Shown here one piece after another: positions 1-35,972 of a stretch of 35,972 nucleotides of DNA. This stretch comes from a virus, in the IMG/VR virus record IMGVR_UViG_3300025889_000403, positions 1 through 35,972 of that record; one strand, given 5' to 3'. The position numbers were made by a program, and so were the translations under genes. The notes under the pieces were generated by a model that worked only from the letters and a program-made list of their open reading frames with translations, did not search any database and was not told the origin of the DNA. Numbering within the stretch: the first letter of the stretch is position 1; each line of letters opens with the position of its first letter.

Positions 1-1
1 C

Positions 2-397
2 AATGAGGCCCACACCATTGAGGGTTCAATGGGGTATGGTTCAAAGTGGGACACCTGCGGTTTCCGAATTGCAATCTGTGATGCTTGTATTGCAAGGGGT
101 GTTCTCAAGGGAAGCCTCCGTTTGATTCACGGTCATGTGACTCTTGAAAATGAAGAAATGGGTTTTGAAGAACAGGCAAGCCGCCGCAATTCAGAACAAA
201 ACCTTGAACACGCTCAATGGATTCTCGATATCATCGAAGGAGATGAAAAGTGGGAAGAATACGTTGATGGGCATTGGTATGCTCGCGCAGAAGCATACAA
301 GGCTCGTGGGGATGATATTCCCGAATATATTTGGGAGCAAATCTTCGAAAGTGAAGAAGAGATTTTGGACAAAATTGTCCGAGGTGATGAAGAATGA
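2..397 (+). CDS. Hypothetical protein, 5' end outside window
   Basis: The reading frame is open to the left edge and reads NEAHTIEGSMGYGSKWD before continuing, so the Met at base 29 is probably internal. A GYGSKWD...CDACIARG stretch with a Cys-x2-Cys pair near the start suggests a small metal-binding segment. The rest is acidic and helical, with many Glu and Trp. It ends in an ATGA overlap with the next gene. I do not recognise the family. Confidence 0.7.
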   Translation, partial: NEAHTIEGSMGYGSKWDTCGFRIAICDACIARGVLKGSLRLIHGHVTLENEEMGFEEQASRRNSEQNLEHAQWILDIIEGDEKWEEYVDGHWYARAEAYKARGDDIPEYIWEQIFESEEEILDKIVRGDEE

Positions 398-603
398 AGG
401 AATACAGGTATTTCATGCGAAGTGGAGAAGAGAAGAATGAATTCATCCAAGAGGTGAGGAAAGAGATGAGGCGCGAAGGTGTGCATTTTCGGTTGATGAA
501 CTGTCGGTTCAGCACCATGTTTGATGCCCTCCAATGGGCTGAGAACAATTACTTCTCCCCCGTTGCCCTCCCTGTTGGAAATGACTTGGTGGTGGTCTAT
601 TGA
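394..603 (+). CDS. Hypothetical small protein (69 aa)
   Basis: The ATG overlaps the stop of the preceding gene (ATGA), the standard coupling in this train. The product is short and mixed in charge, with no cysteine motif apart from a single Cys, and no membrane segment. The C-terminus is hydrophobic (NDLVVVY). Function unknown. Confidence 0.65.
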   Translation: MKEYRYFMRSGEEKNEFIQEVRKEMRREGVHFRLMNCRFSTMFDALQWAENNYFSPVALPVGNDLVVVY

Positions 604-791
604 TTTGCGACCTTTGCGGAGAAACCTACGAAGGTTATGGAAACAACGGTAACCCACTAATTGACGGACGTGTTTGTAACGCGTGTAATGAACACGTCAT
701 TCTCATGCGAATGATGCTGCTTTCTGAGGTGCGAAACGAGAGCGTAAATGCGAGGGAAAACACGTCAACAAATCCGGAGGAAGAAGAATGA
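600..791 (+). CDS. Zinc-ribbon micro-protein, TTG start (63 aa)
   Basis: It starts at TTG overlapping the previous TGA (TTGA) and reads (M)ICDLCGETYEGYG, then VCNACNEH. These are two Cys-x2-Cys pairs spaced like a treble-clef or ribbon zinc finger. The second half is helical and ends in PEEEE. That Glu tail is encoded by GGAGGAAGAAGAATGA, which also serves as ribosome binding site and start of the next gene. Probably a small nucleic-acid or protein-binding factor; specific role unknown. Confidence 0.65.
   Translation: MICDLCGETYEGYGNNGNPLIDGRVCNACNEHVILMRMMLLSEVRNESVNARENTSTNPEEEE
776..791 (+). repeat. Gene-boundary 16-mer GGAGGAAGAAGAATGA (six exact copies)
   Basis: Exact copies lie at 776-791, 931-946, 1522-1537, 16077-16092, 16244-16259 and 26253-26268. 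Each combines a strong Shine-Dalgarno (GGAGG), codons for a Glu-rich C-terminus of the upstream gene, and an ATGA stop/start overlap. Close variants occur near 3273-3288, 22381-22393 and 26399-26414. Confidence 0.85.
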
Positions 792-946
792 AGAAAGAGG
801 CGTTGAAAAAGGCGGAAATTATCGTCAAGTGTCTTGAATGGCATCATCAGGATTTGTGCCATACTTCGGCAGACAGGAACGACTTCATCTACTGTTACAA
901 TCTAGCAAAGCAAATTGTCGAGATTCTCAAGGAGGAAGAAGAATGA
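788..946 (+). CDS. Hypothetical micro-protein (52 aa)
   Basis: A short frame starts at the ATG of the boundary 16-mer and ends in the next copy of it. It begins MKKEALKKAEIIVKCLEWHH and ends in a Glu run. It has three Cys and two His but no clear ribbon. Mostly helical and charged. Support comes from the ribosome binding site and exact ATGA overlaps at both ends. Confidence 0.6.
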   Translation: MKKEALKKAEIIVKCLEWHHQDLCHTSADRNDFIYCYNLAKQIVEILKEEEE

Positions 947-1065
947 GTTTAGTAGACGTGCGTTGCTTTAGTTGCAGGGAGAGTATTGGTAAGTCACCAC
1001 ACCACTTCGACCAAAAGGTGTTGTATTGCTTTGACTGCGCTGAGAAAAAGGAGGTTGTAGAATGA
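943..1065 (+). CDS. Zinc-ribbon micro-protein (40 aa)
   Basis: It starts with MSLVDVRCFSCRESIGKS and has a second pair CFDCAEKK, so Cys-x2-Cys twice with about 18 residues between. This is a minimal zinc ribbon. The ATG at 943 overlaps the previous stop and follows GGAGG; an in-frame ATG at 838 is less likely because it lies within the previous gene. Role unknown. Confidence 0.65.
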   Translation: MSLVDVRCFSCRESIGKSPHHFDQKVLYCFDCAEKKEVVE

Positions 1066-1247
1066 TTTGCAAGAAATGTGGTGCAGAATGGTCCATCTTT
1101 GCTAACGTGGTGGCTTACACCGCCGTTGAAGCAGGTGGACATATCAACAAGAAGGACTTGGAGTTTGTAGAAATTACAGACTATTGGTGCAACGAATGTG
1201 GTGCTGAAGGTTGTTACGACTCACTATGCGGAGGAATGTATTCATGA
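1062..1247 (+). CDS. Zinc-ribbon micro-protein (61 aa)
   Basis: It begins MICKKCGAEW and has WCNECGAEGC later, two Cys-x2-Cys knuckles of ribbon type separated by about 40 residues. It overlaps both neighbours by ATGA. The upstream AGGAGGTTGTAG is the ribosome binding site. Possibly nucleic-acid binding. Confidence 0.65.
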   Translation: MICKKCGAEWSIFANVVAYTAVEAGGHINKKDLEFVEITDYWCNECGAEGCYDSLCGGMYS

Positions 1248-1537
1248 AGTGGTGGACAAAACACAAGGGAACGTGGTGCGGTCATTGTTACGGCATCAAA
1301 AATGTGTTCTATCACCCTATGGATTGGTGCTACGATTGCACAAAAAAGGCGGTTGGAAATATGACTGAATATGAAGAGTATCTATTGAATGAAATTAAGC
1401 GAGCGGATAAGACGATTCAGAAGATGATGTATTGGAATGCGGTATACCGCGGATGCATCCTCACACTTCTCGGTGAGGAGATTTACAACACGCTGGAAGA
1501 CGAGTTTGAACGCCTCATGTTGGAGGAAGAAGAATGA
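1244..1537 (+). CDS. Hypothetical protein with N-terminal zinc knuckles (97 aa)
   Basis: I place the start at ATG 1244, overlapping the previous stop after GGAGG, rather than 33 bases upstream. The N-terminus reads MKWWTKHKGTWCGHCYG, then WCYDCTKK: two Cys-x2-Cys pairs. A long acidic helical C-terminal region follows, ending LEEEE. Family not recognised. Confidence 0.65.
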   Translation: MKWWTKHKGTWCGHCYGIKNVFYHPMDWCYDCTKKAVGNMTEYEEYLLNEIKRADKTIQKMMYWNAVYRGCILTLLGEEIYNTLEDEFERLMLEEEE

Positions 1538-1770
1538 AGACTATATTTGACCGAATTCCTACAATGTTGTTTTGGATTTTTGTTGGCTACTTGGTGGTCG
1601 TCAATAGCGAGTATGCTTCATCGGCTTATGAGCCTCGTTGGGTTGAACACCTAACACTCAATACTCTTAGGTTAGGCTACGCTATCGTGGCCTTCGCAAT
1701 CTTTGAGTTTATCTTCTACAGCCTCCGCGACCAACGAATGCGGTTTGAATATAGGGGTGAAGAAAATTGA
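1534..1770 (+). CDS. Two-pass membrane protein (78 aa)
   Basis: Two hydrophobic helices are visible, near residues 8-27 (IPTMLFWIFVGYLVVVN) and 46-66 (LRLGYAIVAFAIFEFIFYSL), with a basic C-terminus. It starts at the ATG of a boundary 16-mer. It could insert into the host membrane early in infection. No known family. Confidence 0.65.
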   Translation: MKTIFDRIPTMLFWIFVGYLVVVNSEYASSAYEPRWVEHLTLNTLRLGYAIVAFAIFEFIFYSLRDQRMRFEYRGEEN

Positions 1771-1904
1771 GTCCGGAAACAATGTTGATTGCTTCCTCAA
1801 TTGTGTTGCTAATCACTCTTGAGGTTGCGTTTTGGTTCGGGATGATTGCTACATTCATCTACCTGAACAACAGGAGAAAGGAAAGGGATAAAAATGACGA
1901 TTAA
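1767..1904 (+). CDS. Single-pass membrane micro-protein, TTG start (45 aa)
   Basis: The TTG start overlaps the previous TGA. One transmembrane helix spans about residues 6-32 (TMLIASSIVLLITLEVAFWF onward), followed by a strongly charged tail NNRRKERDKNDD. The positive residues after the helix suggest a cytoplasmic C-terminus. Function unknown. Confidence 0.55.
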   Translation: MSPETMLIASSIVLLITLEVAFWFGMIATFIYLNNRRKERDKNDD

Positions 1905-2043
1905 GAATATTAACTGTTTAAGGTGCGATAGTGAATATTTCACTGTTCGCCTTGAGATGAATAATGATGAACGAAATAGAATAGTTCTGTCTTGTTATCA
2001 CTGCAAGAATGAACTGCCTTTTGTTACAGGCAATAAAAAGTAA
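1894..2043 (+). CDS. Zinc-ribbon micro-protein (49 aa)
   Basis: The ATG lies inside the end of the previous gene, after GGAGAAAGGAAAGG. The protein reads MTIKNINCLRCDSEYF, then SCYHCKNELPF: two Cys-x2-Cys pairs about 26 apart, a compact ribbon fold. Role unknown. Confidence 0.55.
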   Translation: MTIKNINCLRCDSEYFTVRLEMNNDERNRIVLSCYHCKNELPFVTGNKK

Positions 2044-2070
2044 CTTTAATAAAGAAAAGGAGATATTGAA

Positions 2071-2190
2071 ATGTGTGGAGGAACATACTTCGAATGCGTC
2101 TACTGCGGCGAACTTTACAATCACTCGCTGTTGTGTAAATGCCATGATGAAGAACCAATTAGGCTATTAAATCCGGGGGCAGACATTTGA
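2071..2190 (+). CDS. Cys-rich micro-protein (39 aa)
   Basis: It starts after AAAAGGAGATATTGAA and reads MCGGTYFECVYCGELYNHSL, then LCKCHDEE. Five Cys and two His could bind one metal. Its stop overlaps a TTG start for the next peptide. Function unknown. Confidence 0.5.
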   Translation: MCGGTYFECVYCGELYNHSLLCKCHDEEPIRLLNPGADI

Positions 2191-2318
2191 CCCTAGGGGT
2201 CATAGTTGGGATGGGACTTATATTTTTTATAAGTATGATATTTGCAAGCATTGTTAGAAAATCTTGGGAAATGGTAAAAAATATAGCTGGAATAATGGAG
2301 GAATTAGATGGTCTATAA
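2187..2318 (+). CDS. Single-pass membrane micro-protein, TTG start (43 aa)
   Basis: The TTG overlaps the previous TGA, as at 600 and 1767. The N-terminal half is one hydrophobic helix (TLGVIVGMGLIFFISMIFA), followed by a basic and then acidic amphipathic segment. Its end overlaps the next gene by 11 bases, and GGAGG near its end serves that gene. Confidence 0.5.
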   Translation: MTLGVIVGMGLIFFISMIFASIVRKSWEMVKNIAGIMEELDGL

Positions 2319-2544
2319 ATTTGATAAAGAAAAGTGTGAAATTTGCACAAAAATTGGTGCAGATTTCTGTGTAATCAAGGGTGATGCCCGAATTACCGAG
2401 TTTCACTCTTGGAATGGAGAAGATTGGGAAGAAGAAGAAGACCTTACTACCGTAGGGGCGCGTTATTACTACTTTTGCCGCGCCTGTTTCGACGGTGTGG
2501 AAGATGAAATTAGGAGGGGGAAGTATTTCGATGAAGATTTCTAG
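2308..2544 (+). CDS. Zinc-binding small protein (78 aa)
   Basis: CEICTKIG at residues 10-17 and CRACFDG near residue 57 form two Cys-x2-Cys pairs around an acidic middle (GEDWEEEEDL). The layout suggests a zinc-stabilised beta fold. The start follows AATGGAGGAATTAG. Role unknown. Confidence 0.6.
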   Translation: MVYKFDKEKCEICTKIGADFCVIKGDARITEFHSWNGEDWEEEEDLTTVGARYYYFCRACFDGVEDEIRRGKYFDEDF

Positions 2545-2668
2545 TTGGAACCCATACGATTGCCAGATTTGCGGAGGCTCACTCCTGCACCCGCAGGAAA
2601 TTAAGCAGCGTTATCACGACCACTGCTTCCGCGATTGGGAAAGTCGTAACTATGTAGGAGGAAAATGA
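2531..2668 (+). CDS. Zinc-binding micro-protein (45 aa)
   Basis: The ATG overlaps the end of the previous gene by 14 bases. The product contains CQICGGSLLHPQEI, then YHDHCFRDW, giving a Cys2-His-x-His/Cys set able to bind zinc. The terminal VGGK is encoded by the ribosome binding site of the next gene, so its Gly-Gly carries no functional hint. Confidence 0.5.
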   Translation: MKISSWNPYDCQICGGSLLHPQEIKQRYHDHCFRDWESRNYVGGK

Positions 2669-2669
2669 A

Positions 2670-2939
2670 ATGGAAATTGTAAGCAAAACACTCGGACTTT
2701 ATTGGCGATTTTTACCCGCTCAACAAGTCTTGGAAGTGTGTAGAATTGAAAGTGGTAAAGTTATTGGAAGGAAAAATTGTGCCAATTTAACTCACTTCGC
2801 CCTAATGGTGAACGCAGAAATGTGTGACCTTTTGCAAGGTGAATGTGAGTTTTCGCCAGACATTATGATGGCGATTGATGTTCTTGAGGGCAAGCAAGCG
2901 ACCCTCGATGGACGGCTAATCAAGAGGTCGAACTCTTGA
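2670..2939 (+). CDS. Hypothetical protein (89 aa)
   Basis: It starts eight bases after GGAGG. It is soluble with an alpha/beta pattern and three scattered Cys that do not form a ribbon. Nothing in it identifies a family. Confidence 0.6.
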   Translation: MEIVSKTLGLYWRFLPAQQVLEVCRIESGKVIGRKNCANLTHFALMVNAEMCDLLQGECEFSPDIMMAIDVLEGKQATLDGRLIKRSNS

Positions 2940-2980
2940 TAAGCCTTCAAGTGCTTGGACAGAATGAAGAAAGGAAGTGA
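2936..2980 (+). pseudogene. Possible remnant of a duplicated gene end
   Basis: This 14-codon frame ends VLGQNEERK. Its bases 2954-2970 match bases 3262-3278 with one mismatch; the latter encode the VLGQNEEEE end of the next gene. It probably records the tail of a deleted paralogue, or reuse of a ribosome-binding segment. A TTG overlapping the previous stop could start it, but a working peptide is doubtful. Confidence 0.3.
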
Positions 2981-2985
2981 ATGAA

Positions 2986-3288
2986 ATGACGAACAAGTTG
3001 AATGAATTGATGGAAGCGGGCTTGATTACTCAGGCCGATATTGACCGAATGTTGGAACGTGCAACAGGTGGAAAGCACGTCAGCGAGGCAGACCGACAAC
3101 GGATTGCTGATGCTCAGACGTGGTTCCTATCTGCTCTAGATAATTTTTACGCCCTCGGTGTATTAGTTAATTCAGAGAGCCGCTATCAATCGGCACAAAG
3201 GAACATTCGAAAGGCGGTTATTCAAGCCGTCAAGGATAATGAAGCGGTCATTGACCGTGTTCTTGGACAGAACGAAGAGGAAGAATGA
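2986..3288 (+). CDS. Hypothetical helical protein (100 aa)
   Basis: I choose ATG 2986, 11 bases after AAGGA; GTG 2977 would add three residues. The sequence MTNKLNELMEAGLITQADID continues with predicted helices and no Cys. It resembles small dimeric helical phage proteins, but I cannot name a family. It ends in a Glu run encoded by the next gene's ribosome-binding region. Confidence 0.6.
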   Translation: MTNKLNELMEAGLITQADIDRMLERATGGKHVSEADRQRIADAQTWFLSALDNFYALGVLVNSESRYQSAQRNIRKAVIQAVKDNEAVIDRVLGQNEEEE

Positions 3289-3302
3289 AGGAGGAATGAA
3301 AA

Positions 3303-3509
3303 ATGGTAAAGGTAATTATTGGAAACCAAACAGGACACACAGAATTGGAGATGAGCGGCGAGGAAGCAATTCAGCAAATCGTCAATCACCCGACACATTG
3401 GGCATATATCAACGGTGAGTTTGTAGCCGCCGAAGATATCGCCAACGTGCGGGCTGAAGACATTGAAGATGTTTACTTGATGCAGGCAATCGTTGGAGGT
3501 CGCTACTGA
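3303..3509 (+). CDS. Ubiquitin-like (ThiS/MoaD-like beta-grasp) protein ending GG-RY
   Basis: The 68-residue product begins MVKVIIGNQTGHTELEMSGE, a strand-turn-strand followed by a helix (EEAIQQIV). It then reads WAYINGEFV, which matches the ...VNGE.V... strand of ThiS/MoaD, and closes with VYLMQAIVGGRY. The ThiS/MoaD signature ends ...QAIxGG at the extreme C-terminus; here two residues follow Gly-Gly. By family knowledge, the exposed diglycine is adenylated by an E1-like enzyme for sulfur transfer or protein conjugation. Removing Arg-Tyr would need a protease, and a JAMM protein is encoded at 12019-12762. The start follows AAGGAGGAATGAAAA. It is the last gene before a terminator, so the GGAGGT encoding Gly-Gly is not explained as a downstream ribosome binding site. 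The fold is inferred from motif order and should be tested by a profile search. Confidence 0.7.
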   Translation: MVKVIIGNQTGHTELEMSGEEAIQQIVNHPTHWAYINGEFVAAEDIANVRAEDIEDVYLMQAIVGGRY

Positions 3510-3532
3510 ATTAGTAAACTCTAATTCTGTCC

Positions 3533-3576
3533 ACGCAGGTAAGGGGTCCTGCGTTATCAAAAAACCCCGTTTTTTT
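3533..3576 (+). terminator. Stem-loop plus T7 terminator, pseudoknot possible
   Basis: ACGCAGG (3533-3539) pairs with CCTGCGT (3548-3554) around an 8-base loop. GGGGT of the loop (3543-3547) can also pair with ACCCC (3564-3568), just before seven T (3570-3576). It ends the operon carrying the ubiquitin-like gene. Confidence 0.75.
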
Positions 3577-3587
3577 ATGGTGATAGA

Positions 3588-3917
3588 ATGACTAGGATTA
3601 AATTTAACGTAAACAACGAAGAAGATGTAGAAAACATTAAGGAGGCTTGGAAACTTCGAACCGAGGATAAGGGTAACGCAACCTTACATGTATATGGGTA
3701 TCTGAATGGTAGATACCAAAATCTAAATACTAATGATATTGATATGATTATCGAATTATGCAAAGATGGAAACGGTTATTATCGTGGATATGCCAGTCAG
3801 AATAAATACCGCCTTTGGAATTATATTTCAACTTATTATACAAAGGCGGCCTACATGCGTAGAAAGCGAGAATGGATGGAGAGTTTAGAAAATGTGGTTC
3901 CTACGAATGATGATTGA
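3588..3917 (+). CDS. Hypothetical protein (109 aa)
   Basis: First gene after the terminator; its ribosome binding site GGTGAT is 3 bases before ATG. The protein starts MTRIKFNVNNEEDVENIKEA and is rich in Tyr, Asn and Arg, with a basic helix YMRRKREWMESL near the end. No Cys motif, no membrane helix, no family recognised. Confidence 0.6.
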   Translation: MTRIKFNVNNEEDVENIKEAWKLRTEDKGNATLHVYGYLNGRYQNLNTNDIDMIIELCKDGNGYYRGYASQNKYRLWNYISTYYTKAAYMRRKREWMESLENVVPTNDD

Positions 3918-4215
3918 AATGCCCTCAGCAATTCTTACCTACCGTAAGACATACAAGACGGCCAAGAAAATCGAGCGCATTCGTAAGCATAGCCTACAAG
4001 CAGGTTATCAATACCTACTCGACAAATTTCCCGCCGCCGCTCTTGATGAAGAGGAATACTACCACACATTAGAAGAGATTAAAAATCTAGATGATGAGGG
4101 TCAACTTATTTCTTTCCTTGAACTTGGTTGCGACCTAGGCTTTGTTATGAAGCGAGAGGTCGAAGAAGAGCCGAAAGTTCCCAATTGGAAGCGTTGGGAA
4201 GACGGGGAAGAATGA
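3892..4215 (+). CDS. Hypothetical protein (107 aa)
   Basis: Likely start ATG 3892, 11 bases after GGAG; ATG 3907 or 3919 would shorten it. A basic segment (TYRKTYKTAKKIERIRK) is followed by helical acidic sequence. The overlap with the preceding gene is 26 bases. tRNA-Arg begins eight bases after the stop. Function unknown. Confidence 0.55.
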   Translation: MWFLRMMIEMPSAILTYRKTYKTAKKIERIRKHSLQAGYQYLLDKFPAAALDEEEYYHTLEEIKNLDDEGQLISFLELGCDLGFVMKREVEEEPKVPNWKRWEDGEE

Positions 4216-4222
4216 AACATAA

Positions 4223-4294
4223 GGGCGCGTGGTGTAATGGATAGCATTTTGGCCTTCTAAGCCGAAGATGGGGGTTCGATTCCCTCCGCGCCTG
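4223..4294 (+). tRNA. tRNA-Arg (anticodon UCU)
   Basis: Acceptor arm GGGCGCG (4223-4229) pairs with CGCGCCT (4287-4293) with one G-U pair. The anticodon loop CTTCTAA (4254-4260) sits on a five-pair stem, giving UCU. The T arm is GGGGG-TTCGATT-CCCTC. No 3' CCA is encoded. It reads AGA codons. Confidence 0.93.
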
Positions 4295-4300
4295 CCTTAT

Positions 4301-4375
4301 GGACCCTTAGCACAGTTAGGTTAGTGCATCCGGCTCATAACCGGACGGTCGTGAGTTCAAATCTCACAGGGTCCA
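4301..4375 (+). tRNA. tRNA-Met (anticodon CAU)
   Basis: Acceptor GGACCCT (4301-4307) pairs fully with AGGGTCC (4368-4374). Anticodon stem TCCGG/CCGGA encloses CTCATAA, anticodon CAU at 4336-4338. The T arm is GTGAG-TTCAAAT-CTCAC. It could be elongator Met, or Ile2 if C34 is modified. Six bases separate it from tRNA-Arg. Confidence 0.92.
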
Positions 4376-4397
4376 CCTATTCAAAGGAGATATACAA

Positions 4398-4487
4398 ATG
4401 AAAACAACTAGTAAGATGCGGGTTGTCCCCGCTGCAACGTTAATACAGAACCCGTGAAGCAAGAAATGTTCTGTCGGAAGTGGTAAT
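4398..4487 (+). CDS. Tiny ORF (29 aa) in deaminase leader region
   Basis: A good ribosome binding site (AAGGAGAT, 4384-4391) precedes ATG 4398. The frame begins MKTTSKMRVVPAATFNTEPV and ends MFCRKW. The stop overlaps a second tiny frame (TAATG). It could be a real micro-protein, a leader peptide or the degraded N-terminus of a longer gene. Confidence 0.4.
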
Positions 4488-4570
4488 GATAGTCTTAGTT
4501 ACGCACTTCGCGCTTTTCCTCAATGGAGGATGGCAAGGTCGGCGTGATTGTTATAGAAAACGTGCCTTAA
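4487..4570 (+). CDS. Tiny ORF (27 aa)
   Basis: It starts at the ATG overlapping the previous TAA and includes the phrase MEDGKVGVIVIENVP, which looks protein-like. An internal ATG lies at the MEDGK segment. No family can be assigned. It may be part of a decayed gene; a structured segment follows 25 bases later. Confidence 0.3.
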
Positions 4571-4594
4571 ACGTTATTCATTAACATATTACTT

Positions 4595-4690
4595 GGCATT
4601 ATTTCTGACTAAAATAATGCCCGCTTCTACTCTTTTAGTGATTTTTGGTAGAGGTTGAAAAAAAAATCAACAAACGGGTGGGAAGCCCGT
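4595..4690 (+). ncRNA. Structured leader RNA candidate upstream of deaminase gene
   Basis: Consecutive hairpins fill this non-coding stretch. The first is a perfect 10-pair stem GGCATTATTT/AAATAATGCC (4595-4604/4612-4621, loop CTGACTA). The second is a 7-pair stem CTTCTAC/GTAGAGG (4624-4630/4648-4654). A weak TTGA/TCAA stem holds eight A. The last is ACGGG/CCCGT (4674-4678/4686-4690, loop TGGGAAG). It is compact and tRNA-like in arm sizes, but I cannot close a cloverleaf. It could be a cis-regulatory leader of the deaminase gene 24 bases downstream, or a small viral RNA. Confidence 0.45.
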
Positions 4691-4713
4691 AACTCATATT
4701 CACAGTGATTAAC

Positions 4714-5064
4714 ATGAAGATTGAACGTATTGCAGAACTAACCGAACCATACGCTCACAAAGCGGGCCATTGTTTGTATCATTTGGCCGCCGTTGTATTG
4801 AAGGGTGGTAAGCCCATTGGTTTTGGTTGGAATACCGCAACACGTCATGCTGAAGTTAATGCTATCACAAACGCAACGCGAAGTGCGCGAGGTTGCGACC
4901 TGTTGGTTCTAAGAACTACTCCAACAGGATATGCTATGTCTAAACCCTGTTCTGAATGCCAAAAGTTTATCAAAGCAGCAGGTATTCGCAAGGTGTATTA
5001 CACCACTCGCGTTGGGTGGGGAGAATGGAAAGTTAAAAGAGGTGTTTTTATTGAAAACTCGTAG
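4714..5064 (+). CDS. Cytidine/deoxycytidylate deaminase-fold enzyme
   Basis: The 116-residue product has the zinc signature of the cytidine deaminase superfamily: HAEVNAI (His zinc ligand and catalytic Glu), then KPCSECQKFI about 40 residues later (two Cys ligands). Such enzymes deaminate C or dC nucleotides or a base in nucleic acid. In a virus that also carries ribonucleotide reductase, supply of dUMP for dTMP is the likely role. It lacks the N-terminal part of long dCMP deaminases. I start it at ATG 4714, where GTGAT lies 5 bases upstream; GTG 4705 would add three residues. The substrate cannot be read from the sequence. Confidence 0.85.
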   Translation: MKIERIAELTEPYAHKAGHCLYHLAAVVLKGGKPIGFGWNTATRHAEVNAITNATRSARGCDLLVLRTTPTGYAMSKPCSECQKFIKAAGIRKVYYTTRVGWGEWKVKRGVFIENS

Positions 5065-5275
5065 ACGATTTATGATTAAGTGCTTAGAATGCGATACTCA
5101 GATGTTGGCAAGTCCAAATTTGTATAACATGAATACCTGTTACTGTTGGAACGTATGGTTGGACAACGGGACACAGGAGATTAAAGTAAAGAATTGGTTT
5201 AAGGTAGCTGTTGAAACTAAAAAGGGATGGAAAATGGTAATAAATGACGATGAATTTAAGGAGGCGATTAAATGA
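5051..5275 (+). CDS. Cys-rich hypothetical protein (74 aa)
   Basis: TTG 5051 has a spaced GAGGTG upstream and is preferred; ATG 5072 lacks a binding site and would give 67 residues. MIKCLECDTQML has a Cys-x2-Cys pair, and NTCYCWNVW has a second Cys-x-Cys pair. An alpha/beta tail follows. Likely metal-binding; family unnamed. Confidence 0.6.
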   Translation: MKTRRRFMIKCLECDTQMLASPNLYNMNTCYCWNVWLDNGTQEIKVKNWFKVAVETKKGWKMVINDDEFKEAIK

Positions 5276-5466
5276 GTAAATGGGACTGGATTGCTCCAAT
5301 TTGGGGGACGGTTGTTCTGCAACCCTTTGCCTACATCTACTGTATTTGGGCAGGAGTAGACTATGTATCTACTCTAGGTCCATTTACTATCCTATCAACA
5401 CTCTATTTAATGCCAATGTATGCTCTCTATTGGTGGGGCGTAAATAAACTGGAGGAAAAGATATGA
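5272..5466 (+). CDS. Two-pass membrane protein (64 aa)
   Basis: Hydrophobic, aromatic-rich segments around residues 8-28 (APIWGTVVLQPFAYIYCIWA) and 35-56 (LGPFTILSTLYLMPMYALYW) indicate two transmembrane helices, with a charged C-terminus. ATGA overlap with the preceding gene after AAGGAGG. Function unknown. Confidence 0.6.
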   Translation: MSKWDWIAPIWGTVVLQPFAYIYCIWAGVDYVSTLGPFTILSTLYLMPMYALYWWGVNKLEEKI

Positions 5467-5777
5467 AAAAACAAGTAAAAACATTGAGTGATGGAGATGT
5501 GCAAATTACACACTTCAAAGAAGGATACGACAGAGTTGTAGTAGAAAGAATGACTGTAAACCCACAACCTTATGTGTGGAAGGCGGAGTGTGAACGACGC
5601 AGTTGTGCCATTTGTTCTAAACCAAACATGCCAGTATTTGAACACAACCACAAGAGGCGAAAGCATGAATTCGTCCCACAAGATACAGGCTGTTGGGCAA
5701 TTTTTATAGGCAAAAAGCCACAACGTATCTGTGAGGATGGCTGTATCTGCAAATGCCATCAGGAGGAAGAAGAGTAA
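5463..5777 (+). CDS. Cys/His-rich hypothetical protein (104 aa)
   Basis: The middle contains CERRSCAICSK, and the end CEDGCICKCHQEEEE. Several His (FEHNHKRRKHE) lie between. Two metal sites are plausible. The Glu tail comes from a relict boundary motif (GGAGGAAGAAGAGTAA) that now precedes a tRNA instead of a gene. No family recognised. Confidence 0.6.
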   Translation: MKKQVKTLSDGDVQITHFKEGYDRVVVERMTVNPQPYVWKAECERRSCAICSKPNMPVFEHNHKRRKHEFVPQDTGCWAIFIGKKPQRICEDGCICKCHQEEEE

Positions 5778-5788
5778 ACAAAACAAAA

Positions 5789-5870
5789 GCCGGGGTAGCC
5801 GAGCGGTCAAAGGCGTGAGGTTTAAGCCCTTATCTCAACGAGTTCGCAGGTTCGAATCCTGCCCCCGGCA
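5789..5870 (+). tRNA. tRNA-Leu (anticodon UAA), long variable arm
   Basis: Acceptor GCCGGGG (5789-5795) pairs with CCCCGGC (5863-5869), discriminator A. Anticodon stem TGAGG/CCTTA encloses TTTAAGC, giving UAA. A type II variable arm (TCTCAACGAGTTCG region) and T arm GCAGG-TTCGAAT-CCTGC follow. It reads TTA codons. Confidence 0.92.
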
Positions 5871-5879
5871 CTTATTCCT

Positions 5880-5897
5880 GAGTCCTGAACATGACTC
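5880..5897 (+). repeat. CTGARCAT stem-loop, copy 1
   Basis: GAGTC pairs with GACTC around CTGAACAT. It shares the core GTC-CTGARCAT-GAC with copies at 5925-5946 and 6450-6469, while outer pairs differ. It begins nine bases after tRNA-Leu. Confidence 0.7.
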
Positions 5898-5924
5898 AAA
5901 GTTGGAAACTATTGTGAAACTGTT

Positions 5925-5946
5925 TGTGGTCCTGAGCATGACCGCA
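5925..5946 (+). repeat. CTGARCAT stem-loop, copy 2
   Basis: TGTGGTC pairs with GACCGCA (one T-G pair) around loop CTGAGCAT. It is followed two bases later by TTAAACTGCTCA and lies 31 bases before the next start codon. Confidence 0.7.
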
Positions 5947-5948
5947 GG

Positions 5949-5960
5949 TTAAACTGCTCA
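5949..5960 (+). promoter_or_regulatory. Conserved pre-start element TTAAACTGCTCA
   Basis: AAACTGCTCA recurs at 6470-6479. In both places it lies exactly 17 bases before an ATG and directly after a CTGAGCAT stem-loop. TTAAAC may act as a weak TATA box, which would give a very short leader, or the whole unit may be an RNA element. Confidence 0.5.
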
Positions 5961-5977
5961 CTCAAGGAATGATTGAA

Positions 5978-6181
5978 ATGAATAGAAAATTTGAACAACG
6001 AATGATGAACGCGGCTTTGAAGACAGTGGAGAACCCCCCATTTGTCCAAAAGTTCGCAGAACGCGATGAAGAGGTCCGTCAATTACTGATTGACGTTGGC
6101 CGTCTTCTCACACAGAATTACGACCAAGCGTGGCTTGAACAACAGCGCGTTTGGCTTGAAACCTACCGACGAGGTGCGTGA
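5978..6181 (+). CDS. Hypothetical helical protein (67 aa)
   Basis: The start at ATG 5978 is favoured over ATG 5969 because it sits 17 bases after the conserved AAACTGCTCA, as in the gene at 6497, and has AAGGAATGAT just upstream. The sequence MNRKFEQRMMNAALKTVENP and what follows is helical, with many Arg and Gln. No family recognised. Confidence 0.55.
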   Translation: MNRKFEQRMMNAALKTVENPPFVQKFAERDEEVRQLLIDVGRLLTQNYDQAWLEQQRVWLETYRRGA

Positions 6182-6182
6182 A

Positions 6183-6359
6183 ATGCAAAAGCAAGGAATG
6201 AAAGGAAAGAAAGTGCGAGTGCAGAAAAAGGTGAAGAAGGGGCCAAACCAACCACACTGTTCAAAGTGTTTGGCAAAGGTTCGAATGAATTACCCCCACG
6301 GACGAAATAGCCGTGGAGTGGCTTCAATTCTTCACTACCCATCTTGCCGTGATTGGTGA
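6183..6359 (+). CDS. Basic zinc-binding micro-protein (58 aa)
   Basis: The N-terminal half is very basic (KGKKVRVQKKVKKGP). HCSKCLAKV supplies a Cys-x2-Cys pair, and a later HYPSCRDW adds His and Cys. This combination suggests nucleic-acid binding. ATG lies one base after the previous stop with GAGGTG upstream. The longer frame starting at 6090 is not used because it would lie inside the upstream gene. Confidence 0.55.
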   Translation: MQKQGMKGKKVRVQKKVKKGPNQPHCSKCLAKVRMNYPHGRNSRGVASILHYPSCRDW

Positions 6360-6369
6360 AGAAAACAAT

Positions 6370-6443
6370 GGGCGTATGGCGCAGTCAGGTAGCGCAACGG
6401 GCTTTTAACCCGTTGGTCGTGGGTTCGAACCCCACTACGCCCG
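6370..6443 (+). tRNA. tRNA-Lys (anticodon UUU)
   Basis: Acceptor GGGCGTA (6370-6376) pairs with TACGCCC (6436-6442), discriminator G. The anticodon stem ACGGG/CCCGT encloses CTTTTAA, giving UUU. T arm GTGGG-TTCGAAC-CCCAC. No CCA encoded. It reads AAA. Confidence 0.94.
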
Positions 6444-6449
6444 CCATTC

Positions 6450-6469
6450 ATAGTCCTGAGCATGACTAT
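6450..6469 (+). repeat. CTGARCAT stem-loop, copy 3
   Basis: ATAGTC pairs with GACTAT around CTGAGCAT, seven bases after tRNA-Lys. Its 3' arm merges into TATAAACTGCTCA. Differences in the outer stem from copies 1 and 2 keep pairing. Confidence 0.7.
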
Positions 6470-6479
6470 AAACTGCTCA
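6467..6479 (+). promoter_or_regulatory. Likely TATA box and conserved TATAAACTGCTCA
   Basis: TATAAA lies 30 bases before ATG 6497, the distance expected for an archaeal TATA box serving a nearly leaderless transcript. The CTGCTCA part matches the element at 5951-5960 at identical spacing to its gene. Confidence 0.5.
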
Positions 6480-6496
6480 TTTTAAAGGTGATTAAT

Positions 6497-6769
6497 ATGA
6501 TTAGAAACAACAGGTCAGTAGATTTTATCAATCGCGGTGCTCCGCGTATCGGGAACAACAAAAACACACGAAATTTGAATAGGATTCAAAAATACTTAGC
6601 AAGTGAGGGTCCGAGGTCCTTTCATCAGATTCTAGACCACGTTAACAATAACTCAACCCACGGAATTACTCGTGGGTCTTTGTCCAATGTTCTTGGTAAA
6701 GGACCATTTGTTAAAACAGAATACGATAGTGTAAATCAAGTGTGGATTTACGACAACGACAACCTATAA
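6497..6769 (+). CDS. Probable winged-helix DNA-binding protein (90 aa)
   Basis: After a basic N-terminus (MIRNNRSVDFINRGAPRIGN) there is RIQKYLASEGPRSFHQILDH, then GITRGSLSNVLGKGPFVK and a final strand VNQVWIYDND. This order (helix, helix, recognition helix, wing) is typical of small winged-helix proteins that recognise DNA. The start follows AAAGGTGATTAAT. It may regulate the reductase gene 35 bases downstream. The fold is inferred from pattern only. Confidence 0.6.
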   Translation: MIRNNRSVDFINRGAPRIGNNKNTRNLNRIQKYLASEGPRSFHQILDHVNNNSTHGITRGSLSNVLGKGPFVKTEYDSVNQVWIYDNDNL

Positions 6770-6804
6770 ATAGTCGTCAAACATACGAAAAACGAGGTTT
6801 AGAT

Positions 6805-8682
6805 ATGAGACAAGAAAACGAGATTTTATCAGACATTACTGTGCACATGAAGTATGCCCGCTACCTTAACGACGAGTTAAGGCGTGAAACTTGGGAAGAA
6901 TTGTGTGAACGCAATATGCGAATGCACGTTAGCAAGTTTCCGGAATACAAAGAAGAAATTACTAATTTGTATCGGGATTATGTAGTTCCAAAGAAGATTT
7001 TGCCTTCAATGCGGTCATTTCAATTCGCAGGCAAACCGATTGAGATTTCACCCAATAGGGTTTACAATTGTGCCTACATGCCCGTTGAGGCTATGGAGGC
7101 TTTCCCTGAAACAATGTTCCTTCTTCTCGGAGGAACGGGTGTGGGTTATTCAGTTCAACGTCACCACGTTGAGAAATTGCCAGAAATTCGTAAACCACGC
7201 GCAGATAGAAAGAAGCGATATTTGGTTGCCGATTCTATCGAAGGTTGGGCGGATGCAGTTAAGGTCCTAATGCGTTCCTATTTCGGTGACCTTTCTTCCC
7301 GTCCTTTGTTTGACTTTTCAGACATTAGAGAGAAAGGAGCACCCTTGATTACTTCAGGTGGAAAGGCTCCGGGCGCAGACCCACTAAAAAACTGTCTTTT
7401 TCAAGTAGAACGTATCCTAGAAAGAAAGCAAGATGGCGACCAATTACAACCCATTGAGGTTCACGATATTATGTGCCATATTGCAGACGCAGTATTAGCA
7501 GGTGGAATTCGACGCGCCGCTCTTATCTCACTATTTAGCGCGGACGATATGGATATGATTACCTGTAAGTCCGGTCATTGGTGGGAAGATAACCCGCAAC
7601 GTGGACGTGCAAACAATAGTGCAGTATTGTTACGTAATCGCATTAGCCGTAGTTTCTTCATGAACCTATGGAAGAGGATTAAAGATTCAGGTTCAGGCGA
7701 GCCGGGGATTTATCTTTCTAACGACAAAGATTGGGGGACCAACCCGTGTTGTGAAATTGCCCTACGACCTTACCAATTCTGTAACTTAACTGAGATTAAT
7801 GCTTCAAGTATTGAAGATGAAGAGGACTTTTATCAACGCTGTTCTGCTGCTTCCTTCTTGGGAACACTACAAGCATCCTACTCAGACTTTCACTACTTGC
7901 GGGACATTTGGCAAAAGACTACTGAAAAGGATGCACTGCTTGGCGTGTCCATGACGGGTATTGCATCGAATGCGTTTCGTCGTCTTGATTTAGATATGAC
8001 TTCCGTGTTGAAAAAGGGTGCAGATACAGTAGCACTTACTAACGAACTTTGGGCTACTAATTTAGGCATCAATTCTGCCGCTCGTTTGACCTGTATTAAA
8101 CCTGCTGGAACTACAAGTCTGGTTCTCGGCTCTTCTTCAGGCATCCACGCATGGCATGACGATTACTATATCCGTCGAATCCGTGTGGGTAAGAACGAGG
8201 CTATCTATCAATATATGGTGGATAACCTTCCCGCATTGGTTGAAGATGAGGCTTTCAAGCCCCATACAACGGCAGTAATTTCAATCCCTCAGTCTGCCCC
8301 TGAAGGAGCAACGACGCGCTCAGAATCAGCCCTGAGCCTATTAGAACGCATTCGCACCTATTCCCGACATTGGGTTCGTGAGGGACACAATGATGGTGTG
8401 AATACACACAATGTATCAGCCACGGTTTCTATCCGTGAACATGAATGGGATGAAGTAGCAGAATGGATGTGGAATAATCGTGACTATTACAACGGCCTAT
8501 CTATTCTTCCTTACGATGGTGGAACCTATACACAGGCTCCTTTTGAAACAATCACGAAGGAGGAATATGAAGAGATGATTAAATTACTAAACGACATTGA
8601 CTTAACTCAGGTCGTTGAACTACAAGACAACACAGATTTGAAAGGAGAGATTGCTTGTGCCGGTGGAGTGTGCGAAATCTAA
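6805..8682 (+). CDS. nrdJ: Class II (B12-dependent) ribonucleoside-triphosphate reductase
   Basis: It reduces ribonucleotides to deoxyribonucleotides using adenosylcobalamin, so needs no oxygen and no small subunit. The 625-residue chain fits the monomeric class II type. Key residues are visible: Cys89 in VYNCAYMP (redox pair), Cys315 and Glu317 in NPCCEIALR (thiyl radical site), Cys326 in FCNLTE (redox partner), the phosphate-binding KPAGTTSLVLGSSSGIHAWH, and the C-terminal pair Cys618/Cys623 in CAGGVCEI that passes electrons. Start ATG 6805 follows GAGGTTTAGAT; an in-frame ATG further upstream (6742) lies inside the preceding gene. It supplies dNTPs for the virus polymerase; the host or medium must supply cobalamin. 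The neighbouring Cys316 replaces the usual Gly of NPCGEI. Confidence 0.93.
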   Translation: MRQENEILSDITVHMKYARYLNDELRRETWEELCERNMRMHVSKFPEYKEEITNLYRDYVVPKKILPSMRSFQFAGKPIEISPNRVYNCAYMPVEAMEAFPETMFLLLGGTGVGYSVQRHHVEKLPEIRKPRADRKKRYLVADSIEGWADAVKVLMRSYFGDLSSRPLFDFSDIREKGAPLITSGGKAPGADPLKNCLFQVERILERKQDGDQLQPIEVHDIMCHIADAVLAGGIRRAALISLFSADDMDMITCKSGHWWEDNPQRGRANNSAVLLRNRISRSFFMNLWKRIKDSGSGEPGIYLSNDKDWGTNPCCEIALRPYQFCNLTEINASSIEDEEDFYQRCSAASFLGTLQASYSDFHYLRDIWQKTTEKDALLGVSMTGIASNAFRRLDLDMTSVLKKGADTVALTNELWATNLGINSAARLTCIKPAGTTSLVLGSSSGIHAWHDDYYIRRIRVGKNEAIYQYMVDNLPALVEDEAFKPHTTAVISIPQSAPEGATTRSESALSLLERIRTYSRHWVREGHNDGVNTHNVSATVSIREHEWDEVAEWMWNNRDYYNGLSILPYDGGTYTQAPFETITKEEYEEMIKLLNDIDLTQVVELQDNTDLKGEIACAGGVCEI

Positions 8683-8917
8683 GCCGAGAAAATCTTGGAA
8701 AACAGAACTGCCTCATTTGATGAAGGATGGTAAGTGGCGAACTGTTAGGCAAGCCGTGGACGACCTCATTGAAATGAAGGCGAATGACGAATACAGCGTT
8801 ACCCTCGTCCGTATTCCTTCTACCACTCAGGTAGCGTCATTCTTTAGAACTAGGAAAGAATACGAGGGAAAACAATTAGGAAAGGTGAAAGAATGGAGAA
8901 TGAAATTTTTAGAGTGA
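8657..8917 (+). CDS. Basic protein, possible winged helix (86 aa)
   Basis: The start is uncertain: TTG 8651, GTG 8657 and GTG 8663 all follow AAAGGAGAG and lie inside the reductase C-terminus. After a basic N-terminus, ELPHLMKDGKWRTVRQAVDD leads into ...TTQVASFFRTRKEYEG, which resembles the helix-turn-helix plus wing of small phage regulators. Similar in style, not clearly in sequence, to the protein at 6497. Confidence 0.55.
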   Translation: MPVECAKSKPRKSWKTELPHLMKDGKWRTVRQAVDDLIEMKANDEYSVTLVRIPSTTQVASFFRTRKEYEGKQLGKVKEWRMKFLE

Positions 8918-9090
8918 CTAGTTTGAAAGCAAATGGTTCAGTTTGGACAAAGACTTATGAAGATGTTGGAAAGCTAAATGAAGTGCTACCTGTTTTGATT
9001 GAAAACTATCCACATATAGTTATCAGCCGACAGGTGCTTCAGAAGTCCCACGTCGAGTATTTGAAAGATATTAATAAGAAGGAGGAATGA
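8893..9090 (+). CDS. Hypothetical protein (65 aa)
   Basis: It starts at ATG 8893 after AGGAAAGGTGAAAGA and overlaps the previous end by 25 bases. Alpha/beta, no Cys. Starts MENEIFRVTSLKANGSVWTK. No family recognised. Confidence 0.55.
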   Translation: MENEIFRVTSLKANGSVWTKTYEDVGKLNEVLPVLIENYPHIVISRQVLQKSHVEYLKDINKKEE

Positions 9091-9335
9091 AGATGATGAT
9101 AGGAGAAAATAAGATGGTAGTATTTCACATTGTAGACGACGAAGAACTACCACCGATTACGATAAATTATAATGATGAACTTAACCCCGTGGTGTATCTA
9201 AATATGCATCACCGTTTGTGGCTAGCATTGGCGCGAAATGTTATTCCCGGTATTGCGGTTAACATTCAAGATAAACTCACAATGATTTGTGATAACTACA
9301 TCCGCGACCAAATTAGTATGGGGGACTTTGCTTGA
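9087..9335 (+). CDS. Hypothetical protein (82 aa)
   Basis: ATGA overlap with the upstream gene after AAGGAGGA. Acidic alpha/beta protein, with MVVFHIVDDEELPPITINYN and a hydrophobic middle helix (LWLALARNVIPGIAV) that is probably part of a core, not a membrane span. Later in-frame ATG codons exist. Function unknown. Confidence 0.5.
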   Translation: MKMMIGENKMVVFHIVDDEELPPITINYNDELNPVVYLNMHHRLWLALARNVIPGIAVNIQDKLTMICDNYIRDQISMGDFA

Positions 9336-10639
9336 GGCTATATCGCATCACAACACAAGGCGGCAACGTAGTTTGCCATTCTTCAACACGAAATTGGGGT
9401 TATGGTTATAATGAGAATGACGGTTTTCGTTTATATCAACGAATCAATGTTTCTATTTTTCAAGTAATGATGAAGACGAATCTAGGTGAAAATAAATCTC
9501 CTATTTTTTTCCGATTACCCAACAATCGTAAGGTTATCGTTTGGCAAGATGGTAGAAAGGTATTTATCAACGGGTTTCAAGTTCTAAAGAATAACGTTTC
9601 GGTCTTTTTACATACGATATTTATTATCGCCAATAGATATAACACTGATGAAGATTTTGATAACTACCTTCACAGACTTCTCACCGCAGACCCCGTGGTT
9701 ACAAAGGCCATTACTGATAAAGTTCTATACACCTTTTACAAAGACGATGGAACGGATGTAGAAACACTTCTAACCATCAACCTAATTGGTGATAAGGAGA
9801 TTGCCATTGAATTGAATCCCGGAACTTGGGTTCCTATGTCCGTTCCCAAGTTTAAGTCGTTTTACAATGCTGCTCAAGGTAGAAAGAATAAGTTCTCTCA
9901 CATCTCACCTGAAGAACTTTATCACTTCTGCACCGGCAAGTTGCTATCCGAGGGCGACCGTCGAATGACTCACGCCTTTTTGGAGCAAAACCGTAAGTCT
10001 GCTCTTCGTGAAAAGCGTAGCCTTGAATTGATTCAAGACCTACAAACGCGATTCAAAGGCATTGAAGCCTATGAGGTAGATATTAGTGGTTCAAAAACGT
10101 CAAACTACTTGTCCCAAGACAATAAAACCACGGAGATTCGTGATACTATGTTTGTTGAAGGTAAGCAACTAAATTGGTGCGTTCTAGACCGTAACCTAAA
10201 ATCTACGGGTCGTCAAGATGTTTCCACCTACCAAGTTACTGGCATTCGTAAAGAATATTTCACGATAGAAAAAAACGATAGTTATGAGAGTGGTAAATAT
10301 CCATCACTAACAATAAACGAAAGACAACACCCCCTAACTCAGCGCGATGGTAAACCTGCAAATTACGATTTCCTACGAGCGAAGAATGCTGATGGTGAAA
10401 CGGTATTTTTTTATCTAAACGGTCCTATCTGTATTGATAATGCTGATGCTGATGTTTCCCTTGGCGACCAATTCGCGGGTCGTGCTCTAGCATTACTAAA
10501 CGACAACCATTCTATGATGAATGTTAGCACACTGCGGGGCTATAGTGGGTTTATAAGAGCAAAGGAGGACACAATTCATGGCTTGTCTGAACTGCAAATC
10601 GTCGGTTCAAAGGAACTCCTTGAATATTTTGGAGTGTAG
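9332..10639 (+). CDS. Large unknown protein (435 aa), TTG start
   Basis: A long frame starts at TTG overlapping the previous TGA. Its first part is beta-rich (YRITTQGGNVVCHSS, IFFRLPNNRKVIVWQDGRKV). The middle is helical and charged (RRMTHAFLEQNRKSALREKR). The C-terminal third carries SGSKTSNYLSQDNKTTEIRD, NWCVLDRNLKSTGRQD and FFYLNGPICIDNADADVSLG. I see no Walker, nuclease or zinc motif. It lies between the reductase block and the TFB/E1 block and overlaps the TFB-like gene by 62 bases, so it may be co-expressed with them. I do not recognise it. Confidence 0.75.
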   Translation: MRLYRITTQGGNVVCHSSTRNWGYGYNENDGFRLYQRINVSIFQVMMKTNLGENKSPIFFRLPNNRKVIVWQDGRKVFINGFQVLKNNVSVFLHTIFIIANRYNTDEDFDNYLHRLLTADPVVTKAITDKVLYTFYKDDGTDVETLLTINLIGDKEIAIELNPGTWVPMSVPKFKSFYNAAQGRKNKFSHISPEELYHFCTGKLLSEGDRRMTHAFLEQNRKSALREKRSLELIQDLQTRFKGIEAYEVDISGSKTSNYLSQDNKTTEIRDTMFVEGKQLNWCVLDRNLKSTGRQDVSTYQVTGIRKEYFTIEKNDSYESGKYPSLTINERQHPLTQRDGKPANYDFLRAKNADGETVFFYLNGPICIDNADADVSLGDQFAGRALALLNDNHSMMNVSTLRGYSGFIRAKEDTIHGLSELQIVGSKELLEYFGV

Positions 10640-11195
10640 CAAATGCGGCCTCTATCAAGTAAGTTCTGTTACTATGTCCATTGGTGGGCAGATTGGCTCC
10701 GCCGGTAGAGAGCAAATAGAAATGGACCTATTGTGTAGTGAACTCGGAATTGAAGAGAGCGAGGAAGCGAAGAAGATTATGCGCTCCGCATACGTTCAGA
10801 TTCAGCGAGGATATTACACCAACGAAGAGTTAGCGGTTGTGTCGCTATACATCTATCAACGGATGAATAATCGTGTGGTAAACCTAAAGCAATTGTGCGA
10901 TATTATGGGGGTAAGCCGCAGAAGGGCTAGAAACATTTTAGCGCGAACAGAAGACTACTTCGACGTGAATCTAACATACACGTTGGAGGAAGCGCGGTCC
11001 TTTTGTGAAACCAACGGTTATGACGTGATGGAAATTGTTGAAAAGGTGGAAGGGCAATTACAGATAACCCGTAACATCTTAGCAGCTTGTGTATACTTGG
11101 GAACAAATCTCTCGTATAAGCAGGTCGCTGAACGCTTTTATACAAGCAAGAAATCTGTAATAATTTACACAAGGAAAGTAGAGGAATTGATATGA
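10578..11195 (+). CDS. TFB/TFIIB-like transcription initiation factor
   Basis: Cys3, Cys6, Cys20 and Cys23 (CLNCKSS ... ECSKCGLY) form a zinc ribbon like the TFB N-terminus that contacts RNA polymerase. Two repeats follow that look like cyclin folds: NEELAVVSLYIYQRMNNRVV with LKQLCDIMGVSRRRARNIL, and ITRNILAACVYLGTNLSYKQ with VAERFYTSKKSVIIYTRKVE. In TFB these repeats bind the TBP-promoter complex, and the second contains a helix-turn-helix for the BRE. At 205 residues it is shorter than host TFB (about 300), with a reduced B-finger/linker. It may redirect host RNA polymerase to virus promoters. ATG follows AAAGGAGGAC. The ATGA overlap with the E1-like gene ties the two in one operon. Confidence 0.78.
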   Translation: MACLNCKSSVQRNSLNILECSKCGLYQVSSVTMSIGGQIGSAGREQIEMDLLCSELGIEESEEAKKIMRSAYVQIQRGYYTNEELAVVSLYIYQRMNNRVVNLKQLCDIMGVSRRRARNILARTEDYFDVNLTYTLEEARSFCETNGYDVMEIVEKVEGQLQITRNILAACVYLGTNLSYKQVAERFYTSKKSVIIYTRKVEELI

Positions 11196-11743
11196 AGAAA
11201 GTAATGATTATTGGAACTGGTGGAATTGGAAGTTTTCTAATCCCACTTCTAGACCGAGTAGGACTGTATAATATCGTCGCATATGACGCGGATATTGTTG
11301 AGCAAAAGAATTTGTCTTACCAAAACTTCTCTCCGGAAGACGTTGGTGAGAAAAAGGTTCACGCTTTGGAGAAGCGTCATAAGATTGACGCCCAACCTTA
11401 CCTAGTTCTAACTGAGAAGCAGATTCAAGGTTACGACCTTGTGGTTTGCTGCGCGGATAACCTAGACGTGCGACGTTTGATTTATAACTCAGATGTTCCG
11501 TGGCTTGACCTTCGCGCTCAAGGACGAATGGGTTTGCTTGTTTGCTTCAAGGAGGACAAGAAACTTTACTCAACACTAACTGCCGGACCTAATGGTTCGT
11601 TTTCATGCCAAGGTGATGCGTGGGACCGCAGTAATGCGGGTGTTCACTTTACTCACGTCGCGGTTGCAGGTTATGGTGCAGAATGGATTCAGCGTTATTT
11701 TAACGACGAAGATGTTCACAAACACATTCAGGTGAGTGCGTGA
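11192..11743 (+). CDS. E1-like (ThiF/MoeB/UbaA family) adenylyltransferase
   Basis: E1-like enzymes adenylate the C-terminal Gly of ubiquitin-like proteins. The 183-residue chain keeps the nucleotide-binding GTGGIG (8-13), the acidic pair in YDADIVEQKNL (31-41), the ATP lysine in VGEKKVHAL (about 54-55) and Asp89 in DLVVCCADNLDVRR, the metal/AMP aspartate. The C-terminal GYGAEWIQRY fits the last helix of the fold. Departures from ThiF/MoeB: the usual Arg of NLxRQ is Tyr43 (NLSYQ), the four-Cys zinc site is missing, there is no rhodanese domain, and the length is well below 240. A catalytic Cys could be Cys139 (SFSCQGD) or Cys118. Partner candidates in this window are the ubiquitin-like protein at 3303 and the JAMM protease at 12019. 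Confidence 0.87.
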   Translation: MKKVMIIGTGGIGSFLIPLLDRVGLYNIVAYDADIVEQKNLSYQNFSPEDVGEKKVHALEKRHKIDAQPYLVLTEKQIQGYDLVVCCADNLDVRRLIYNSDVPWLDLRAQGRMGLLVCFKEDKKLYSTLTAGPNGSFSCQGDAWDRSNAGVHFTHVAVAGYGAEWIQRYFNDEDVHKHIQVSA

Positions 11744-11744
11744 A

Positions 11745-11909
11745 ATGGCGCGAGCAGAACGAGCATCAGGACGTGCATACTGCCGTTGGTGTAATCAAAA
11801 TATCCAAAAAGGAATGCCGGTTATTTGGGTTAGCACAGGTTCCTACGGAACGAAAGGCTACGTTCACAGTAATCCGGAAGACTGTGTTGGAAGATTAGAG
11901 GTGGAATAA
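11745..11909 (+). CDS. PARP-like zinc-finger micro-protein (54 aa)
   Basis: After an N-terminal helix it reads YCRWCNQNIQKGMPVIWV, then YVHSNPEDCVGRL. The Cys-x2-Cys...His-x5-Cys arrangement with KGMPVIW resembles the zinc finger of PARP type seen in small viral proteins. It starts one base after the E1-like stop and overlaps the next gene (TAATG). It sits between the E1-like and JAMM genes and could be an adaptor or target of that system. Confidence 0.6.
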   Translation: MARAERASGRAYCRWCNQNIQKGMPVIWVSTGSYGTKGYVHSNPEDCVGRLEVE

Positions 11910-12022
11910 TGGCTAATGAAAAGAGATTTTGCATAAACTGTGGTCGCGGTTTGGCAGGAACAAAGATGAGCGACCGATGCACACATTGTAAGAGAAAGAA
12001 ACAAAAGGAGATGAAAGAATGA
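11909..12022 (+). CDS. Zinc-ribbon micro-protein (37 aa)
   Basis: MANEKRFCINCGRGLAGTKM, then RCTHCKRKKQKEMKE: a two-knuckle zinc ribbon with a basic tail. Gene junctions TAATG and ATGA tie it between the E1-like and JAMM genes. Similar ribbons bind nucleic acid or protein partners. Confidence 0.6.
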   Translation: MANEKRFCINCGRGLAGTKMSDRCTHCKRKKQKEMKE

Positions 12023-12762
12023 GAATGGAAGAAATTGAAGGAGCATTGGAGATTGAAGACGACTTGGTTGATGCATGGTATGAATGTCTTACCTACGAGG
12101 AACGTAAAAACGTCTACGACTTCATGAAAGACGAGGGGCGTATTTACGCTATCATCGTTGAGGAAGGCGACGACTTAGAAGAAATTGAAGACCTATTTGG
12201 TGAGGAAAACTATGGTGTTGGTAGCGGTGTTATTGGAAATGATGATACCCTACACATCACAGTTCCCAACAATTACAGGGCAGGTGAGGTGACTTCTTTC
12301 TTCCGAAATAATGAACCAAAGGCCCCACTAAACGTGCGATATAATCGTGTAGAACCGGAAGTTTGGCAGACACCAATTAGGGAAATGTTTGGCGGCGACT
12401 ATGAGTGCGAATCCTTCCTTGAGGAGATTTGGAAACAATCTACTGAAACTCTCGGTGGATTGGAAGTTTCCGTAATCGTAGACCGTGATAACAACCTATT
12501 CTTGAACCACGGTTCGCCGGGATTTGTTGACTATGAGGGTGTAAATCTTCGCGGTATGCGTTTGCCTCTTCGTTGTTGGATTCACACCCACCCATTCGGC
12601 TATGCCTTTTGGAGTGGAACAGATAACCGAACCCTACGAAATTGGCGTCCCGTCCTACATTCAGCAATTGTGCTTGGAAAGGAGGAACATCTAAAATGGG
12701 AAAAGACAAGCGAAGGAGAGAGAATGACGAAGGTAGTGAACAGTCCTCAGTTCGAACTGTGA
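12019..12762 (+). CDS. JAMM/MPN+ metalloprotease (deubiquitinase-like)
   Basis: The C-terminal half has the exact JAMM signature HTHPFGYAFWSGTD (189-202): His189, His191 and Asp202 bind zinc, and Ser199 is in the conserved S-x2-D. Glu149 in GGLEVSVIV is a possible catalytic Glu one strand earlier. Proteins of this family cut after the Gly-Gly of ubiquitin-like modifiers, either to mature precursors or to reverse conjugation. Residues 1-120 are acidic and unrecognised and could bind the substrate. The gene is linked to the E1-like gene through two zinc micro-genes with overlapping starts and stops. The ubiquitin-like protein at 3303 ends GG-RY, a plausible maturation substrate. Confidence 0.85.
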   Translation: MRMEEIEGALEIEDDLVDAWYECLTYEERKNVYDFMKDEGRIYAIIVEEGDDLEEIEDLFGEENYGVGSGVIGNDDTLHITVPNNYRAGEVTSFFRNNEPKAPLNVRYNRVEPEVWQTPIREMFGGDYECESFLEEIWKQSTETLGGLEVSVIVDRDNNLFLNHGSPGFVDYEGVNLRGMRLPLRCWIHTHPFGYAFWSGTDNRTLRNWRPVLHSAIVLGKEEHLKWEKTSEGERMTKVVNSPQFEL

Positions 12763-13121
12763 GATTTCCTACCAACGGAATGAGAAGGATAGAATGTCCA
12801 ATTTGTAGAGGGCATAAATGCGTGGTGTGTAAAGGAACAGGAATGTATGAGATTAGGGGTGATGTTTGGGCAGATGTTCAACTCCCCCTAATCTCTCAAT
12901 TTATACACGACAATTTGTTCATCCTCAGCCAGATTTATAGCAACATGTATGGGTCTGACGTTAAGCGAGAGAGTTTAGGAATGTTAAAAAAGGATTGGGA
13001 AGTATGGGTATTTGCAAGCCTGACGGGTTCGATGTGGTTTTGCATCAACGTGAAGACGGCAGACACCCGCAGTTTTGATAACGAAGGAGCGTTGAAAAAA
13101 TGGTTAGCATTAGAGAAGTAA
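12696..13121 (+). CDS. DnaJ-type zinc-finger protein (141 aa)
   Basis: The start at ATG 12696 is set by AAAGGAGG at 12678-12685, inside the JAMM gene (67-base overlap). A basic N-terminus is followed by CPICRGHKCVVCKGTG, the paired CxxCxG repeat of DnaJ-like zinc centres. The rest is alpha/beta (DWEVWVFASLTGSMWFCINV). Without a J domain it is not a co-chaperone by itself; an RNA or protein-binding role is possible. Confidence 0.65.
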   Translation: MGKDKRRRENDEGSEQSSVRTVRFPTNGMRRIECPICRGHKCVVCKGTGMYEIRGDVWADVQLPLISQFIHDNLFILSQIYSNMYGSDVKRESLGMLKKDWEVWVFASLTGSMWFCINVKTADTRSFDNEGALKKWLALEK

Positions 13122-13369
13122 GGAGAATGTGCAAAGAAGAAACAGAACGTGGTATCACCGCTGAAGCAGTGGACGAGATTGCTAAGAGGGCTAATATGTT
13201 GGCTCGCGGCCTCATCCGATTGTCTGTCTATGAAGCGAATAAGAAATCGCAACGAGCGAGGGTAACTAGCGATAATGTAAAACTTGCATACCTATCCATG
13301 ATGGAAGCAGAGAAAGAAGAAGAAGACGAATGGGGAGATTGGAATGAAGACGCTGATAGAGATGATTGA
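13100..13369 (+). CDS. Probable histone-fold protein with acidic tail
   Basis: The 89-residue product follows the histone-fold plan. Helix 1 is about residues 4-14. A long central helix GITAEAVDEIAKRANMLARG runs to LIRLSVYEANKK. The short strand RVTSDNVKLAYLSM matches the archaeal ...T(I/V)xxxDIxLAVxxF end. Basic QRAR precedes the last loop. A 20-residue acidic tail (EAEKEEEDEWGDWNEDADRD) is absent from typical archaeal histones and recalls TAF/NF-Y or viral mimics. It could compact viral DNA, compete with host histones or act as a transcription cofactor beside the TFB-like protein. Start ATG 13100 follows GAAGGAG. Confidence 0.65.
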   Translation: MVSIREVRRMCKEETERGITAEAVDEIAKRANMLARGLIRLSVYEANKKSQRARVTSDNVKLAYLSMMEAEKEEEDEWGDWNEDADRDD

Positions 13370-13517
13370 TTCGGCCCGTGATTTGGCTGAAAAGTCTGGC
13401 TACAAACAATTACACACACAGTTGAACGACATGTATAGTTACGCTTCAGGGCTATATAGCGGCTTACTATACTACGGTTTGCCACCACTAAAAGGTGAAT
13501 CAAATGCCGAGAATTAA
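13344..13517 (+). CDS. Hypothetical micro-protein (57 aa)
   Basis: ATG 13344 has GGGGAG seven to twelve bases upstream and overlaps the histone-like gene by 26 bases; ATG 13362 is an alternative. Begins MKTLIEMIDSARDLAEKSGY and has a Tyr-rich second half (YSYASGLYSGLLYYGL). Unknown role. Confidence 0.5.
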   Translation: MKTLIEMIDSARDLAEKSGYKQLHTQLNDMYSYASGLYSGLLYYGLPPLKGESNAEN

Positions 13518-13743
13518 AACAGTAACACACGGAGAGTATGAAATTGCTAATGCTATTATGGATTCGGAAATTATCGCTCAAGCGTTGGAGCGTGTTAGGT
13601 ATGACTTGGTTCCTGAAAATGATGCGGTCGCTGAGAAGCGTTTTAATCAAGCCGTGGCTAATATCGCTTCGTTGATTAGTAATATCGCAGAACGGCGTCT
13701 ACATAGGTTGCCCAAAAACCACCCCGACTACAAGGAGAAATAA
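13504..13743 (+). CDS. Hypothetical helical protein (79 aa)
   Basis: ATG 13504 follows AAAGGTGAATCAA; GTG 13495 would give 82 residues. It starts MPRIKTVTHGEYEIANAIMD and is helical, ending in a basic segment. It lacks Cys. No family recognised. Confidence 0.55.
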   Translation: MPRIKTVTHGEYEIANAIMDSEIIAQALERVRYDLVPENDAVAEKRFNQAVANIASLISNIAERRLHRLPKNHPDYKEK

Positions 13744-13745
13744 AC

Positions 13746-13943
13746 ATGATAGACGAAGAAAAAGTTAGAAATATGTTAGAAGATGCGGAGCATACGAAAC
13801 GTCATTGGTATAATCTATTCATGGCCCGCGATATGACTCAATCGCAGAACGCGGAATGTCTTAGAAATTACACCGCACTTCGCGGAGTGGTGAAAGCACT
13901 TCGATGGGTATTGGAGGATATAAAAGATGACCCCCTCAACTGA
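13746..13943 (+). CDS. Hypothetical helical protein (65 aa)
   Basis: ATG lies two bases after the previous stop, following AAGGAGAAATAAAC. Helical, with MIDEEKVRNMLEDAEHTKRH and ALRGVVKALRWVLEDIK. Possibly a small dimer. Function unknown. Confidence 0.55.
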   Translation: MIDEEKVRNMLEDAEHTKRHWYNLFMARDMTQSQNAECLRNYTALRGVVKALRWVLEDIKDDPLN

Positions 13944-14262
13944 ATGGGAAACTATTCACTACGATTCTGAAGAAGGTCCTACTGACGACGGGTGTGCACT
14001 TGAAAAAGTATTTCAATTAATTTACTACGAGTTTTTGAACGAAGATTATATGCTTTTTATTGAAAATACTTGCTTCGAAAATTGGAAACAAGGAGAGCAA
14101 AATAGATACCTAAAAGCGGTAGAAAAGGTGCGAAAAATGTTGATAGATGGTAAATTTAGCTCAACTTCTGTATCCAAAGTTAAAACCGAAAAATCGAAAG
14201 AAATCCAAACCTTTAATAAATTGAAGACTCTTAGGGACTACATGATGAGCCATGTGGACTGA
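13927..14262 (+). CDS. Hypothetical protein (111 aa)
   Basis: Start after TTGGAGGATATAAAAG, overlapping the previous gene by 17 bases. An acidic N-terminus, an aromatic middle (VFQLIYYEFLNEDYMLFIEN) and a basic Lys/Ser-rich C-terminus. No recognised domain. Confidence 0.55.
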   Translation: MTPSTEWETIHYDSEEGPTDDGCALEKVFQLIYYEFLNEDYMLFIENTCFENWKQGEQNRYLKAVEKVRKMLIDGKFSSTSVSKVKTEKSKEIQTFNKLKTLRDYMMSHVD

Positions 14263-14476
14263 AGACTTTGACGAGGACACCATCTCAGAAGGAAACGTGC
14301 TAGATATTGCAAGTGTTGATTCAATTAAACACCGCGCAGAAATTGTAAAGGTCCACTGCTTAGTCTGTGGTGAACAATTTACAGGGTCTAAAGATGGCGC
14401 TGGATTGTTCCTCTTCGGCCATCGCAGGTTCCATTTATGGGAAATAGAACTCAATGACGTATTAGGTGGTCCATGA
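14252..14476 (+). CDS. C2H2-like zinc-finger protein (74 aa)
   Basis: HCLVCGEQFTGSKDGAGLFL, then FGHRRFH, gives Cys-x2-Cys...His-x3-His, a classical single C2H2 finger with an insert. The acidic N-terminus may be an interaction tail. The terminal LGGP is encoded over the next gene's AGGTGGT ribosome binding site, so the Gly-Gly should not be read as ubiquitin-like. Confidence 0.6.
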   Translation: MWTEDFDEDTISEGNVLDIASVDSIKHRAEIVKVHCLVCGEQFTGSKDGAGLFLFGHRRFHLWEIELNDVLGGP

Positions 14477-14913
14477 TGTATACAGAAGGTCAATTGGCGG
14501 GCATTTTATTAACAACCGCTACACCAAAGTTGAAAGTTATCCGAGCAAATACACGCTCAGGATGGACACTAAGACATATCATTGAAATACGCGCCCCTGT
14601 TAGAATGATTGACGGCATCGAGCGTTCACTCGGTAGTCTGCTTAACATTGAACCTAAGCGAAAGCCTGAGCCTAAAAGACATAGAGATATGTTAACTATC
14701 AGTAGGCAACCCGATATTATTGCAATTTGTAATATCATGCCTGACGGCGCACCTGCAAAATCTAATGCGTGGAGTCGCTTCAAAAAGGGAATGAAAATTG
14801 TAGAGAACAGAGAACATTTAGACATAACAAGAGAAGAGTTCGGAGAGAGATTGAATGACGAAACCAATTATAGTAGTAGGAAAACCGGGGACGGGTCGCA
14901 CGTTCAAGGCTAG
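14473..14913 (+). CDS. Possible degenerate LAGLIDADG-fold protein (146 aa)
   Basis: It begins MMYTEGQLAGILLTTATPKL. The LAGI helix, followed by strands and the phrase LRHIIEIRAP, then IDGIERSLGSLL, LTISRQPDIIAICNIMPD, WSRFKKGMKIV and HLDITREEFGERL, mimics the order of single-domain LAGLIDADG homing endonucleases. The catalytic acidic residue of the motif (D in DADG) is not evident, so it may be a domesticated DNA-binding relic. It overlaps the next gene by 59 bases. The assignment is tentative. Confidence 0.45.
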   Translation: MMYTEGQLAGILLTTATPKLKVIRANTRSGWTLRHIIEIRAPVRMIDGIERSLGSLLNIEPKRKPEPKRHRDMLTISRQPDIIAICNIMPDGAPAKSNAWSRFKKGMKIVENREHLDITREEFGERLNDETNYSSRKTGDGSHVQG

Positions 14914-15676
14914 AGCATTTGCGGCGGGACCATATGTTGAATTTTATGCCGATGATATTTTCATTGATGATGTTTATTCCTTTCCCAAAGATGTAGCCAT
15001 CATTATTGAAGATGTGCACTACAAGCCTGATAAGGATAAGATTCTAGACCTCATCTATGCAAAACGTAAGGTTATCCTTACATCAATTGATAAGAAGTCT
15101 GTGCCAAAGGCAATCATTAATGCATGTGATGTGAAACTATCGGGTAGTAAAAACTACACACAAATGAAGATGCAAATGATTGCACCAAACAGTGATGAAA
15201 TTAAGGTCATTGAAGATAACATTTGGTCTATGGCTAACGCGTATATGCGTATGAGAGATAGAGATGAATTTCTACGCGGTATGCAAATACTAAAACCCGC
15301 ACCAATGCAGATACTTTCTTGGGCTGCTAAAAACAACCCATCAAATAAGTTAGCGGCAGTAGCATCAGCAATGAATCGTTGGCCCGTTGAATATTTCTAC
15401 GCCCTACTTGCGTATTCTCATGAGGGAAAATATAAAACTGTCGAGCCACCTCAGCGCAAGTCGGACAACCCATTCCCTGATATTTGTATTAAATTGGGAC
15501 TCCGCGAGGAAGACGGCTACTTGGTTCGTAGTATGATTAAGAATCCTGAGTATGCGAAGTGGGCGGCTTCTAAACTATCCGAGGCTGAATGCAAGGTGCT
15601 ACACATTACGAAAGAGAAGAAAGCCAAACCTTCAAAGGTGAAGGTTACTAAGACAACATTAGAGGATTTCCTATGA
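14855..15676 (+). CDS. AAA+-like protein, candidate clamp-loader large subunit
   Basis: The N-terminus is a P-loop NTPase core: VVGKPGTGRTFKARA resembles Walker A but has Arg in place of the catalytic Lys, and VAIIIEDVHY is Walker B-like. The next segment KRKVILTSIDKKSVPKAI fits sensor 1 of AAA+ proteins. The C-terminus KVTKTTLEDFL resembles the PCNA-interacting peptide that ends archaeal RFC large subunits. With RFC small and PCNA in the same gene block, it may be a shortened, inactive-site large subunit (273 residues, against 400-500 in archaea). An unrelated AAA+ adaptor is the alternative. Confidence 0.55.
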   Translation: MTKPIIVVGKPGTGRTFKARAFAAGPYVEFYADDIFIDDVYSFPKDVAIIIEDVHYKPDKDKILDLIYAKRKVILTSIDKKSVPKAIINACDVKLSGSKNYTQMKMQMIAPNSDEIKVIEDNIWSMANAYMRMRDRDEFLRGMQILKPAPMQILSWAAKNNPSNKLAAVASAMNRWPVEYFYALLAYSHEGKYKTVEPPQRKSDNPFPDICIKLGLREEDGYLVRSMIKNPEYAKWAASKLSEAECKVLHITKEKKAKPSKVKVTKTTLEDFL

Positions 15677-15840
15677 GAAGGAGCGAAGGAATACCCTATG
15701 CTGTGTGGGTCGCATGGGTTTGGAATAGCACAAAAACCCACAAAATTAGCATGAAAGTGCTAGCAGAACTGTATGAAGAAAACCATAGCCCTGATGAGGC
15801 GGTGAGAGAATATGAAGGAAGACATGGAAAACTTGATTGA
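15673..15840 (+). CDS. Hypothetical micro-protein (55 aa)
   Basis: ATGA overlap with the AAA+-like gene. Reads MRRSEGIPYAVWVAWVWNST, then a helix KVLAELYEENHSPDEAVREY. It could hold a small helix-turn-helix, but this is not certain. Confidence 0.5.
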   Translation: MRRSEGIPYAVWVAWVWNSTKTHKISMKVLAELYEENHSPDEAVREYEGRHGKLD

Positions 15841-15994
15841 GCTAGGTAATTCAATACTATATAATGTAGTAACGATGAAAGATAATATGGTAATGATGAA
15901 AGATGAACTACACATTACAAATAAAATTGCAATCTCAGTTTCAATTGTAAATATTGTAACATTGGTTGTAATCTTTTGGGGGGTAATGCATTGA
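15812..15994 (+). CDS. Tail-anchored membrane micro-protein (60 aa)
   Basis: GGTGAGAGAAT precedes ATG 15812; ATG 15824 is possible. An N-terminal amphipathic, possibly coiled-coil region is followed by one C-terminal transmembrane helix (ISVSIVNIVTLVVIFWGVM). Membrane topology is the only hint of function. Confidence 0.5.
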   Translation: MKEDMENLIELGNSILYNVVTMKDNMVMMKDELHITNKIAISVSIVNIVTLVVIFWGVMH

Positions 15995-16092
15995 GTATTG
16001 TCCCCCTATTGATATTAATTGGGTTAGTTGTATTTTTCTCACTACTCACTGAAGCAGTGGAGCAAATTTACTATATGGAGGAAGAAGAATGA
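15991..16092 (+). CDS. Single-pass membrane micro-protein, TTG start (33 aa)
   Basis: TTG overlaps the previous TGA. SIVPLLILIGLVVFFSLL is a transmembrane helix; a Glu tail follows from the boundary 16-mer. Paired with the gene before it, it could form a two-component membrane unit. Confidence 0.4.
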   Translation: MSIVPLLILIGLVVFFSLLTEAVEQIYYMEEEE

Positions 16093-16259
16093 ATAAAGAT
16101 AAATTACTAAGATGGCTTGCCGAACAGGTTTATTATTATGATATTAATAGTAAGCCGTTTAAGTATTTTAACTTTCGTGATTTTGAAATTGATGAGAGAG
16201 AATGGGATGAAGTAATGTTTAGAATTATGAAAGAATGCAATATGGAGGAAGAAGAATGA
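16089..16259 (+). CDS. Hypothetical micro-protein (56 aa)
   Basis: Flanked on both sides by exact boundary 16-mers (16077-16092 and 16244-16259). Starts MNKDKLLRWLAEQVYYYDIN; aromatic and charged. Unknown function; it directly precedes the GroES-like gene. Confidence 0.5.
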   Translation: MNKDKLLRWLAEQVYYYDINSKPFKYFNFRDFEIDEREWDEVMFRIMKECNMEEEE

Positions 16260-16474
16260 GAGCGGCAAAAAATATTACAATTGTAAAACGAGATGAAGGA
16301 AACCGCGACGGTATCTATTATGCACCACAACCCTACGTTGGTGTTGTAGTAGATTCGACAGTTGGTTTCAATGAAGGGACGCGAGTTATCTTTAAGGATG
16401 GCTTCGAATTTACATGGGACAATGTGAACTATGTTGCCCTAGATTTGTTCGAGATTTTGGCGGTGATTGAATGA
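16256..16474 (+). CDS. groES: GroES-like (Cpn10) co-chaperonin, shortened
   Basis: The 72-residue product ends NVNYVALDLFEILAVIE, matching the GroES C-terminal strand ...YLIMRESDILAVI. Its middle EGTRVIFKDGFEFTW matches the V..GD.V.F...GGTEV hairpin. The N-terminal ITIVKRDEG fits the GroES start ...RVIVKR.E. The mobile loop that contacts GroEL (GNRDGIYYAPQPYV) is compressed and the chain is about 25 residues shorter than bacterial GroES. The ATGA overlap with the GroEL-like gene makes a classical groESL pair. GroES caps the chaperonin ring. The start is set by the boundary 16-mer. Confidence 0.75.
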   Translation: MRAAKNITIVKRDEGNRDGIYYAPQPYVGVVVDSTVGFNEGTRVIFKDGFEFTWDNVNYVALDLFEILAVIE

Positions 16475-17994
16475 AGTTTGGAATTGAGGCGCGTGATGCC
16501 CTGAGAAGCGGTATTCAACAAGTCGCTGATGCGGTGGGATGCACACTTGGCCCTGCTACTAAATCTGTAATCATCAACCGTCAAGGTGATATCGCACCAT
16601 TGGTTGTGAACGATGGTGTAACAATTGCGAAGCATATTGTTCTTGAAGACCCCTATGAATATGCGGGTGCAAAACTTCTCATCGAAGTAGCACAACGCGC
16701 ACAAGAGCAAGCAGGTGATGGAACTACAACCGCCACCGTTCTTGCTGATGCTTTTATCCGTTATGGATTTGATGAAGTAGTTAAGAGCAATAGACCCCGT
16801 GCAGAAATCCGACGTGAGTTAGAAGAAGCGGCTGAAGAGGTTATCAGGTCTATTAGAGCGTTTACTGCTCCTATTACTGAGGATAAAGATATTCTAAATG
16901 TAGCCACTATTTCCGCCAATGGAGATTCAAAACTGGGTGAATTAATTACCCAAGCTTTTAAGGAAGTAGGTGTGGAAGGAATTATTACCATTGAACCCTC
17001 GGTTAGAGGTGAAGATAATCTAACCATTGTTGATGGCTATGAGTGTGAAAAGGGCTACATTAGTCCACTGTTTAAGAAGATTCTCGGACCTAAAACTGTG
17101 ATGGAAAATGCGTTGGTAGTAGTTAGTAACGCTAGCATCCAGTCCTTTGATGAATTGGTTCCGGCTATCAAAATCTCTCAAGCAAAGAAACAACCATTGG
17201 TTGTCGTCTGCCGAGAGATTTCGGGAGCGGCTCTACAATCTGTGGCTATCAACGTATCGTCGGGCAATTTCCAAATGTGCGTTGTTCAAGCGGAAGACAT
17301 TTCCTTTTGGCAAGATGAACGACTTGGTGACCTATCCGCAGTTACTGGCTCCATTTTCTACAACGAACAAATTGGAATGCGACTTAACGATATTACTACC
17401 GAAGAGATTGCGACAGTGGGTAAGGTAATTATTACCGCAGAAAGGACTACCTTTATTGACTATGAAGGTGAGCGAATTAACATCCGCATTGGTGAAATTG
17501 CTGACGACTTATCAATCGCTGATAATGAATTTTACATTAAGAAGCATAACTCACGTTTAGCTAGACTAAAGGCTAAAGCAGCCGTTATTGAAGTATTTGG
17601 TATTTCGGAACAGGAAGTGAAGAATAAACTAGACCGCTTAGACGATGCGCTAAATGCAACACGGGCTGCTCTTGAAGAAGGTGCAGTTCCCGGTTGTGGA
17701 GCATTATTTTCAAACATGGCCGCAAACGATGAATTTCCTAATTGGATTAGAGTTTCCTTAATGGCTCCATTGTGTAGAATAATGTCTAACTATAACGACC
17801 GTTCTTTTAAAGAAAATATGTCTTTAGTGAAGGGGGCAGAAAAATACATGCCCGTCTTCTCAGAAGGAAAGGTTGTTAGTTGGGATAAAGCATCCCATAT
17901 TATTGACCCCGCTAAGGTGGTTATTTCCTCGCTACGCTCCGCCGTAAGTGTAGCAGGTTATGTATTAACGGCAGAATGTGTAATTGGTGAATGA
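16471..17994 (+). CDS. groEL: Group I chaperonin, GroEL-like (507 aa)
   Basis: An ATP-driven folding ring subunit. Signatures: TLGPATKSVII near 25-35 (GroEL TLGPKGRNVVL), GDGTTTATVLAD (82-93) with the nucleotide aspartate, and DDALNATRAALEEGAVPGCG with the hydrolytic Asp equivalent to GroEL D398. VVNDGVTIAKHIVLED also matches. These are group I features; archaeal thermosomes (group II) differ in these motifs. It is about 40 residues shorter than E. coli GroEL and lacks the GGM tail. Encoded with its own co-chaperonin, it may fold capsid or tail proteins in a host that mainly has thermosomes. RFC small subunit follows two bases after the stop (ATG 17996). Confidence 0.92.
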   Translation: MKFGIEARDALRSGIQQVADAVGCTLGPATKSVIINRQGDIAPLVVNDGVTIAKHIVLEDPYEYAGAKLLIEVAQRAQEQAGDGTTTATVLADAFIRYGFDEVVKSNRPRAEIRRELEEAAEEVIRSIRAFTAPITEDKDILNVATISANGDSKLGELITQAFKEVGVEGIITIEPSVRGEDNLTIVDGYECEKGYISPLFKKILGPKTVMENALVVVSNASIQSFDELVPAIKISQAKKQPLVVVCREISGAALQSVAINVSSGNFQMCVVQAEDISFWQDERLGDLSAVTGSIFYNEQIGMRLNDITTEEIATVGKVIITAERTTFIDYEGERINIRIGEIADDLSIADNEFYIKKHNSRLARLKAKAAVIEVFGISEQEVKNKLDRLDDALNATRAALEEGAVPGCGALFSNMAANDEFPNWIRVSLMAPLCRIMSNYNDRSFKENMSLVKGAEKYMPVFSEGKVVSWDKASHIIDPAKVVISSLRSAVSVAGYVLTAECVIGE

Positions 17995-17995
17995 A

Positions 17996-18898
17996 ATGAA
18001 TTGGACAGAAACATACAGACCGAAGACGATTGGGCAGGTTATCGGACAACCTAAATTGGTAGCCGATGCTGAGTCTTGGCTTAGAGTAGGCGATATGCCT
18101 AATGTAATGCTTTACGGTTCGCCCGGACTTGGGAAGACAACCGTAGGTCACGCATTAGGTAATCAATTCCTCGGTGAAGCCAAGAGCGATGATTTCCTAG
18201 AAATCAATGCTTCTCAGGACCGCAAGTTAGAAACAGTTCGTGAAACGATTAGTAACTTTTGTATGGCTAAATCGTATCATGATTCTAAGTTCAAGATAGT
18301 TCTACTTGACGAGATTGACGGTATGACCCGTGACTCTCAACGGGCTTTGAAGCGCACTATGGAGAGATATCAAAACGTGCGGTTTGTGATTACATGTAAT
18401 GACCCCTATGGTGTTGATGATGCTTTGCGCTCCCGTTGTGCAAACTATCTATTTCAACCCATTCCGGACGATGTTCAGCGTGAACGTTTGCTTGAAATTG
18501 TTAACGATGTTGGTGCAGATTTTTCTGAAGAATCTGTTGCTACAATCGTAGACCTTTGTGGTGGCGATTTCCGTCGAGCATTGAACGAACTTCAAGCGTG
18601 TATTTACTCAGGTAAGACACCTGAGAATATCAACGCTGAGAACCTTGTTCCGTATAAGTCTTGCATTCGTAATCTAACTTCTGCACCTGAAGAAGCCGTA
18701 TCTTTCCTTGAGCGGCTCGTTTTGATGGGTCATTCTGTAAAGGATATCTGTGCAAAACTGCTTCAGGCTGTAACACAAATGGATATGGAGGTGAGCGAGA
18801 AGTTTAAAGTCGCCCACTGCGTAGGAGAAATGGAATGGAGGGGCCGGTCGGTGACGCCGAAGGTCCTAGTTTATTGGTTTGTAGGGAATTTTAGGTGA
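17996..18898 (+). CDS. rfcS: Replication factor C small subunit (clamp loader ATPase)
   Basis: AAA+ ATPase that opens PCNA and loads it at primer ends. Over 300 residues it shows the N-terminal WTETYRPKTIGQVIGQ box, Walker A GSPGLGKTT (41-49), Walker B LLDEID (103-108), sensor 1 FVITCND and the SRC arginine-finger motif (146-148), followed by the collar domain. Start ATG 17996 follows GGTGAATGAA; TTG/GTG codons just upstream are less likely. Next to the chaperonins and upstream of an RPA candidate and PCNA, it belongs to the replisome block. Confidence 0.95.
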   Translation: MNWTETYRPKTIGQVIGQPKLVADAESWLRVGDMPNVMLYGSPGLGKTTVGHALGNQFLGEAKSDDFLEINASQDRKLETVRETISNFCMAKSYHDSKFKIVLLDEIDGMTRDSQRALKRTMERYQNVRFVITCNDPYGVDDALRSRCANYLFQPIPDDVQRERLLEIVNDVGADFSEESVATIVDLCGGDFRRALNELQACIYSGKTPENINAENLVPYKSCIRNLTSAPEEAVSFLERLVLMGHSVKDICAKLLQAVTQMDMEVSEKFKVAHCVGEMEWRGRSVTPKVLVYWFVGNFR

Positions 18899-18923
18899 GA
18901 AAAAACAAAGGAAGGTATGAAAA

Positions 18924-20168
18924 ATGCTAGAAAGAATTGAAAAAGAACTAGGTAGCCTAGCAAAGCGACTAGGTATGGAAAATGATGAGATGAATGAGAA
19001 GTATGCAGAAATCGCTACTTCAAACGGCCTTGATGTGGACGACGAGCGACAGTCCTTAGTCGCTCTAACTCTTACACGGAATTATGCCCGTGGTCGTCTT
19101 GCCGGTGCTAAGAACACCGGAGGTGGAGGATATGGTGATACAGGCGTTGGTTATTTTGTAGCCATTCAGCCTGCGCGTGATGTAATGGAATGGAAGAGGA
19201 AGAACGTCCTTTCCCGTTTCCGTGCTGATGAGAACCAAGCCCTTCAAGACGGACTTTGTGGTCTTGTTGAAGTAAATGAGAATGGACAATATGTGGCAAC
19301 CCGCGTTCACAACGATGAGTGGGAAACCCGCGTTATCCCTCAAATTCACGCTGCCGCTATTGAAGTAGGAGAGAACCGTTGGATTGTTCCTCTCGATGCT
19401 GTAAAGGCTTGGGCATCCGGTGATGCTAACAAGAATTATGGTAAGCCACTTCCCGCAGAAGAATGGGTTGTTCGCGCCCACTTTGTAGGTAACAAGATTG
19501 GTGAAGAATCCGGTCTTTGGGTTGTTCAATTGAAGGGCGATGAAGCAAAGAACTTCAGCGTTCAAACCTTCCGCCCCGTGAGTCTTTACGGTATCTTTAA
19601 CGAAGACCGTCAAGCAATTTACGGTATTCGTGGAAAGACTCGCGCATCCATCCAATACATTGATACACTCGATGAGGATGATGAGCGTTGGTTTGATGTT
19701 TCCTCTTTGGACTTTGAGGACGGCCTCGTTTCAAACATGGCCGAATATCTCGCTGACCTAATGGAACTTGAAGACTACCACCAACAGATTCAACAACAAC
19801 AGGGCTACCGCCTCGTTGTTACTGATGGTATCGTAACTTCAATGAACCTAACTGTTAATGAAAAGACCGGCAACCGCGTTATGTGGATTGAGCCTGTGGA
19901 TGCAAACTACGGTTTCTCCGACGAGGACATTCCCGAATCAACCCCTGTTTGGATTCCCTCTCACGTTGATATTAACTTCGGTGTCGGTTCTGATGTAATC
20001 GTTGTGGGTCGCACCAATCAAACACAAAAGAAGGACGATGATGGGATGCCTATTGATGGCGAGTTTAACCCCGTAAGCATCAACCTTTATGGTGTTTTTG
20101 CGCGAACTGCAACTGGCGCACCTGAGAGCATTACGGAGGAAACCGCTGACGAAGTAGATTTCTTCTGA
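18924..20168 (+). CDS. Candidate RPA-like ssDNA-binding protein (414 aa)
   Basis: No catalytic motif is visible. The chain has an N-terminal helical segment (MLERIEKELGSLAKRLGMEN), a Gly-rich linker (NTGGGGYGDTG), several beta-rich stretches such as VIVVGRTNQTQKKDDD and VSINLYGVFA that look like OB-fold strands, and an acidic tail ending ADEVDFF. Acidic tails with terminal aromatics are typical of ssDNA-binding proteins that recruit replication partners. The position between RFC small and the RecA-fold ATPase supports an RPA role. It is the gene richest in C-ending codons hereabouts, suggesting high expression. The call is from context and pattern, not from clear homology. Confidence 0.5.
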   Translation: MLERIEKELGSLAKRLGMENDEMNEKYAEIATSNGLDVDDERQSLVALTLTRNYARGRLAGAKNTGGGGYGDTGVGYFVAIQPARDVMEWKRKNVLSRFRADENQALQDGLCGLVEVNENGQYVATRVHNDEWETRVIPQIHAAAIEVGENRWIVPLDAVKAWASGDANKNYGKPLPAEEWVVRAHFVGNKIGEESGLWVVQLKGDEAKNFSVQTFRPVSLYGIFNEDRQAIYGIRGKTRASIQYIDTLDEDDERWFDVSSLDFEDGLVSNMAEYLADLMELEDYHQQIQQQQGYRLVVTDGIVTSMNLTVNEKTGNRVMWIEPVDANYGFSDEDIPESTPVWIPSHVDINFGVGSDVIVVGRTNQTQKKDDDGMPIDGEFNPVSINLYGVFARTATGAPESITEETADEVDFF

Positions 20169-20179
20169 GGTAACTCCAT

Positions 20180-20264
20180 GATATTATCGGCATAGAGATA
20201 CAACGATAATATCAGCCGTGTATATGTGGCGGTTGAAAGACATACGATTGGGTGCGAGGCCCAA
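20180..20264 (+). promoter_or_regulatory. Structured leader between RPA candidate and small gene
   Basis: A perfect inverted repeat GATATTATCG/CGATAATATC (20180-20189/20204-20213, 14-base loop) is followed by TTGGG/CCCAA (20248-20252/20260-20264). It fills a 112-base gap in a genome that almost never leaves gaps. There is no T tract, so it is more likely an operator or RNA leader than a terminator. Confidence 0.5.
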
Positions 20265-20280
20265 ACCTCAGGTGATAAAA

Positions 20281-20460
20281 ATGATTATTAAAATGAATGA
20301 AATTGTGCTCGATATGAAAGAGGTTGAGTCTATCGAGTGGAAGCACGATGATGAAGAACAATATTCTGTTCGCTTTCATATGAAGAGTGGAAAGATGTTT
20401 ACTCGCATTGTGCATAAGAACCAACTAGATAACCTAATTGATGAATTTAAGGAGGAATGA
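20281..20460 (+). CDS. Hypothetical small protein (59 aa)
   Basis: ATG 20281 follows CAGGTGATAAAA, a strong site; an in-frame upstream ATG at 20218 would read through the structured leader and is rejected. The protein MIIKMNEIVLDMKEVESIEW continues as alternating beta strands (QYSVRFHMKSGKMFTRIVHK), then an acidic helix. Possibly a small beta-barrel binding partner. Unknown. Confidence 0.6.
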   Translation: MIIKMNEIVLDMKEVESIEWKHDDEEQYSVRFHMKSGKMFTRIVHKNQLDNLIDEFKEE

Positions 20461-20462
20461 TA

Positions 20463-21374
20463 ATGGGTATTGGAAACAGTAAAGGAACAGCGTCTAAGAC
20501 GCTAAGTGTAGTAAAAGAAGAAGATGATAAAGGTAGTTTTGCAGCAGCAAAGGCTAAGGCATTCAGCCAACGCCGACAGTTGTTAAATCAAGAGTCTGCT
20601 TATCTAATCTGTGGCATTTCGGGTGACCCCGGAACAGGAAAAACAGGTATGGCTATTGATTGTCGAACAGAAGAAGAGAAGAAAACACATTGGGTTTTCG
20701 TCCTCGACTTTGACGAAGGTGCAGAACCTACTTGGCGACAACATTGGTCTTCTGATGATAAGGTCTTCATTTACAACCCCCATGTTTACAACGAAGATAT
20801 GACTGTGGACTATTTAGGAACCGCAGATATGGCTCGTTTTTTCATGGGTATGGTAAAGGAAGCCATTGAAACAAAGAAGATTGACTTTGAAGACGAGGTA
20901 ATTGAAGTAGAGGCAGTTAAGGCTATTGTATTTGATGGCCTCGACACATGGCTTGATACTACAAACATGATTGCTCGTCTTAATCACATTAAAGGTGGCG
21001 ACCCTCGTGCCGCTGATAAAGTGAAGATGGTCCCGACTCAGTGGTTTGCAAGAACGCAGGAATATCAGCGTCTTTTCAAGGCCGCTTGCCAATTGAATTG
21101 CCATAAGTTCTTCATCACACACATGAAGGAAGTTCACGATGGCTTCGACATTGTAGGGATGAAGCCCGATTGGGAAAAGTCTACTACTGCGAAACTTTGG
21201 CAGCACATCATTACCCGACGCGAGGAAAAGGGTAAGACGACAAAACTCTTCGCAAAGGTCGTTAAAAGTAAGACCAATGCGGAGAATGAAGGACAGTCCT
21301 TCGAAATTTTTGAAAATACTGACGGCGACGTTAATTGGGTTGGACTTGAACAAATCAAGAACGGCACTCTCTGA
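20463..21374 (+). CDS. RecA-fold ATPase, RadA/Sak4-like
   Basis: Walker A GDPGTGKT (54-61), Walker B AIVFDGLDTWLD, and a following FFITHMKEV strand with a polar end are the RecA core of Sak4/AAA_24-type viral recombinases, which anneal or exchange strands. The 303-residue chain lacks the N-terminal DNA-binding domain of full RadA. Start ATG 20463 is seven bases after AAGGAGG; ATG 20457 would sit too close. It lies between the RPA candidate and PCNA, consistent with recombination-dependent replication. Confidence 0.8.
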   Translation: MGIGNSKGTASKTLSVVKEEDDKGSFAAAKAKAFSQRRQLLNQESAYLICGISGDPGTGKTGMAIDCRTEEEKKTHWVFVLDFDEGAEPTWRQHWSSDDKVFIYNPHVYNEDMTVDYLGTADMARFFMGMVKEAIETKKIDFEDEVIEVEAVKAIVFDGLDTWLDTTNMIARLNHIKGGDPRAADKVKMVPTQWFARTQEYQRLFKAACQLNCHKFFITHMKEVHDGFDIVGMKPDWEKSTTAKLWQHIITRREEKGKTTKLFAKVVKSKTNAENEGQSFEIFENTDGDVNWVGLEQIKNGTL

Positions 21375-21440
21375 TTAAAGAGAACGTTACCGTATAGGGG
21401 TGCTATTATCTTAGTGTTTATGAGCCTAAAAGGTGATGAT

Positions 21441-22211
21441 ATGAAGTTTACAATTGATAGTAAAGAACTGAAGAATATTTTACAGATTGTTACCCTGCGG
21501 GGTAAATACAATCAAGGTTATACGAGTAAGGTTAGCGGGCTATCCTCTCAAGTCTACATTGAAGCGACTCCAAATATGGTTTACTTTTACAATGGTGACC
21601 CATCTACATTTGTAGTCTATCGCTATGAATGTGAGGCTGAAGAGGGTGTATTCTGCGTTGATAGCAATATGATGGTTAACTATCTAGCAGATGGTGATGC
21701 GACTATTATCCACAAGGAAGGTAAGATTAAGATGCTCATTGGTAGTTCAATCGTTACCTTCCCCTCAGTAATGCGTTCAGAACATCTAAACATTGTTATG
21801 AAGCTAAAACCTTTCTTAGCCAATCTTGACTACGATGCAATTAAGGATAACGAAACAATCAAGGTGACTCAATTTCTTTCAATGAAGAGTCGCTTCTTGG
21901 TTAGAACTGAAGAATTTTCTGACGCTATGAACCTAGCAGAACGTGTTGGTAACTCGGTGTATAGACTTGACTTTGATGGTAAGAGTCTTACTATCTCGTC
22001 TAAAACTAATACACACGAAGTAACTACACCCATTTGGGTTAATACAGAATCTACACTTCCCGCCACGGTTGAAGTGTCGCTTCCTGTTGGAAAAATTCTT
22101 GGCTACACAGATGCACCCCGCGTTGCATTGTGTTATGAAGACGACCGACCATTGGTTATTGCTACTGATGAGGTCACAATTTTACGCGCACCACGGGAGG
22201 AACCGAAATGA
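21441..22211 (+). CDS. pcn: PCNA-like sliding clamp
   Basis: The 256-residue length fits a PCNA monomer, and the C-terminus CYEDDRPLVIATDEVTILRAPREEP matches the PCNA ending (hydrophobic strand with Pro-Leu, then LAPR). The two halves repeat a beta-alpha-beta pattern (KFTIDSKELKNILQIV; TEEFSDAMNLAERVG). Internal sequence is divergent. The ring tethers PolB and other partners with PIP peptides. Start ATG 21441 follows AGGTGATGAT and is preceded by a 66-base gap that could hold its promoter. The genome also carries its loader. Confidence 0.82.
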   Translation: MKFTIDSKELKNILQIVTLRGKYNQGYTSKVSGLSSQVYIEATPNMVYFYNGDPSTFVVYRYECEAEEGVFCVDSNMMVNYLADGDATIIHKEGKIKMLIGSSIVTFPSVMRSEHLNIVMKLKPFLANLDYDAIKDNETIKVTQFLSMKSRFLVRTEEFSDAMNLAERVGNSVYRLDFDGKSLTISSKTNTHEVTTPIWVNTESTLPATVEVSLPVGKILGYTDAPRVALCYEDDRPLVIATDEVTILRAPREEPK

Positions 22212-22393
22212 GTTTAGAAACAACACTACAATTTATACAGATGAGAATTGACGAAATGTTAGAAGATATCAACCGAAGTGAAGAAGAGTTTCTTCGTGGC
22301 TATGGGGATAGCATTAAGATTCAGTTAGCCTACTGCATCGGACAAAGAGAGATGCTAGCCAAGATGATGATTGCAGCACAGGAGGAAGAATGA
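22208..22393 (+). CDS. Hypothetical helical protein (61 aa)
   Basis: ATGA overlap with PCNA after GGGAGGAACCGAA. Helical throughout (TTLQFIQMRIDEMLEDINRS), ending with a Glu-rich tail from a boundary motif. Perhaps a coiled coil. Confidence 0.55.
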   Translation: MSLETTLQFIQMRIDEMLEDINRSEEEFLRGYGDSIKIQLAYCIGQREMLAKMMIAAQEEE

Positions 22394-22482
22394 TGTTAGG
22401 AAAAGCATTAGCATTAGTAGGTCTTGCTAAACTATTAGAAGACGATTACTACGAAGACGACGACGATGGTGACGATGCATGA
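22390..22482 (+). CDS. Acidic micro-protein (30 aa)
   Basis: Starts ATGATG overlapping the previous stop after GGAGGAAGA. A hydrophobic helix (MMLGKALALVGLAKLL) is followed by an acidic tail (EDDYYEDDDDGDDA). Such short polyanionic peptides can be DNA mimics, but this one is too small to call. Confidence 0.4.
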   Translation: MMLGKALALVGLAKLLEDDYYEDDDDGDDA

Positions 22483-22700
22483 TTGTAAAAACTTATGGCG
22501 ACTTTGGTAAAAACGGTATGCGTAAATCCTTTTCTGTGATTCGCTCGGCTCTTTCAGACTACACTAAAGAAGACCTTTGGATTATGGAAACACGAGAAAG
22601 TCAATTTGTTGACCTTATGGCTTCTCTTGTAGGATTATCTTACTGCGATACCTGCCTTACTTACTGTCTTTCAAGAGAGGTGTGTAATAATGGAGAATGA
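22479..22700 (+). CDS. Hypothetical Cys-containing protein (73 aa)
   Basis: ATGA overlap at its start. The C-terminal part reads YCDTCLTYCLSREVCNNGE, four Cys able to hold one metal. N-terminal part MIVKTYGDFGKNGMRKSFSV. Unknown. Confidence 0.5.
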   Translation: MIVKTYGDFGKNGMRKSFSVIRSALSDYTKEDLWIMETRESQFVDLMASLVGLSYCDTCLTYCLSREVCNNGE

Positions 22701-22959
22701 TTTTAACGATAAGGTGCAAATGATATTAGATGAAATCCAAGCGATGCTTCATGCAAAGAATCTTTCCTATGGAAATTCTGCGCTAGACCCCGTGCGTATC
22801 TTTAGCAAAGGTAAGGCTTCCGAGGGAATCCGCATCCGCATTGATGATAAACTCAATCGTATGTTCCGTGGGAATATGAAAATTGAGAATGAAAAGGACA
22901 CAATTTTAGACCTTATGGGCTATCTTGTCCTTCTCTTAATCTCTGAGGATTTAGTATGA
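22690..22959 (+). CDS. DUF1599/MazG-like nucleotide-associated protein (89 aa)
   Basis: The pattern KNLSYGNSALDPVRIFSKGK, GIRIRIDDKLNRMF, then ENEKDTILDLMGYLVLL is the hallmark of the DUF1599 family (also called nucleotide modification associated domain 1), an all-alpha fold related to MazG/dUTPase-type pyrophosphohydrolases common in phages. Acidic residues (E, D in ENEKDTILD) would bind Mg. It may hydrolyse a modified or host nucleotide. Start after GAGAGGTGTGTAATA, overlapping the previous gene by 11 bases. Confidence 0.75.
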   Translation: MENDFNDKVQMILDEIQAMLHAKNLSYGNSALDPVRIFSKGKASEGIRIRIDDKLNRMFRGNMKIENEKDTILDLMGYLVLLLISEDLV

Positions 22960-23180
22960 AACTAACTCTACACATAGAGATTGATACAGACGAGAGGTGG
23001 GACTCACCATCCTACCTTATTGAAACGCTAAAGTATGCGTTTGAAGAAACGCTACGCGGCGATGGAATTAAAATAGGTGGTATTGAATATGATTATAGAT
23101 TACAACAAAATGAATCAGAAAGTGTCCTTGAGATATCGGGATGCGGAGAAGAAGAGGATAGTGAAAGAGCAAAGTTTTGA
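22956..23180 (+). CDS. Hypothetical protein overlapping polymerase start (74 aa)
   Basis: ATGA overlap upstream. It overlaps the polymerase gene by 92 bases in another frame, the longest overlap in the window. The first 50 residues (MKLTLHIEIDTDERWDSPSY...) look like a regular alpha/beta protein; the C-terminal part shared with the polymerase frame is acidic and low in complexity. It could be real or truncated in use. No family. Confidence 0.45.
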   Translation: MKLTLHIEIDTDERWDSPSYLIETLKYAFEETLRGDGIKIGGIEYDYRLQQNESESVLEISGCGEEEDSERAKF

Positions 23181-25530
23181 ACCCTACTTCTATATCGAAA
23201 GCGGTTCACATAGAGAAACAAATCGCATTGTAGCAAGGACTCGCTTTGGTGAAAAGTCTTATAACATTAAAATGGTTACGGGAACGTGGAAGAATCTCAA
23301 CGGACGTTCCCTTACCCGCGTGTATTACGGAAACCCCGACAACCGTTGGAATGTTAAGACCTACTTTGAGAATGAGGGTATTAAAACTTATCAAGCCGAT
23401 GTGGATGTTTCTCGCTTGTATTCCCTTGATTGCTTAACCGAGATTCCGGAATACGAATTGCGAAAGTGGTATTTCGATATTGAAACTCAAGTGGGGGGCG
23501 AACATGACGGTAAAGTTACAGTTATTAGTTTGTATGATAACTATACAGACAAATATACTATAATGACTTGGTTTCCTAAGGGACACCAACATGAGTTATT
23601 GGCCGAAGGCTACACTCTTATAGTTTACTCTTCCGAAGAGCATATGTTTAGGGACTTCCTTCGCAAGATTGAATATGAAGACCCCGACATGATTCTTGGA
23701 TGGTTTATCATGGGTTACGATATTCCCTTCATCATCCGTCGAATGATTGCTTGTGGACTTAACCCATTGGATATGTCCCCACTTAATCAAGTGAAGGGTG
23801 TTTACAAGAAAGATGATGAGGATAACCGCGAGTTTAGTTTTGACTTCAAAATTGACCGCTATTTCAATAGCGACCAAGTGATTGACGGACGGCTAACCGT
23901 GTGCCTAATGGATAGATTTGAACGTCTTTGGATTGACTCACAGATGGGAACACTACCCTCTCTTTCTCTAGACTACTGTTCCTCTCGCGTATTAGGTGAG
24001 AAGAAAGTAGTGTCGCAGAAGTTTGAGGGACAGGAGTTTTATGAGCGCGGGTGGTTAGAAGATACTCAGACTTATCTTGACTACGCTAAGGTGGACGTTG
24101 AACTGTGTGTGAAGATTGATGAAGTGATGAACGTATCGGAGAATCAGATGGCTCTTCAACGGCTAATCGTCTGCCCATTTGGAAACACATATCATAACTC
24201 GCAAATGGGTGGTATGTATTTCATGCGTAAAGCAGATTGGATTCCCCCAACAGGAGTGAAGGGAAATAAGGAAAAATTTGAGGCCGCTTTCGTCATGGAC
24301 CCTGCTCAATATAACACCTTTGGTTTGCACGAAAATGTGGCTATCTTTGACTTCAAATCTCTCTACCCTACGATGATGGCTAGCAATAACATTTCTTGGG
24401 AAACTAAAAGTGATAGCGGCTACCCCGTTTGGTGGAACACTCCGAAGTCTTTGGCTGACTATGACGGGAAACCGAGCATTCATTTCAGTAATGTTAAAGA
24501 AGGACTACTACCTCAAGCAGTTATGGAAATGATGGACCTGCGGGCCGAATACAAACTTCTGATGAAAGAAGCCACCACCGAAGAAGAGAAGAGAAAGTGG
24601 AACTCAGCGCAGATGGCTACAAAGAGAGCCGTTAACGCTTTCTACGGAATCCTTGCAAAAGATGGCTACGGTTGGGGGGATATGGAAATGGCTAAATCTA
24701 TCACCGCTTCTGCTCGCCGTGCTATGCGTCTTACTGCTTTTAAAGCACAGGAACTCGGTTACGAAGTTATCTATGGACACACAGACTCCGTATTTATCAA
24801 GGTCCGTGATGTTGAAGACGCGCACCAATTGAGAGAGAAACTTAACCACTATATCAGCCGCGAGGTTTTTCGTGACCCCGTGGAATTGGAGTTTGAAAAG
24901 TTTGCTGAGAAGTTTTTCTTAACTAAGAAAAAGAATCGCTACTGCGGTTGGCTCTCTTGGAAGGATGGAGATTTTCTAGATGAGAATAAGTTCTTTGTAA
25001 TGGGCTTTGAGATGAAGAAGAGTAACGAAACAACCTTCGCTAAGGAGTATCAGGAAAATCTACTAAAGATGATTTCACTATTCGAAAACAAAGAAACCGT
25101 TATTAAGTATTGTAATGACTCCTATGGAGAAATCATTAAGGGACAGGTAGAACTTAATAATGTAATTAAACGTTCTCGACTTCGTAAACCAATCGAAGAA
25201 TACGATGCAATCGGTGGTGGGGTAGCGGGGATTGTATATTACAATCAACAAGGCTATGGAAATATTGGAGTGGGAGATTCATACTACTTTATGCGTATAG
25301 ATAACAAAGACCTAGACGAGAAATGTTATCTACTAAACGGTGAATCTAAAGAGGCTAACTACATCGCCTTTAAGAACCTAAGTGAAGCTGAACAATTTAC
25401 TCCCGACTTAGACTTTATCGCTGAGGCTGAAGTGATTAATAAATCCGAACTAATTTTTGAAAGTTTAGGTTGGAATATTAAGGAAATTAAACGCGATGTA
25501 TTTCAACAAACATTAGATTCGTGGTGGTAA
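23089..25530 (+). CDS. polB: Family B DNA polymerase
   Basis: Replicative polymerase with proofreading (813 residues). Exonuclease motifs: Exo I YFDIET (128-133), Exo II ILGWFIMGYD (202-211), Exo III YAKVD (332-336). Polymerase motifs: A DFKSLYP (421-427), B KRAVNAFYG (512-520), C YGHTDS (562-567). Motif B has NAFYG where many have NSxYG, and motif C has His for the usual variable residue before DTDS-type acid; all catalytic acids stay. The order and length fit archaeal and viral PolB without a protein-priming insertion. ATG 23089 follows AGGTGG by eight bases. Clamp, loader, primase and helicase in the same block complete the replisome. Confidence 0.96.
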   Translation: MIIDYNKMNQKVSLRYRDAEKKRIVKEQSFEPYFYIESGSHRETNRIVARTRFGEKSYNIKMVTGTWKNLNGRSLTRVYYGNPDNRWNVKTYFENEGIKTYQADVDVSRLYSLDCLTEIPEYELRKWYFDIETQVGGEHDGKVTVISLYDNYTDKYTIMTWFPKGHQHELLAEGYTLIVYSSEEHMFRDFLRKIEYEDPDMILGWFIMGYDIPFIIRRMIACGLNPLDMSPLNQVKGVYKKDDEDNREFSFDFKIDRYFNSDQVIDGRLTVCLMDRFERLWIDSQMGTLPSLSLDYCSSRVLGEKKVVSQKFEGQEFYERGWLEDTQTYLDYAKVDVELCVKIDEVMNVSENQMALQRLIVCPFGNTYHNSQMGGMYFMRKADWIPPTGVKGNKEKFEAAFVMDPAQYNTFGLHENVAIFDFKSLYPTMMASNNISWETKSDSGYPVWWNTPKSLADYDGKPSIHFSNVKEGLLPQAVMEMMDLRAEYKLLMKEATTEEEKRKWNSAQMATKRAVNAFYGILAKDGYGWGDMEMAKSITASARRAMRLTAFKAQELGYEVIYGHTDSVFIKVRDVEDAHQLREKLNHYISREVFRDPVELEFEKFAEKFFLTKKKNRYCGWLSWKDGDFLDENKFFVMGFEMKKSNETTFAKEYQENLLKMISLFENKETVIKYCNDSYGEIIKGQVELNNVIKRSRLRKPIEEYDAIGGGVAGIVYYNQQGYGNIGVGDSYYFMRIDNKDLDEKCYLLNGESKEANYIAFKNLSEAEQFTPDLDFIAEAEVINKSELIFESLGWNIKEIKRDVFQQTLDSWW

Positions 25531-25531
25531 A

Positions 25532-26029
25532 ATGGGAAAAAAGGAAGGAACATATATTAAAAGTATGATTAAGTTATACGAAAGAAAGAAAAAATTGAAT
25601 GAACAAATGGAAGTATTAGATAAAAAATTACTCGAAGTAATTAAACAGGAGCGACGATTTTGGATTAAAACTGGAACATGCACGATTTGCCAAGAAGTGA
25701 GAGAAACCGAATGGCATCACATTATTTCACAAAACCGTTGCCGTGAAATTGGGCGTGAATATCTCATTCACTCCCGCTCTAATGTGGTTGAAGTTTGTCG
25801 TCAATGCCACGATGAAACAACCGCTTCTCTACGGAGAAAAGCCATTGATACTACGGGTGGGGCAAAGTCTGTTAAGAACCCCAATGGCCCAATTACTACC
25901 CGACAGATTGACTACATCACTAAACTCTGTGATGAGAAAAACCATAAATTAAATAAAGAGTCCTTAGAAGGACTAACGAGAGGCGAAGCATCCCAACTAA
26001 TTGATGAATTAAAGGAGATGGAAGCATGA
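25532..26029 (+). CDS. HNH endonuclease
   Basis: Residues about 47-92 form an HNH core with zinc knuckles: CTICQEVRETEWHHIISQNR (first Cys pair and HH motif), then NVVEVCRQCHDE (Asn and last Cys-x2-Cys-His). The N-terminal 45 residues are a basic coiled coil. The C-terminal ITTRQIDYITKLCDE...LTRGEASQLIDEL matches a small helical module found in many phage proteins. It could be a homing enzyme or a repair or packaging nuclease. It begins one base after the polymerase stop. Confidence 0.8.
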   Translation: MGKKEGTYIKSMIKLYERKKKLNEQMEVLDKKLLEVIKQERRFWIKTGTCTICQEVRETEWHHIISQNRCREIGREYLIHSRSNVVEVCRQCHDETTASLRRKAIDTTGGAKSVKNPNGPITTRQIDYITKLCDEKNHKLNKESLEGLTRGEASQLIDELKEMEA

Positions 26030-26268
26030 GTTACCACGAAAGAATGAGATTGATGCATGAACGTATGAACGAAAGAGGGTTAGATATTGAGGATTTCAAC
26101 CAACGATGTAGAGAAATCATCGGTGGCTTTCTTCTACTAACCGACAAGTTTTCTGATAATACAGAAATTGGTTTTCTTGTTCAATGTATCTTTGGTGATG
26201 TAATGCATGATATTGATATTGTAAAGAAAAGTGTTGAATACCTAGAAAGAATGGAGGAAGAAGAATGA
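26026..26268 (+). CDS. Hypothetical helical protein (80 aa)
   Basis: ATGA overlap with the HNH gene. Begins MSYHERMRLMHERMNERGLD; helical with a hydrophobic centre (IIGGFLLLTDKF). Ends in the boundary 16-mer. Unknown. Confidence 0.55.
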   Translation: MSYHERMRLMHERMNERGLDIEDFNQRCREIIGGFLLLTDKFSDNTEIGFLVQCIFGDVMHDIDIVKKSVEYLERMEEEE

Positions 26269-26414
26269 AATGTGAACATAATTGGCAAACAGTCAAGGAG
26301 CGTGTTTTGTATCACAATGAAGAAGAAGAACACATCGAGGCCGAACTGCGTTGTAGTAAATGTAAAAAGGTAGCCGTTGCGTTTGCTCGCAGAATGTGGG
26401 AGGAAGAAAAATGA
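26265..26414 (+). CDS. Zinc-binding micro-protein (49 aa)
   Basis: MKCEHNWQTVKERVLYHNEE, then LRCSKCKKVAVAFA: Cys-x-His plus Cys-x2-Cys, a common small phage ribbon. Flanked by overlap junctions. Role unknown. Confidence 0.6.
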   Translation: MKCEHNWQTVKERVLYHNEEEEHIEAELRCSKCKKVAVAFARRMWEEEK

Positions 26415-27307
26415 CTTATGTAACTGAATGGAGTGAAAAGGATTTGGACAATGGATTTTCCTATCAATGGAACCCCGATGCAGAAGGAGGTCCGGTGCTT
26501 AAAATCACCAAATCTTCTCTTGGTAGTTTTAATTTCTGCCAAGAATCCTATCGAATGAACTACAACCCATTAGGTGAAGGTAAGGTTAAGCAGGAAGTCA
26601 ATGCCGCCATGATTCGTGGAACGGATATTCACAATGCACAGGAAGACTTTTGGAAAGCGATGGATATTGAAAAGGCGATGCCTCTCATTGACGACCCTTC
26701 AGCGTTGGTAAAACATTTCCGAACATATTACCCCGAAGGAAAGGATGAAGAAAGTAAGGACATTTATCGCGCTATGTCTGCTTGGAATGCTGAACGTTTT
26801 CTTGAATGTGTAACTGAAGGAACAATTGACCTATTTAAACCTGTAGGAAATGAGATTTGCCTCGACGCAGAATATGAGATTAACGGCATCCGTGTCCACC
26901 TTCAGGGAGTCATTGACCGAATATTCTTAGATAACGGAGGCTACATTCCTCTTGAATTAAAGACCGGACCGTGGAAAGATAGTAAGAAAACCCATATGCG
27001 TAAAGAGATGGCATTTTATCAGCTTCTTTTTGAGGAATGTAATGAGCAAACACTTATTGACGCGGGACTTGACCCCTCAATTGGTATCACACATTGGGGT
27101 TGGTTTTACCCTGCTAGTAATTACATCTACGTCGAAGAAGTAAAGAAGCGGTCTATGACTTCAGTTATAAACTCTATGGAGAAATTGGTAGATGCTTATT
27201 TAACGCAGACCTTCACAGCATCACCCTTTTACAAAAAGTGTGATAAGTGCGGCTTTAAGACCGCTTGTGAAGCAGCAGGTGGTGGTGTGAATTATGATTT
27301 CTTCTAA
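26411..27307 (+). CDS. Cas4/RecB-like PD-(D/E)XK nuclease with Fe-S cysteines
   Basis: The 298-residue product has GTDIH (70-74), then LQGVIDRIFLDNGG with Asp169 and YIPLELKTGP with Glu182 and Lys184, followed by MAFYQLLFEE: the RecB-type nuclease motifs in order. Cys43 (FNFCQES) and the C-terminal Cys-x2-Cys-x5-Cys (KCDKCGFKTACEA) are placed as in Cas4 and AddB, where they hold a 4Fe-4S cluster. Probably a 5'-3' or end-processing exonuclease in recombination or replication. No CRISPR array or Cas1 is present. Start ATG 26411 overlaps the previous stop. Confidence 0.85.
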   Translation: MTYVTEWSEKDLDNGFSYQWNPDAEGGPVLKITKSSLGSFNFCQESYRMNYNPLGEGKVKQEVNAAMIRGTDIHNAQEDFWKAMDIEKAMPLIDDPSALVKHFRTYYPEGKDEESKDIYRAMSAWNAERFLECVTEGTIDLFKPVGNEICLDAEYEINGIRVHLQGVIDRIFLDNGGYIPLELKTGPWKDSKKTHMRKEMAFYQLLFEECNEQTLIDAGLDPSIGITHWGWFYPASNYIYVEEVKKRSMTSVINSMEKLVDAYLTQTFTASPFYKKCDKCGFKTACEAAGGGVNYDFF

Positions 27308-27665
27308 TAAGGAATTACTAGCACAATTACTTAACCGACCGTGGACCTTCGGGGAGGTTATGAAACTAGATGAAACACTTGATACTCTACTTAGTAATTA
27401 TGATTATAGTTTAAAATACTTAGTAGAATCAACAGGTATGTTTTACCGACTTCTAGATGAGTTTAAACAGGAATTTACAAGAGAACTTAGACCCGTGATA
27501 CTAAAACATCTTGAAACTGCTACTGTTGTTATGCAGACGGAAGAACAAGAAGAAACCCCTGAAGTGCAAAATCCTCTTGAAGAACAGTTTAAAGAGGGAA
27601 TGAAATCTCTAACAAAGGAAGAACTGAAGGAACAAATTAGAAAAGATATAAAACAGGTGAATTGA
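27294..27665 (+). CDS. Hypothetical acidic protein (123 aa)
   Basis: Overlaps the nuclease end by 14 bases. Helical N-terminal 75 residues (MISSNKELLAQLLNRPWTFG) and a Glu-rich flexible C-terminus. It lies just before the primase and could be a primase or helicase accessory factor. No family recognised. Confidence 0.55.
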   Translation: MISSNKELLAQLLNRPWTFGEVMKLDETLDTLLSNYDYSLKYLVESTGMFYRLLDEFKQEFTRELRPVILKHLETATVVMQTEEQEETPEVQNPLEEQFKEGMKSLTKEELKEQIRKDIKQVN

Positions 27666-28703
27666 ATGAAGTTTCCCCGTGAAATGTGGGCAGGTTCCCA
27701 CTTAGAATCAGCGGTCCAACCGCGTCGTGTAGTAGTAGAAACACGAGATGAATATATTGATTTTATCAAAACCTATAATGGTAAAATGAATGTATACACA
27801 TCAGTCTATGATTACGATGATTTTACACACAATCGGGGTCTAGAACATACAGTAAATATTGACCGTCTTTTCTTAGATATTGACGCTCATGGTGAAGAAA
27901 GTCTTGAGGATGCATACACAGATTTAAAAAGGTTGCACAATTGGTTGATGGAAAAGAACCTAAAACACACTATGGCCTTTTCAGGCAGGGGTTTCTATAT
28001 CTTTGTCTATGGAAAGCGCACCTTTGATTTGCGTAAGGTGAAGGCTTTCTTTGATATCTGCCATGATGTGATTTACAAATCTCCAAGACTTGATAATAGA
28101 GTGATTAATACGGCTAGACTTAGAAGGGTTCATAACACCTATCATATGGGCGCAAAAAGGTTTTCTGTAGTCTTGAACCATGAAGACCTTTCAAGGCCGT
28201 TAAAACACGTTCTAGACGTGTCTAAACGCCCAAGAAGTATTAAGCAAGAGTATTATGGAGAAGAAATCGTGAAATGGCCTGAGGTGAAAGAAATGAGAGT
28301 GGCTGAGGTGGAGATTGATTCAGTAGAATCTCCCGGTGTATTACCTATTATCCCTTGTTTGAGAACTGCGGTAATGACTGAAAACCCAAGACATGAGGCG
28401 CGTCATTATCTCGTCCAATGGTATAATGAAGTATTATCAGACATGGTGGTTACAGAACAAGGGTTAGATTGTAAGCCAAGAGAGGTTTCGGGTGATGCGT
28501 TGGATGATATTACAACCATCGTATGTGATGAAATCGAAACCATCGCTTCTAATGAAGACGTATGGATTGATTACAACGCGGTGAAGACGCAAAAGTTTGT
28601 AGATTATGCAGTTAAAAAGCGACACATGGCTCCATCATGCAATACTTTAATTAGCAAAGGTTATTGTGTAGGTAAGTGTTGGCGATATCCTAAGGAGGAT
28701 TAG
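27666..28703 (+). CDS. Archaeo-eukaryotic (AEP) DNA primase, compact
   Basis: Synthesises primers. The N-terminal PriS-like domain has motif I RLFLDIDAHG (Asp71, Asp73 metal ligands) and motif II MAFSGRGFYIFVYG (106-115), where the canonical SGxxxH His becomes Tyr. A third segment, RLRRVHNTYHMG (151-162), carries basic residues that can bind nucleotide. The C-terminal CNTLISKGYCVGKCWRYP has three Cys like the cluster that closes PriL/PriCT regions. So the 345 residues seem to fuse a minimal PriS with a PriL-like tail. ATG follows ACAGGTGAATTGA. It is followed by the ERCC4 nuclease and the helicase. Confidence 0.78.
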   Translation: MKFPREMWAGSHLESAVQPRRVVVETRDEYIDFIKTYNGKMNVYTSVYDYDDFTHNRGLEHTVNIDRLFLDIDAHGEESLEDAYTDLKRLHNWLMEKNLKHTMAFSGRGFYIFVYGKRTFDLRKVKAFFDICHDVIYKSPRLDNRVINTARLRRVHNTYHMGAKRFSVVLNHEDLSRPLKHVLDVSKRPRSIKQEYYGEEIVKWPEVKEMRVAEVEIDSVESPGVLPIIPCLRTAVMTENPRHEARHYLVQWYNEVLSDMVVTEQGLDCKPREVSGDALDDITTIVCDEIETIASNEDVWIDYNAVKTQKFVDYAVKKRHMAPSCNTLISKGYCVGKCWRYPKED

Positions 28704-28705
28704 AA

Positions 28706-29383
28706 ATGATAGTAATAGATAATAGAGAAGACTCAGAACTCTCCCATAATGTAGAATTATATGCTACAAGGGCAAGAATTAAAGTAGAAAAGAAACAATT
28801 AGACATTGGTGACTATATTATCGGTAATATTTGCATCGAAGCAAAAGAAATTAACGATTTTCTTAACTCATTAGAGAATAACAGACTATTAAATCAGTTA
28901 AGTAATATGGAAGACACATACGAGCGTAATATTTTATTAATTCACGGTGATATTAACGAAGTGGGAAGTTATTTACTTAAAAAGAGAAAGATTACACATG
29001 AATATAAGTCTAGATTAGAGCGTAAAGTCTTAGGAGCCATCGCTTCTATTAATCTAAATACAAATGTTAAGGTTATTTGGGTTCCCGACTCTAGAACAGC
29101 GGGAGAAATTGTAGTAGCATCTGCTCATCATGCAAATAAACAGTTAGATATGCGTAAAATGTTACCGAAGAAGACACGAACTGATGATGCAAGAGTAGAT
29201 TTACTATCTACAATCAAGGGCATTTCTCCCAAGAAGGCCCACACCCTGCTTAAAGAACACCTAAGCGTGTTAGAAATAGCGATGCAGGATGCGAAAACCC
29301 TGAGCAAAGTAACAGGGATTGGGAAAGCAACTGCGAGTAATATCGTAGAGATATTTAACAATGAAGAAGAGGTGAAATACTAA
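28706..29383 (+). CDS. XPF/ERCC4-family structure-specific nuclease
   Basis: The N-terminal ERCC4 domain has IDNRE (4-8), GDYIIGNICIEAKEIND (35-51) in place of GDxxxxxxxxVERKxxxD, and RILLIHG-like strand NILLIHGDI. A C-terminal double helix-hairpin-helix (LSTIKGISPKKAHTLLKEH, LSKVTGIGKATASNIVEIF) binds branched DNA. At 225 residues it is the nuclease half of archaeal Hef/XPF. The ERK triplet reads EAK, losing the Arg. Likely acts on flaps or recombination forks. TAATG overlap with the helicase gene. Confidence 0.85.
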   Translation: MIVIDNREDSELSHNVELYATRARIKVEKKQLDIGDYIIGNICIEAKEINDFLNSLENNRLLNQLSNMEDTYERNILLIHGDINEVGSYLLKKRKITHEYKSRLERKVLGAIASINLNTNVKVIWVPDSRTAGEIVVASAHHANKQLDMRKMLPKKTRTDDARVDLLSTIKGISPKKAHTLLKEHLSVLEIAMQDAKTLSKVTGIGKATASNIVEIFNNEEEVKY

Positions 29384-30897
29384 TGCCAGAAGACTTAGAC
29401 ATTGACGAGTGGGAGTTATATGATGCTCTCGAATCTCTTGATGTTAATGAATTTGATACAGAAAGAATTGAAAAGACTGAACTACCCGCGTGTGTAATTC
29501 GTTGGGAAGAAGTTGTAACTGAGTTTTCTCTTTACAATAACTACCCCGCAATTATGTCCTTCTATGTTACGCTTGGACAAGTGTTAAAGGACATGGTGCG
29601 TGTCCCAATTGGGCGCTTATCCCTTGACCCACGGATTCATTACACATGGGTTCAAACAGCGCGGAGTGGTAAGACAACAATGTTTGACTTTCTTTCTCCC
29701 GTTTGGGCTAGGCTTTTTCAACTGCTAAATGAACACCCCCTTACACGCAACCCACCAAGAGGACCACTAACTGATGTGAAGGAGTTTACTCTAAACAATC
29801 CCGACGCATTTACAGACCAAGCACTTCTCGGCACAAAGAAGTTCGATGTGAAGAATCCTGATTGGGTGAGAGGTGAGGATAACTTAGATATTAACGGCGA
29901 CCCTATCCCTGAGTTTATTGACCTTGATATTCCCGGTGCTCTATTTGGTTCAGGGATTATCGCGTTTGACGAGTTTGAACACTCAGGTATCTTCAAGGAA
30001 ACACAACACAAGCAAGACACCGTGATGATGTTTCAGAAGTTTATGAACCGTCTTGATTCAGATACACACCTAATCAAGAAGCGTTTGACTGAGTGGGGTA
30101 AAGACCTTGTAGTAGATTGCCAACGCAGTTTGTGGGCAACTACTCTTCCACCTGAGGGATTAGAGAAGGTTATTCTAACAAAGGGTGTATTTCAGCGTAT
30201 GTGGTTGTATGTTCGTGAGGTTCCTGAATCTCTCAAGGAACAGATGGAGGAAGAATATCTAGACCAAGTGGGTGAAATTGTCGGTGGAGATGATGGCGCG
30301 GAAATTTTCCAAATTGAGTTCTCCGAGATGATTTACGACATTTATCTTTGGGTTGAGCGTCGTTTAGCCGAAGTGGGAGATAAGCGAAAGGTGGTTGTAT
30401 TTTCTAACGATGCTAAGAATCGCTTGAAGGTTATTTGGCGAGGTATGAGGAAATATATGCAAAGTTTCCCCGACCATATCTTTGCCGCATTGAACACCTT
30501 CTTGATGAATACAATTAACAATATGTGTATTGCTGCTGCTCTTTCCGCTATCGCTGAACGTAGCACTACGGTTGAACTGCGACACATAGACCAAGCGCGT
30601 ATCTTGACTGATACGAGTTTTGACTCAATTACAACTTGGTTTAGCGATACATTGAAGAAGTCGCCGCGTCGTGTAAAGGAGCAAACAAAGGAGGGCATCG
30701 TTCTCCGTATTTATGAAGAGAGCAATAAGAAACAGGGCAACTGGGTTCCCAAGACTCAGTTGATTACAAATTATATGAAAAGAACAGGAAAGGCCCGCGC
30801 GACATTCTATCGCGTGTGGAGTGATGTAGAACATCTATTTGAAACAAGAAACGTAGGAAATAACAGAACAGAAGTTAGGAGGAAGAACAATGATTGA
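29383..30897 (+). CDS. P-loop ATPase, candidate replicative helicase
   Basis: Walker A QTARSGKTT (91-99) and Walker B SGIIAFDEFEH (190-200) are clear. SLWATTLPPEG looks like a sensor strand and TKGVFQRMWLYVRE like an arginine-finger loop (FQR). C-terminal ELRHIDQARILTD and a terminal winged-helix-like part (KTQLITNYMKRTGKARATFY) recall MCM or DUF3987-type helicases. Between primase/nuclease and exonuclease genes, a replicative helicase is the best fit over a terminase or transport ATPase. Exact family not settled. Confidence 0.65.
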   Translation: MPEDLDIDEWELYDALESLDVNEFDTERIEKTELPACVIRWEEVVTEFSLYNNYPAIMSFYVTLGQVLKDMVRVPIGRLSLDPRIHYTWVQTARSGKTTMFDFLSPVWARLFQLLNEHPLTRNPPRGPLTDVKEFTLNNPDAFTDQALLGTKKFDVKNPDWVRGEDNLDINGDPIPEFIDLDIPGALFGSGIIAFDEFEHSGIFKETQHKQDTVMMFQKFMNRLDSDTHLIKKRLTEWGKDLVVDCQRSLWATTLPPEGLEKVILTKGVFQRMWLYVREVPESLKEQMEEEYLDQVGEIVGGDDGAEIFQIEFSEMIYDIYLWVERRLAEVGDKRKVVVFSNDAKNRLKVIWRGMRKYMQSFPDHIFAALNTFLMNTINNMCIAAALSAIAERSTTVELRHIDQARILTDTSFDSITTWFSDTLKKSPRRVKEQTKEGIVLRIYEESNKKQGNWVPKTQLITNYMKRTGKARATFYRVWSDVEHLFETRNVGNNRTEVRRKNND

Positions 30898-31063
30898 GGC
30901 AAAGACTCTTTTAGAACTTCGAACCTTCCTTGAGGAAGAGGACAAGTTAGATTTAATAGACATTTTGATAAACTTTATTGACGAGCAATATTTATATAGT
31001 ATTCTTGGAATGTATAAATCAGGCTACACAGTAGAACAAATTAAGGATGCGGAGGTATATTAA
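30890..31063 (+). CDS. Hypothetical helical micro-protein (57 aa)
   Basis: Start after TTAGGAGGAAGAACA, overlapping the helicase end by eight bases; the stop overlaps the exonuclease start (TAATG). Acidic and helical (MIEAKTLLELRTFLEEEDKL). Unknown. Confidence 0.55.
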   Translation: MIEAKTLLELRTFLEEEDKLDLIDILINFIDEQYLYSILGMYKSGYTVEQIKDAEVY

Positions 31064-31656
31064 TGAGCGACATTTTATCAATAGACATTGAAACAGCAAA
31101 CACGGCGGCAGATATTGGAGGTTGGGAAAACACCCACATGTGGATTATCTCATGTGCTACAACATGGGATGGGGAGAATGCAACAGTTTATGTTGATAAG
31201 CCAATGGAGATTGAAGGGGCGATTGTTAAATCGCTTAGAGAGTTAAAGTTTGATTTAGACGACCACTTTGAAAAGGGTGGTAAATTGCTAGGTCATAATA
31301 TCGTTTCCTTTGACCTACCCGCGTTGCGGGACTCAATGGATATCTACTGTATTAGAAAATACTTAGAAGATAAAGAAGAGCGTTGTATTGATACAAGCAG
31401 GCTTATGACTAAAGCCGTAGGTAAGCGCGTTCATCTAGATAATCTAGCAAAAAGTAATCTAGATGCAGAAAAGAGCGCAGATGGTTTAACTGCCGTCCGA
31501 TGGTGGGCGGAAGGTAAGTATGAAGATGTAGTTAAGTATTGTCTTCTAGACTCAAAACTTACGTTAGACGTTTGGAAGATGGGTGTAGAGAATAAAGAAC
31601 TTCGTTATTTTAACGAAGACGATGGGGAATTTGAGATTGCAAAATTAGAATGGTGA
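31063..31656 (+). CDS. DEDDy 3'-5' exonuclease
   Basis: RNase H-fold exonuclease of 197 residues. Exo I is SIDIET (6-11), Exo II LLGHNIVSFDLPAL, and Exo III KYCLLDSKL has the Tyr-x3-Asp of the DEDDy class. It resembles the proofreading domain alone, without polymerase. It may mature replication ends or degrade host DNA or RNA. Last gene of the plus-strand replication block, ahead of a terminator. Confidence 0.85.
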   Translation: MSDILSIDIETANTAADIGGWENTHMWIISCATTWDGENATVYVDKPMEIEGAIVKSLRELKFDLDDHFEKGGKLLGHNIVSFDLPALRDSMDIYCIRKYLEDKEERCIDTSRLMTKAVGKRVHLDNLAKSNLDAEKSADGLTAVRWWAEGKYEDVVKYCLLDSKLTLDVWKMGVENKELRYFNEDDGEFEIAKLEW

Positions 31657-31663
31657 ACCTTTT

Positions 31664-31708
31664 GGGGCGTCGTCCTTCCTTAACCGGAGGGGCGGCGTCC
31701 CTTTTTTT
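31664..31708 (+). terminator. Strong 16-pair hairpin plus T7 terminator
   Basis: Bases 31664-31679 pair with 31686-31701 (GC-rich, a few G-T pairs, loop TTAACC) and are followed by TTTTTTT (31702-31708) and a second T6. It ends the plus-strand block where it meets minus-strand genes. The opposite flank has no long A tract, so it acts mainly on plus transcripts. Confidence 0.88.
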
Positions 31709-31746
31709 ACGCTTTTTTCATAGGTCAGGCCACTTTTTGATTTTAA

Positions 31747-32244
31747 CTAACCTTGTTTTAGTATATCTCGCCATGAAGGTTTATATTTATTTGCACTTGC
31801 GTATATATCTTGGAAATCTACAATATTAGACTCTACACTAGTTCCGCGATTCAACGTAGTTTTAGCGGCCTCAATCGCTTTTTTATTTAATCTAAAAATA
31901 AAATTTTGATATTTAGCAGGGTTATTTACATAATGAAGTATTAGTCTAGCAGCAGAAAAATGAATACTATGAATGTTTAAACTTACATCAGAATCTGTTT
32001 GGAATCTATCTCCCATGTCTAATAATTCTTGCATTTTATCGTTAAGATAAGTCTGTGCTAATTTACTAAAACCAGATTGAAACAATGCTATAAATTCTTG
32101 AGTTGCTTTTTCTTCTGATTTACCTTCACTAAAAACACCATCCATAGTTTCAATATACATATCTTTATAGCCCGGAAACCTACTCAAATAACTATTCATG
32201 ACTTCATCATTAATAGCAACCACGTCTTCGTAATCTACCATCAT
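31747..32244 (-). CDS. Hypothetical protein (165 aa)
   Basis: Last gene of the minus-strand structural block, ATGA overlap with the upstream gene after GGTGAAGA. Soluble and mostly helical (MMVDYEDVVAINDEVMNSYL), no Cys. Weakly basic C-terminus. By position it may be a virion or lysis accessory protein, but the family is not recognised. Confidence 0.6.
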   Translation of the reverse strand: MMVDYEDVVAINDEVMNSYLSRFPGYKDMYIETMDGVFSEGKSEEKATQEFIALFQSGFSKLAQTYLNDKMQELLDMGDRFQTDSDVSLNIHSIHFSAARLILHYVNNPAKYQNFIFRLNKKAIEAAKTTLNRGTSVESNIVDFQDIYASANKYKPSWRDILKQG

Positions 32245-32648
32245 TCTTCACCATCCGTATAATTGTGAGGGTGAATACCAAGTTCTACCCTTTGACGCTC
32301 ATGCTCCAAACAATGCTGATGCTCAACCTTCATAATTTCAACCCTGCGGTCATGTTCAGCCTTAGCAACCATAGCATCGGTGTTAGCGCGAATAACTTCA
32401 GGGTGGAGTTCAGTTTCAGTCTGTTGCTCACTCTTCCATAGTTCGAGCATGGTTGCAAACGCGGGTTGAGCGGTTCCACCAATGATGGCGATAAGGGCGA
32501 TAAAACCTTCAAGGTTCATCAACACCACTTCAGGTTTTAGAATACCCATAGCCACTACTGCCCCACTTGCTGCGAGCCATAGATAGACCGCAGGTAAAGC
32601 GGTCCACTTAATCATACGGTCGTTAAAAGAATTTTTTTGTGCTCCCAT
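32241..32648 (-). CDS. Two-pass membrane protein, holin-like candidate (135 aa)
   Basis: Two hydrophobic helices (ALPAVYLWLAASGAVVAMGI and EGFIALIAIIGGTAQPAFAT) are followed by a long charged, possibly coiled helix rich in His and Glu (KAEHDRRVEIMKVEHQHCLE). This shape and its place beside tail genes suggest a holin or spanin-like membrane factor. A strong site AAGGAGGT precedes the ATG. Confidence 0.6.
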   Translation of the reverse strand: MGAQKNSFNDRMIKWTALPAVYLWLAASGAVVAMGILKPEVVLMNLEGFIALIAIIGGTAQPAFATMLELWKSEQQTETELHPEVIRANTDAMVAKAEHDRRVEIMKVEHQHCLEHERQRVELGIHPHNYTDGEE

Positions 32649-32660
32649 TTACATACCTCC

Positions 32661-32936
32661 TTAAAATACTCTTTCTGTTACCATAAAGGTTCTTTCACCA
32701 ATTTCTTCAACTCTTCCCATTGACTTAAAATAATCCTTAATTTCGTGAAATAGTGGGATATTACCGTCTCTATCATTAATTATATAAACATTTCCCTTTC
32801 TACCATTGGGTTGATAGGATAATTGAACCTTAATAGGGGTGTGTCTATCAATATCTGTAATTGTATTCTGAACCCATTTGCGTTCAGCATCTCTAATTTC
32901 CTTCTTAGTAGCCTTAAGAATTTCAGTCCACGACAT
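32661..32936 (-). CDS. Hypothetical protein (91 aa)
   Basis: ATG at 32936 (MSWTEILKATKKEIRDAERK) follows GAGGTGAAAATA; GTG 32945 would add three residues. The second half is beta-rich (GNVYIINDRDGNIPLFHEIK; FMVTERVF). Small virion or tail accessory protein is possible. Confidence 0.55.
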   Translation of the reverse strand: MSWTEILKATKKEIRDAERKWVQNTITDIDRHTPIKVQLSYQPNGRKGNVYIINDRDGNIPLFHEIKDYFKSMGRVEEIGERTFMVTERVF

Positions 32937-32941
32937 TATTT

Positions 32942-33139
32942 TCACCTCGGTTGAATATTTCTCTCTCTAATAGTATTTCTTAAAGCAATTCTTTTTCTCT
33001 GTTCGGAACTACTACCTTGAGTTTCATTATATAATTGGTTATATCTTTCAATATCTTGTGGGGAAAAATGGTATTGTTTGCCGTCTACTGTATAAATAGT
33101 TCCGATAACTCCCATTTTTAAGATACCAAACCATCCCAT
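32942..33139 (-). CDS. Hypothetical small protein (65 aa)
   Basis: MGWFGILKMGVIGTIYTVDG gives a hydrophobic start, then DGKQYHFSPQDIERYNQLYN, a beta hairpin plus helix and a basic tail. ATG 33115 is an alternative start. Unknown. Confidence 0.5.
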   Translation of the reverse strand: MGWFGILKMGVIGTIYTVDGKQYHFSPQDIERYNQLYNETQGSSSEQRKRIALRNTIRERNIQPR

Positions 33140-33148
33140 AATACCACT

Positions 33149-33376
33149 TCACATTAATGCACTTACATCTAATCCTAACATTGTTGCTACAATGGCTACT
33201 AGAATCACACCACCACGCTTCATTAATTCAATAGCGGTGGAAACCTGTGTGTTAAGTTCGGCAATACTAATCATCATATCAGTTTGAGCGGAGGCCATCT
33301 TTTCTAACATCAAATCATGTTTTCCAACACGAGCTTCGAGATTATCGAGTCTAACATTCTGAACTTCATCCGACAT
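33149..33376 (-). CDS. Coiled-coil membrane protein, XhlA-like (75 aa)
   Basis: A heptad-rich N-terminal helix (VQNVRLDNLEARVGKHDLML...IAELNTQVSTAIEL) leads into a basic residue pair and a C-terminal transmembrane helix (GGVILVAIVATMLGLDVSAL). This is the layout of XhlA-type holin partners in bacterial phages; in an archaeal virus it may help lysis or anchor a tail complex. Confidence 0.55.
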   Translation of the reverse strand: MSDEVQNVRLDNLEARVGKHDLMLEKMASAQTDMMISIAELNTQVSTAIELMKRGGVILVAIVATMLGLDVSALM

Positions 33377-33409
33377 AATAACACCTACACTCTTTTCAAA
33401 TTCATTCGA

Positions 33410-33418
33410 CTATATAAG
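33410..33418 (-). promoter_or_regulatory. Probable TATA box CTTATATAG for minus-strand block
   Basis: Read on the minus strand, CTTATATAG ends 33 bases before the ATG at 33376, in the 43-base gap after the fibre gene. That allows a transcription start about 25 bases downstream and a short leader with AGGTG. Confidence 0.5.
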
Positions 33419-33419
33419 T

Positions 33420-34298
33420 TTAACTAAAAAGTAGAACATTACCATTACCCGCAGGATGCGCTCCAACAATAACTAATTTGTCGCCCGTTGCATTCCAATC
33501 AAACCCTGTAATAAATGTGACCCAACCGATATAAGGAGAAGATGGGTATGCACCAATATTAATATCTAGTTTAAGATTCATTACATAAACAGCGGTAGTA
33601 ATATCAAAAGCGACAGATAAATTATATTGAGCAATAGCAGGATAATGTAAAGGTGATGTTCCATCCCCAAAACTATCTCTATATGAAACAAACATCCTTG
33701 TCCCATCTGCCGAAAATCTAATACAAGTTAGATTGTTAATTGAACCTCCATCCGAGTCTGTATCTGTTGATGTGGTTAACGAAGTAAATGAACCGCGAGA
33801 TTGAATGTTCCACGGTGTTGATAAAGTAGCCTGACTTACTGCTCCTGCTCGACAATAAAATACCTTAGTTCCTGTATCATTAAAAGCAACACCCTGAAGG
33901 TCGCCAAGACCGGCGGCATTTGTCGAAGCAGGACCAATACCTGCAAGTGTATACGCGGAAGATGTTCTTTGATACGCAGTTCCATTACTCCCGCTGTATG
34001 CTAATTTAGTTCCAGAATTACCCCAAGTTCCACCACGAATCGCCGTCACACCTGTATTTAAAGTTGAAATAGTATTAGTGGTATCGTAACTAGGAACAGT
34101 CAATGTTTCTGAAGAAAAATCATATTGTCTAATATAACCATCAGTCATAGTAAATGAAATTGTTCCACCACCAATAAATAAATCAGTTGCTTCCTTAGCA
34201 CTTACTACAATATTAGTTATTTCACTATGAGGTAATGTAAATCTAGATAAAGAAAATTTGTTACCCAACTGCGATGAACCAATTGTAGCCGATAACAT
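33420..34298 (-). CDS. Beta-propeller-like tail or receptor-binding protein (292 aa)
   Basis: Repeats of the type GVAFNDTGTKVFYC, CIRFSADGTRMFVSY and FDWNATGDKLVIVG, alternating with AQYNLSVAFDITTAVY, are blades of a propeller seen in phage adhesins (F..DG.k.y......v.qY.L..pwd). It is rich in Ser, Thr and Gly. Probably a surface-exposed virion protein. ATG 34298 follows GGGTGATTAT; TTG 34310 would add four residues. It overlaps the upstream fibre gene by a few bases in the alternative start. Confidence 0.75.
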   Translation of the reverse strand: MLSATIGSSQLGNKFSLSRFTLPHSEITNIVVSAKEATDLFIGGGTISFTMTDGYIRQYDFSSETLTVPSYDTTNTISTLNTGVTAIRGGTWGNSGTKLAYSGSNGTAYQRTSSAYTLAGIGPASTNAAGLGDLQGVAFNDTGTKVFYCRAGAVSQATLSTPWNIQSRGSFTSLTTSTDTDSDGGSINNLTCIRFSADGTRMFVSYRDSFGDGTSPLHYPAIAQYNLSVAFDITTAVYVMNLKLDINIGAYPSSPYIGWVTFITGFDWNATGDKLVIVGAHPAGNGNVLLFS

Positions 34299-34302
34299 AT
34301 AA

Positions 34303-35972
34303 TCACCCAATTACAAACCAATTTGTTGCATCAATCGCTACTACGGTTACGGCTGCTTTATCCGCAATAGATGGGGAAGCAGGAATTAATGTGCTAGCCG
34401 AAGTAATAGTTTGACTACTTCCTGAATTGTTAATCAAAACATATTGTTCTCCCACCGCTGTAATTGTAGGTAATGTTACAGCACCCGTGACTAAGATATA
34501 ACTACCCGCGTGGGGTGCATAAGTAGGGTTATTAGTAGTAACTACTGAAGCCTTCCATAATCTAGTTTCACCTGTAGCGGAGAAGTTTCCTGTTAGATTA
34601 TTTCCATTAGTGTCTAAATCACCACCGAGTTGCGGTGTAGTATCATCTACTACATTGGCAATACCACCACTACCCGATAAGTCTGAATTGTGAATATACC
34701 AACCCGGTGAAATACCTCCTGTATCTAATACATACTGTAAAGTAATAGATTCGTATTGTGGGAGGGTAATTATACTAGGACCTGTATATCTTTGGTCTGC
34801 TGAAGAAACAACATTACCCTCAATTTCTACAGCGGGCAAATTACCCTGTAAGGTTAAGGTATTAGCATGTATATTTTTAATAGTGATAACCTGTCCATCT
34901 GCTCCCGCATCTAAAATCAGAATACCGCTTGCTTCATTAGCATAATAATATCTATGACCTAAAGTAAAACCAATTCCAAAATTTGTGGTATTTGCTTCCA
35001 AAGAACTATTAACCATTGTCCCTCCACCTGTAAAATTACCAACACTAATGCTATTTGAGGTTCCATTACCCCTATTTGTAACACTATCTAATGTATCTGC
35101 TTCAGTTGAAGTAATAGTAAAATTAGGATAACTACCTGTAATGGCGGTAATCCCACCACCTGTTAAACTAACTGTTTGGTCCGGCGCGGAGTTGATAATA
35201 TCAATCGTGGAACCTGCTCCATTATCTGTTACAGTAATTCCCGTCCCCGCATTTAACTGTCTGCCGTTAGCCAAGCCTGAACTGTCTGCGGTTACAAAGG
35301 CTAAGTTAGGAACATCGTTTGACCTACCAATACCTGTAACAAACACCTTAGCGTTAGAAGCATCGGCGGCCATAAGAATACCCACGTTTTGAATCAAATC
35401 CGTAGCACCTGTAGGTTTAGTATTAGTTAAAGCACCTGCGGTAGTGGAAACGTATAGTGTATCTCCCGCTGTGAAGTTTGCAGCAATACCTGTAGCCCTT
35501 CCCAATACAACAGCAAAACCTTCGTCACCATTAGTAATTGCGGCAAAGGAAACACCAATGCAGGGCATGGTTGATGCGCTAGAAGCATCCGCCAATCCCA
35601 CTTCAGGAAGATTTGCATTGTGTGTCCCACTGATGTAAAGTGCCTTACCCTTAGCGATATCAGAACCGGAGTCATTCTTAACTCTAATCAAACTAGCATC
35701 CTTATACTCTTCAAGTGATAAATACATCTGCACGTTATGTGCCACGCCATCATTACCCGGAGTAATTTCCACCAAAGCGATAGGTGCTGAATTGGCAGGA
35801 AGTTTGCTAACCTTTGGTTGTGCCGACTGACTAGCAGGAGAAGCGGTTTGAATAACACCCGATGAGTCTAAGTAAATAAGCACATAGCGGTTATATGTAG
35901 CAAAGGAGGCGGGCATAGTAACTGTTTGGTCGGTGGTCTGAATTGCCGGTTGTCCATTGATTACATATTGAA
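34303..35972 (-). CDS. Tail fibre-like protein, 5' part outside window
   Basis: The frame is open to the right edge (reads QYVINGQPAIQTTDQTV before MPASFATYNR), so at least 555 residues are present and the start is missing. The sequence is Gly/Ser/Thr/Asn-rich beta-repeat protein. It includes IAKGKALYISGT, FTAGDTLYVSTTAGALTNTK and a TTPQLGGDLDTNGNNLTG segment, all typical of marine phage tail fibres and their spike-like collars. The end (TITSASTLIPASP...ATNWFVIG) resembles a C-terminal beta domain. It likely binds the host surface. Confidence 0.78.
   Translation of the reverse strand, partial: QYVINGQPAIQTTDQTVTMPASFATYNRYVLIYLDSSGVIQTASPASQSAQPKVSKLPANSAPIALVEITPGNDGVAHNVQMYLSLEEYKDASLIRVKNDSGSDIAKGKALYISGTHNANLPEVGLADASSASTMPCIGVSFAAITNGDEGFAVVLGRATGIAANFTAGDTLYVSTTAGALTNTKPTGATDLIQNVGILMAADASNAKVFVTGIGRSNDVPNLAFVTADSSGLANGRQLNAGTGITVTDNGAGSTIDIINSAPDQTVSLTGGGITAITGSYPNFTITSTEADTLDSVTNRGNGTSNSISVGNFTGGGTMVNSSLEANTTNFGIGFTLGHRYYYANEASGILILDAGADGQVITIKNIHANTLTLQGNLPAVEIEGNVVSSADQRYTGPSIITLPQYESITLQYVLDTGGISPGWYIHNSDLSGSGGIANVVDDTTPQLGGDLDTNGNNLTGNFSATGETRLWKASVVTTNNPTYAPHAGSYILVTGAVTLPTITAVGEQYVLINNSGSSQTITSASTLIPASPSIADKAAVTVVAIDATNWFVIG

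Follow-up and report, generated by a model that had tools for sequence, protein, structure and literature searches.

A short viral TFB with a reduced connector at a conserved locus of a presumed Poseidoniales virus

The redirection of host RNA polymerase by archaeal viruses is a largely open question, and a short gene in the viral DNA studied here raises it in a particular form. From the sequence, its product of 205 residues had been proposed to be a trimmed TFB; is it one, which parts were trimmed, and what might such a protein do for the virus? The DNA, termed the window throughout, is the 35,972-bp IMG/VR virus record IMGVR_UViG_3300025889_000403 at its full length, a fragment of about 36 kb of a viral genome.

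The virus and the vTFB locus

In the window, genes for a family B DNA polymerase (PolB), a clamp loader and a TCP-1/cpn60-family chaperonin are accompanied by genes for an ERCC4 nuclease, a PD-(D/E)XK nuclease and a class II ribonucleotide reductase, and by four tRNA genes, Arg(TCT), Met(CAT), Leu(TAA) and Lys(TTT), at positions 4223-4296, 4301-4377, 5789-5871 and 6370-6446, respectively. This gene content fits a tailed virus of the magrovirus kind, probably one of marine archaea. Chaperonin genes and comparable replication modules are known in viruses of marine group II (Poseidoniales) (PMC5332604; PMC10768690), and from the literature on similar gene content the host is presumed to belong to this group; the term “Poseidoniales virus” is used here in that inferred sense, because our own scan of cellular genomes with an alignment of E1-like proteins recovered no provirus or host-associated contig. 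The ribonucleotide reductase (6742-8682) shares about 61% identity with the Microcystis phage Mel-JY01 enzyme and 60% with its counterpart in an Oceanospirillum phage, and since it is far closer to phage records than is the PolB of the window, horizontal transfer is probable.

The gene of interest, termed vTFB for the short-form TFB that we take it to encode, spans 10578-11195 on the plus strand, opens with an ATG codon and was assigned from its homologs and predicted fold. A Shine-Dalgarno sequence, AAAGGAGG, was recognized at 10561-10568 on the same strand. The vTFB start is overlapped by the end of an upstream gene (9332-10639, plus strand) that encodes a 435-residue protein of no known family, and the vTFB stop overlaps, as ATGA at 11192-11195, the start of a gene for an E1-like protein of the ThiF/MoeB family (11192-11743, plus strand; Pfam ThiF, 1.6e-16). 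An operon shared with the E1-like protein, as the sequence-only reading had it, is thus borne out in the form of overlapping genes. On the 3' side of the E1-like gene lies one for a JAB-like protein (12019-12762, plus strand), for which the matches are weak (Pfam Prok-JAB, 0.017; NCBIfam PRTRC_A, 0.056). The two proteins in this order (11192-12762) weakly match PRTRC ThiF and PRTRC protein A, and the pair may have a ubiquitin-like or a tail-assembly role. In the 435-residue protein, residues C367, D369, D379-Q380, R384 and N390-D391 are invariant; profile searches returned neither a Pfam family nor a solved structure for it, and a DNA-pattern scan with this protein alone found no further relatives.

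Two kinds of DNA elements were also recorded. The palindrome ACCATATGGT, often set within a larger dyad, CAAAGTGC-AACCATATGGTA-GCACTTTG, belongs to related contigs and not to the window. It was found in contigs G001 (L104), G002 (L109), G003 (L113), G004 (L115), G006 (L125), G008 (L126), G013 (L130), G015 (L137) and G016 (L139, L140), and was absent from contig G005. By k-mer and position scans, 3-11 copies per 80 kb were observed against fewer than 0.1 expected, and all copies cluster in a single stretch of small genes about 1.5-5 kb long, which in the contigs checked lies about 9-13 kb from the TFB gene. The palindrome may possibly act as an operator or early promoter, as a replication iteron or as an RNA hairpin. 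In the window itself a hairpin, TTGGGTGCGAGGCCCAA, lies at 20248-20264, shortly 5' of a start codon at 20281; it has no match in Rfam, and similar GGTGCGARGCC elements precede genes near position 41234 of G008 and near position 49371 of G003.

Identification of the short protein as a TFB

When the vTFB sequence was searched alone against Pfam, neither the curated cut-off for the TFIIB repeat nor that for the TFIIB zinc ribbon was reached, and the only matches were to HTH families (Sigma70_r4, 4.4e-4; HTH_23, 0.009). A phmmer search of the PDB returned chance matches only, and tblastn against phage records found nothing. A first scan of viral contigs with vTFB matched, in L001 and L002, a short ORF directly 5' of a terminase-like ORF; both were rejected as TFB relatives because these ORFs are probably terminase small-subunit-like HTH proteins.

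The neighboring gene offered a different route. A search with the single E1-like sequence recovered 12 loci, and a search with an alignment of E1-like proteins gave 263 matches, 80 of which were kept; relatives in viral contigs were 53-63% identical in the aligned set. A TFB-like ORF lies upstream of the E1-like gene in nearly all loci with sufficient upstream sequence, and a homolog of the 435-residue gene stands directly 5' of the TFB gene in 78 of 84 loci. The TFBs at this locus come in two sizes, short forms of 200-231 residues, among them the window protein, and long forms of about 264-318 residues. The profile of the long forms matches human TFIIB at 2e-18 and the Pyrococcus TFB core at 1.1e-17, and one long form (L013) exceeds the Pfam gathering cut-offs for both the TFIIB repeat and the TFIIB zinc ribbon, while its match to the NCBIfam TFIIB model, at 4.3e-30, falls below the cut-off of that model. 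Judged from these sequence matches, the long forms are without doubt TFBs.

Profile-profile comparison (hhalign) aligns the short and the long forms over their whole length with a probability of 99.9 and an E-value of 2.3e-32, at pairwise identities of 14-22%. The four cysteines of the Cys-x2-Cys...Cys-x2-Cys zinc ribbon are invariant in the 18 short forms and in an alignment of 34 mixed homologs. With the profile of the short forms alone, bacterial HTH regulators precede TFIIB in the PDB, and this ranking, together with the HTH families that were the sole single-sequence matches in Pfam, would suit a different zinc-ribbon/HTH regulator that resembles TFB, for example one of a sigma-region-4-like or transposase type. 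Against such a regulator stand the whole-length profile match to the long viral TFBs, the synteny, and the two full cyclin repeats, with TFIIB, TFB and Brf chains as top structural matches, in a model built from short forms only, and we regard it as very improbable.

The predicted structure supports the assignment as a TFB. An AlphaFold2 model from a mixed alignment of short and long forms (pLDDT 86.6, pTM 0.62) shows the strands of the ribbon followed by five plus five helices. The N-terminal zinc ribbon, identified from alignment and model, comprises residues 1-27 (10578-10658, plus strand) with cysteines 3, 6, 20 and 23, and is joined by a residual connector of residues 28-43 (10659-10706, plus strand) to cyclin repeat I, residues 44-128 (10707-10961, plus strand), the helices of which are modeled at 44-56, 61-74, 82-96, 103-110 and 114-128. 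Cyclin repeat II, residues 136-204 (10983-11189, plus strand), is shortened and yet retains five modeled helices, at 136-146, 151-158, 165-175, 180-187 and 191-204. Because pLDDT drops to about 50 in the connector, at residues 31-40, the orientation of ribbon and core in the model is unreliable. Among solved structures the model superposes best on 1d3u_B, from a Pyrococcus TBP-TFB-DNA complex, at Z 15.0 and 3.7 Å over 169 residues, and TFIIB and Brf chains head the Foldseek list. The two cyclin repeats are thus shared with the Pyrococcus woesei TFB core (1d3u and 1ais, Z 15.0 and 14.4), which nevertheless is only 16-18% identical to vTFB and differs from it in the BRE residues. A rudivirus-type vTFB was also matched by fold (BFVD A0A6M3VXQ0, E 4.7e-4). 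That the fold was steered by the long TFBs in the alignment was considered and rejected: a second model, for which the alignment was restricted to short forms, reached pLDDT 82.4 with unchanged helices and the same best match (Z 13.8).

The zinc ribbon and two cyclin-like repeats that the sequence-only reading had placed within 205 residues are therefore both found, as C3-C6 and C20-C23 and as twice five modeled helices, and its proposal of a virus-encoded, trimmed TFB beside an E1-like protein is upheld by the synteny of the locus, the profile-profile comparison, the tree and the predicted structure; the cyclin fold is present in the predicted structure, and the best match is to TFB and not to an unrelated zinc protein. 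Across the short-form genomes the Pfam TFIIB-repeat cut-off was not reached, and since this holds for the window protein as well, such proteins go unannotated.

The trimmed parts and the short-form lineage

Canonical TFB carries the B-reader and B-linker between ribbon and core (PMC7289017). From the last ribbon cysteine (C23) to the first cyclin helix, the window protein has 20 residues and the short forms 18-33, as against 41-75 in the long forms; past repeat II, the C-terminal tail measures 0-4 residues in short forms versus 13-31 in long ones, and repeat II is itself shorter in the short forms. By these comparisons, the connector (B-reader/B-linker) and the C-terminal tail are the specific parts trimmed from vTFB, which is without most of the reader and linker that full-length cellular TFB possesses.

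A putative BRE-recognition helix (residues 191-204; 11148-11189, plus strand) was placed by comparison with human TFIIB, whose BRE-contact residues in repeat II, V283 and R286, have K192 and I195 at their positions in vTFB. When retention of the BRE contacts was checked, as had been proposed at the outset, these two were thus found not to be conserved here. The position after I195 is R or K in 16 of 18 short forms and isoleucine in the window. The long viral forms vary at the BRE-contact positions too, with R in 11 of 30, so that these viruses probably do not share one BRE preference.

In an unrooted maximum-likelihood tree of 48 TFBs, 18 short and 30 long forms are split by a branch with support of 100/98. 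Because cellular TFB has the connector, we infer that the connector was lost rather than gained, a polarity that the unrooted tree does not itself supply. A protein that is shortened, evolves fast and retains 14-22% identity to the long forms might be read as a decaying remnant of a long viral TFB. An intact short-form ORF of constant architecture, however, occurs in at least 18 distinct viruses, and close short-form pairs have dN/dS values of 0.11-0.33, indicative of purifying selection, in a measure that excludes the window copy, whose nearest relative, at about 38%, is too distant. Given this purifying selection within the short-form lineage, a decayed gene was rejected, and we assign this reading hardly any probability.

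Exactly one TFB was found in each of 18 records (17 contigs of 86-97 kb and the window), none of which holds a TBP above the cut-off or a second, full-length TFB; since the window covers only 36 kb of its virus, that virus may carry another TFB outside it. One TFB-bearing contig, L057, measures 184,733 bp, about twice the usual 85-97 kb, and is either an outlier in genome size or a concatenated assembly. In a comparison covering 13 of the long contigs and the window, PolB (23077-25530 in the window) is a single chain of 808-886 residues in the short-TFB records, whereas in long-TFB records it is mostly split into chains of about 550-578 and 275-300 residues. The short TFB thus goes with a single-chain PolB, and the trait marks a lineage.

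Proposed function and relation to known systems

In TFB, the ribbon binds the polymerase dock, the cyclin core binds the BRE and the linker reaches the active site (PMC7289017). The parts kept in vTFB would thus be those that bind dock, TBP and promoter DNA, and the part mostly lost the one that enters the active-site cleft, from which we infer a connector-less mode of recruitment. Upon expression of the operon, the cyclin core of vTFB would bind host TBP and promoter DNA, and its ribbon would bind the polymerase dock, such that host RNA polymerase would be recruited to viral promoters. Recruitment is the simplest reading because vTFB is the sole recognized viral TFB and occupies the locus at which sister viruses keep a long TFB, and on balance we think it probable that this member of a divergent lineage has that function. 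So poor in connector, vTFB could not aid template loading or start-site choice in the usual way; with reader and linker almost absent, melting and start choice would rest on the polymerase, TFE, the promoter or a partner. The lack of most of the reader and linker, which should impair open-complex formation, and the altered BRE-contact residues speak against recruitment. The 435-residue protein is, by position alone, the obvious candidate for such a partner. More tentatively, the whole lineage may initiate transcription with a TFB devoid of reader and linker, either because host polymerase and TFE suffice on viral promoters or because the 435-residue protein supplies the function in trans. Nor was a TATA-like box over-represented at a constant distance 5' of genes in k-mer and position scans; with most genes in long operons, however, so crude a method does not establish that a TATA box is absent.

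A protein that keeps ribbon and core but hardly anything of the segment extending to the active site might instead serve as a decoy, sitting on the dock and/or on TBP-promoter complexes that then fail to open, and so turning host transcription off, in line with the locking of the polymerase that the sequence-only reading had named as its alternative. There is a precedent among archaeal virus proteins in ORF145/RIP of Acidianus two-tailed virus, a mimic of the TFB B-linker that acts on and blocks the host polymerase (PMC9501531). RIP, however, is a helical plug in the DNA channel that is not homologous to vTFB, and it mimics the missing part rather than the kept one. Moreover, these genomes have no other TFB, and vTFB sits at the long-TFB locus of their relatives, for which the same role is the parsimonious assumption, and a virus in which no RNA polymerase was recognized here would silence its own transcription too. 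We therefore consider inhibition by a decoy unlikely.

Sulfolobus TFB3, a member of the TFB family with a non-canonical architecture, keeps one cyclin repeat only. This TFB paralog is no substitute for TFB and activates together with it in trans (PMC7289017), and by analogy vTFB might act alongside host TFB as a co-activator and not as its replacement. Yet TFB3 is a cellular, UV-induced protein, a host paralog of one crenarchaeal group, whereas vTFB is viral and, unlike TFB3, keeps both cyclin repeats and the recognition helix; a co-activator of this type seems to us decidedly improbable.

Among viral TFBs, those of rudiviruses such as Saccharolobus solfataricus rod-shaped virus 1 are archaeal virus TFB homologs of putative function (PMC9501531); they differ from vTFB in being longer (270 residues) and in belonging to a virus group unrelated to that of the window. 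The review that names them describes the promoter preference of viral TFBs as untested (PMC9501531). Closer in kind is Poseidoniales virus YSH_150918 (Magrovirales, Aoguangviridae), on whose map a TFB gene is drawn and which, like the virus of the window, is a tailed virus that combines a viral TFB with a PolB, a clamp loader and a chaperonin (PMC10768690). Its PolB is drawn as PolB-NTD/CTD, in contrast to the single-chain PolB of the short-TFB records. The long forms found here at the same locus of related viruses, probably magroviruses, keep a tail at the C terminus and a connector of 41-75 residues, and the window lineage has neither; the TFB of YSH_150918 is taken from its map. In the magrovirus literature compared, we found no description of a short, connector-less TFB lineage and, besides the YSH_150918 map, no mention of TFB or TFIIB; Philosof 2017 lay outside this comparison, and priority is uncertain. 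TFBs in magroviruses and viral TFBs in rudiviruses are thus already known, and the new element here is the presence of two TFB types at one locus.

The long and short orthologs at this one locus, divided by the 100/98 split, form a series that isolates a single part of TFB, and with this natural series the role of the B-reader and B-linker becomes testable with natural proteins. If the proposed recruitment by a connector-poor TFB is true, the functions of the B-reader and B-linker would be separable in nature from the recruitment of the polymerase.
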